This document shows, in pieces, positions 1-42,508 of a stretch of 42,508 nucleotides of DNA. The translations under genes were made by a program, and so were the position numbers. The stretch comes from Pseudomonadota bacterium. GTDB lineage: Bacteria > Pseudomonadota > Gammaproteobacteria > Xanthomonadales > Rhodanobacteraceae. The notes beneath the pieces are model-generated. The model was not told the origin of the DNA. It made no database searches and saw only the letters and a program-made list of their open reading frames with translations. Every line of letters starts with the position of its first letter. Position 1 is the first letter of the stretch. The stretch covers positions 1 to 42,508 of the forward strand of contig JAJXWU010000018.1 in the NCBI GenBank assembly GCA_021781425.1. The letters are read 5' to 3'.

Positions 1-1
1 G

Positions 2-541
2 CGCCACCTCGCCGGTTTCGACAAGCCGCCTGCGCTGGTGTTCTGCACCGCCTATGACGAACACGCGTTGGCCGCGTTCGATACCGGTGCGGTCGATTAT
101 CTGGTCAAGCCAGTGCGGCTGGAGCGTCTGCGCATGGCGCTCGAGCGTGCGCGCCGCTTTGGCAGCGAAGACGTCGCCCGGCTGGAATCCGCGGCCGGCA
201 AACCGGCACGGCGCAGCCATCTGTGCGCGCGCGTGCGCGGCAACCTCGTGCTCGTCCCTGTCGCCGACATCCGCTATCTGCTGGCCGAGGACAAGTACGT
301 CGTCGTGCACCACATCAAGGGCGAAGTGCTGATCGAGGAATCGCTCAAGACGCTGGAGGACGAATTCGACGAACGCTTCGTGCGCATCCATCGCAATTGC
401 CTGGTCGCGCGCGATCGTCTGGTCGGACTCGTGCGCGCGGCCGACGGCAGCATCCGTGCGCAACTCGAAGGCGTGATGGCGACACTGGAGGTCAGTCGGC
501 GCAATCTGCCCATGCTGCGCAAGCTGGTGCGGTCGTTATGA
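2..541 (+). CDS. algR: LytTR-family response regulator, AlgR-like (5' end cut by window)
   Basis: The frame is open from base 2, so the gene begins before the window; about 179 C-terminal residues are visible. They hold the end of a receiver domain (conserved Thr in '[13 protein letters not shown]' and Lys in 'DYLVKPV'), a short linker, and a complete LytTR DNA-binding domain ('[13 protein letters not shown]', '[10 protein letters not shown]', '[11 protein letters not shown]'). Known family role: phosphorylation-controlled transcription factor; AlgR in Pseudomonas controls alginate and type IV pilus functions and its gene sits beside hemC, as here. The stop overlaps the hemC ATG by 4 bp (ATGA), so the two are probably co-translated. 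The sensor kinase would be expected upstream, outside the window. The AlgR name rests on domain order and context; the class is certain. Confidence 0.8.
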
Positions 542-1452
542 CGGCGCGACTGCGCATCGCCACGCGCAAAAGCGCGCTCGCGCTGTGGCAGGCCGAACAT
601 GTCGCCGCGCTGCTGCGCGCGGCGCATCCCGGACTCACCGTGGATCTGGTGCCGATGACCACGCACGGCGACCGCATCCTCGATCGTCCGCTCGCCGACA
701 TCGGCGGCAAGGGCCTGTTCCTCAAGGAACTGGAAGTCGCGCTGCACGCGCATCGCGCCGACGTCGCCGTGCATTCGTTCAAGGACGTGCCGATGCAACT
801 CGACGATGGCTTCGCGATCGGCGCCGTGCTCGAACGCGCCGATCCGGCCGATGCCTTCGTCTCGGTACACTTTGCGCATTTGGATACTTTGCCGCAGGGC
901 GCGCGCGTGGGCACCTCATCGCTGCGTCGGCAGGCGCAGTTGCGCGCGCGGCGCCCGGATCTGCGTCTCGCCGACTTGCGCGGCAATGTCAACACACGCC
1001 TGGCCAAACTCGACAAGGGCGATTACGACGCCATCGTGCTCGCCTGCGCGGGACTCGAACGTCTCGGTCTCGCCCGCTGCATCCGCAGCCGGCTCGAACC
1101 GCCACACTGGCTGCCGGCCGCGGCGCAGGGCGCGATCGCCGTGGAACTGCGCGCCGGCGATGCGCACACGCTGGATTTGCTCGCGCCGCTGCATGACGAG
1201 GCGACTGCGAGTTGCGTCGCCGCCGAACGCGCGATGACGCGCTATCTGCAAGGCAGTTGCCAGGTGCCGATCGCGGCGTTCTGCATCGAAACCGAAATCG
1301 GCCTGCATTTGTCGGGCCTGGTCGGCAATGCCGCCAGCGGCAAGCTCGTCCGCGCGCAGGACGATGGCCAAGCCGAAGTGCCGGAAGCGCTGGGCGAACG
1401 CGTCGCGCGTCGGCTGCTGGAGCTGGGCGCGGGCGAGTTGCTGGGGCGCTGA
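538..1452 (+). CDS. hemC: Hydroxymethylbilane synthase (porphobilinogen deaminase)
   Basis: 304 residues, the normal family length. It polymerises four porphobilinogen molecules into hydroxymethylbilane in the cytoplasm (haem biosynthesis). Visible family motifs are '[15 protein letters not shown]' at the N-terminus, '[11 protein letters not shown]', 'AVHSFKDVP', '[12 protein letters not shown]' and '[13 protein letters not shown]'. Cys241 in '[12 protein letters not shown]' is the dipyrromethane cofactor attachment residue. The ATG at 538 overlaps the stop of the upstream LytTR gene; the longer track ORF starting at 223 runs through that gene in another frame and is not a credible start. In Pseudomonas and relatives hemD usually follows; here a palindromic repeat and a convergent gene follow instead. 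Confidence 0.97.
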
Positions 1453-1485
1453 AAAACAACGCGCCCGCGTGGCCAATTGAAAATC

Positions 1486-1576
1486 CGTTCGGGCTGAGCG
1501 TAGCGCCGCAGGCGCGAAGTCGAAGCCCGCTTGGCACTTCGACTCCGCCGCTTCGCGGCTACGCTCAGTGCGAACG
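1486..1576. repeat. Palindromic repeat of about 90 bp (REP-like) after hemC
   Basis: Two arms of about 39 bases, 1487-1525 and 1537-1575, are imperfect reverse complements ('gttcgggctgagcgtagc' against 'gctacgctcagtgcgaac'), separated by about 11 bases. It lies between the convergent hemC and DUF481 genes, so a folded transcript could end or stabilise both messages. The 'gttcgggctgagc...' type arm is, from general knowledge, typical of dispersed palindromic repeats in many proteobacteria; only one copy is seen in this window. Confidence 0.8.
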
Positions 1577-1594
1577 GCAAATTTGAGCACCTCG

Positions 1595-2374
1595 TTAGAA
1601 GCTGTACACCAGGTTCGTCGTGAACAGTCCGTCGGTCTTCTTGAAACCCGGCTCCACGACTGAGTTGTGGCGGATCTGGTAGCCGACCTTGAGCGCCAGC
1701 TTGCTGTTCATCTTCACCGCGAGTCCGGCGTCGTTCTGGAAGAACTTGTTGCCGCTGCCGGCTTCGACCACGAACGTGTCGACGAACGACACCGTGTCGC
1801 TGAAATTGTGCTTGTAGGCCAGTTTGCCGCGCGCGACGAGGTTGTTTTCGGAATCCGGCGTGACCTTGACCGGCGGCGATTGCGGATCGACCGGCAACAG
1901 GATGTACGAAGCCGGCTGCGCAACCTTGTAGCCCGGGCCGACTTCCACCGCCAGCTCGTCGCTCGCGTTCTTCAGGATCTGGTAGCCGTAGCCGATCGAG
2001 ACGATGTACTGGTAGTCGTAGGACGAGAATTCGTCGTGCTCGTAGCGCGCCGCACCGACGATGTAGCTGCGCTCGTCGAACTTGTAGCCGAGCGAGGCGC
2101 CGCCTTCGTAGCGGTTCGCGGTCAGGTCATAGCCGGCCGACGTATTGGCCTTGTTGCGCAGCGCGAGCAAGTAGAAATCGTCCGTCCACTGGTCGTCGTT
2201 GAACTTGAGGTCGAGCTTGGCGTTCAGGTTCTGCGATTTGGTGTTGCCGCTGGCGATGGAAAGGCCGGCCTCGCCGCTGCCGGACCAGCCCGTCGGTGGC
2301 GGCGGTGGATCGGCGGCGAGGGCGGCCAGCGGCAGCGCGAGCAGGATGGTGGATGCGAGAAAGGTCGTTTTCAT
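1595..2374 (-). CDS. DUF481 family (YdiY-like) outer-membrane protein
   Basis: 259 residues. The N-terminus is a clear signal peptide ('MKTTFLASTILLALPLAALA', cleavage near AA-DP), then a proline-rich linker and a DUF481-type barrel: 'GSGEAGLSIASGNTKSQNL', alternating aromatic strands and a terminal 'TNLVYSF' ending in Phe, as in beta-barrel outer-membrane proteins. No enzymatic function is known for the family. The ATG at 2374 is preceded by 'aaggaa' on the minus strand; the 362-aa track ORF adds an upstream stretch without signal-peptide logic and was rejected. It stands about 120 bp downstream of soeC and has its own candidate promoter, so it need not belong to the soe cluster. Confidence 0.85.
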   Translation of the reverse strand: MKTTFLASTILLALPLAALAADPPPPPTGWSGSGEAGLSIASGNTKSQNLNAKLDLKFNDDQWTDDFYLLALRNKANTSAGYDLTANRYEGGASLGYKFDERSYIVGAARYEHDEFSSYDYQYIVSIGYGYQILKNASDELAVEVGPGYKVAQPASYILLPVDPQSPPVKVTPDSENNLVARGKLAYKHNFSDTVSFVDTFVVEAGSGNKFFQNDAGLAVKMNSKLALKVGYQIRHNSVVEPGFKKTDGLFTTNLVYSF

Positions 2375-2425
2375 GGGGAATTCCTTGTTCTGGGGGACGC
2401 GCCGCGTGCAAGGCGGCGGGCGCGC

Positions 2426-2431
2426 ATTGTA
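2426..2431 (-). promoter_or_regulatory. Candidate -10 box for the DUF481 gene
   Basis: Read on the minus strand the site is TACAAT, about 50 bp upstream of the DUF481 ATG and in the gap after the soeC stop. No good -35 lies at 17 bp, so this is only a weak sigma-70 candidate. Confidence 0.3.
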
Positions 2432-2493
2432 AACGCCCGCCGACGCAAAAAAGTGGATTTGTGCGCAAAACGTACAAGCGCCGTTCAGGCGTG

Positions 2494-3432
2494 TTACGGG
2501 CGCACTCCGCCGTAATACAACATCACGACGTGCTTTGCTTCGGCGAAAAAAAGCCAGCGCTCGACGAACAGGCCAGTGGTGGCCGCGAGTGCCGCGATGC
2601 ACGAGAGGACCGCGCCCCTGCCCGGCAACACGAGCTGCGCGGCGGCAGCGAGGATGGGCACGGCGCCGATCAGGATCAGGCATGTGGTGCGCAAGCGCGC
2701 GGCGTGCTTGCGCGCGAGGACGAAGCCCATTTCCCGCGTCAGGTAATTTTCTTCGGTGTGCGGCGCCTCGACGCTGCGCACGCGCCCGAAGCGGCCGAGT
2801 CCGGTCGCGGATTCGGGCGTGGGTGCCGGCGGCCTGGCATCAATGTGATTCCAGTAGGCGAATTTGAGCGCGGCGCAAGCGACGGCGAGTGCGACGATCA
2901 ATGCCGGCTGTGCGCGCGCGCCACCCGTCCATTCGCCGATCAGCCATGACCAGCAGGTACCGCCGAGCAGGCTGAACAGTAGATACCCCGGCAGCACGTA
3001 GGCGTTGTGCCAGGCCGGTATCGTCTTCAGGCAGGTGTAGATTCTGGCCGTACACGCGACGGTGACGACGGCAAGTATCGCGAGCGTGGCGCCAAGCACC
3101 CGCAAGGCGCCCGCATCTGCGCCGCGCCAAAGGCACCAGGCCAGCGCGAAGATGGGCACGAAGCTCGCAACCGACGCCACGCCTTCGCGCGACAGCCACG
3201 ACGAGCGCCATTGCGAAAAAGCGCGCCACGCGCGTTGCGGATGTCCCAGATGCAGGGTCGAGGAAAGCAGGCCGGCGACGACGAACACGGCACCGATGGC
3301 AAGCGCCAGCAACGCTTCGTAGCGCGCGATCAGCAAAGGATCCAATACGAACACGACACCGAAAAGAAACAGCTGCCCGTATCCGCAGCCGGACATGACG
3401 GTGAAGAAGATGACGGAAAAAGCTGGTTTCAC
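2494..3432 (-). CDS. soeC: SoeC-like NrfD/DmsC membrane anchor subunit
   Basis: 312 residues starting at a GTG (3432-3430) that overlaps the soeB stop as GTGA; the 531-aa track ORF merely extends backwards through soeB in another frame. The sequence opens 'VKPAFSVIFFTVMSGCGYG', typical of DmsC-type anchors, and contains about eight hydrophobic segments (for example 'LALAIGAVFVVAGLLSSTLHLG' and 'VVTVACTARIYTCLKTIPAW'). Family role: anchors a molybdoenzyme/ferredoxin pair at the cytoplasmic membrane and exchanges electrons with quinone. With soeA and soeB nearby I infer the anchor of a SoeABC sulfite dehydrogenase. Another DMSO-reductase-family anchor remains possible because anchors evolve fast. 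Confidence 0.75.
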   Translation of the reverse strand: MKPAFSVIFFTVMSGCGYGQLFLFGVVFVLDPLLIARYEALLALAIGAVFVVAGLLSSTLHLGHPQRAWRAFSQWRSSWLSREGVASVASFVPIFALAWCLWRGADAGALRVLGATLAILAVVTVACTARIYTCLKTIPAWHNAYVLPGYLLFSLLGGTCWSWLIGEWTGGARAQPALIVALAVACAALKFAYWNHIDARPPAPTPESATGLGRFGRVRSVEAPHTEENYLTREMGFVLARKHAARLRTTCLILIGAVPILAAAAQLVLPGRGAVLSCIAALAATTGLFVERWLFFAEAKHVVMLYYGGVRP

Positions 3433-4178
3433 CGCGAGAGCACCTTGTCTATCCAGCGCAATAGCGGCGATGCGGAAAAATCCGTCTTTTCGTCCGGCAC
3501 GGGTTTCGCTGTGGAACTGCAACCATCGCGCCGCGGCCGCGGCGGCAGATATTTGTTGACGGGTTTGTAGCCCATCTCCGGCATCAAATCGTAGCCGCCG
3601 CGCTCGGCGACGAGTTTCGACACGGCCGAATCCGCATCGCCGAGATCGCCGAAATGGCGCGCACGCGTGGGACAGGCCATCACGCAAGCCGGTTGGCGGT
3701 CGTAGGCGTCGAACGACTCGTTGTAGATGCGATCCACGCACAACGTGCATTTCTGCATCACTCCGCGCACTTCGCTGTATTCGCGCGCGCCGTATGGGCA
3801 GGCCCACGAGCACAATTTGCAGCCGATGCACTTGTCCTCGTCGACCAGCACGATACCGTCCTCGGCGCGCTTGTAGCTCGCGCCGGTCGGGCACACCGTC
3901 ACGCAATCCGGCGTCTCGCAATGCAGGCACGAGCGCGGAAAATGCACCGTCATGGCCGGCTGGTTTTTTTCTTCCGGCGCGATCTCGTAGGTGTGCACAC
4001 GATTGAACCACACGCCCAGTGGTTCGGCGCCGTAGGGATTCTCGTCCGGCAGCGGGCCGAACGCGCCGCCGTCGTTCCATTCCTTGCACGCGACCGCGCA
4101 GGCGTGGCAGCCGACGCAGATGTCAAGGTCGATCACCAGACCGAGTTTCTTGCGCGCTGGCGGCGGCAGCATCGTCAT
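3429..4178 (-). CDS. soeB: SoeB-like four-cluster [4Fe-4S] electron-transfer subunit
   Basis: 249 residues with sixteen cysteines in four ferredoxin-type groups: 'DICVGCHACAVAC', 'SCLHCETPDCVTVC', 'KCIGCKLCSWAC' and the pair 'KCTLCVD'/'ACVMACP'. This is the DmsB/PhsB/SoeB family, which passes electrons between a molybdopterin subunit and the membrane anchor. There is no Tat or Sec signal, matching a cytoplasm-facing complex. It begins 10 bp after the SLC13 gene and its stop overlaps the soeC GTG. An in-frame ATG at 4172 could also be the start. The roughly 45-residue tail after the last cluster is proline-rich and poorly defined. Confidence 0.85.
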   Translation of the reverse strand: MTMLPPPARKKLGLVIDLDICVGCHACAVACKEWNDGGAFGPLPDENPYGAEPLGVWFNRVHTYEIAPEEKNQPAMTVHFPRSCLHCETPDCVTVCPTGASYKRAEDGIVLVDEDKCIGCKLCSWACPYGAREYSEVRGVMQKCTLCVDRIYNESFDAYDRQPACVMACPTRARHFGDLGDADSAVSKLVAERGGYDLMPEMGYKPVNKYLPPRPRRDGCSSTAKPVPDEKTDFSASPLLRWIDKVLSR

Positions 4179-4188
4179 GGGCGCACGC

Positions 4189-5958
4189 TCACGGATGGAA
4201 CGGCCAGAATTGCGGGATCAGCCACATCGACAGCGCGCAGAACAGCGCGATCAGCGGAATACCGATCTTCATGAAATCGGTGAAGCGATAACTGCCTGCC
4301 GCGTAGACCATCGTGTTGGTCGGATAGCCGACCGGTGTGGCGAACGAGGTCGCCGCGGCGAAGGCCACGCAGATCACGAACGGTGTCGGACTCGCGTGCA
4401 GGGCGTGCGCGACGGAAATCGCGATCGGCGCCATCAGCACAACGGATGGATTGTGACCCATCATTTCGGTGAGCAGGGCGGTGAGCAGATAGATCATGAG
4501 CAGCACGGCCAGCGGGCCGTGTTCGCCGACGAGGTGCATGCCGCCGCCGACGGCTGCGTGCGCGAGTCCGGTTTTCTCCAGCGCGATGCCGAGTGGCAGG
4601 ATCGCGCCGAGCAGGACGATGACCTTCCAGTCCATCGCCTCGTACACGTCCTCGAAGGAAAAACAGCCGGTCAGCGCCATCGCCGCGCAGCCGGCCAGCG
4701 CGCTGACCACGATCGGGAGTATGCCGAGTCCGGCGACGGCGACCACCGCGACGAGAATGCCGATCGCGAGCGGCGCCTTGCGCCGCGTGGCGCGCGCATC
4801 GCCGCGCTCACTGAGCACCACGAGTCCGGATTCGCGTCGCAACCGGCGCAGGGCCGGTTCGTCGACGAGCAGCAGCAGGATGTCGCCGACTTCCAGGCGC
4901 GTGTGCTTGAGTTGCTCGCGCAGGATGCGGCTGCGCCGCTGCACCGCAAGCACCGACGCATTGTAGGTCCAGCGAAAGTCGATGTCCTCGACGGTATCGC
5001 CGATCACGCGCGCGCCCGGCGCCACGAGCGCTTCGATCAGGACACGCCGACCGGCCTCGCCGGATTCCGGCAACTCCAGCACCGGCGCGATTTCCAGCTT
5101 GAGCTTCTGCTTGAATTCTTCCAGGCGCTGCCAGTCGCCGCGTGCGAGCAGCACGTCGCCCTCGCGCAGTTCCTGCTCGCGCGGCGCCCACAAGTGGTCG
5201 TCGCCGCGCAACAGTTCCAGCACGTACACGCCGAAGCGCTCGCCGAGTTTGGCCGTCGCCACCGATTCACCGAGCAGCGGCGAATCGGCGAGCACGCGCA
5301 GTTCGGTCACGAACTTGCCCAGTTCCAGGTTTTCGGTGTGCTCGGTGTCGATGTGGCGCGGCAGCAGCCAGCGTCCGATCAGCATCAGATACACGATGCC
5401 GGCGATCGCGAGCAGAGCGCCGAGCCGGGTGAAATCGAACACGCCGAATTCGGGCAGGCCGTGCTGCACGGCGAGGCTGTTCGTCAACAAGTTGGACGAA
5501 GTGCCAAGCAGCGTGCACACGCCGCCCATCTGTGCCGCATACGACATGGGAATCAGCACGCGCGCCGGCGAGGTCCTGGCGCGCGCACAGACGCTGAGCG
5601 TGACCGGCAGGAACGTCGCCACCAGCGCCGTGTTCTTCACGAACGCACCGAGGAAGCAGACGATGACGAGAATCGAGAGCGTCAACAGCCACGGCCGCCG
5701 GATGCGCGCCAATGCACGGATCAACGGATCCAGCGCGCCGGTACCGACGATGCCTGCATTCAGCGCGAACATCGCCGCGACCACCACGGTCGCCTCGTTG
5801 CTGAAACCGGACAGACCTTCCGCCGGCGTGAGAATGCCGGACACCAGCAGGGCGGCGAGTACGAGCAGGCCGACCACGTCGTAGCGCAGCCTCTCGCTGA
5901 CGAACAGCGCCATCGCGCCGATCACGATGGCGGCGACGGCCCAGGCCTGCACGCTCAC
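4189..5958 (-). CDS. SLC13/DASS anion transporter with two central RCK-C (TrkA-C) domains
   Basis: 589 residues from a GTG (5958) that overlaps the soeA stop as GTGA; an ATG at 6015 inside soeA is possible but less attractive. Order: hydrophobic half with 'GLLVLAALLVSGILTPAEGLSGFSN', then two soluble regulatory TrkA-C-like modules (roughly residues 200-370, including 'GDVLLARGDWQRLEEFK' and 'VGDILLLLVDEPALRRL'), then a second membrane half with 'MMGHNPSVVLMAPIA' and 'ATSFATPVGYPTNTMVY'. This architecture is that of the sulfate-transporter-like DASS proteins. Lying between soeA and soeB in one overlapping transcription unit, it is a good candidate for moving sulfate, sulfite or an organosulfonate. 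The substrate cannot be read from sequence. Confidence 0.85.
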   Translation of the reverse strand: MSVQAWAVAAIVIGAMALFVSERLRYDVVGLLVLAALLVSGILTPAEGLSGFSNEATVVVAAMFALNAGIVGTGALDPLIRALARIRRPWLLTLSILVIVCFLGAFVKNTALVATFLPVTLSVCARARTSPARVLIPMSYAAQMGGVCTLLGTSSNLLTNSLAVQHGLPEFGVFDFTRLGALLAIAGIVYLMLIGRWLLPRHIDTEHTENLELGKFVTELRVLADSPLLGESVATAKLGERFGVYVLELLRGDDHLWAPREQELREGDVLLARGDWQRLEEFKQKLKLEIAPVLELPESGEAGRRVLIEALVAPGARVIGDTVEDIDFRWTYNASVLAVQRRSRILREQLKHTRLEVGDILLLLVDEPALRRLRRESGLVVLSERGDARATRRKAPLAIGILVAVVAVAGLGILPIVVSALAGCAAMALTGCFSFEDVYEAMDWKVIVLLGAILPLGIALEKTGLAHAAVGGGMHLVGEHGPLAVLLMIYLLTALLTEMMGHNPSVVLMAPIAISVAHALHASPTPFVICVAFAAATSFATPVGYPTNTMVYAAGSYRFTDFMKIGIPLIALFCALSMWLIPQFWPFHP

Positions 5959-8732
5959 GCGACTGCCTCCACGGCCGACTCGTCGCGCGTAATGCGCACC
6001 GTCAGATCGAACCACGCCGCCTGCCCGGTGACCGGATCGGCGTTCGCGTAGCGGTAGCCGTCCGCGCGCGGCGGCAGCAGGTCGTCAATCGCATGATTGA
6101 GCAAAAATCCCTTTGTATACTCCGGTGCGTCGGCGGCGAGCTTCCACGCACCGCGCTGCTTGCCGATCGCGTTCCACGTCCAGACCACGCCCGGCGCGGT
6201 GCCTGCGTGGAATTTCGCCTGCGCGCGAATGCGGCCGTGTGCGGATTCGACGAATACCCAATCACCATCGCCGATGCCGTGCGCAGCGGCGGTGCGCGGA
6301 TGCAGGTAGAGGAAATTGCGTGCCGCGATCTGGCGCAGCCAGGAATTCTGCGAGCCCCAGGCGTGGTACATGAACATCGGACGCTGGGTGATGGCGGAAA
6401 GCTCATACCCCCTCTCCCGACCATTTTCCCCGACGGCGTGAGCAGAGAGAGTTTGAGCGTCGTACCAAAATGGAATCGGATCGAAGAATTTCTCCACGCG
6501 CACACGTTCATTATCCGGCGGTTGGATCGGACCGTGGCCGCGCGCGGCGAGGCGGAATTTCTGCAGGCGTTCCGAATACAGCTCCAGCACGACGGGTTCG
6601 GTCGAACCGACGAAACCGAGCGACTTGGCCCACGCCAGATAATCGCGGTTCGCCATCTTGTAGTAGCGCCCCGCCTCGGGAATTTTCGTTTCCCAATGAC
6701 AATCGCGGGATTTGTATACATCGAGCTGACGCGGATTCGGCTCGCCGACGCCGGTTTGGTCGCCGTCGCGTCCGCGCCAGCCGGCGAGCAGGCCAACGCC
6801 GGGCGCGCGTTCGTGTTCGACCATGTACTGCGCATAGCCGCCGGGATATTTCGCCGCGCCGGTCGCATCGAGCGTGCCGGGCAATTTCAGTCTCGCGCCG
6901 AGTTCCAGCAACACATCCTGGAACGGGCGCACGTCCCGATCCGGCCGACACACCGGCTGGCGGATCGCGTCGGCCGCCACGTCGGCGTCGGAGATCGGCC
7001 GATCCAGCAGCGAGATGCAGTCGTGACGTTCCAGGTAGGTGGTATCCGGCAGCACGAGATCGGCGTAGTTCACCGTCTCCGACCAGTAGGCATCGGCATA
7101 GATGAAACGGGGGATTTTATACGCGCCGCTCGCCTCCTTGTCGCAGAGCATGCGCTGCGTGTCGCGCGTGGCCATCGACGAGTTCCAGCCCATGTTGGCC
7201 ATGAACAGGAACAAGGTGTCGATCTTGTACGGATCGCCGGCCCACGCGTTGCGGATCACGCTCTGCAGCATGCCGTGCGCGGCCAGCGGAAACTCCCACG
7301 AGAACGCCTTGTCGATGCGGCGCGGCGCGCCGTTGGCATCGACGACAAGATCCTCCGGCGCGTGCACGTAGCCGAGCGGGCCGGATTCGAGCGCGCCGTT
7401 ATCGCGGCGCGTCTTGCCCGGCCGGTTCGCCGGCGGCACCGCCTTCGGATACGGTGGCTGGTAGCGGAAGCTGCCCGGTGTGTCGATCGCGCCGAGCAGC
7501 ATCTGCAATACGTGCAGGGCGCGGCAGGTGTGGAAACCGTTTGCATGCGCGGCGATGCCGCGCATCGCGTGCATGGATACCGGGCGGCCGATCATCTCGG
7601 AATGTTCGCGGCCGTGCGTGTCAGTCCAGCACTGCGGCAGGCGAATTTCCTGCTTGAACGCGATGTCGGCAAGTTCTGCCGCAATACGACGGATCGTTCC
7701 CGCATCGATTCCGCACTGTGGCGCCACGGTCTCCGGCGCATAGTCGTCGGCAAGAAATCGCTCGGCGAGCAGTTGGAACGACGGTGTCGCCTTGCGACCA
7801 TCGGGCAGGGTGAATTCCCCGGCGATGGCTGGCGTGATGTCGATGCCTGTCGCGGGTTTCGGCGAATCGCCGTGTTTGTCCCAGCACAGTGGATCGCCGC
7901 TGGCATCGCGTGCAATCAAACCGTCGTCCGCGCCGCCCGGATTGCGCACGATGAGATGATGCGCGTTTGTATACTTGACGAGGTAATCGCAATCGATCCG
8001 GTCGTGGAGCAAAAGCTCGCGGATCAACGCACCGGCAAACAGGCCATCCGTGCCGGGGCGGATGCCGATCCACTCGTCGGCGATGGCCGCATAACCCGTG
8101 CGCACCGGATTGATCGCGACGATCTTCGCGCCGCGGCCCTTGAGCTTGCCGAGACCGAGTTTGATCGGGTTGGAATCGTGATCCTCGGCCACGCCCCACA
8201 GCATCAGGTATTTCGTGTGCTCCCAATCCGGCTCGCCGAACTCCCAGAACGAGCCGCCCAGCGTGTACATGCCCGCCGCGGCCATATTGACCGAGCAGAA
8301 GCCGCCGTGTGCGGCGTAATTGAGCGTACCGAACTGTTGCGCCCACCAACTCGTCAGCGCCTGCGACTGGTCGCGGCCGGTAAAGAACGCGAGTTGGTCG
8401 GGATTGCGCGCACGGATGTCGCCCAGCCATTTGACCGCCAGCGCCAGTGCCTCGCTCCATTCGATCTCGCGGAACTTCCCCTCACCGCGTTCGCCCGCGC
8501 GCAGCAGCGGTTTGCGCAATCGCGCCGGCGAATAGTGCTGCATGATTCCGGCCGAACCCTTGGCGCACAGCACGCCCTTGTTGACCGGATGATCCGGATT
8601 GCCCTGGATGTAGCGCACGCGGCCGTTTTTCAGATGCACTTTGATGCCGCATCGGCACGCGCACATGTAGCACGTGGTCGTCTTGACCTCGTCGCCAACC
8701 GGTTCGCTCAATTTCAGATTCTTGTGCGGCAT
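5955..8732 (-). CDS. soeA: SoeA-like molybdopterin oxidoreductase (probable sulfite dehydrogenase)
   Basis: 925 residues, DMSO-reductase superfamily. There is no Tat signal; the protein starts near its [4Fe-4S] site (Cys21, Cys24, Cys28, Cys56 in 'TTTCYMCACRCG' and 'GVLCAKG'). Cys146 in 'AAHGGFCSVNM' is the likely molybdenum ligand. The C-terminal MGD-binding domain carries 'SAITQRPMFMYHAWGSQN' and 'WTWNAIGKQRGAW'. These features and the lack of an export signal match SoeA, the cytoplasmic sulfite dehydrogenase of phototrophic sulfur bacteria and roseobacters, with soeB and soeC nearby. It is the first gene of a coupled cluster (GTGA overlap with the transporter). Near 6402-6445 the coding sequence contains an inserted-looking stretch (see repeat entry). 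A polysulfide or thiosulfate reductase is the main alternative. Confidence 0.8.
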   Translation of the reverse strand: MPHKNLKLSEPVGDEVKTTTCYMCACRCGIKVHLKNGRVRYIQGNPDHPVNKGVLCAKGSAGIMQHYSPARLRKPLLRAGERGEGKFREIEWSEALALAVKWLGDIRARNPDQLAFFTGRDQSQALTSWWAQQFGTLNYAAHGGFCSVNMAAAGMYTLGGSFWEFGEPDWEHTKYLMLWGVAEDHDSNPIKLGLGKLKGRGAKIVAINPVRTGYAAIADEWIGIRPGTDGLFAGALIRELLLHDRIDCDYLVKYTNAHHLIVRNPGGADDGLIARDASGDPLCWDKHGDSPKPATGIDITPAIAGEFTLPDGRKATPSFQLLAERFLADDYAPETVAPQCGIDAGTIRRIAAELADIAFKQEIRLPQCWTDTHGREHSEMIGRPVSMHAMRGIAAHANGFHTCRALHVLQMLLGAIDTPGSFRYQPPYPKAVPPANRPGKTRRDNGALESGPLGYVHAPEDLVVDANGAPRRIDKAFSWEFPLAAHGMLQSVIRNAWAGDPYKIDTLFLFMANMGWNSSMATRDTQRMLCDKEASGAYKIPRFIYADAYWSETVNYADLVLPDTTYLERHDCISLLDRPISDADVAADAIRQPVCRPDRDVRPFQDVLLELGARLKLPGTLDATGAAKYPGGYAQYMVEHERAPGVGLLAGWRGRDGDQTGVGEPNPRQLDVYKSRDCHWETKIPEAGRYYKMANRDYLAWAKSLGFVGSTEPVVLELYSERLQKFRLAARGHGPIQPPDNERVRVEKFFDPIPFWYDAQTLSAHAVGENGRERGYELSAITQRPMFMYHAWGSQNSWLRQIAARNFLYLHPRTAAAHGIGDGDWVFVESAHGRIRAQAKFHAGTAPGVVWTWNAIGKQRGAWKLAADAPEYTKGFLLNHAIDDLLPPRADGYRYANADPVTGQAAWFDLTVRITRDESAVEAVA
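6402..6445 (-). repeat. Possible repeat-derived insertion inside soeA
   Basis: The stretch encodes 'LSAHAVGENGRERG' between 'PFWYDAQT' and 'YELSAITQRPM'. From memory of other SoeA proteins this loop is shorter and unlike it. The DNA ('ccccctctcccg' followed by 'attttcccc') shares words with the intergenic hairpin at 11820-11850 and resembles dispersed inverted repeats of this group of bacteria. The reading frame is intact. Confidence 0.35.
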
Positions 8733-8749
8733 GGCCGTATGATAACGGC

Positions 8750-9718
8750 ATGGACAGATATGAACGCATCCTTACCCTGCACCGGCTGCTGAAATCGTCG
8801 CGCTATCCGGTTCCGCTGGCGCGGCTGATGGACGAGCTCGGCTGTTCGCGCGCGACGGCGTATCGCGACATCGCCTTTCTGCGCGACGCGCTCGGTGCGC
8901 CGATCGACAGCGAGGGCGACGAAGCTGCGTACCATTACGCCAGCGACGAGGCCGAGCGTTTCGAGCTGCCCGGCCTGTGGCTGACCAGCGAGGAATTGCA
9001 GGCCCTGCTCGCGCTCAACGAACTGGTCGGCCGCACGGGTCCCGGAATCCTGGCCAGCGCGCTGGCGCCGCTGCGTTCGCGCATCGACCGCCTGTTGTCG
9101 AACCAGACCGATGGCCAAAACTTTCCCATCGAGCGCATCCGCGTGATCGGTTCGGGCACGCGGCGCGTGGACGAGGTAACGTTTCGGCACGTGGCCGGTG
9201 CCGTACTCGGGCGCAAGCGCCTGAAATTCGACTATCGCGCGCGTTCGACCAACGAGGCGACCACGCGCACAGTTTCGCCGCAGCGCCTGACGCATTACCG
9301 CGACAACTGGTACCTCGACGCCTGGGATCACGGCCGCGATGCATTGCGCAGTTTCGCACTCGACCGCATCGGTCGCGCCGACGTGCTTGAGGATTCCGCC
9401 GAAGATCGCGGCGAAGCGGAATTGAACGCACACCTGGCTTCGAGTTACGGCATTTTTTCCGGCGCGCCCAGGGCCACCGCGACGATCCGCTTTTCCGCGC
9501 ACGCCGCGCGCTGGGTTGCCGACGAGCATTGGCATTCGCAGCAGCACGGCGCGCGGCTGGCCGATGGCCGCTACGAATTGAAGGTGCCGTACTCGAATTC
9601 GCGCGAACTGCTGATGGACGTGCTGCGCTATGGCGCGGACGCCGAAGTCGTCGCGCCGGTGTCCCTGCGCGAGGAGATGAAAATCATGCTGCAACTCGCC
9701 CTCGGCGCCTACAAATGA
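8750..9718 (+). CDS. HTH/WYL-domain transcriptional regulator
   Basis: 322 residues. The N-terminus is a DeoR/HTH_11-type winged helix ('MDRYERILTLHRLLKSSRYPVPLARLMDELGCSRATAYRDIAFL' region). A linker leads to a WYL domain (about residues 130-215, with 'RLTHYRDNWYLDAWD' and 'LRSFALDRI') and a WCX C-terminal segment. WYL proteins bind nucleic acid or small ligands and control transcription. The start codon lies only 17 bp from that of soeA on the opposite strand, so it is a natural candidate regulator of the soe cluster and of itself; that is inferred from position. Its stop overlaps the patatin ATG (ATGA). Confidence 0.9.
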   Translation: MDRYERILTLHRLLKSSRYPVPLARLMDELGCSRATAYRDIAFLRDALGAPIDSEGDEAAYHYASDEAERFELPGLWLTSEELQALLALNELVGRTGPGILASALAPLRSRIDRLLSNQTDGQNFPIERIRVIGSGTRRVDEVTFRHVAGAVLGRKRLKFDYRARSTNEATTRTVSPQRLTHYRDNWYLDAWDHGRDALRSFALDRIGRADVLEDSAEDRGEAELNAHLASSYGIFSGAPRATATIRFSAHAARWVADEHWHSQQHGARLADGRYELKVPYSNSRELLMDVLRYGADAEVVAPVSLREEMKIMLQLALGAYK

Positions 9719-10548
9719 ACGCGAACGCGAAAACCGTATCCCTCGTCCTCGGTTCCGGCGGCGCGCGCGGCTACGCGCACATCGGCGCGATCGAGGAATT
9801 GCTCGCGCAAGGTTATGCCATCCGCAGCGTCGCCGGCGCCTCGATGGGCGCGCTGATCGGCGGCGTCTACGCCGCGGGTAAGCTCGACGCCTATCGGGAT
9901 TGGGCGCGCGGCTTGCAGAAATTCGATGTGCTGCGCCTGCTCGACTGGACCTTCCGCGGCGGTCTGATCAAGGGCGACCGCATCATCGGACGGCTGCGCG
10001 AACTGATCGGCGACGTCGCCATCGAGAACCTGCCGATTCCCTATACCGCCGTGGCGGTGGACATCCTCGCCCAGCGCGAGGTGTGGTTCACGCGCGGGCC
10101 GCTGTTCGACGCGATCCGCGCCTCGATCGCGATTCCCACCGTGTTCCGCCCGCATCATTACGAAGGCCGCGTACTGGTCGACGGCGGCCTGCTCAATCCG
10201 GTGCCGATCACGCCGACTCTGCGCGACCTCACCGATTGCACGATCGCCGTGGATCTCAACGCCGCGCCGGACGACACCGCTTCCGCGTTGCCGCCGGATG
10301 CGAACCCCGATCCGGGTCTGCTGGAGACCTTCGCGCGTTCGCTCGACGCGGTGCAGGCCACGCTCACGCGCTTCAAGCTCGCCGCACAACCGCCGGATCT
10401 GGTGATATCGATCCCGCGCACGGCCGGCGCGTTCTACGAATTTCACCGCGCGCCGGAGCTGATCGAACTCGGCCGCACGCGCACGCGCGCGGCGCTGGGG
10501 CAATGGCGCGGACGCCTCAAGTCCGATGGCGGCCCGGAGGTTTCCTGA
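9715..10548 (+). CDS. Patatin-like phospholipase (RssA-like)
   Basis: 277 residues from the ATG at 9715, which overlaps the stop of the WYL regulator. Family motifs are complete: oxyanion-hole 'LVLGSGGARGYAHIG', nucleophile elbow 'GASMGALIGG' and catalytic 'DGGLLNPVP', giving a Ser-Asp dyad. There is no signal peptide or membrane segment, so it should act in the cytoplasm or at the inner membrane face as an acyl hydrolase on phospholipids or related esters. The longer track ORF from 9529 overlaps the regulator in a different frame and is not used. The true substrate is unknown; RssA-type proteins are common and mostly uncharacterised. Confidence 0.9.
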   Translation: MNANAKTVSLVLGSGGARGYAHIGAIEELLAQGYAIRSVAGASMGALIGGVYAAGKLDAYRDWARGLQKFDVLRLLDWTFRGGLIKGDRIIGRLRELIGDVAIENLPIPYTAVAVDILAQREVWFTRGPLFDAIRASIAIPTVFRPHHYEGRVLVDGGLLNPVPITPTLRDLTDCTIAVDLNAAPDDTASALPPDANPDPGLLETFARSLDAVQATLTRFKLAAQPPDLVISIPRTAGAFYEFHRAPELIELGRTRTRAALGQWRGRLKSDGGPEVS

Positions 10549-10605
10549 TCCGTGGCGACACCGCGTTTCCTGCGATAATCGCCGCTTCGATTGCCGGATT
10601 CCGCA

Positions 10606-11811
10606 ATGAACGCCAATCAGGCCGCACACCGCAGCGGCGCTGCCAACACGGTACTGACGGTGCTCGGCGCCATCAGCTTCTGCCATTTCCTCAACGATCT
10701 CATTCAGTCGCTGTTGCCGGCGATCTACCCGCTGCTGAAAACGCACTACGCGCTCGACTTCGGCCAGATCGGCCTGCTCACGCTCACCTACCAGATCACG
10801 GCCTCGCTGCTGCAACCGCTGGTGGGCTGGTACACGGACCGGCGACCGACGCCGTATTCGCTGGCCGTCGGCATGGGCTTCACCCTGTCCGGATTGCTGC
10901 TGCTCGCGCTGGCGGCAAACTTCGAATTGCTGTTGCTCGCCGCCGGACTGGTCGGCACCGGATCGTCAGTGTTCCATCCGGAATCCTCGCGCATCGCGCG
11001 CCTGGCCTCGGGCGGACGCCACGGTTTCGCGCAATCGTTCTTCCAGGTCGGCGGCAACCTTGGCTCGGCGGCGGGGCCCCTGCTCGCCGCCTTCATCGTG
11101 CTGCCCTACGGCCAGCACAGCATCGCCTGGTTCTCCATCGCTGCGCTCATGGCCATCGTGCTGCTCGCGCGCGTGGGCATGTGGTATGCGCGGCATGTGC
11201 GCGCCCGCACGCACGTGCCGGCGCACGAAACCGCGCACGAGCTGCCGCGCCGGCAGGTGACGCGTGCGATCGCGGTTCTGCTGACGCTGATCTTCTCCAA
11301 GTATTTCTACCTCGCCAGCCTGTACAGCTACTACACGTTCTATCTGATCGAACGCTTCCACGTCGATGTGCGAAGTTCACAAATATACTTGTTCGTGTTT
11401 CTCGGCGCAGTCGCGCTCGGCACCCTGGCTGGCGGTCCGGTCGGCGACCGCATCGGGCGCAAGTATGTGATCTGGGCCTCGATCCTGGGCGTACTGCCGT
11501 TCACCCTGCTGTTGCCGCACGCGAACCTTTTTTGGACTGTCATGCTGAGCGTGGTGATCGGCCTGATCCTGTCCTCGGCGTTCTCGGCGATCCTGGTCTA
11601 CGCGCAGGAACTGCTGCCCGGCAAGGTCGGCATGATCGCGGGACTGTTCTTCGGCTTCGCCTTCGGCATGGGCGGTCTCGGCGCGGCCCTGCTCGGCGAG
11701 TTGGCCGACCAGCGCGGCATCGAGTACGTATATGCGATATGCGCGTGGTTGCCGGCGATCGGATTGCTGGCGGTGTTTCTGCCGAACCTGCGTCAGCGCG
11801 CGGCGTATTGA
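10606..11811 (+). CDS. fsr: MFS exporter, fosmidomycin-resistance (Fsr) type
   Basis: 401 residues with twelve predicted membrane segments. Characteristic early motif 'FCHFLNDLIQSLLPAIYPLLK', MFS loop 'PLVGWYTDRRP', 'GTGSSVFHPESSRIAR' and the second-half loop 'GPVGDRIGRKYVIW' place it in the Fsr branch of the major facilitator superfamily, proton-driven exporters of small molecules. The ATG at 10606 is chosen; the track start at 10591 is a TTG a few codons upstream. It follows the patatin gene by 57 bp, and converges on rho with a strong inverted repeat between them. The real substrate need not be fosmidomycin. Confidence 0.88.
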   Translation: MNANQAAHRSGAANTVLTVLGAISFCHFLNDLIQSLLPAIYPLLKTHYALDFGQIGLLTLTYQITASLLQPLVGWYTDRRPTPYSLAVGMGFTLSGLLLLALAANFELLLLAAGLVGTGSSVFHPESSRIARLASGGRHGFAQSFFQVGGNLGSAAGPLLAAFIVLPYGQHSIAWFSIAALMAIVLLARVGMWYARHVRARTHVPAHETAHELPRRQVTRAIAVLLTLIFSKYFYLASLYSYYTFYLIERFHVDVRSSQIYLFVFLGAVALGTLAGGPVGDRIGRKYVIWASILGVLPFTLLLPHANLFWTVMLSVVIGLILSSAFSAILVYAQELLPGKVGMIAGLFFGFAFGMGGLGAALLGELADQRGIEYVYAICAWLPAIGLLAVFLPNLRQRAAY

Positions 11812-11825
11812 GCGCCGATTTTCCC

Positions 11826-11847
11826 CCTCTCCCGCCGGCGGGAGAGG
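11826..11847. terminator. Perfect 11-bp inverted repeat between fsr and rho
   Basis: The arms 'cctctcccgcc' and 'ggcgggagagg' are perfectly complementary and abut. The site lies between two convergent stops and is the only strong hairpin there. Neither side has a clear T-run after the stem, so it is either a non-canonical bidirectional terminator or an mRNA 3'-end stabiliser. Confidence 0.5.
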
Positions 11848-11853
11848 CGAAAA

Positions 11854-13407
11854 TCAGCGCTTCATCGCATTGAAGAATTCGTCGTTCGACTTGGTGTTCT
11901 TCATCTTGTCGAGCATGAATTCCATCGCCGCGAGCTCGTCCATCGGATGCAGCAGCTTGCGCAGAATCCAGATCTTCTGCAGCATGTCCGGTTCGATCAG
12001 CAATTCCTCGCGGCGCGTGCCGGAGCGATTGATGTTGATCGACGGGTAGACGCGTTTCTCGGAGATGCGGCGGTCGAGGTGCACTTCCATGTTGCCGGTG
12101 CCCTTGAACTCCTCGTAGATGACCTCGTCCATCTTCGAGCCGGTCTCCACCAGCGCAGTGGCGAGAATCGTGAGCGAGCCGCCTTCCTCGACGTTGCGCG
12201 CGGCGCCGAAGAAACGCTTCGGACGCTGCAATGCGTTCGCGTCCACGCCGCCGGTCAGCACCTTGCCCGACGACGGCACCACGGTGTTGTAGGCGCGCGC
12301 GAGGCGCGTGATCGAGTCGAGCAGGATGATCACGTCCTTCTTGTGTTCGACCAGGCGCTTGGCGCGCTCGATCACCATCTCGGCGACCTGCACGTGGCGC
12401 ACTGCCGGTTCGTCGAACGTGGAAGAGATCACCTCGGCGCGCACGCTGCGCTGCATTTCGGTGACTTCTTCCGGACGCTCGTCGATGAGCAGGATGATCA
12501 GGTGCGCTTCGGGATAATTCTGCACCAGCGCCTGGGCGATGTTCTGCAGCATCATGGTCTTGCCGGCCTTGGGCTGCGACACGATCATGCCGCGCTGGCC
12601 GCGCCCGACCGGCGCGATCAGATCCAGAATGCGGCCGGTGATGTCTTCGGTCGAGCCGTTGCCGCGCTCCAGATGGAACATCTTGCGTGGAAACAGCGGC
12701 GTGAGGTTCTCGAACAGGACCTTGTTCTTGGACGCTTCCGGCGGTTCGCCATTGATCGTGTCCACGCGCAGCAGGGCAAAGTAGCGCTCGCCTTCCTTGG
12801 GATTGCGCACGCGACCGGCGATGTAGTCGCCGGTACGCAAATTGAAGCGGCGGATTTGCGAGGGCGATACATAAATGTCGTCGGCACCGGCGAGGTAGGA
12901 CTCGTCCGGGCCGCGCAGGAAGCCGAAGCCGTCCTGCAGGATCTCGAGCACGCCTTGGACGCTGACGCCGCCGCCGGCACGCGCATGCGCCTTCAGGATC
13001 ATGAACACGATGTCCTGCTTGCGCGCGCGCGCGACGCCTTCCTGAATGCCCAGTTCCTCGGCCAGGTCCAGCAACTGCTGCGCCGGTTTGCGCTTGAGTT
13101 CGTTCAGATCGATCAGCGGACCGTCGCCACCGCCATTCCTGGACTCGTCGTATTCCTCGTCCTGTGGAAGCTGCGGGCGCTGCGGGTTGCGGTCGCGATT
13201 GCGGTCGCGTCCGCGGTTGCGGCCGTGGCGGCCCTGCGGACGGTTGCCGCCCTGGCGCTCACCGCCGCCGGCATTTTCGCCACCGGCTTCGGAAGATGGC
13301 GGACTGGCAGCGGCGGCATCGCCGGATTGGGCTTCGCGCGGCTTGGATTCGACACGCGCATCAATGGTGCGGCTTTCGCCGGGATCTTTGTTATCAGGTT
13401 CGGACAC
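11854..13407 (-). CDS. rho: Transcription termination factor Rho with long basic N-terminal extension
   Basis: 517 residues, about 100 longer than E. coli Rho (419). Residues 1 to about 105 are low-complexity: acidic, then Gly/Arg/Asn-rich with '[16 protein letters not shown]'. Next come the Rho N-domain ('[19 protein letters not shown]'), the RNA-binding cold-shock fold ('[20 protein letters not shown]') and the RecA-like ATPase with Walker A '[10 protein letters not shown]', '[14 protein letters not shown]', Q-loop '[15 protein letters not shown]' and R-loop region '[17 protein letters not shown]'. Hexameric ATP-dependent RNA translocase that ends transcripts. It is transcribed from the trxA side; the 344-bp upstream region holds several inverted repeats and a dispersed element that could form part of its leader. 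Confidence 0.98.
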
Positions 13408-13751
13408 GGACTTGCCTCACGGGGCGCCGTTGGGGGAAGTCAGTACAAGCTGCTGCGCTCGGTATCTCGCGTTCCGGCGGTGCTCGGAATCCTCATTTAC
13501 ACTCAAGTAAACTCCGGTTCCTGCGCTCCGGCGGCACGCGACCTACCTTCGCTCGCGACGCTTGTACAGAGTTTCCTTCAGGGCGGGTTGGAGAAGAATC
13601 AGGGAGGGCGGGCCGGGCGAACGCCCGGCAGGCCGACTTAACTTAGCACCAATCGCCGGCTCATGCCAAGCGCTTGGCTGAATATATTTTTAGCTTTTTC
13701 TGCGAATTACACAAGTCCGGCGTGTGCGGGCTCGTCGAATTGTCTTGTCGA
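13408..13751. other. rho upstream region: dispersed element and hairpins, no gene
   Basis: No convincing coding sequence. From rho outward it contains a palindromic element (13443-13567), a hairpin at 13612-13629 with perfect 8-bp arms ('gccgggcg'/'cgcccggc'), and a 14-bp palindrome at 13665-13678 ('gccaagcgcttggc') in an AT-rich setting ('tgaatatatttttagc'). A weak minus-strand promoter can be drawn from TTGGCA in the palindrome, 17 bp, then CTAAGT. Long structured rho leaders are known from other bacteria where Rho limits its own synthesis; whether this leader does so is inference. Confidence 0.5.
13443..13567. repeat. Palindromic MITE-like element, copy A (between rho and trxA)
   Basis: About 125 bp bounded by perfect 8-bp terminal inverted repeats 'gtacaagc' and 'gcttgtac'. 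The centre is 'tttac-actcaa-gtaaa' and the two halves are imperfect reverse complements along their whole length. A clearly related copy lies at 24425-24547. It encodes no protein of its own. The structure fits a non-autonomous palindromic element or large REP-type repeat. Confidence 0.75.
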
Positions 13752-13833
13752 TCAGCCAGTAAGTTGTGCCTTGCTCACCGCGCCGATCGTCTTGTCGATG
13801 AGCTGGGTCAACTGCGTTTTGCTCACTGCGCCG
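13739..13833. repeat. 48-bp tandem duplication at the 3' end of trxA
   Basis: Plus-strand bases 13786-13833 (48 nt) are repeated at 13739-13785 (47 nt); the copies share 'cttgtcgat', 'ttgctcac' and 'cgcgccg/ctgcgccg' at matching positions. In the trxA frame the first copy encodes '[16 protein letters not shown]' and the second begins '[11 protein letters not shown]' and then stops. One base is missing in the second copy; in the shifted frame it still spells 'LIDKTI'. Confidence 0.85.
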
Positions 13834-14108
13834 ATCTGAGTCGCCTCGACCTTGCCGTTCTTGAAGATCATCAGGGTCGGGATGCCGCGCACGTTGTAGT
13901 TGCGCGGGGTCTTCTGGTTGTGGTCGATGTTGATCTTGGCCACCTTCAGCTTGCCGGAATAATTCTGCGCGACCTCGTCGAGGATCGGCGCGATCATCTT
14001 GCACGGCCCGCACCATTCGGCCCAGAAATCCACCAGCACCGGCTCGCTGGACTTGAGCACCTGTTCGTCGAATTGGTCGTCGCTGATCTGGGCAATGGCT
14101 GTGCTCAT
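13752..14108 (-). CDS. trxA: Thioredoxin 1 with duplicated C-terminal tail
   Basis: 118 residues from the ATG at 14108 ('[17 protein letters not shown]'); E. coli TrxA has 109. Active site 'WCGPC' with Cys33 and Cys36, cis-Pro in '[10 protein letters not shown]', and buried Asp in '[10 protein letters not shown]'. It is the general cytoplasmic disulfide reductase for ribonucleotide reductase, PAPS reductase and others. The C-terminus is odd: the last helix '[16 protein letters not shown]' is followed by a second start of the same helix, '[11 protein letters not shown]', from a 48-bp tandem duplication. The extension should hang off the end of the fold and not disturb the active site. The gene is divergent from rhlB and upstream of rho in the same orientation. 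The 161-aa track ORF start is not used. Confidence 0.95.
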
Positions 14109-14152
14109 GATGTTCTCCACGGGTGAGAGCGGCGTCGCGACCGCCCTTGGGC

Positions 14153-14158
14153 TATAAT
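14153..14158 (+). promoter_or_regulatory. TATAAT box in the trxA/rhlB divergent region
   Basis: A consensus -10 hexamer about 155 bp upstream of rhlB and 45 bp from the trxA ATG. It is followed by a perfect GC-rich hairpin (14168-14184, arms 'gcgcggcg'/'cgccgcgc') that would sit at the very 5' end of an rhlB leader. Read on the minus strand the same AT block offers 'tattat' for trxA. No strong -35 is seen for either direction. Confidence 0.4.
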
Positions 14159-14313
14159 AATCGGATTGCGCGGCGTCGCCGCGCACAGGTTCGGCCGGCG
14201 GGCACTGCATTTGAACCCAAGCGGCGGTTCCGATCAAGTTGGGCCATTCGCCCCATCATTCAAGCCGGGCGCGACACCGGTAATCACCAAGGCCCGGAGT
14301 GGCCGCAATCTTC

Positions 14314-15945
14314 ATGTCTGAACTACAACCCCTGACCGACACCTTCTTCGACAGCTTCGAGCTGCATCCGGATCTGCTTTCCGGCCTGCACGCCTCGGGC
14401 TTCACCCGCTGCACGCCGATCCAGGCCCTGACTCTGCCGCTGGCCCTGCAAGGCCGCGATGTCGCCGGCCAGGCGCAGACGGGTACCGGCAAGACCGCCG
14501 CCTTCCTGGTCGCCGTCATGCAGCGTCTGCTCACGCGTCCGGCCTTCGCCGAACGCGGCGCAGCCGATCCGCGCGCGCTGATCATCGCGCCGACGCGCGA
14601 GCTCGCGATCCAGATCGACAAGGATTTCAGCAACCTCGGTCGCGACACCGGGCTGAAGTCCGCGCTGATCTACGGCGGCGTCGACTACGACAAGCAACGC
14701 GAACAATTGCGCGGCGGCGTCGACATCGTCATCGCCACGCCCGGGCGCCTGCTCGACTACTACAAGCAGCACGTGTTCTCGTTCAACGCCGTGGAAATCA
14801 TGGTGATCGACGAGGCCGACCGCATGTTCGACCTCGGCTTCATCAAGGACGTGCGCTTCATCCTGCGTCGCCTGCCCGAGCGCACGCGCCGCCAGTGTCT
14901 GCTGTTCTCGGCGACGCTGTCGCACCGTGTGCTCGAACTCGCCTACGAACACATGAACGAGGCGCAGAAACTCACGGTCGAGGCCGACAACATTACCGCC
15001 GACCGCGTGCGTCAGGCGATCTACTTCCCGGCCAGCGAGGAAAAGCTGCCGCTGTTGATCAACCTGCTTTCGCGCATCGACACGCATCGCAGCATGGTTT
15101 TCGTCAACATGAAGATCGCTGCCGAGAAAGTCGCGCGGCGCCTGGAAAAACACGGTTTCCGCGTCGGCATGCTGTCCGGCGACGTGCCGCAGAAGAAGCG
15201 TCAGAGCCTGCTCGGAAAATTCCAGAAAGGCGAAATCGAAATCCTCATCGCCACCGACGTCGCCGCGCGCGGCCTGCATATTCCTGACGTCAGCCATGTT
15301 TTCAACTACGACCTGCCGCAGGATGCGGAGGACTACGTGCACCGCATCGGCCGCACCGCGCGTCTGGGCGCCGACGGTGACGCGATCAGCTTCGCCTGCG
15401 ACATGTACGCGCAAGGCCTGCCCGACATCGAGGCCTACATCGGCCAGAAGATTCCGGTCGCGCGTGTGGAGCCGGAATTGCTGGTGACGCCGCCGCCGCG
15501 GCAGCGTCCTGCCGGCGTGCCGGGCGAAACCGAATCCAACATCGATACCTCCGCGCGCAAGCCGCACCCGGAACGCCCACGCCACGGCGAGGGCCGCCGG
15601 CCGCGCCGCGAAGGTCCGCGCGAACACGCGCACAAGCCGGCGTCGGCGCCACATCCGCAAACCGCCGTCGCCGTTTCTTCCATGTCAAACCCCGCCGCCG
15701 CCTCTTCCATGTCAAACCCCGCCGCCGCGCCGCGCAAGCGCCGAAGCCGCGGCGGACGGGGACGCCGCCACGGCGAAGGCACGGATGCGGCGATGCGCAA
15801 TCACGACGGCAATGGCGCTGTGCAGGAAAAGCGTCAGCGCGGTCACCAGCCGGTATCGACCGCAGCCGTCGCCACGCCACCTCCGCCCGAGCACAAAAAG
15901 CCCGGTTTCTTTCGTCGCCTCGGCAATCTGTTCAAGCGCTCCTGA
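14314..15945 (+). CDS. rhlB: DEAD-box RNA helicase RhlB
   Basis: 543 residues from the ATG at 14314 ('[22 protein letters not shown]'), against 421 in E. coli; a GTG at 14299 is an alternative start. DEAD-box motifs run in order: Q-motif 'GFTRCTPIQ', I '[11 protein letters not shown]', Ia '[10 protein letters not shown]', Ib 'TPGRLLDYY', II 'DEAD', III 'SAT', V '[14 protein letters not shown]', VI '[10 protein letters not shown]'. The roughly 150-residue tail after the helicase core is disordered, Pro/Arg-rich and strongly basic, with a repeated nonapeptide (see repeat entry), ending '[16 protein letters not shown]'. RhlB unwinds RNA in the degradosome with RNase E. Its place next to trxA and rho matches the usual gammaproteobacterial neighbourhood. 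Confidence 0.95.
15676..15729. repeat. 27-bp perfect tandem duplication in the rhlB tail
   Basis: Two consecutive copies of a 27-bp unit beginning 'tcttccatgtcaaacccc', 15676-15702 and 15703-15729, differing only in the last base. Each encodes 'SSMSNPAAA' in the disordered C-terminal tail of RhlB. The length is a multiple of three, so the frame is kept. Confidence 0.9.
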
Positions 15946-15990
15946 CGGCTTGCTGCTAAAGTCTGTGGCGGGCTTTTTCGCCGACGCCGC

Positions 15991-16887
15991 ATGCTTGCAT
16001 CCCTAACCCATGCCGACCACGCACGCGCTTCGCGCCTGAGCGCGCTCGCGGCCTGCGCCATGGCCGCATTGATTTGTCTTTGGCTGCTTGTCCGTCTGGC
16101 CTGGCTGCTGGTGCCGCCGAGCGACGATGCCGTTGCGCTCGCGCCTGCCGCGGCCACGCCGGCGGCGACGCTGGTGCAGTCGGTGGGCAAGTGGCACCTG
16201 TTCGGCAATCCGCAAATGGTCGCGGTGATGCAGCAGATGCGCAACGCGCCGGCGACGACGCTCAAGCTGACCCTGCGCGGCACGCTGGCGGTGCCCGATC
16301 CGCAAGACGGCATCGCCATGATCGAGGACGCGCACGGCGGCGAACGCGCCTACAAGGTCGGCGAGGCGGTGGGTGACAACGCAAAGCTCGCGGCGGTTTA
16401 CACCGATCACGTGGTGCTCGACCATGCGGGTGCGGCGGAGACCCTGAACCTGCCGCAAGCGGGCTCGCCGGTGTCGCCGCCAACGGCGGTCGCGCCGGGA
16501 AACTCCGCCGCGGCCACGGCGGCTCGCGCTTCGAGCGTCCCGCCGAACTACGCGCCGCCGCAGCTCGGCGGCAACCTCGACTGGAACGCGGCGCAGTCCA
16601 GGCTGCGCGTCGATCCGGCGCAATTGGCCAAGCAGGTTCACGTCGAACCCGTGTTCGAGAACGGCAAGATCGCCGGCGCGCGCCTGTCCGGCGGCGGCGA
16701 AGTGGCGAAACTGATGAATCAGGCCGGCCTGAAATCCACCGACCTGATCACCGCGATCAACGGCCAGAGTCTGTCGACTGTATCGAATCCGCAGCAATTC
16801 ATGGACAATCTGGCAGGCGCCGGCAGCGTGTCTGTCACGGTATTGCGCAACGGCAAGCTGGCCACGCTCACCGTGAGCTTGCATTGA
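15991..16887 (+). CDS. gspC: Type II secretion system protein GspC
   Basis: 298 residues. A short cytoplasmic N-terminus, one membrane anchor ('ALAACAMAALICLWLLVRLAWLLV'), the periplasmic homology region ('VGKWHLFGNPQ' to about 'TLNLPQ'), a Pro/Ala-rich linker, and a C-terminal PDZ domain ('ARLSGGGEVAKLMNQAGLKSTDLITAINGQSLS'). GspC links the inner-membrane platform to the secretin GspD and helps choose substrates. It is the first gene of the gspC-D-E run, 45 bp after rhlB, so it may be read through from rhlB or start from a promoter in rhlB. Confidence 0.93.
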   Translation: MLASLTHADHARASRLSALAACAMAALICLWLLVRLAWLLVPPSDDAVALAPAAATPAATLVQSVGKWHLFGNPQMVAVMQQMRNAPATTLKLTLRGTLAVPDPQDGIAMIEDAHGGERAYKVGEAVGDNAKLAAVYTDHVVLDHAGAAETLNLPQAGSPVSPPTAVAPGNSAAATAARASSVPPNYAPPQLGGNLDWNAAQSRLRVDPAQLAKQVHVEPVFENGKIAGARLSGGGEVAKLMNQAGLKSTDLITAINGQSLSTVSNPQQFMDNLAGAGSVSVTVLRNGKLATLTVSLH

Positions 16888-16915
16888 GCGGAATATACTT
16901 GTAGAGAATTATAAA

Positions 16916-18982
16916 ATGTCGCGATTCCTCGTTGCCGCCGTACTTGCTTTCGCCGCCATTCTGGCCATCGCGCAGCCCAAGGCTCCCGCCACCGCGCCCG
17001 CGGCCAATCCGCCCGGCACGCACACGCTGAACATGAAGGACGCCGACATCCAGGCGCTGATCGCGACAGTGTCAGAGATCACCGGCAAGAATTTCATTGT
17101 CGGTCCCACCGTGCAGGGCAAGGTCACGGTGATCTCGGCGCGGCCGATGAAGGCGAGCGAAATCTACGATGTGTTCCTGTCCGTGCTGCGCGTGCACGGC
17201 TACGCGGCGATCCCCTCCGGTGACATGATCAAGATCGTGCCCGAGGCGGTGGCGCAGCAGGACGGTTCGGGCGCTCTCAACGGCACGCGTCCGCACGAGA
17301 CCGACGAAATCGTCACCCAGATCGTGCCGGTCAAGCACGTCGCGGCGACGGATCTGGTGCCGATCCTGCGTCCGCTGATGCCGCAGGGCGCACAATTGAT
17401 CGCGCATCCGGCGTCCAATTCGCTGGTCATTTCCGACCGCGCCGGCAACGTCGAACGCATGATCAGCATCATTCGCCGCATCGATACCGTATCCGATTCC
17501 GGCGTGGACGTGATTCCGTTGCAGCATGCGAGCGCGGCAGAAGTCGCGCGCATCCTCAGCCAGCTTTCCGATGTCAAGGGTGCCGACAGCGCCGACCAGC
17601 CGCACGTAATCGCGGACGAGCGCACGAATTCGATTTTGCTTTCGGGAGGAAAGAGCGGTCGCCTGCGCATGCGCGCGCTGATCGCGCACCTGGATACGCC
17701 GATCAGCGATGGCGGCGAAACCCAAGTCGTGTACCTGAACTATGCCAATGCCAAGGACCTGGTGCCGATTCTCGAAGGCGTCGCCGCGACGCTGACCGGA
17801 GATGCGCCGCCGAACGGCAAGGCGGCGGCTGGCGCCGCGGCGGGAAGCGGCGGCGGATCGGGTGCGCCGACGGCGACGATCCAGGCCCATGAAGGCGACA
17901 ATGCACTGGTGATCAGCGCGCCGCCGGCGGTGTTCCGCTCGCTGCAGGCGGTGATCCGCCAGCTCGACATCCGCCGCGCGCAGGTGCTGATCGAAGCGGT
18001 GATTGCCGAAGTCTCGGACGAAACCGCGAACGAACTCGGCATCCAGTGGCAGGTTCCGCTGGGCGACAAGAGTCATATCCTGGGCGGCACCAACTTCACC
18101 GGCAATACGCCGGGCAATAACATCTTCAGCGTCGACAACGGATTGAACGCCTCCAGCGGCCCGGCGGTCACTGTCGGCAACGGCCTGAATCTGGGTTATC
18201 TGAACTCGATCACGTTCAACGGCAAGCAACTGCTCAGCCTTGGCGGCCTGCTCTCGGCGCTGCGCAGCAACGGCAAGAACAACATCCTGTCCACGCCGTC
18301 GATCATGACCCTGGACAACCAGGAAGCGATGATCAAGGTGGCCGAGGAAGTCCCCTTCGTGACCGGCTCGTACACCACGAACACCGGTACCACCAGCGGC
18401 GCAACCGGCACTGCCGCGACCGGCATCGGCAACCCATTCCAGACTATCCAGCGCAAGGACGTGGGCCTGACCCTCACGGTCACGCCGCACATCAATTCCG
18501 GCGACACCGTGCGCCTGGACATCCATCAGGAAGTCTCCAACCTGCTGCCGCCGGTGCAGGGCGCGGTCGATCTCGTCACCAACAAGCGCGAGATCAAGAC
18601 CACGGTGATGGTCAAGGACAATTCGCTGCTCGTGCTCGGCGGATTGATCTCGGACAACGTCAAGGACAGCGTGCAGAAGGTGCCCGCATTGGGCGACATT
18701 CCGCTGATCGGCAACCTGTTCCGCTACCGCAGCAACGACCACACCAAGCAGGATCTGATGGTGTTCCTGCATCCGCGCATCCTGCGCGACGCGGCGACCG
18801 AGGCGTCGGTGTCCGGCGAGAAATACAATTTCCTGCGCACCGAGCAATTGCAGATGCGCGAGAGCAACGAGACGATCACGCCGCGTGGCCAGCAGCCGAT
18901 GCTGCCGGAAGTGCACGATTTCATGAAATCGCCGGCGCTGGATGTGGCGCCGAAAGACAAGCCGGAACAGAAAACCCCGTGA
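16916..18982 (+). CDS. gspD: Type II secretion system secretin GspD
   Basis: 688 residues. Signal peptide '[20 protein letters not shown]', then N0 domain ('[27 protein letters not shown]'), N1-N3 ring domains with a Gly/Ala-rich loop in N3 ('[13 protein letters not shown]'), and the secretin domain with '[12 protein letters not shown]' and the signature '[14 protein letters not shown]'. It forms the outer-membrane channel. The C-terminal tail after the secretin domain is short and has no obvious pilotin-binding S-domain. It lies 28 bp after gspC; the gap contains an AT-rich stretch 'gaatatacttgtagagaat' just before the ATG. The stop overlaps the gspE GTG. Confidence 0.97.
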
Positions 18983-20466
18983 CCGCGCATCCGCCGCGGC
19001 CGAGCTTCGGCTTCGCCCGCCGCAACGGCGCCACGCTCGTGGCCTGGCGCGGCGAGGAGGCCGAAGTCGCCTGGCGCGAGGGCGTCAAGCCCGAAGTGCT
19101 GTCCGAATTGCAGCGTCATCTGCGTGCGCCGCTCAAACTCGTGCGCTACGACGCCAGCGGCTACGAACGGCTGCTGCGCGAACTCTACGAACAGGGCGAC
19201 GATGCGCGCGCGGTGGTCGCAGGTTTTGACGACGCGACCGGCGATGCGCTCGATCTGAAAACCCTCGCCGACGAATTGCCCGAACCCGAAGACCTACTCG
19301 AATCCGAGGACGACGCACCGATCATCCGCCTGATCAACGCCCTGCTTACCGAAGCGGTGAAGGAAGGCGCCAGCGACATCCACATCGAGCCGTTCGAGAA
19401 TCGCCTCGTCGTGCGCTTCCGCCTCGACGGCGTGTTGCGCGAGGTGCTGGCGCCGCAGAAGGCGATCGCGAGCGCCGTGGTGTCGCGCATCAAGGTCATG
19501 GCGCGCCTCGACATCGCCGAAAAGCGTCTGCCGCAGGATGGCCGCATCGGATTGAAGATCGCCGGACGCCCGGTCGATGTGCGCGTGTCAACCATTCCCG
19601 CCGGACACGGGGAGCGAGTCGTACTGCGGCTGCTCGACAAGCAGGCCGGCAAGCTCGATCTGAAGCAGCTCGGCATGGCGCCGGATACGCTGGAAGCGTT
19701 GAGCGACGTCATCCAGCGCCCGCACGGAATCCTGCTCGTCACCGGCCCGACCGGTTCGGGCAAGACCACCACGCTGTACGGCTCGCTGCTCAAGCTCAAC
19801 GACGCCAGCCGCAACATCATGACCGTGGAAGATCCGATCGAGTACTACATCGACGGCGTCGGTCAGACCCAGGTGAACACGAAAGTGGACATGACCTTCG
19901 CACGCGGCCTGCGTGCGATCCTGCGCCAGGACCCGGATGTGGTCATGGTCGGTGAAATCCGTGATCTGGAAACCGCCGAAATCGCGGTGCAGGCTTCGCT
20001 CACCGGACACCTGGTGTTATCCACGCTGCACACGAACTCTGCGGTCGGCGCGGTCACGCGCTTGCGCGATATGGGCGTTGAACCCTTTCTGCTTTCGTCC
20101 TCGCTGATCGGCGTGCTCGCGCAGCGCCTGGTGCGCGTGCTGGATCCTGTGACGCGTGAGGGTTATTCGGCCACGCCGCGCGAACTGGCTGCGTTCGGCA
20201 AACCGAGCGATACGCAAGCAAAGCTATATCGGCCGTCCACACAGGCCGCCGGGCGTCACGCCGGCTACAGGGGTCGCACCGGCATCTACGAATTCGTCAA
20301 CGTCGATGAGGAACTGCGCCGCCTGATCCATGCCAACGCCGCCGAGGCCGAGCTCGAACGCCACGCGCGCGCACGCACGCCGAGCATTCTCGAAGACGGC
20401 TGGAACAAGTGCCTCGCCGGTTTCACCAGCGCCGAGGAAGTGCTGCGGGTGACGCGGGAAGAATGA
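18979..20466 (+). CDS. gspE: Type II secretion ATPase GspE lacking the four-cysteine motif
   Basis: 495 residues from a GTG overlapping the gspD stop (GTGA). N1E-like N-terminus, then the ATPase core: '[23 protein letters not shown]', Walker A '[10 protein letters not shown]' (residues 256-265), Asp box '[19 protein letters not shown]', Walker B '[23 protein letters not shown]', His box '[21 protein letters not shown]'. It powers pseudopilus assembly. Most GspE/PilB proteins carry a zinc-binding CxxC...CxxC insertion between 'QRLVRVL' and '[10 protein letters not shown]'. Here that stretch ('[14 protein letters not shown]...') has no cysteine, though '[11 protein letters not shown]' follows normally. 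Confidence 0.95.
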
Positions 20467-20492
20467 CGATTTCAATCAAGGGGAAACTTCGC

Positions 20493-21929
20493 ATGAGCCT
20501 GTTCGCCAAACTAATGCGCCACAAATCCGTCGAGGCACTGCAAGCCGAACTCGGCTCGCGCAGCGATTTCCGCCGCGTGCTTGGCGTCTGGCAACTCACC
20601 GCGATTGGCCTCGGTGGCATCATCGGCGTCGGCATCTTCGTGCTCGCCGGGCAGCAGGCAGCAACGAACGCGGGTCCGGCGGTGGCGCTGTCCTTCATCA
20701 TCGCTGGCATCGCGAGCACGGCGGCGGCGCTGTGCTATGCCGAATTCGCCGGACTCATCCCGGTCACCGGCAGCGCCTACACATACGGCTACGCGGTGCT
20801 CGGCGAATTGCCGGCATGGTTGATCGGCTGGGACCTGCTGCTCGAATACGCGCTCATCGTCGCCGCGGTGGCGAGCGGCTGGTCGGGCTATGTGGTCAAT
20901 CTGCTCGCGGCATTCGGCATCCATCTGCCGGTGGTTTTGCAAGGCGCGCCGGGCACGGGCGCAGGCCATGCCTTCAATCTCGTTGCCGCGATCGCCGCAT
21001 TCGGCGTGGCGGTATTGCTCACGCTGCGCACCGAGTGGGGCGCGCGCTTCAACACGGCGATCGTGACGGTGAAGGTGATCGCCGTGCTGTTGGTGATCTG
21101 CGTCGGCGCATTCTATGTCAATCCGGCGAACTGGCATCCGTTCGTGCCCGAGCGCATCGTCGCTGCGGATGGCGTCGGCCATTTCGGCTACAAAGGCATC
21201 GCCACGGCCGCGGCGGTGGTGTTCTTCGCCGTGTTCGGTTACGACACCCTGACCACGGCGGCGGAGGAATCGAAGAATCCGCAGCGCGACCTGCCGCGCG
21301 CGATCCTGCTTTCGCTCGGCATCTCGATGGCGTTGTACATCGCCATCACGCTGGTGATCACCGGCATGGTGTCGTACACGCAACTCGGCAACGATGCACC
21401 GGTCGCCATCGCGTTCGAGGCGCGTGGCTTGAAATGGATCGGCGCGGCGATTTCCGCCACCGCGATCGCCAGCATCCTCTCGGTGATCTTCGCGTTCATG
21501 CTCGCCGCCGCGCGCATCTGGTTCGCGCTGGCACGCGACGGGCTATTGCCGGCTTGGTTCGCGCGCACGCATCCGCGTTTCGGTACGCCGCATCGCACGA
21601 CGCTCGCGCTCGGCGCATTTACCGCGCTGGTCGCGGGATTCTTCCCGATCGGCGAGGTCGCCAAGCTCGTCAACATCGGCGTGCTGTCGGCGTTCATCGT
21701 GATCTGCGCCTCGGTGATCGTGCTGCGCCGCCGTAAACCGGATTTGCCGCGCGCGTTCCGCACACCGTGGGTGCCGGTCGTGCCGATCATCGGTATACTT
21801 TTTTCCATCTGGCTGCTGTCGGAACTGGCCTGGATCACCTGGAGCGTGTTCCTGGTCTGGATCGCCATCGGCCTGCTGATTTACTTCGGCTACGGTATCC
21901 GTCGCAGCAAACTCGCAGGCGGCGGCTGA
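20493..21929 (+). CDS. APC-family amino-acid permease (cationic amino-acid transporter type)
   Basis: 478 residues from the ATG at 20493, which has a good ribosome site ('aagggga', about 8 bp before). An ATG at 20463 overlapping the gspE stop (ATGA) would add ten residues and remains possible. About twelve membrane segments; APC signatures 'LTAIGLGGIIGVGIFVLAGQQA' with the substrate-binding Gly-rich first helix, 'GSAYTYGYAVLGELPAWLIGWDLLLEY', and 'VFFAVFGYDTLTTAAEESKNPQRDLPRAI'. This is the YfnA/CAT-like branch of proton-coupled amino-acid importers. It sits between gspE and gspF on the same strand with no link to secretion, so it looks like an insertion into the gsp operon. Substrate unknown. 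Confidence 0.9.
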   Translation: MSLFAKLMRHKSVEALQAELGSRSDFRRVLGVWQLTAIGLGGIIGVGIFVLAGQQAATNAGPAVALSFIIAGIASTAAALCYAEFAGLIPVTGSAYTYGYAVLGELPAWLIGWDLLLEYALIVAAVASGWSGYVVNLLAAFGIHLPVVLQGAPGTGAGHAFNLVAAIAAFGVAVLLTLRTEWGARFNTAIVTVKVIAVLLVICVGAFYVNPANWHPFVPERIVAADGVGHFGYKGIATAAAVVFFAVFGYDTLTTAAEESKNPQRDLPRAILLSLGISMALYIAITLVITGMVSYTQLGNDAPVAIAFEARGLKWIGAAISATAIASILSVIFAFMLAAARIWFALARDGLLPAWFARTHPRFGTPHRTTLALGAFTALVAGFFPIGEVAKLVNIGVLSAFIVICASVIVLRRRKPDLPRAFRTPWVPVVPIIGILFSIWLLSELAWITWSVFLVWIAIGLLIYFGYGIRRSKLAGGG

Positions 21930-21943
21930 CGTAAACTGGCGCC

Positions 21944-23149
21944 ATGCCCGCTTTCGCCTATCAAGCCCTCGACTCCGCCGGCAAGACCCGGCGCGGCGTG
22001 CTGCAGGGCGACACCGCGCGCAGCGTGCGTGCATCCTTACGCGAGGATGGGCTCAATCCGCTCGAAGTGACGCCAGTGACGCCGGCGGGCGGGCAACACA
22101 CGTTATTCCGGCGCCGCATGAGCGGCGCGCAACTCGCGCTGCTCACGCGCCAGCTTGCGACATTGCTTAAAGCCGGATTGCCGGTGGACGAGGCGTTGGC
22201 TGCGCTGGCCGAGCAGAACGAGGACGAGCGCGTGCGCACACTGGTCGTGAGCCTGCGCGCCAAGGTCATGGAAGGCTCGAGCCTCGCCGCAGGGCTGGCC
22301 GACGCACCGGAGAGTTTTCCGGAAATCTATCGCGCTTCGATCGCGGCCGGAGAGCAATCCGGCAAACTCGATCAGGTACTGGCGCGGCTGGCCGATTATT
22401 CCGAGGCGCGCGACGCGCTCAATCAAAAGGTCTGGGCCGCGCTCGCCTATCCACTGCTGCTTACGCTCGTCGCCATCGCCGTAGTGACGGGATTGCTCGC
22501 GTACGTGGTGCCGCAGATCGTCGGCGTGTTCACGCAGATGCACCAGACCCTGCCGCTGCCGACGCGCGCGCTGCTTGCGCTCTCCGCTTTCGTCAAGGCC
22601 TGGGGTTGGCTGCTGCTGATCGCGCTCGTCGTGGCGGCGATCGGCGGCAGGCTCGCGCTGCGCATCGAACAAATGCGCTACCGCTGGCATGAAGCGTTGT
22701 TGCGGCTTCCCTTCGCCGGCGGGCTTATCCGCGCCGCCAACACCGCGCGCTGCACACGCACCCTGGCCCTTCTCACCGCCAGTGCGGTGCCGCTGCTCGA
22801 TGCGCTCAACATCGGCGCGCAGGTGATGCCGAACCTGCCGATGCGCACGGCGGTCAAGCGCGCGGCGCTGAAAGTGCGCGAAGGCGGAAATTTTTCGCGC
22901 GCGCTCGGCGAATCCGGCTATTTCCCGCCGGTCGCCCTGCGCCTGATTGCCAGCGGCGAGCGCGCCGGCGAGCTCGAACGCATGCTCGACGAAGCCGCCA
23001 ACCAGCAGCAACGCGAACTCGACCGCTGGCTGACCCTGCTCACCTCGGTGCTCGGCCCGCTGGTTATCCTGCTGGTCGGGGCCATGGTGCTGTTCATCGT
23101 GCTCGCGATTTTGCTCCCGATCTTCGACATGAACCAGATGGTGAAATGA
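21944..23149 (+). CDS. gspF: Type II secretion inner-membrane platform protein GspF
   Basis: 401 residues, usual length. Starts 'MPAFAYQALDSAGKTRRGVLQGD' as GspF proteins do; two repeated cytoplasmic domains ('QLATLLKAGLPVDEALAAL' and 'TLALLTASAVPLLDALNIG') each with the 'SGERAGELERMLDEAA'-type motif, and three membrane segments including 'LLTLVAIAVVTGLLAYVVPQIV' and 'VILLVGAMVLFIVLAILLPIF'. It anchors GspE at the inner membrane. It is separated from gspE by the permease gene; gspG-N are not in the window. Its stop overlaps the next start (ATGA). Confidence 0.95.
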   Translation: MPAFAYQALDSAGKTRRGVLQGDTARSVRASLREDGLNPLEVTPVTPAGGQHTLFRRRMSGAQLALLTRQLATLLKAGLPVDEALAALAEQNEDERVRTLVVSLRAKVMEGSSLAAGLADAPESFPEIYRASIAAGEQSGKLDQVLARLADYSEARDALNQKVWAALAYPLLLTLVAIAVVTGLLAYVVPQIVGVFTQMHQTLPLPTRALLALSAFVKAWGWLLLIALVVAAIGGRLALRIEQMRYRWHEALLRLPFAGGLIRAANTARCTRTLALLTASAVPLLDALNIGAQVMPNLPMRTAVKRAALKVREGGNFSRALGESGYFPPVALRLIASGERAGELERMLDEAANQQQRELDRWLTLLTSVLGPLVILLVGAMVLFIVLAILLPIFDMNQMVK

Positions 23150-23739
23150 CCGTGACCGATCCGATTCCAGGCAAAGCGAACCTGATCCGGGGTCTTGCCG
23201 GCTGGTTCGTACAGTATTTCGCGTCCGGCCTGCTCGTGCCGGCCTTGCTGCTGTGTTTCGCTGCGCTCGTGTTCTGCCAGATTGCCCTGCTCGGACCGAA
23301 TGTCGGCTGGCTCGGGCAACTGGCGGGCGCGTTGCCGGCGAGCGCGCGTGCATGGCTCGGGGGCGCGTCGAATGCCGGCGAAGACGTCGATTTGGGCGCG
23401 CTGGTCTGGCGCGTGTTCTGGGTCCTGAGCCTGGGCGTGATGGCGCTCGAGCTGCTCGTGCGTTGGTTGCGCGCAGCGCTGTTCGGCAAACCCGCCATGT
23501 CCGCGGCAGGTAAGCGTCGCGTCGTGGGGTCGCGGATGTTTCTGGCCCTGATGCTCGTCAGCGCGGTGTTCGGCGCCGCCATGCTTGCCGTGCCGCATGC
23601 GCACATGGCGGCAGGCGCGAGCCGTGCCGACCTGTATGGCGTCTTCAGTGCGCTCTACGCGGTCGCGCTGGGATTCGCGACCGCGTGGGCAGCCGTGAGC
23701 GGCGTGGCTGCGCGGCTTCTCGAAGGTACCCTGCGTTGA
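23146..23739 (+). CDS. Unknown four-helix membrane protein coupled to gspF
   Basis: 197 residues. I do not recognise a family. Four hydrophobic segments are visible, about residues 28-52, 85-108, 131-152 and 165-190, with a hydrophilic loop 'LGGASNAGEDVDLGA' after the first and a basic loop between the second and third. No cysteine pairs, nucleotide motifs or signal peptide. The ATG overlaps the gspF stop (ATGA) and ftsE starts 13 bp after its stop, so it is almost certainly translated from the gspF message. It might be an accessory platform protein or simply a passenger. Confidence 0.8.
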   Translation: MTVTDPIPGKANLIRGLAGWFVQYFASGLLVPALLLCFAALVFCQIALLGPNVGWLGQLAGALPASARAWLGGASNAGEDVDLGALVWRVFWVLSLGVMALELLVRWLRAALFGKPAMSAAGKRRVVGSRMFLALMLVSAVFGAAMLAVPHAHMAAGASRADLYGVFSALYAVALGFATAWAAVSGVAARLLEGTLR

Positions 23740-23752
23740 ATGGGTCCGCCGC

Positions 23753-24430
23753 ATGATCGCATTCGACCGTGTCGGCAAGCGTTATCCGAACGGCCTTGAC
23801 GCGCTGAGCGAGCTGAGCTTCGCGCTCGATGTCGGCGAGATGGCCTTTGTGACCGGCCATTCCGGTGCGGGGAAGAGCACGCTGTTACGCCTCGTCGCCT
23901 TGCTCGAACGGCCCACGCGCGGGCAGGTGACGGTGAACGGCTGCAACCTGGGCGCGGTGCGCCGGCGCGGCATTGCGCGCGTGCGCCGTGGCGTGGGCAT
24001 GGTGTTCCAGGATCACCGTCTGTTGCTCGACCGCAGCGTGTTCGACAACGTCGCCCTGCCGCTGGTCATCGCCGGCGCGCCGCGCGAGGAGATGGCCAAA
24101 CGCGTGCGCGCGGCCCTGGACAAGGTGGGGCTTCTGGAGCGCGAGAAATCCGCGCCATCCATGCTGTCGGCCGGCGAACAACAGCGCGTGGGCATTGCGC
24201 GGGCCATCGTCGCCAAGCCGCCGGTGCTGATCGCCGACGAGCCGACCGGCAATCTCGATCCCCAGCTCGCCGCCGAGATCATGGCCCTGTTCGGCGAGTT
24301 CGAGCAGGTCGGCACGACGGTGCTCGTCGCCAGCCACGACCTGCCGCTGGTCAAGCGCATGGGCAAGCGCGTGTTGGTGCTCGATCACGGCAAATTGATC
24401 GACGATTTCCGGCCGCCAGCCACCGCATAA
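23753..24430 (+). CDS. ftsE: Cell-division ABC ATPase FtsE
   Basis: 225 residues, typical length. Opens 'MIAFDRVGKRYPNGLDALSELSF'; Walker A 'GHSGAGKST' (residues 35-43), Q-loop 'GMVFQDHRLL', ABC signature 'LSAGEQQRV' (Ala replaces the usual Gly), Walker B 'VLIADEPTGNLD', H-loop 'VLVASHDL'. FtsEX works at the divisome and activates periplasmic cell-wall hydrolases. ftsE and ftsX normally overlap or abut; here they are 133 bp apart because a palindromic element starts at the very end of ftsE, and its edge may even supply the stop codon. Confidence 0.97.
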   Translation: MIAFDRVGKRYPNGLDALSELSFALDVGEMAFVTGHSGAGKSTLLRLVALLERPTRGQVTVNGCNLGAVRRRGIARVRRGVGMVFQDHRLLLDRSVFDNVALPLVIAGAPREEMAKRVRAALDKVGLLEREKSAPSMLSAGEQQRVGIARAIVAKPPVLIADEPTGNLDPQLAAEIMALFGEFEQVGTTVLVASHDLPLVKRMGKRVLVLDHGKLIDDFRPPATA

Positions 24431-24547
24431 GCTGCTGTGCTCGGCATTTTGCGTCCCGGGGGTGCTCGGAATGCTCATGCACTGACGTGTACACTCCGTT
24501 TCCTGCGCTCCAGCGGCCCGCAAACTGCCATCGCTCGCGACGCTTCT
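24425..24547. repeat. Palindromic MITE-like element, copy B (between ftsE and ftsX)
   Basis: Aligned with copy A: 'gctgctgtgctcgg' against 'gctgctgcgctcgg', shared 'ggtgctcggaat', 'tcctgcgctcc' and 'tcgctcgcgacgctt'. The outer ends are degenerate ('gcataagc' where copy A has 'gtacaagc'; 'gcttctga' for 'gcttgtac'). It fills almost the whole ftsE-ftsX gap and lies in the same orientation as copy A. Confidence 0.8.
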
Positions 24548-24563
24548 GAGGTGACTTGGAAAC

Positions 24564-25526
24564 ATGAACCGCCGCATCGAGAAAAACCGGCCCAAGTCCG
24601 TCGTACCCGAACCACGCGCGAAATTTTCGCTGCGCGCCTGGCGCGAGCAGCATTTGTACAGTCTGTTCTCCAGTCTCGGCCGTCTCGCCGCGCGGCCTTG
24701 GGCGACGGCGCTGACACTCGCGGTGCTCGGCTTCGCCCTGGCCCTGCCGCTGTTGTTCTGGCTGCTGCTGGACAATGCGCGCGGATTGACAGGCAATGTC
24801 GCGGACGCCAGCGCAATAAGCGCTTTCATGAAACCGGGCACGGATGCGGCCGCCGTGCAGGCCTTTGCCGGGCGTCTGCGCGCACGCGCGGACGTGGCCG
24901 CGGTGACGGTGAAGACGCCTGAACAAGGTCTCGAAGAATTCCGCGAACGTTCGGACTTTGCCGATGCGCTGAGGGTTTTGCACTACAATCCCCTGCCACC
25001 GGTGCTGATCGTGGATCCGCGTGGCGATCCGGGCGTCCTCGTGGCGCAATTGCGCAGCGCGGCGGCCGTGGATCGGGTGCAGTACGATGCGCAGTGGCGG
25101 CAACGCCTGAACGCGATCCTCGGACTGGCCCTGCGTGGCGCGCAGGTGTTGGCCGGGTTGCTCGGGCTGGCGGCGCTGCTCGTGATCGGCAACACGGTGC
25201 GCCTGGACATCGCCGGCCGCAGTGAGGAGATCGCGGTGATGCAGCTGCTTGGCGCCGAGGCGTGCTGTGTGCGCCGGCCGTTTTTGTATTCCGGCTTCTG
25301 GTACGGTACGTTTGCAGGGGTGTTGAGCCTGATGCTGATCGGAATCGTGCAAGCAATTCTCGCCGCACCGCTGGCGCGGCTGACGGCGGCGTACGACCAC
25401 GCTTTCGCCGCGCACGGGTTGAGCGTCGCGCAGATGCTGGCCGTGCTCGCGGCCAGCACCACGCTTGGCTGGCTCGGCGCCTTCCTCGCCGCGTCGCGGC
25501 ATATCGCCCTGGGTCAGCCGAGGTAA
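24564..25526 (+). CDS. ftsX: Cell-division permease-like protein FtsX
   Basis: 320 residues. A basic cytoplasmic N-terminus, first membrane helix ('ALTLAVLGFALALPLLFWLLL'), a large periplasmic loop containing 'ISAFMKPGTDAAAVQAFAGRL' and 'LPPVLIVDPRGD', then three more helices ('GLLGLAALLVIGNTVRLDI' onward) with 'EIAVMQLLGAEACCVRRPF'. This is the four-helix MacB/FtsX fold of the FtsE partner; its periplasmic loop recruits hydrolase activators in other bacteria. The ATG at 24564 lies just beyond the repeat and has 'gaggtg' about 12 bp upstream, so it may need its own translation initiation instead of coupling to ftsE. Confidence 0.93.
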   Translation: MNRRIEKNRPKSVVPEPRAKFSLRAWREQHLYSLFSSLGRLAARPWATALTLAVLGFALALPLLFWLLLDNARGLTGNVADASAISAFMKPGTDAAAVQAFAGRLRARADVAAVTVKTPEQGLEEFRERSDFADALRVLHYNPLPPVLIVDPRGDPGVLVAQLRSAAAVDRVQYDAQWRQRLNAILGLALRGAQVLAGLLGLAALLVIGNTVRLDIAGRSEEIAVMQLLGAEACCVRRPFLYSGFWYGTFAGVLSLMLIGIVQAILAAPLARLTAAYDHAFAAHGLSVAQMLAVLAASTTLGWLGAFLAASRHIALGQPR

Positions 25527-25532
25527 ACGTCC

Positions 25533-26384
25533 GTGGCCGACGCTGCACTCACCCGTCATATCGCCAGCGAAACGCCGCGCGTGATGGTGGTGGACGGTTC
25601 CAAAGTCGTGCGCCGGCTGATCGAACAGTTGCTCAAGGCCGATCTGCCGGGCGTCACCGTACTCGCCTGCGAAAGCGGCGCGGAGGCGAAGAAACAGCTT
25701 GAAGCCGGCGTCGTCGATCTCGTCACCATGGCGCTGCGTCTGCCGGACATGGACGGTCTGGATCTGGCCCGCCACATCCGCGAACACGCTCCGCAGGCCT
25801 ACATCCCGATCATCGTCGTGTCCGGCGACGTCAACGAGCGCCTGGTCAACCGCGAACTCGGTGATGCGGTCACCGATTACTTCGACAAGTCGCTGGGCTT
25901 CAACGCGCTCTCCGCGTTCATTCGCGGCTACGTGCGCCCGGAGTCCGAAATCCGCGGTGAGGTGTTGTACGTCGAGGACAGCCGCGTGGTGGCGCTGGCC
26001 ACGCGCCGCATGCTGGAAAAATACGGTCTCACCGTGCTGCACGTGACCAGCGTCGAGGATGCGATCGCGCATCTGGAAACCGGCATGGTGCAGGGGCGCG
26101 TCGGCGCCGACGTGGTGCTGTCGGACGTGAACTTGAAAGGCGATCTGACCGGTGGCGATCTGCTCGAACGTATCCGCACTGAATTCGGCTACTCCAAGGG
26201 CCAGTTGCCGGTGCTGATCATGACCGGCGACGACAACCCGCAGAACCAGGCCACGCTGCTGCGCGCCGGCGCGAACGACCTGGTGCAGAAACCCATCGAG
26301 GAGCGCCTGCTCGTCACCAAGCTGCTGTTCCAGATGCGCGTGTCGCGGCACCTGCGCGAGCAGTTGCGCACCGCGGCGGCGTGA
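25533..26384 (+). CDS. Tandem-receiver protein with a degenerate first receiver
   Basis: 283 residues from a GTG 6 bp after ftsX. Two receiver domains and nothing else. Receiver 1 (about 16-133) has '[13 protein letters not shown]' in place of the usual acidic pair and Ala67 where the phospho-acceptor Asp is expected ('[13 protein letters not shown]'), although Lys119 in 'YFDKSLG' remains. Receiver 2 (about 143-268) is intact: '[10 protein letters not shown]', Asp198 in '[10 protein letters not shown]', Thr in 'VLIMTGDD' and Lys in 'LVQKPI'. No DNA-binding, GGDEF or EAL output is present, so it must act by protein contact. The stop overlaps the ung GTG. Its partner kinase is not in the window. 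Confidence 0.88.
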
Positions 26385-27091
26385 ACGCGCACGAAATCAA
26401 ACTCGAAGCGTCGTGGAAGGCGCGTGTCGGAGATTACCTGGATCGTCCCGACATGCACGCGATGTCCGAATTCCTGCGTGCGGAATTGCGTGCCGGCAAG
26501 GCGATTTATCCCGCACCAAAAAACATCTTCGCTGCGCTCGACCGCACCCCGTTCGACGCGGTGAAGGTCGTCATTCTCGGTCAGGATCCCTATCACGGGC
26601 CGGGCCAGGCACATGGTTTATGTTTTTCCGTGCTGCCGGGGGTGGCGCCGCCGCCGTCGCTGGAAAACATCTTCAAGGAAATCGAACACGATCTGGCGAT
26701 TCCAAAACCCGATCACGGCTGCCTGATTCCGTGGGCAGGTCAGGGCGTGCTGCTGCTCAATTCCGTGCTCACGGTCGAGCGCGGCCTTGCCGGATCGCAT
26801 CAGGGCAAGGGTTGGGAAGGTTTCACCGACGCCGTTGTCGACCATCTCAACCGCGAGCGCGAGAATCTCGTCTTCCTGCTCTGGGGCAGCTATGCGCAAG
26901 CCAAGGGCAAACTCATCGACACGCGCCGGCACCTCGTGCTCAAGGCGCCGCACCCGTCGCCCTTGTCGGCGCATCGCGGCTTCATCGGTTGCGGACATTT
27001 TTCAAAAGCAAATGCGTGGCTGCGCGAGCACGCTCTGGACGAGATCGACTGGCGTCTGCCGCCGGCGAATGAGTTGGAGGGTTTGGTTTGA
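26381..27091 (+). CDS. ung: Uracil-DNA glycosylase, family 1
   Basis: 236 residues starting at a GTG that overlaps the preceding stop (GTGA). Family 1 motifs: '[21 protein letters not shown]' with the catalytic Asp, '[20 protein letters not shown]', '[12 protein letters not shown]' and '[24 protein letters not shown]' with the catalytic His and minor-groove loop. It removes uracil from DNA and starts base excision repair. It stands in a run of plus-strand genes without functional relation to its neighbours. Confidence 0.98.
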
Positions 27092-27127
27092 TGTCTCCTG
27101 CCACCGAAACGCGGGGATACAAAGCGC

Positions 27128-28066
27128 ATGAACAAAACAGCGAATGGCAATTACCTGGAACGCTGGCTGCTCGGGCTGGCGCGTCCGCTCGGCGCAATCC
27201 GCGTCGCCGTGGTGCATCCGTGCGATGCGACCAGTCTGGCCGCGGCGCTGGACGCGCGCGCCATCGGCATCATCGAGCCGATCCTGGTCGCGCCGCGTGC
27301 GAAGCTCGAGCGCATAGCGCGCGAAAGCGCGATCGACCTGGCCGGCAGCGTAATCGAGGATGCCGCGCACAGTCATGACGCCGCTGCGCGCGCGGTCGCG
27401 TTGGCGCGTGCGGGCAAGGTCGAGGCGCTGATGAAAGGCAGCCTGCACACCGACGAGCTGATGGGCGCAGTGGTGGACGGCAATGGCGGCCTGCGCACGG
27501 CACGGCGCATCTCGCATTGTTTCCTGATGTACACGCCGGCCTATCCGCGCCCGTTCATCATCACCGACGCTGCGGTGAACATCGCGCCGGTGCTGGAAGA
27601 GAAAGCCGACATCGTGCGCAACGCGATCGCGCTGGCTCAGATCGTCGGCGTGCAGAAGCCGCGTGTAGCCATTCTCGCCGCGGTGGAGACGGTCAATCCG
27701 CGCATGCCGGCCACGCTCGACGCCGCCGCGTTATGCAAGATGGCCGACCGCGGCCAGATCGTCGGGGGCGTGCTCGACGGGCCGCTCGCTTTCGACAATG
27801 CGGTTTCGGTCGAGGCCGCGCGCATCAAGGGCATCGTCTCGCCAGTCGCGGGACAAGCCGATGTGCTGGTAGTGCCGGACCTCGAAAGCGGCAACATGCT
27901 CGCCAAGCAACTCGAATACCTCGGCGGCGCGGAGAGCGCCGGCATCGTCATGGGCGCGCGCGTGCCGGTGGTGCTGACCAGCCGCGCCGATACCTGCGAA
28001 TCGCGCATTGCGTCGTGCGCCCTAGCGGTACTGATCGCGCATCGCAATCGGGCTGCGCCGCCGTGA
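27128..28066 (+). CDS. Phosphate acetyl/butyryltransferase (Pta/Ptb family)
   Basis: 312 residues. Family features: 'ALMKGSLHTDELMGAVV', 'RISHCFLMYTPAYPRPFIITDAAVNI', 'LAAVETVNPRMPATLDAAALCKMADRG', 'GVLDGPLAFDNAVS' and 'LVVPDLESGNMLAKQLEYLGGA'. The size and motifs fit the short Ptb-like phosphotransacylases, often annotated as bifunctional enoyl-CoA hydratase/phosphate acetyltransferase, here without a hydratase domain. It converts acyl-CoA and phosphate to acyl-phosphate and CoA. The stop overlaps the ackA GTG, so the pair forms an acetyl-CoA to acetate (or reverse) module. Acetyl versus longer acyl preference cannot be read from sequence. Confidence 0.88.
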   Translation: MNKTANGNYLERWLLGLARPLGAIRVAVVHPCDATSLAAALDARAIGIIEPILVAPRAKLERIARESAIDLAGSVIEDAAHSHDAAARAVALARAGKVEALMKGSLHTDELMGAVVDGNGGLRTARRISHCFLMYTPAYPRPFIITDAAVNIAPVLEEKADIVRNAIALAQIVGVQKPRVAILAAVETVNPRMPATLDAAALCKMADRGQIVGGVLDGPLAFDNAVSVEAARIKGIVSPVAGQADVLVVPDLESGNMLAKQLEYLGGAESAGIVMGARVPVVLTSRADTCESRIASCALAVLIAHRNRAAPP

Positions 28067-29229
28067 GCGAGCGGATTCTGGCGCTCAACTGCGGTTCGTC
28101 AAGCATCAAGTCCGCGCTGTTCGACGCCGCCACGTTGCCGCGCGCGCCGGCCTGGAGCTGCAAGGCCGTGAATATTGGCAGCGCCGGGGCGGCCTTCGAG
28201 GAGAGCGGCGTCGCACCGCAGCCGATTGTGGCGGTCGCGGGCGATCCGTACCGGGCGGCGCTTGCGCATATCCGCGAGCGTGTGCGCGCGAGGCTGGGCG
28301 GCGATCGTATCGCGGCGGTCGCGCATCGCGTGGTGCACGGCGGCGCCAGGTACTTCGCGCCGGTGCGTGTGGATGCGGCGGTTCTCGCCGATCTGCGCAG
28401 CTACATTCCGTTGGCGCCGTTGCATCAGCCGTTCGCGCTCGAGGCGATTGCGGAACTGCTCGCCACGCAGCCCGAGTTGCCGCAGATTGCCTGCTTCGAT
28501 ACAGGCTTTCACCGCAGCATGCCCGCGGTCGAGCAGATGTTGCCGTTGCCGCGCGCGCTGCGCGAACGCGGCCTGCGCCGCTATGGCTTCCACGGATTGT
28601 CGTACGAATACCTCGCGCTCGCTCTCGACGAGCGCTACGGCGATCGCGCGCGCGGACGCACGATCTGCGCGCACCTGGGCGCTGGTGCCAGTCTGTGCGC
28701 GATGCGGAATCTGCAAAGCACCGCCACCACGATGGGCTTTTCCGCGCTCGACGGAATAATGATGAACACACGTAGCGGCGCGCTGGATCCCGGCGTAGTG
28801 CTATATCTCATGCAAATGCGGAAGCTCTCGCTGGACGAAGTCGGACACATGCTCTATCACGATTCCGGCTTGCTCGGCGTGTCCGGGATTTCCTCCGATC
28901 CGCGCATGTTGCTGGCGCGTGAGCACGAAGCGCCAGCCGCCGAGGCATTGGCGCTTTACGTGCATCGCATCGTGCGCGAAATCGGTGCACTCGCGGCGGT
29001 GCTGGGGGGCTTGGACTTGCTCGCCTTCAGCGCCGGCATCGGCGAGAACTGTGCCGAGATCCGCACGCGTGTTTGCGCCGGCCTGTGCTTCCTCGGCGTC
29101 GAATTCGACGCTGCCGCGAATGCGGCGAACGCGCCGGTGATCTCCAGCGCAGCGAGCAAGGTACTGGTGGCCGTGGAGCCGACCAATGAGGAATGGATTG
29201 CCGCGCGCGCCGCGGCGAAGTGGCTTTAG
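28063..29229 (+). CDS. ackA: Acetate kinase
   Basis: 388 residues from the GTG overlapping the upstream stop (GTGA). Acetokinase motifs: 'ILALNCGSSSIKSALFD', 'AVAHRVVHGGARYF', 'CFDTGFHRSMP', 'RYGFHGLSYEYLA', 'AHLGAGASLCA', 'MGFSALDGIMMNTRSGALDPGVVLYL', 'FSAGIGENCAEIR'. It interconverts acetyl-phosphate plus ADP with acetate plus ATP. The stop overlaps by three bases the stop of the CBS gene on the other strand, so there is no room for a dedicated terminator. Confidence 0.96.
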   Translation: MSERILALNCGSSSIKSALFDAATLPRAPAWSCKAVNIGSAGAAFEESGVAPQPIVAVAGDPYRAALAHIRERVRARLGGDRIAAVAHRVVHGGARYFAPVRVDAAVLADLRSYIPLAPLHQPFALEAIAELLATQPELPQIACFDTGFHRSMPAVEQMLPLPRALRERGLRRYGFHGLSYEYLALALDERYGDRARGRTICAHLGAGASLCAMRNLQSTATTMGFSALDGIMMNTRSGALDPGVVLYLMQMRKLSLDEVGHMLYHDSGLLGVSGISSDPRMLLAREHEAPAAEALALYVHRIVREIGALAAVLGGLDLLAFSAGIGENCAEIRTRVCAGLCFLGVEFDAAANAANAPVISSAASKVLVAVEPTNEEWIAARAAAKWL

Positions 29230-29936
29230 TCGTCCGCCGAACGCACCACCGCGCCCGTCATCGGCTCGATCGTCGTGAGGCGATCGCGTACCTTGCCGAC
29301 GCCGCAAATGTTTTCTGCCAGTACACGCAGTGCCGCACGCATGCGCTCGTCGACCAGCACACCGCTCAAGGTCGCGACGCCGCCATCGACGCTCGCATGC
29401 ACCAGCGCACCGGGTCCCCAGGCTTGGCGGTCGATCTCGGCGGCGATGCGTTCGCGCAGCGCGGTATCGGACGTGGTCGGCGCCGCGGCAGCCGGTACGC
29501 GCGTCAGGAAAGCGCGCATCAAGTCGGCACGGCTGACGATGCCGACGAGCCGGCTGTTCGCGATTACCGGCAGGCGTTTGACGCGGTATTTTTCCATCGC
29601 CCGCACGACTTCGGCCAACGGCGTGTCCGGCGTCGCCGTGTGCAAATCCGTGGTCATGATTTCGCCCACGCTCAATGCGTGCGCACCGGTGTATTCGCCG
29701 GCAAGTTTGCCCGGACTGGTCAGCAATCCGATCCAGCGCGGACGGCGTTTTTCGGTGCCGAGTTCGCCGCGGTGCAGGAAATCGCCCTCGGTGACGATAC
29801 CGAGCAGGGCGCCGTCGGCGTCGGTCACGGGCAGACCGCTGACGCGGTGCTCCAGCATCAGTCGCATCGCATCGGAGACGCTGGTTTCGGCGCTTACGAC
29901 CGCCGGATCGATGGTCATCACGTCGCTGGTTTTCAT
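29226..29936 (-). CDS. CBS-pair protein with C-terminal BON domain
   Basis: 236 residues. CBS 1 (about 1-60, 'MTIDPAVVSAETSVSDAMRLMLEHRVSGLPVTDADG'), a linker with 'RRPRWIGLLTSPGKLAGEY', CBS 2 (about 85-145, 'RVKRLPVIANSRLVGIVSRADLM') and a BON domain (about 155-225). CBS pairs sense adenine nucleotides; BON domains bind phospholipid. No catalytic domain. It is cytoplasmic by sequence and transcribed 7 bp after the GNAT gene, hence probably one operon. The converging ackA gene suggests, but does not show, a shared role in energy or acetyl status. Confidence 0.9.
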   Translation of the reverse strand: MKTSDVMTIDPAVVSAETSVSDAMRLMLEHRVSGLPVTDADGALLGIVTEGDFLHRGELGTEKRRPRWIGLLTSPGKLAGEYTGAHALSVGEIMTTDLHTATPDTPLAEVVRAMEKYRVKRLPVIANSRLVGIVSRADLMRAFLTRVPAAAAPTTSDTALRERIAAEIDRQAWGPGALVHASVDGGVATLSGVLVDERMRAALRVLAENICGVGKVRDRLTTIEPMTGAVVRSADD

Positions 29937-29943
29937 GGCGTCC

Positions 29944-30549
29944 TCACACCGTGGCGACCTTGAGGTCGAGGGTATGCACCACCTGCGTCGCGTTGTCCGG
30001 ATCGGGTCGGCAGGTGAAGCCTAGGTGCGCGGCCAGATCATCCATGGCAGGATTATCTGCCGCATCGATTGAATACATGGATTCGATGCCGCGCCGGCGC
30101 GCGACCTCGATCAGGTGCTGCATGAGGAGGGTGGCGAGTCCGCGATTGCGCCAATCGTCGCTGACCGTCACCGCGCACTCGCAGCTGCGGCCGTCTGGCT
30201 GCGCGCTGAAACGTGCGACGCCAATCTCGCGTTTGATCGTGCCTGCGGCGATAAGGGCGACGAAGGCGACGTCGCGTTTCGCGTCGGGATGCGTGAGTTG
30301 CGCAAGTAGGGCCGGACTCGGTGTGCCGATCTGGCCTAGAAAGCGCAAGCGCCGCGATTCCGGCGAAAGCGCCTCGATGAAATGCCGTTCCAGTTCGGTA
30401 TCGGACGGCTGGATCGGTCGGATCAGCACGGTGGTGCCATCGCGCAGCTTCTCGCGCCATTGCGTCTTGGCCGAGTCGATGTCGCGGGTGGACCGCCGGT
30501 GCGAGGCGAAGGCAGCGGGTTCCGACGGAGCAGATTGCCGGGTAGCCAT
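29944..30549 (-). CDS. GNAT-family N-acetyltransferase
   Basis: 201 residues from the ATG at 30549, which has 'ggagaa' upstream; the track start at 30585 has no such site. The GNAT fold is visible from 'LRDGTTVLIRPIQPSDTELERHFIEALSPESRRLRFLG' to the acetyl-CoA loop 'VSDDWRNRGLATLLMQHLIEVARRRGI'. The N-terminal motif resembles the acetyltransferase domain of the Pat/YfiQ protein-lysine acetyltransferases, but the large acyl-CoA synthetase-like half is absent. First gene of a two-gene operon with the CBS/BON protein. Substrate unknown; a protein acetyltransferase is a reasonable guess. Confidence 0.88.
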   Translation of the reverse strand: MATRQSAPSEPAAFASHRRSTRDIDSAKTQWREKLRDGTTVLIRPIQPSDTELERHFIEALSPESRRLRFLGQIGTPSPALLAQLTHPDAKRDVAFVALIAAGTIKREIGVARFSAQPDGRSCECAVTVSDDWRNRGLATLLMQHLIEVARRRGIESMYSIDAADNPAMDDLAAHLGFTCRPDPDNATQVVHTLDLKVATV

Positions 30550-30935
30550 GAGAGTTCTCCGCAGTGGCCGAGGAAACTCTGCCATAACGCGGACGGGCCG
30601 GCCTTGATGTGCGTCAGTTGTACGCGGGAGGGTATTCGATGGTGTTGTTCGGGCGATCCGAGATCGCTGTCGGGAAAATTTCCTCTTTTCACACGGCCTC
30701 GACCCCGAGCTGCCGGTAGCGACCGGCAGCTTTCGAGATGCGTGGCACAGCGTCTGGTGAAGACGTAGCTATACAGTCCAGGCAAATTGGAAACGATGCG
30801 GTTTGGGGCTTGCCGACGCTGGCGAGTCCGCCCCTACGCTGGCGCACACGAAACCACAGTCGCTAGCTTAATCGTCATCTTCGCCTCTCTCGGCCTTGTG
30901 ACGAGGAGTTCCGGCTTCCGCGATGCAACCTGGAT
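30550..30935. other. Intergenic region between the PLD gene and the GNAT gene
   Basis: 386 bases without a convincing ORF. It should hold the promoter of the GNAT/CBS operon and the end of the PLD transcript. The one clear structure is a 10-bp hairpin at 30708-30731. No promoter stands out. Confidence 0.5.
30708..30731. terminator. Hairpin after the PLD gene
   Basis: Arms 'agctgccggt' and 'accggcagct' are perfectly complementary with a four-base loop. On the plus strand it is followed by 'ttcg' only; on the minus strand (direction of the PLD transcript) there is no T-run. Likely a transcript-end hairpin, with terminator function uncertain. Confidence 0.45.
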
Positions 30936-32483
30936 TTATAGCAAACCCTCTATGGGCAGGATGCCAAATAGCATTGCCTCCAAGCGACGTTTCAGGCCGG
31001 ATCCGGGCTCGGTGTGCGCATCTGTGCCGTCGCTGTCCCGCCAGACCATGCGACGGGTATCCGCTTGCCACTCGACGCGAAAGGCGCGATCTGACTGTGT
31101 CGCGTGGGCGAAGAAATCCGCAACCCCCTGTGCCAACTGCGCGGAATCGACTATCACCCCCATCTCGGTGTTCAAAACGCGTGAGCGTTGATCCATGTTC
31201 ATCGAACCGATGAACACCAGGCTTCGATCGATTACGACTGCCTTGGCATGCAGCGTGGTGCCCGACCAGATATCGCCTGCCGCGGCGGATTGCGTCTCGC
31301 GCCGCACGGGCCGCAACTCGTACAACTGCACGCCGCATGCAAGCAACGGGCGCCGATAGTGCATGTATCCGGCTTGGGCAGCCGTACTGTCTGTCGAGGC
31401 CAGGGAATTGGTGAGGACCTTGACCGTGACGCCATGCTTTGAGAGATCGCACAGCAGACGGGTGCCACTGGCACCAGGCACGAAGTACGGGGAAATCAGG
31501 AGCACTTCCTGATGGGCATCGGCGATTAGTGTCTTGATGCGGGGTACGATGCGCAGTGCCGGGTCGTCTTTCGCGACCACCTTTTCGGGCTCATCAGCGA
31601 CAAACGACGCGCGGCCCCAAATCCAGCTACCGTCTCGGTCCGCCGTCGCGCCCTCCGGCAACTTGTCGAGCGATGCTTGCGCGTAGTCCGACTGCGCGAA
31701 TTGCCGCGCATCGTGCGCCAGCGCAGCTCGCGTGCGCGCAAGAGTGCGTTCTGGGTGCTGCGGTGCGCCGAACGCCGCAACCGGATATGCCGCGTCGCTG
31801 TTCCAATAGGCGTCGAATGTGCGCGAGGCCGCAGCGACGACCGAACCTATCGCGATGACGTCGAGATCACGAAAGTTGTTTGTGTCGCCGGCATCGAAAT
31901 AGGCATCGCCGATATTGCGGCCGCCAATGATGGCGACATTATTGTCGACGATAAAGGACTTGTTGTGCATACGACGATTGAGCCGACGAAACTCAAGAAA
32001 CAATTGAACGGCTTTGACTGGCGAGGGCGCGCGGGCCCGGAAAGGATTGAATACGCGTACAGAAATGTTCGGATGTAAATTCAAGGCATCGAGCAGACTG
32101 TATTCGCCGGATAGTTCAAAATCGTCTAGTAGAATCCGCACGCGCACACCGCGATCCGCCGCAGCCATGAGACGTTGCGCGATCAGGCGTCCGGTAGCGT
32201 CATTGTCGAAAATGAAATACTGCAAATCGATGGAACGCTCGGCGTGATCGGCGAGCACCACTCGGCTCATCAGCGCATTCGTGCCGCCCGTCAGCAAGCG
32301 GAATCCCGATTGTTCTGGATGCAGACCCAATTCTGACTGGATGTAGCGCGCCGATGCGGTATCCGTTACGGCGGGCAAGGCAGCGGAGGGCTCCTTGACA
32401 AAATCCGTGCGCATCGGCGCGCAGCCGAGCGACAAGGCCGCAATGCACAACAAAACGCCATGCGAAAATTGACGTGACAGCAT
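30936..32483 (-). CDS. Phospholipase D-superfamily lipoprotein, ClsC-like cardiolipin synthase
   Basis: 515 residues from the ATG at 32483, chosen because it gives a lipoprotein signal 'MLSRQFSHGVLLCIAALSLGC'; the 570-aa track form hides it. Two HKD motifs: 'HNKSFIVDNNVAIIGGRN' and 'HAKAVVIDRSLVFIGSMNMD', each followed by the usual Gly/Ser and Asn. Between them is 'YFIFDNDATGRLIAQRLMAAADRGVRVRILLDD', typical of cardiolipin synthase C/YmdC. Such enzymes join phosphatidylglycerol to another phospholipid at the membrane. The region has visibly lower GC than the genes to its left. A secreted PLD of other specificity is the alternative. Confidence 0.85.
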   Translation of the reverse strand: MLSRQFSHGVLLCIAALSLGCAPMRTDFVKEPSAALPAVTDTASARYIQSELGLHPEQSGFRLLTGGTNALMSRVVLADHAERSIDLQYFIFDNDATGRLIAQRLMAAADRGVRVRILLDDFELSGEYSLLDALNLHPNISVRVFNPFRARAPSPVKAVQLFLEFRRLNRRMHNKSFIVDNNVAIIGGRNIGDAYFDAGDTNNFRDLDVIAIGSVVAAASRTFDAYWNSDAAYPVAAFGAPQHPERTLARTRAALAHDARQFAQSDYAQASLDKLPEGATADRDGSWIWGRASFVADEPEKVVAKDDPALRIVPRIKTLIADAHQEVLLISPYFVPGASGTRLLCDLSKHGVTVKVLTNSLASTDSTAAQAGYMHYRRPLLACGVQLYELRPVRRETQSAAAGDIWSGTTLHAKAVVIDRSLVFIGSMNMDQRSRVLNTEMGVIVDSAQLAQGVADFFAHATQSDRAFRVEWQADTRRMVWRDSDGTDAHTEPGSGLKRRLEAMLFGILPIEGLL

Positions 32484-32666
32484 TCGGACAATTCCACCTG
32501 GCGCACGCCCCGCGTCACTACAAAATGATTCGGCAGACGTCCGCCGCGCGTCTGGTGGCGTGCAGCCTTGGATCGCCGCCCGATACGGATGAGACCGTAC
32601 CGGGCGGCTAAAGGAGCGACACCGACTCGAAAGCCGATGGCAAGTCATGCCGCGTGCACGGCCAGG

Positions 32667-33149
32667 TTATTGGCGTTGTTTCGACTCGCCTCGCCGCTCG
32701 GCGAGCTTCAAGGTCATTTCGCCAACGTCGAGGCCAACATCCACGCCTTCGCCTGCACCCGCGAGTGCCAGTGATACCGTTCCTTTCGTCAACAATTGCA
32801 CGGTGCCTGACTTCACGACACCAACGTGGGCTTCCCCGTTCACATAGGACCCGAGAACGTCGTCGATCGTGCGCACGTCTGAGAACTTTCCTTTGCCACT
32901 GTCAATTCGTGACTTGCCGACGGTGAGTCCGCCGCCTTTTGCTTCGATCGCAACCCTCATCGAGCTGCCGTCCGCACAGGTAACAATCCCGCTGCCCTCC
33001 GCGTGCTTGTAAATTGCGGACCAGCCTGCAAGCGAGAAGCGCAGTTTGCAGTCCAAATGGGCTTGAGTGGCGTGCGCACTGGGCACACCAAGCGCAAGCA
33101 CCGTTGCAACCGAAGTCATTAAAATAGATTTTTGCATGAGATTTGACAT
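32667..33149 (-). CDS. Small secreted protein of unknown function
   Basis: 160 residues from the ATG at 33149, preceded by 'ggagaaatcac'. The N-terminus is a Sec signal ('MQKSILMTSVATVLALGVPSAHA', cleavage near AHA-TQ). The mature part has two cysteines ('LDCKLRF', 'GIVTCADGSS') that could form one disulfide, and Gly-rich strand-like stretches 'AKGGGLTVGKSRIDSGKGKFSDV' and 'GVVKSGTVQLLTKGTVSLALAGAGEGVDVGLDVG'. It looks like a small periplasmic or surface beta protein. I recall similar hypothetical proteins but no assigned function. It stands alone between the PLD and OmpA-like genes. Confidence 0.75.
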   Translation of the reverse strand: MSNLMQKSILMTSVATVLALGVPSAHATQAHLDCKLRFSLAGWSAIYKHAEGSGIVTCADGSSMRVAIEAKGGGLTVGKSRIDSGKGKFSDVRTIDDVLGSYVNGEAHVGVVKSGTVQLLTKGTVSLALAGAGEGVDVGLDVGEMTLKLAERRGESKQRQ

Positions 33150-33512
33150 GTGATTTCTCCGTTGGGGAACAGGCACATGGTCTTTCGATTACCGACACCT
33201 GTGGCTTTCCGCGCCGCGCCATCGCGGCTGGTGTCGAGCTCGGCGAGTTTGCGCCAAAGGCTCAGGTCGAAGTGCTTTCGACCGGCCGCCGAGAGCATCA
33301 GGGCTGAATCGCCGATGCAATTCGACCTTGCACCTGCAATCGGGAACGTAACCTGAATGTCGCGAAGGTCATCGGCCACACCCTCCTAAACAACGCAATC
33401 TGCCAAGGATCCTGCTTCTCCTACTGGGCCGTGAAGATCCAGCGCCTGTAGCGTGCGAGGCTGTCCTAAATTGCGCACCCGGAAATGCTGCACGTGATGG
33501 CGGCAAGCAATA
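33150..33512. other. Intergenic region upstream of the small secreted protein
   Basis: 363 bases with only short, unconvincing ORFs (see rejected items). A strong 'aggagg' on the minus strand at 33382-33387 precedes a 24-codon ORF only. No clear promoter or repeat recognised. Confidence 0.4.
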
Positions 33513-34175
33513 TCATGGTTCGTTTCCGGCGTTGCGCAGGACCAATTCAACATCCAATTTCAATGCGCCCCCTGACGCATTTGCCGCTGGGTCGGACAGC
33601 AGGGTGCGAACCACAATGCGCCTCGGCATGATGCCGGAACGAGCGAGACACTCGGCGACGGCGTCGGAACGGCGCTCTGCAAGCATTTCTGCTTTGCGAT
33701 CGCTGCCATAGGCACCCACCTTCACTGAAATCACCGTCTTCCTGAACTCGGCAAGCGCCCGCGCCAGCGGTTGCAATAGCCGGCAACCGGCTGCATCAAG
33801 CCAAGGGCTATTCGCATCCAGGCGCACACGATCGGAAAGGTCGATGCCGATGCGATCCGCCGTGCGCGACAACTTCGCGTCGGTGCCGAGGACCTGCAGC
33901 AGTCGGCCCTGCAGCACATCCAGGTAGTAGCCCGCTTCGGACGCGCTGAGTGAATCGCGGTCACTTTTCGCCAAATCCCGCTTTGCTTCCGCTGCGCTTG
34001 TTTCCGTGCTCCAGCCGCCGTGTTTGCGAACTGCCGGCGCGCTAGCGGCATGATGGACAACGGCAGGACGAGTCGGTGCGTGGCCGGCGCAAGCGGCTAT
34101 CGCGCACGAGACGAGCGCCAGCGTGGCTGACCGCATGCTGGCCACATAACGGTGGCGGAATTCACTGATCCGCAT
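33513..34175 (-). CDS. OmpA-like lipoprotein
   Basis: 220 residues if started at the ATG at 34175, which overlaps the EAL gene by 14 bp; an ATG at 34136 ('MRSATLALVSCAIAACAG') gives a more standard lipoprotein signal with Cys in 'AIAAC'. A central acidic/basic linker is followed by an OmpA-type peptidoglycan-binding domain ('RIGIDLSDRVRLDANSPWLDAAGCRLLQPLARAL', 'ISVKVGAYGSDRKAEMLAERRSDAVAECLARSG'). In the family this domain tethers the outer membrane to the cell wall. The domain looks slightly shortened, and the usual 'GHTDxxG' is 'GAYGSDR' here. Coupled with the EAL gene upstream. Confidence 0.78.
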   Translation of the reverse strand: MRISEFRHRYVASMRSATLALVSCAIAACAGHAPTRPAVVHHAASAPAVRKHGGWSTETSAAEAKRDLAKSDRDSLSASEAGYYLDVLQGRLLQVLGTDAKLSRTADRIGIDLSDRVRLDANSPWLDAAGCRLLQPLARALAEFRKTVISVKVGAYGSDRKAEMLAERRSDAVAECLARSGIMPRRIVVRTLLSDPAANASGGALKLDVELVLRNAGNEP

Positions 34176-35733
34176 GCGATTTCGTGGCCTGCAGGAACTT
34201 CATGAAATCGGCCAGATCGAGAGGCCGGCTGAAAAGATATCCTTGTGCATGAAAGACGCCATGGTCGACAAGCCAGCGCGCCTGCGCTTCGGTCTCGACG
34301 CCCTCAGCGACGATTTGCAGTCCCAGCGATTTTGCCATCTCGATGACGTGCACGATGACCTGGCTCGTCGCGGCGCCGGTGCCGATCGCATCAACGAACG
34401 ATTTGTCGATCTTGAGCACATCGAGCTCAAAGGATTGCAGGTAGGACAGGCTCGAATAGCCGGTGCCGAAATCATCAATCGCCACCTGGTGGCCACGGTT
34501 GCGGAAAGTATGAATGAGCTGACGCGCGGTGTCGGTGTTCACCAGGGCACGCTCCGTGATCTCGATCTTGATCAACCGCGGATCCAGTTGCGCCGCTTTC
34601 AGGCCTTCCGCCAATGCGTTGCCGAGGCGATCGTTCTTGAGGTCGTCGCGCGAGAGGTTGACGTTGATGCTTACCGCGCCCACTTCGCGACCGATGCGCG
34701 CGAGGTCGCGGATCGTGGTCCGCATGACAGCCAGTGTGATCTCCTGGATCAACCCGGCCTCCTCGGCCACGGGAATGAACGCGGCGGGACTTACGCAACC
34801 GCCCTCCTTGCGCTGCCAGCGCGCCAGCGCCTCGGCACCCACACAAGCGCCGGTACGCAAATCGATGACCGGCTGATACTGCACCGTAATCCGGTCCGCC
34901 GCGAGCGCCTGGCGCAATTCGGTCGCCGGCCGCAATTGGTACCGCGAGAAACGGAATACGATATCGGTCCACCCCACCACCAGCAGCAGACCGAGAACGG
35001 TGCCGAGCGTCAGGAGCGAAGCATGCCGGCTCCAGAAATATTCAATCGGCTCGCTGGCCACGATATCAATAGGCAATATTTCGTTGCGCGCATAGTGCGA
35101 GACGATTACACCCTGGCTGCGCCTGAGAGTAACCCCGAGTGGTACTGCATCGGGAGGCGGCAATTGGGCATCTGACGGCATTGCCGTCATGCGCAGCTTA
35201 TCGACCCATAGCACAGCCTGGCGGTGCCGCGACGGACCAAGATCGAGCAACTGGCGCGGATCGATGGCGACGTCGTGATCGCCATAGCGCATGAGGAAAA
35301 GCTCCACGCCGCCGACCTCGGTCTGCTTGCTGGGCCACCACGCGATAACGCCATTGGGGTAAATGCGATCGGCATGCCGCGGCTTGATGCCCGCATCCGG
35401 CAGGAACCCGACGCCGCACAGCCGCTGCGCCGCATGCCAGAAGCCGATACCTCGAACGTAGGGTTTCGATACCGCGGCATTCTGCAATGCGGCCAGGTGC
35501 TCCGGCGAACACCGCTGTGCTGGCAGCTTGTCGAATGCGGCAAGCATGTCGCGGGCATCGGAGATGATTCGCTCGGTATGCTCGCCTAGCGTGGTCGCGA
35601 GATTGTTTTCGTAGACATTTTCCGCGGCGATCGACTCACGCCAGAGCACCCACGCCAGCGATGCGAACAATACTGACATGCCGAGCAGGCCGACAAGGAA
35701 CGTGCCTATGATGATTGTTTCGCGACGCTGCAT
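34162..35733 (-). CDS. CSS-motif/EAL cyclic-di-GMP phosphodiesterase
   Basis: 523 residues. Membrane helix near the N-terminus ('IIIGTFLVGLLGMSVLFASLAWVLW'), a periplasmic CSS-type sensor (about 35-240, with Cys in 'RCSPEHLAAL' and 'RLCGVGFLP'), a second helix ('LLTLGTVLGLLLVVGWTDIVF'), then an EAL domain. Catalytic residues are all there: 'GAEALARWQ', Asn in 'INVNLSR', Glu in 'KIEITE', 'IDDFGTGYSSLSYL', Lys in 'VLKIDKSFV', Glu in 'AEGVETE'. It should hydrolyse c-di-GMP in the cytoplasm; in the PdeC family the periplasmic disulfide state controls activity. It overlaps the OmpA-like gene by 14 bp, so the two are probably co-expressed. Confidence 0.93.
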   Translation of the reverse strand: MQRRETIIIGTFLVGLLGMSVLFASLAWVLWRESIAAENVYENNLATTLGEHTERIISDARDMLAAFDKLPAQRCSPEHLAALQNAAVSKPYVRGIGFWHAAQRLCGVGFLPDAGIKPRHADRIYPNGVIAWWPSKQTEVGGVELFLMRYGDHDVAIDPRQLLDLGPSRHRQAVLWVDKLRMTAMPSDAQLPPPDAVPLGVTLRRSQGVIVSHYARNEILPIDIVASEPIEYFWSRHASLLTLGTVLGLLLVVGWTDIVFRFSRYQLRPATELRQALAADRITVQYQPVIDLRTGACVGAEALARWQRKEGGCVSPAAFIPVAEEAGLIQEITLAVMRTTIRDLARIGREVGAVSINVNLSRDDLKNDRLGNALAEGLKAAQLDPRLIKIEITERALVNTDTARQLIHTFRNRGHQVAIDDFGTGYSSLSYLQSFELDVLKIDKSFVDAIGTGAATSQVIVHVIEMAKSLGLQIVAEGVETEAQARWLVDHGVFHAQGYLFSRPLDLADFMKFLQATKSHADQ

Positions 35734-37009
35734 GGAACTACAATGCGATGCACGTGATGGCTCCCAATACCGATATTATGCTCGCCGTCGGCCAATACGA
35801 GCGCAAAATGGCCGAGCTCGCCAAAGTCCCGTTGCTCTTCTTCGACGACCTCGCCTTCAAGCCCCAGGCGGCCTTCGGTCGACGAACATCTTCACGACAG
35901 ACTGTACCCAGCATTATGTGGAAGCTTGGCGCATCGACTGCGATGGATCCGGATGTGGAGTGCGGTCGGGTTCGTCTGGCTAGTCGTTCCGTCGGGGTAT
36001 CGTTCGACCTACGGCTTTGTTCCGTAGAGAATCCATTTCTGATCGAGAGTTCGCATAATGCCAAGTGATCAGTCCGGTAAGTACGTTGATCATAGTCGGC
36101 CGGAACGATGATTCAGAGTCGACAAGCGCGCGCACCTGATTCGTCGCCGGAAGGTATGACAGAAATCGCATGCGCGATAAGATCGAAAGGCTTCGCGCCG
36201 GGTATGACCGCGCACGAGCGTCCCGGCCCAACAAGCTCTCGGCGTTCCTCGTTGCACTTGCGTGTCCAGGTACGGAAAAGATTGACGCTGGCGACTGGCT
36301 TAAGGTTTACGTGGATCCTGATCCGGAGTGTGTGTAGATTCAGCAAGCAAAGTCTGTGACCAACACCGCGTCAAAGCACAGACGTAGCTTGCCGCGGCAC
36401 AACCAAAGTATGTCCGGCCGTTTAAATTCAATTAGTTAGCAAGATACATTTCGCGCGCCCGTCGCAATCCAGTAAGCAAGGTTAGTACCGCCTGAGGTTG
36501 CTTTCGGCTGTCTTTGCGCTCGCGGAAATCTCAGGGGTGGAGTGAACTCTGGATCACCAGGTTCCTCCATAAGATCGGAAAGTTCGCGCTGCGGTGAGGT
36601 GGAGCATTCAAGACGCGACCCTCGATGTCATCGCACAAAGCTGAACTGTCGGCGGATATGTTGCCACCAAGAAAGCTTGCCTAGTTGGAAACGACGCGAG
36701 ACCTTGGATTGCTTAGTAGATGATTTTCGAGGATCAATGCCGCAGATGCAGCTGGATTGACCCCGAGCGCTGCACGCGAGCGGAGATGCCAATCTCAGAA
36801 AACAGACCCATCGACCCATCGTGGATACCGCGATCAAGGGCTACCCGTGTCGGTCTATAACGCACTATGAGGGTATTGGTTTACCTGTCACAAAAGGGAT
36901 TCACTCGTTGGATTTTGGCGCTGATCGCTCGGTGATTTCGAACTTCACAGGGCGCCGGACTAGGGAGCAAAACACCTACACCCTAGGTCTGTGTTGATTT
37001 GCCGTATCA
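35734..37009. other. Gene-poor, lower-GC stretch between the EAL gene and rpoH
   Basis: About 1.3 kb with no gene I can support. G+C is visibly lower: two 60-base rows I counted (36421 and 36661) have 42% and 48%, against 65% for a row in rpoH. Short ORFs here have no recognisable motifs. The first 140 bp still look coding (see the pseudogene entry). No tRNA, IS end or CRISPR seen. Confidence 0.6.
35748..35888 (+). pseudogene. Possible gene remnant 'MHVMAPNTDIMLAVG...'
   Basis: An open frame encoding 'MAPNTDIMLAVGQYERK', 'MAELAKVPLLFFDDLAF' and 'KPQAAFG' with nearly all codons ending in G or C, as in real genes of this genome. After about 45 codons this bias disappears; a shifted frame then stays open for about 48 codons ('VDEHLHDRLYP...'), which suggests a frameshift. 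The 117-aa track ORF is the unshifted extension. I cannot name the family. Confidence 0.3.
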
Positions 37010-37015
37010 TATAAT
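37010..37015 (+). promoter_or_regulatory. Candidate -10 box (TATAAT) for rpoH
   Basis: A consensus -10 hexamer 108 bp upstream of the rpoH ATG, in an AT-rich stretch ('gccgtatcatataatg'). No good -35 lies 16-18 bp upstream. A start here would put the CIRCE site inside the transcribed leader, as in many HrcA-controlled genes. Confidence 0.4.
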
Positions 37016-37030
37016 GTACTATTCAGTACA
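37015..37030. promoter_or_regulatory. Inverted repeat overlapping the putative rpoH start
   Basis: Arms 'tgtact' and 'agtaca' with a 4-base spacer, overlapping the end of the TATAAT box and the expected start point. Could be an operator for an unidentified factor. Confidence 0.35.
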
Positions 37031-37032
37031 AG

Positions 37033-37054
37033 AAACCGGCCGCAGGGCCGGTTT
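37033..37054. terminator. GC-rich hairpin in the rpoH leader
   Basis: Perfect 9-bp arms 'aaaccggcc' and 'ggccggttt' with loop 'gcag'. No T-run follows, so it may be a leader structure instead of a terminator; it sits between the candidate promoter and CIRCE. Confidence 0.4.
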
Positions 37055-37070
37055 GAACTTCTGGCTTGGA

Positions 37071-37097
37071 TTAGCACTCCAAGTCTGCGAGTGCTAA
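37071..37097. promoter_or_regulatory. CIRCE operator (HrcA site) upstream of rpoH
   Basis: Exact match to the CIRCE consensus: 'ttagcactc', nine bases, 'gagtgctaa'. It ends 25 bp before the rpoH ATG, just before the ribosome site 'gggaggt'. CIRCE is bound by the heat-shock repressor HrcA, normally at groESL or dnaK operons. Here it would place the heat-shock sigma factor itself under HrcA. Confidence 0.95.
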
Positions 37098-37122
37098 AAT
37101 TGCGTTCATACGGGAGGTTTCA

Positions 37123-37986
37123 ATGACCGCTACCGCTTTGATTGCCAACAACCTGCCGATCCCCAGCGCGCTCGGCAGTCTCGACGCGTACGTCAACGCC
37201 GTGCACCAGATTCCGGTGCTGACCGTCGAGGAAGAGCAGGCGCTGGCGCGCCAGTATTCGGGCGAAAACGATCTGGATGCGGCCAAGCGTCTGGTGATGG
37301 CGCATCTACGCTTCGTCGTGCACGTCGCGCGCGGCTATTCCGGGTACGGTTTGCAACTGGCCGACCTGATCCAGGAAGGCAATATCGGTCTGATGAAGGC
37401 CGTCAAGCGCTTCGATCCGGACATGGGCGTGCGCCTGGTGTCGTTTGCCGTGCACTGGATTCGCGCCGAGATGCACGAGTTCATCTTGCGCAACTGGCGC
37501 ATCGTCAAGATCGCCACGACCAAGGCGCAACGCAAACTGTTCTTCAACCTGCGCAAGTCGAAAAAGCGCCTGGGCTGGATGAACGCGGCCGAAGTCGCCG
37601 CAGTGGCGAAGGATCTGGGTGTTTCCACCGCCGATGTGCTGGAGATGGAGTCGCGTCTGTCCGGTCGCGACATGGCGTTCGACGCACCGGCCGATGCGGA
37701 CGAGGACGAAAAACCCGCGCCGGTGGCCTACCTGGTGGACAACAACGCCGATCCGTATCACGCGCTGGAAAATGAAAGCCAGGAAGAATCCGACTTGGGT
37801 TCGCTGCAGAATGGCTTGGCCAAGCTCGACGCGCGTTCGCGCGACATCATCACGCGGCGCTGGCTCAAGGATGGCGACAAGGCGACCTTGCAGGAACTGG
37901 CCGACGAGTACGGCGTTTCGGCCGAGCGCATCCGCCAGGTCGAAGTCAACGCGATGAAGAAGATGCGCGCTGTCTTTGCGGCGTAA
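37123..37986 (+). CDS. rpoH: Heat-shock sigma factor RpoH (sigma-32)
   Basis: 287 residues. Ribosome site 'gggaggt' about 5 bp before the ATG. Sigma region 1.2/2.1 '[26 protein letters not shown]', 2.2 '[40 protein letters not shown]', the RpoH box '[17 protein letters not shown]', and region 4.2 '[28 protein letters not shown]'. It directs transcription of chaperone and protease genes after heat shock. In enteric bacteria rpoH follows ftsEX directly; here it lies about 11.6 kb further on. Upstream is a perfect CIRCE operator, downstream two hairpin terminators before the convergent priA. Confidence 0.98.
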
Positions 37987-38021
37987 TTTTTGCGATCATC
38001 CCTTATCGCGGAAATCACAGA

Positions 38022-38046
38022 GCGGCCATCCATGGCCGCACTTTTC
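38022..38046 (+). terminator. First terminator hairpin after rpoH
   Basis: Arms 'gcggccat' and 'atggccgc' with loop 'cc', followed by 'acttttc'. About 35 bp after the rpoH stop. Confidence 0.7.
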
Positions 38047-38063
38047 AACAAGAACAATTTCTG

Positions 38064-38092
38064 AACGGCCCCTTTGCGGGCCGTTGCTTTTT
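38064..38092 (+). terminator. Second intrinsic terminator after rpoH
   Basis: Arms 'aacggccc' and 'gggccgtt' with loop 'ctttgc', followed by 'gctttttc'. A canonical Rho-independent terminator about 18 bp beyond the first hairpin. Confidence 0.8.
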
Positions 38093-38104
38093 CTGCGGCT
38101 CGTC

Positions 38105-40291
38105 TCAATACAAATCCACCGGATCCACGTCGATCGACCAGCGCACGCGACGCGCCTCGCGCAGCTCGCGCAGGCGCACCAGCCAGTCCGGAAGAAATGC
38201 ATGCAAAGCTTTGCGGTTCGCGGCGCTAAGCAGCAATTGGCCGCGATGCGAACCCGCGCGGCGCGGCATCGGCGCGGGCATCGGGCCGAGCAGGCTCACG
38301 GATTCGGGTGGTTCCGTAGCTTGGGCGGCGGCGGCGAGGAATTCCTCTACGGCGGACGGCGTTTTTGCCTCCGCGCGCAGCAGGGCCAAGTGCGCATACG
38401 GCGGCAGGCCCGCCTCCTTGCGCTCGGCAAGCAGCTCGCGCGCGACCTGCGCATAGCCTGAGCGCAGCAAGTCGCGCAACAACGGATGATCCGGGTGGTG
38501 CGTCTGCAGCCAGACTTCACCCGGTTTGAGCGCGCGCCCGGCGCGTCCGGAAACTTGCACAATGAGCTGGCACAGGCGTTCGCTCGCGCGGAAATCGACG
38601 CTGAACAGGCCGCTATCTACGCCGATCAGGCCGACAAACGTCAGGTTCGGCAAGTCGTGTCCCTTGGCCAACATCTGCGTGCCGACGTAAATTCCTGGCC
38701 GATCCGGCGCCAGCCGACTGAGCAGGTCGTCCACTGTGCCCTTGCGTCGTACTGTTTCGCGGTCGATGCGCACAACGGGTGCGCCGGGGAAGAGTCCCGA
38801 CAGCGCCTGCTCCATGCGTTCGGTGCCCAAACCCTGGGGTGCCAGATCGGCTTGCCCGCACTGCGGACAGGCGACGGGAACCGGTTGCTGCGCCCCGCAG
38901 TGGTGGCAACGCATGCGCGCCGCGCCACGATGCCAGGTTAACGGCTTGTCGCAGCGCGCACAGGCCGCGTGCCAGCCGCAGGCGCGGCACAGCAACACGG
39001 GGGCGTAGCCACGCCGGTTGCGGAACAGCAGGGCTTGCTCGCCGCGTGCGAGGCACGCGCGGATACCGGCAACGAGTTCCGGTGCCAGCCCCTCGGCCAG
39101 GCGCTTGCCGCGCAGATCGATGGTGCGCACCGGCGGCATCCGCGCCGCGCCGGGACGCGAGGACAGATGCAATTGCCGGTAGCGGCCGGACTCCACGTTC
39201 GCCAGGGATTCCAGCGACGGCGTGGCCGAACCAAGCACGACCGGCACGCGCAGCGACTTGCCGCGCACCAGCGCCAGGTCGCGCGCGTGATAACGCAGGC
39301 CATCCTGCTGTTTGAACGAAGTGTCGTGTTCTTCGTCGACGACGATGAGTCCCGCCCGAGCCAGAGGTGCGAACACCGCCGACCGCGTGCCGAGAATCAC
39401 ACAGGATTCGCCGCGCGCGGCAGCGAGCCAGGCGCGGGTGCGTTCGCCATCGGCCAAATCCGAATGCAAGGCGTGCACGGTTGAGGGCAAGCGTTCGCGA
39501 AAGCGGCGCAGCAGTTGCGGTGTGAGGCCGATCTCCGGAACGAGCACCAGCACCTGTTCGTTGCGCGCGAGTGCCCGTTCGGCCAGCGCGAGATACACCT
39601 CGGTCTTGCCGCTGCCGGTGATGCCTTCGAGCAGGAACGGCGCGAAGCAGCCGGCTTCGGCCGCGATTGCCGCGATCGCACCGTGTTGTTCGATAGTTAG
39701 CGGTGGCGGCATCACGCGCGCGCGGGGCGACGTCACGGCCTTCATGTGGATCGTCGTGACGAGACCGCGCCGGCGCAGGTTGGCCGCGGCGCGGCGCCAA
39801 TCCGGCCATTGCGCATCCAATGCCGAAAAAAGAACCGGGCCGCCGCGCAATATATCGAGCAAGCGTGCGCTCGCCGTGCCGGATTTCGCTGTGGCTTGCG
39901 CGCCATTCGCGGCCAGCGCAAGCGCAGTTTCGCCCGCGGGCGGCAGCGGACGTGCCGAACGCAGTCCCACAGGCAATGCCGTGTCGATCACCTCACCGAG
40001 CGGATGCTGGTAATAACGCGCGGTCCATTCCAGCGTCGACAGCAACTCGCTGGTGAGCAATGGCTGCTGATCGAGTACGGCGGCGATCGTCTTCAGGCGC
40101 GCGATGGGGATTTCCGGCGTCGCGACGGCGATGACGATGCCGATGCGCTGGCCGCGCCCGAACGGAACGCTCACGCGAGTGCCACGCGCGATCGACGTCG
40201 CCCGTGTTCCCGGCGGTGGCAGGTAGTCGAACAGTTGCGGCAGCGGTACCGGAACCGCGACGCGCAGGACGAGGTCGCGCGACGGTTTCAC
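38105..40291 (-). CDS. priA: Primosomal protein N' (PriA helicase)
   Basis: 728 residues, usual length. N-terminal 3'-DNA-binding domain ('LRVAVPVPLPQLFDYLPP', 'GTRVSVPFGRGQRIGIV'), helicase core with Walker A 'LEGITGSGKTEVYL', Walker B 'IVVDEEHDTSFKQQ', and the two-zinc insertion with eight cysteines ('CRACGWHAACARCDKPL', 'MRCHHCGAQQPVPVACPQCG'), then 'GTQMLAKGHDLPNLTFVGLI' and 'LCQLIVQVSGRAGR'. PriA reloads the replisome at stalled forks away from oriC. Transcribed toward rpoH. About 107 bp upstream of its start lies a pair of inverted consensus DnaA boxes. Confidence 0.97.
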   Translation of the reverse strand: MKPSRDLVLRVAVPVPLPQLFDYLPPPGTRATSIARGTRVSVPFGRGQRIGIVIAVATPEIPIARLKTIAAVLDQQPLLTSELLSTLEWTARYYQHPLGEVIDTALPVGLRSARPLPPAGETALALAANGAQATAKSGTASARLLDILRGGPVLFSALDAQWPDWRRAAANLRRRGLVTTIHMKAVTSPRARVMPPPLTIEQHGAIAAIAAEAGCFAPFLLEGITGSGKTEVYLALAERALARNEQVLVLVPEIGLTPQLLRRFRERLPSTVHALHSDLADGERTRAWLAAARGESCVILGTRSAVFAPLARAGLIVVDEEHDTSFKQQDGLRYHARDLALVRGKSLRVPVVLGSATPSLESLANVESGRYRQLHLSSRPGAARMPPVRTIDLRGKRLAEGLAPELVAGIRACLARGEQALLFRNRRGYAPVLLCRACGWHAACARCDKPLTWHRGAARMRCHHCGAQQPVPVACPQCGQADLAPQGLGTERMEQALSGLFPGAPVVRIDRETVRRKGTVDDLLSRLAPDRPGIYVGTQMLAKGHDLPNLTFVGLIGVDSGLFSVDFRASERLCQLIVQVSGRAGRALKPGEVWLQTHHPDHPLLRDLLRSGYAQVARELLAERKEAGLPPYAHLALLRAEAKTPSAVEEFLAAAAQATEPPESVSLLGPMPAPMPRRAGSHRGQLLLSAANRKALHAFLPDWLVRLRELREARRVRWSIDVDPVDLY

Positions 40292-40711
40292 GCAGCGCGG
40301 AGCGAGCGGTTTGACGCAAAAATCATGGCTTGCGTGAAAATCGTAAGTTAATACTCAAAAACAGGCGTCAACATATTGGCAGTCAAGAGATTTATTGCTT
40401 ATCCACAAAGTATGTGGATAAGTCTGTGCATGGCCCGCCGAACAGAGTGGCGCCGGGCGCGCCGTTACGTGTGTGGGATTGTCTTGGTGAATTTTTAACC
40501 ACACTGACATAGTTATTATGAATCAATGATTTATAAACGAAAGATTGGTATACATTGGCGCATTTCAGGGACTGAACCTGCGCATCGTGTGCAGGATCAA
40601 ACGGCTGTGCAAAACCGGCGGTTACAGAATTGCGTTCAGGCCCGGTTTTCGCGTCAACCGCAGTGGGTTTCGCGCGTTCAATTGTGACAGACGAGTTTAT
40701 CCTTGAACGCC
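40292..40711. other. AT-rich intergenic region between priA and the ECF sigma gene
   Basis: 420 bases between two divergent genes, no ORF. Contains the paired DnaA boxes (40398-40422), a one-mismatch DnaA-like 'ttaaccaca' near 40495-40503, an AT-rich tract 'tgatttataaacgaaag', and a long-loop hairpin ('aaaaccgg' 40611-40618 with 'ccggtttt' 40642-40649) in the leader of the sigma gene. Confidence 0.6.
40398..40422. promoter_or_regulatory. Inverted pair of consensus DnaA boxes
   Basis: Arms 'cttatccaca' and 'tgtggataag' with spacer 'aagta'. Each arm holds the perfect E. coli DnaA box TTATCCACA, in opposite orientation, with 5 bp between them. The site is in the priA upstream region. Confidence 0.85.
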
Positions 40712-41314
40712 ATGACGCATACAATCGCCTTGACGGCTCCGGCCACCTGGAATTCCGCGCGCGTGGATGCGGCACACATCGGCGAGCGCACGCTCGATCA
40801 GTTCCTCAAAAGCGTCGAACGCCGCGCCCTGCGCATGGCCGAGCTGGCTACGTCCAACCGCGACGAAGCACTCGATCTGGTGCAGGACGCGATGTTCGGC
40901 TTCGTGCGCCATTATGCCGCCAAACCCGCCGGCGACTGGGCGCCGTTGTTCTACCGTGTGCTCGACAGCCGCCTCAACGACTGGCACCGGCGCCGCAACG
41001 TGCGCAGCCGCTGGTTGGCAGTGTGGACACACAACGCCGATGACGACGACGAACGCGACGAAATCGCACAGGCGCCGGACAGCAACGATCCCGGCCCGCT
41101 TTTGCGGCTGGCCGGCGACGAAGCCGGACAGGCCATCAACGTCGCGTTGACACGCCTGCCGCTGCGTCAGCGACAGGCGTTTCTGCTGCGCGTGTGGGAA
41201 GGTTTCGACGTGGCGGCAACCGCTAGTACCATGCGCTGCAGCGAAGGCAGCGTGAAAACGCACCTGTCGCGCGCGCTTGCTGCGCTGCGCCGCGAACTGG
41301 AGGATCACGCATGA
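40712..41314 (+). CDS. ECF-type RNA polymerase sigma factor
   Basis: 200 residues from the ATG at 40712; the track begins three codons earlier at a TTG. Sigma region 2 ('LDQFLKSVERRALRMAELATSNRDEALDLVQDAMFGFVRHY', 'PLFYRVLDSRLNDWHRRR') and region 4 ('ALTRLPLRQRQAFLLRVWEGFDVAATASTMRCSEGSVKTHLSRALAALRREL'), joined by an acidic linker with 'NADDDDERDE'. Sigma factors of this kind sit in a conserved set with a small membrane protein and a DUF3106 protein in beta- and gammaproteobacteria, as here. The stop overlaps the next ATG (ATGA). Target promoters are unknown. Confidence 0.9.
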   Translation: MTHTIALTAPATWNSARVDAAHIGERTLDQFLKSVERRALRMAELATSNRDEALDLVQDAMFGFVRHYAAKPAGDWAPLFYRVLDSRLNDWHRRRNVRSRWLAVWTHNADDDDERDEIAQAPDSNDPGPLLRLAGDEAGQAINVALTRLPLRQRQAFLLRVWEGFDVAATASTMRCSEGSVKTHLSRALAALRRELEDHA

Positions 41315-41715
41315 AAACATCGAGCATGAATACATACGGACTTCCGCAGTGGACCGATCAGGCCAAGGAACTGCTCGATGAATCGGCGCGCGATCTGGAC
41401 GCCGCTGCCTTGTCGCGCCTGAACCGCGCGCGTCAGGCCGCGCTGGCGCAGCGTGCGCCGCGCCGCCGTGTGGCGTGGCTGTTTCTGCCGGCGGGTTTTG
41501 CCGGCGCCTGTGCGCTTCTGCTCGCTGTGGGCGTGTGGCACGCGCGTCGTCCGCAGACCGCGCTGCTTCCCGCGCAGCCGACGTCGGCGGTCGCGGGCAA
41601 CGCCTTGGACTCGGCCGACCTGGACATGATCGCGAGCGGGGACGACATGGAGATGATGCAGGATCTGGATTTCTACGCCTGGCTCGATACGCAGGATCAG
41701 GGCAACAGCGGCTGA
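41311..41715 (+). CDS. Small single-pass membrane protein, DUF3619-like, putative anti-sigma partner
   Basis: 134 residues. A cytoplasmic N-terminal helix region ('LPQWTDQAKELLDESARDLDAAALSRLNRARQAAL'), one membrane helix ('VAWLFLPAGFAGACALLLAVGVW') and a short acidic outer part ('DSADLDMIASGDDMEMMQDLDFYAWLDTQ'). Small proteins of this layout follow ECF sigma genes and can bind the sigma factor; DUF3619 is my best match from memory. No zinc-type HxxxCxxC motif is present. The ATG overlaps the sigma stop; the next gene's ATG shares its last base (TGATG). Confidence 0.78.
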   Translation: MKTSSMNTYGLPQWTDQAKELLDESARDLDAAALSRLNRARQAALAQRAPRRRVAWLFLPAGFAGACALLLAVGVWHARRPQTALLPAQPTSAVAGNALDSADLDMIASGDDMEMMQDLDFYAWLDTQDQGNSG

Positions 41716-41990
41716 TGCTGCCAGCGCTGGCCGCTATGACGCTGGCGGTGGCGGCACAGACGCCGCCGCCACAACCTCCGCCTGCCGATACGCCGGCGAC
41801 GCAACAGGGCAACAAGACGATGACGCAGCACGCCAAACCCAAACAGTCGCCCGATCTGGATCTGATCGGTTATCTCGGCGATTACGGCGATGCCGCCGAC
41901 GGGCTCGATCCGATGGGTCTGGCCGAAAATGCCGCGGCGCTTAAGCCGGCGAAAACCACGCCGGAACCGCCGCCGGAATCGCATCCATGA
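41715..41990 (+). CDS. Small exported hypothetical protein in the ECF operon
   Basis: 91 residues. Short signal-like N-terminus 'MLPALAAMTLAVAAQ' (weak positive charge), a Pro-rich segment 'TPPPQPPPADTPATQQ', then 'SPDLDLIGYLGDYGDAADGLDPMGL', an acidic conserved-looking patch, and a Pro/Glu tail. No family recognised. The start overlaps the previous stop by one base (TGATG) and the stop overlaps the next gene by four (ATGA), so it is clearly a translated member of the operon. Confidence 0.7.
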   Translation: MLPALAAMTLAVAAQTPPPQPPPADTPATQQGNKTMTQHAKPKQSPDLDLIGYLGDYGDAADGLDPMGLAENAAALKPAKTTPEPPPESHP

Positions 41991-42508
41991 TGCGGCATGC
42001 GCGCGCATGCGGTGTTCTGATCGCGGCCCTGCTGCTGCCGTGTGCGGTTTTGTGTGCGCAGGATCAATCCACGCCGGCGTCCGCCGAACAAGCCGCTCCG
42101 GTTCCTTGGTCCAGCTTGAGTCCGGCCGAACAACAGGTGTTGGCGCCGGCGCAGGACAAATGGAACACGCTGCCTCCGGCGGCGCAGCAGCGCCTGCAGC
42201 GCGGTGCGCAACGCTGGGCTAAGATGAGTCCGGAACAGCGCGAGAACGTGCGCCAGCGCTTCCAGAGATGGAACGGCCTGTCGCCCGAACAACGTGCGCA
42301 ATTGCGCCAGCGCTACGAGAAATTCAAGCGCCTGCCGCCCGCTCAGCAGCAACGCATCCGCCAGGCATTCAAGCGCTTTTCCAGCCTGCCGCCGGCGCAG
42401 CGCGAGAAACTGCGCGAGAGATTCAGGCAGATGAGCCCGGCCGAGCGCCGCGCTTTCATCGCCGGCGCGCAGGCGCAGAATCAGGCCGGCAATGCGCGCG
42501 AATTCTTC
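41987..42508 (+). CDS. DUF3106 periplasmic protein (3' end beyond the window)
   Basis: Absent from the ORF track because no stop lies within the window; 174 codons are visible from the ATG at 41987. Signal peptide 'MMRHARACGVLIAALLLPCAVLCAQ', then a Pro/Ala stretch and a run of near-repeats of about 15-17 residues: 'MSPEQRENVRQRFQRW', 'LSPEQRAQLRQRYEKF', 'LPPAQQQRIRQAFKRF', 'LPPAQREKLRERFRQ', 'MSPAERRAF'. This is DUF3106. The helix-forming 'LSPEQR' repeat recalls the LTxxQ motif of CpxP/Spy periplasmic chaperones, an analogy and not a demonstrated relation. Last visible gene of the ECF operon. Confidence 0.85.
   Translation, partial: MMRHARACGVLIAALLLPCAVLCAQDQSTPASAEQAAPVPWSSLSPAEQQVLAPAQDKWNTLPPAAQQRLQRGAQRWAKMSPEQRENVRQRFQRWNGLSPEQRAQLRQRYEKFKRLPPAQQQRIRQAFKRFSSLPPAQREKLRERFRQMSPAERRAFIAGAQAQNQAGNAREFF

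Follow-up and report, generated by a model that had tools for sequence, protein, structure and literature searches.

A CIRCE operator overlapping predicted promoters of rpoH: comparative support for HrcA control of the heat-shock sigma factor in Gammaproteobacteria

In the textbook view, the HrcA repressor with its CIRCE operator and the sigma factor sigma32, encoded by rpoH, are separate heat-shock systems that operate in parallel. Control of sigma32 in Escherichia coli is mainly post-transcriptional. In other bacteria, HrcA loses its activity when GroEL is titrated or when HrcA itself unfolds, and the support of HrcA activity by GroEL is established in Bacillus and Chlamydia. For this support, PMC8762339 cites Wilson 2005.

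The closest precedent for the locus described here is a 2004 comparative study, whose Table 8 (PMC545781) predicts a CIRCE at −51 ahead of rpoH in Geobacter sulfurreducens; hence, control of rpoH by HrcA is not new as an idea. Dependence of rpoH promoters on sigmaE has been reported for rpoHP3 of E. coli and for fam of Bordetella (PMC2956729, PMC3490749). In Agrobacterium tumefaciens the roles of RpoH and HrcA are independent, to judge by the title of Nakahigashi 1999 as cited in PMC11764788. The literature covered was incomplete, as Permina and Gelfand 2003, the likeliest source of rpoH-CIRCE predictions in beta- and gamma-proteobacteria, lies outside it; within that coverage we found no paper describing a CIRCE ahead of rpoH in Gammaproteobacteria, a correlation of such a site with hrcA, or its fusion to sigma70 or sigmaE promoter elements.

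The operator and the promoter region of rpoH

The window (the whole stretch of DNA analysed, 42,508 nucleotides) carries at positions 37071-37097 of the + strand the sequence TTAGCACTCCAAGTCTGCGAGTGCTAA, a CIRCE of structure TTAGCACTC-N9-GAGTGCTAA without a single mismatch over the 18 arm positions, and relatives have the element in the same place upstream of rpoH. With as many as 3 mismatches allowed, the window yielded no second match, and 100 shuffles gave a chance expectation of zero. A gap of 25 bp (37098-37122) lies between the CIRCE and the start codon, the ATG at 37123. The gene that follows (37123-37986, + strand, 287 amino acids) matches two curated profile models of the heat-shock sigma factor, TIGR02392 (416.5 bits, cut-off 323.1) and NF005143 (438 bits). 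A first-pass annotation, made from the letters of the window, had described a perfect CIRCE 25 bp before rpoH; coordinates, mismatch count and profile matches all bear this out, and the downstream gene is a true rpoH.

An unguided promoter scan gave a sigma70 promoter that coincides exactly with the CIRCE: TTAGCA-18-TAAAAT, extended by TG. The extended −10 element (TGC-TAAAAT, 37092-37100, + strand) takes TGCTAA from the right arm and is completed by the next three bases; the rpoH CIRCE of the window contains the extended −10 TGCTAAAAT, and the sigma70 element is clear there. The −35-like hexamer TTAGCA (37071-37076, + strand) is weak (4/6) and forms the start of the left arm, so that its bases are fixed by the CIRCE and provide no independent evidence. 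Comparison across the class was more informative. The third base after the CIRCE is a T in 109 of 114 rpoH sites, thus completing TA-N3-T (binomial p ~1e-57 against local composition), and conservation on the 3' side ends abruptly beyond it. After the groES CIRCE of the same genomes, in contrast, a T is found at this position in 1 of 19 sites (Fisher p = 8e-17). The difference argues that the right arm is part of a −10 element at rpoH and not at groES. By both the scan match and the conservation, the operator lies in or directly beside a promoter.

When the loci were aligned on the CIRCE, a second conserved block, GGAACTT, appeared, with its first base 16-17 bp upstream of the CIRCE. At least 6 of its 7 bases are present in 108 of 175 loci (the figure for a control window is 3 of 175), and the spacing from GGAACTT to the TC of the left arm is nearly always 16 or 17 bp. 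In addition, positions 10 (T) and 12 (A) of the CIRCE spacer are biased at rpoH but not at groES (p = 5e-8 and 6e-5). This bias lacks mirror symmetry and is therefore not explained by the symmetry of HrcA. In relatives, the TC of the left arm and the T and A of the spacer form a predicted sigmaE-type −10, TCTNA. The version in the window is weaker than that of relatives: the −35 is TGAACTT (37054-37060, + strand; 6/7 to GGAACTT), and the possible −10, TCCAA (37078-37082, + strand), which spans left arm and spacer at a spacing of 17, is weak. The genome has rpoE (TIGR02939, 321.2 bits, cut-off 236.15).

Counted from the sigma70 start, the predicted rpoH leader has only about 16 nt. A Shine-Dalgarno sequence, GGGAGG, lies at 37112-37117 (+ strand). 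An RNA thermosensor of the E. coli type was looked for: folding of the first 240 nt was no better than that of shuffled sequences (z = 0.00), and a scan against Rfam gave no thermosensor even at E = 1. A sub-threshold Rfam match to P9 (19.2 bits against 43; 37032-37104, minus strand) is unrelated to thermosensors. A GC-rich hairpin at 37033-37054 was considered as a terminator and rejected, as it has no T run and was not scored as such. The ~1 kb upstream of rpoH (36070-37070) contains no convincing open reading frame. Elsewhere in the window, 40703-41715 contains a gene for a sigma factor of the ECF type (NF006550) and, after it, a small open reading frame that overlaps it and may encode a membrane partner.

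The whole genome (2.65 Mb in 265 contigs) was scanned for CIRCE at up to 3 mismatches, and a single further site was found upstream of groES, with 2 mismatches. The groES upstream region also carries a sigma32-like promoter, CTTGAAA-13-GCCCATCT (13/14; 0 of 300 shuffles). The hrcA gene lies on a contig other than that of rpoH (TIGR00331, 317.8 bits, cut-off 197.2) and is followed by grpE and then dnaK. Autoregulation of hrcA through CIRCE was rejected for this genome, as no site was found upstream of the gene at up to 8 mismatches. A return limb from sigma32 to hrcA was sought but not established: the best sigma32-like match ahead of hrcA was 10/14, which is not significant (P ~0.1), and it was inconsistent across the order.

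Distribution of the site and co-occurrence with hrcA

Among the genomes of the family that have rpoH, 57 of 58 carry a CIRCE ahead of it at a nearly fixed position; up to 4 mismatches were accepted in this count, and nearly all sites have 0-2. In the rpoH region, Dyella ginsengisoli and a genome of the same family match at 95.6% over 1.6 kb, which makes Rhodanobacteraceae (Xanthomonadales) the probable family. Two genomes, G021 in the family and G077 in the order, have hrcA and lack the rpoH site.

Genomes drawn evenly across the GTDB class Gammaproteobacteria were searched with a pattern made of the CIRCE core, 10-40 bp, an ATG and, at the right distance, the RpoH box QRKLFFNLR. Matches came from at least 114 of the 369 genomes, a lower bound because the pattern tolerates few deviations, while the reversed pattern used as control matched none. 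Carriers include Dyella, Pseudoalteromonas, Rheinheimera, Thioalkalivibrio, Methylocaldum, Methyloversatilis, Nitrosomonas, Aromatoleum and Thauera. Outside the class, no match was obtained among 299 sampled genomes of the same phylum. A CIRCE before rpoH is hence not rare and extends across much of the class. Three records, L103, L130 and L203, which bear the titles Verrucomicrobia, Chitinophaga pinensis and Klebsiella pneumoniae, contain an rpoH of the proteobacterial CIRCE type and are probably mistitled MAGs.

Some lineages have changed the arms on both sides. In family f2 and in one genome of family f4 (G062) the arms are TTAGCAGTC and GACTGCTAA, and the dyad is kept; one further base differs in G060 of f2. 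At the level of loci, TTAGCAGTC-N9-GACTGCTAA is found in four of five (L244, L245, L262, L276 and L283), and the right arm of L244 is GATTGCTAA, again with the dyad preserved. Changes of this kind are what recognition by a dimeric repressor would predict. To scans based on the consensus, such two-sided variants would look weak. Another variant occurs in two genomes of one genus, G074 and G090, where the two perfect arms ahead of rpoH are separated by a spacer of 8 bp (L254:481-506 and L278:426-451, + strand); the initial scoring of both as lacking CIRCE was wrong.

The presence of the site was then compared with that of hrcA. Of 95 genomes of the order scored by a script, 72 had both and 19 had neither, while hrcA alone occurred in 3 and the CIRCE alone in 1 (p = 6.6e-16). 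After correction for the 8-bp spacer sites of G074 and G090, and with G077 and G098 read by hand (the latter has neither element), an rpoH CIRCE is present in 74 of 76 genomes with hrcA versus 1 of 21 without. For the sole genome of the order with CIRCE and without hrcA, completeness is just 80%. Families f2, f5 and f12 each include members with both elements and members with neither, and the hrcA-less members lack the site; deep phylogeny alone therefore does not account for the association. In the class sample, hrcA was found in 104 of 114 CIRCE carriers versus 164 of 255 non-carriers (p = 1.6e-8). Three of the 10 carriers without detected hrcA (G192, G233 and G411) are at least 96% complete. 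One genome of the order contrasts with the other members of its genus: no hrcA was detected in G071 (locus L024) and its rpoH has no CIRCE, while G080 and G095 have both, which makes the genus a natural test case for how the hrcA-rpoH link is lost.

The site is thus conserved, and it is lost where hrcA is lost. The first-pass annotation had proposed that HrcA controls rpoH, and had suggested a search for hrcA in the genome and for the site in close relatives. Both are there, and the joint gain and loss of hrcA and the operator lends the proposal good comparative support; the fusion to the sigma70 −10 and, in most relatives, the overlap with a predicted sigmaE promoter were absent from that annotation and are added here.

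A proposed circuit and the alternatives

Control of rpoH by HrcA is well supported by these sequence comparisons. We consider it quite likely that rpoH belongs to the HrcA regulon in the full sense, that is, jointly, that bound HrcA blocks the promoter, that folding stress releases it and that GroEL restores HrcA. At normal temperature, HrcA would occupy the CIRCE at 37071-37097. RNA polymerase would be kept off rpoH because the operator contains the sigma70 extended −10 and, in most relatives, the predicted sigmaE −10 as well; by covering the −10 of both promoters, HrcA would shut off both. Under protein-folding stress, HrcA activity would be lost and rpoH transcribed. Sigma32 would then drive chaperone genes, groESL included. 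As groESL has a sigma32-like promoter besides its own CIRCE, HrcA would act on it both directly and via rpoH, in a coherent feed-forward arrangement. Rising GroEL would restore HrcA, closing a negative loop. Binding, repression, release by heat and the GroEL-HrcA-RpoH loop itself are inferred for rpoH, the loop from the behaviour of HrcA in other bacteria. The HrcA and sigma32 circuits are probably wired in series in this organism, as in many other members of the Gammaproteobacteria.

The presence of an operator is silent on the size of its effect, and HrcA might bind the site and mainly set the basal level of rpoH, with heat induction left to translation and protein stability. As sigma32 control in E. 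coli is of this post-transcriptional kind, we regard such an arrangement as a serious though less probable possibility. The short leader of about 16 nt, the fold z-score of 0.00 and the lack of an Rfam thermosensor speak against it, although the fold and Rfam results are both compatible with a thermosensor that lies within the coding sequence. The sigma70 promoter score and the nearly invariant T of the −10 might be cited in favour of a palindrome maintained chiefly for its promoter, TTAGCA-N18-TGCTAAAAT, with incidental HrcA binding. A promoter, however, has no need of both nine-base arms, yet the arms, their spacing and their two-sided changes are kept, and the site vanishes in lineages without hrcA; we consider this explanation very improbable. 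More improbable still, to the point of being negligible, is a chance or relict palindrome without present function, given that no such site is expected by chance and that a nearly fixed distance is kept across families.

Returning to HrcA as a regulator of rpoH, a speculation, which we hold only tentatively, is that in a large part of the Gammaproteobacteria one HrcA operator gates both rpoH promoters, that free GroEL sets sigma32 besides DnaK and mRNA melting, and that the state of E. coli is derived, having arisen after loss of hrcA. If HrcA gates rpoH widely, a GroEL-sensitive repressor would stand above a DnaK-sensitive sigma factor in the hierarchy of many Gammaproteobacteria. Envelope stress, through sigmaE, would enter at the same operator, and the change of rpoH control in lineages that lost hrcA would have an explanation open to test.

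Comparison with known systems

The site of G. sulfurreducens resembles the one described here in being a perfect CIRCE at an almost equal distance from the start codon (−51 there, −52 here). The two differ in that G. sulfurreducens represents another phylum-level lineage and that its hrcA has a CIRCE, while the hrcA of the window genome does not; overlap with a promoter is not among the features given for the Geobacter site in the passages of PMC545781 consulted. In A. tumefaciens, as in the window genome, RpoH and HrcA are both present and both act on groESL; judging by the cited title they do so independently, whereas here we propose that they act in series. The rpoH promoters of E. coli (P3) and Bordetella (fam) are of the GGAACTT sigmaE type and lie just 5' of the gene, like the promoter predicted here, which is weaker in the window than in most relatives; the difference is that a CIRCE covers the predicted sigmaE −10 here. 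The E. coli genome, included as a control, gave no match to HrcA. Finally, the HrcA/CIRCE systems of groESL and hrcA-grpE-dnaK use the same operator and repressor, and the window genome has a CIRCE at groES too. Here the target is a sigma factor gene, and the right arm of its operator is completed to a −10 element, a feature of nearly all rpoH sites of the class sample (109 of 114) and of hardly any at groES (1 of 19).
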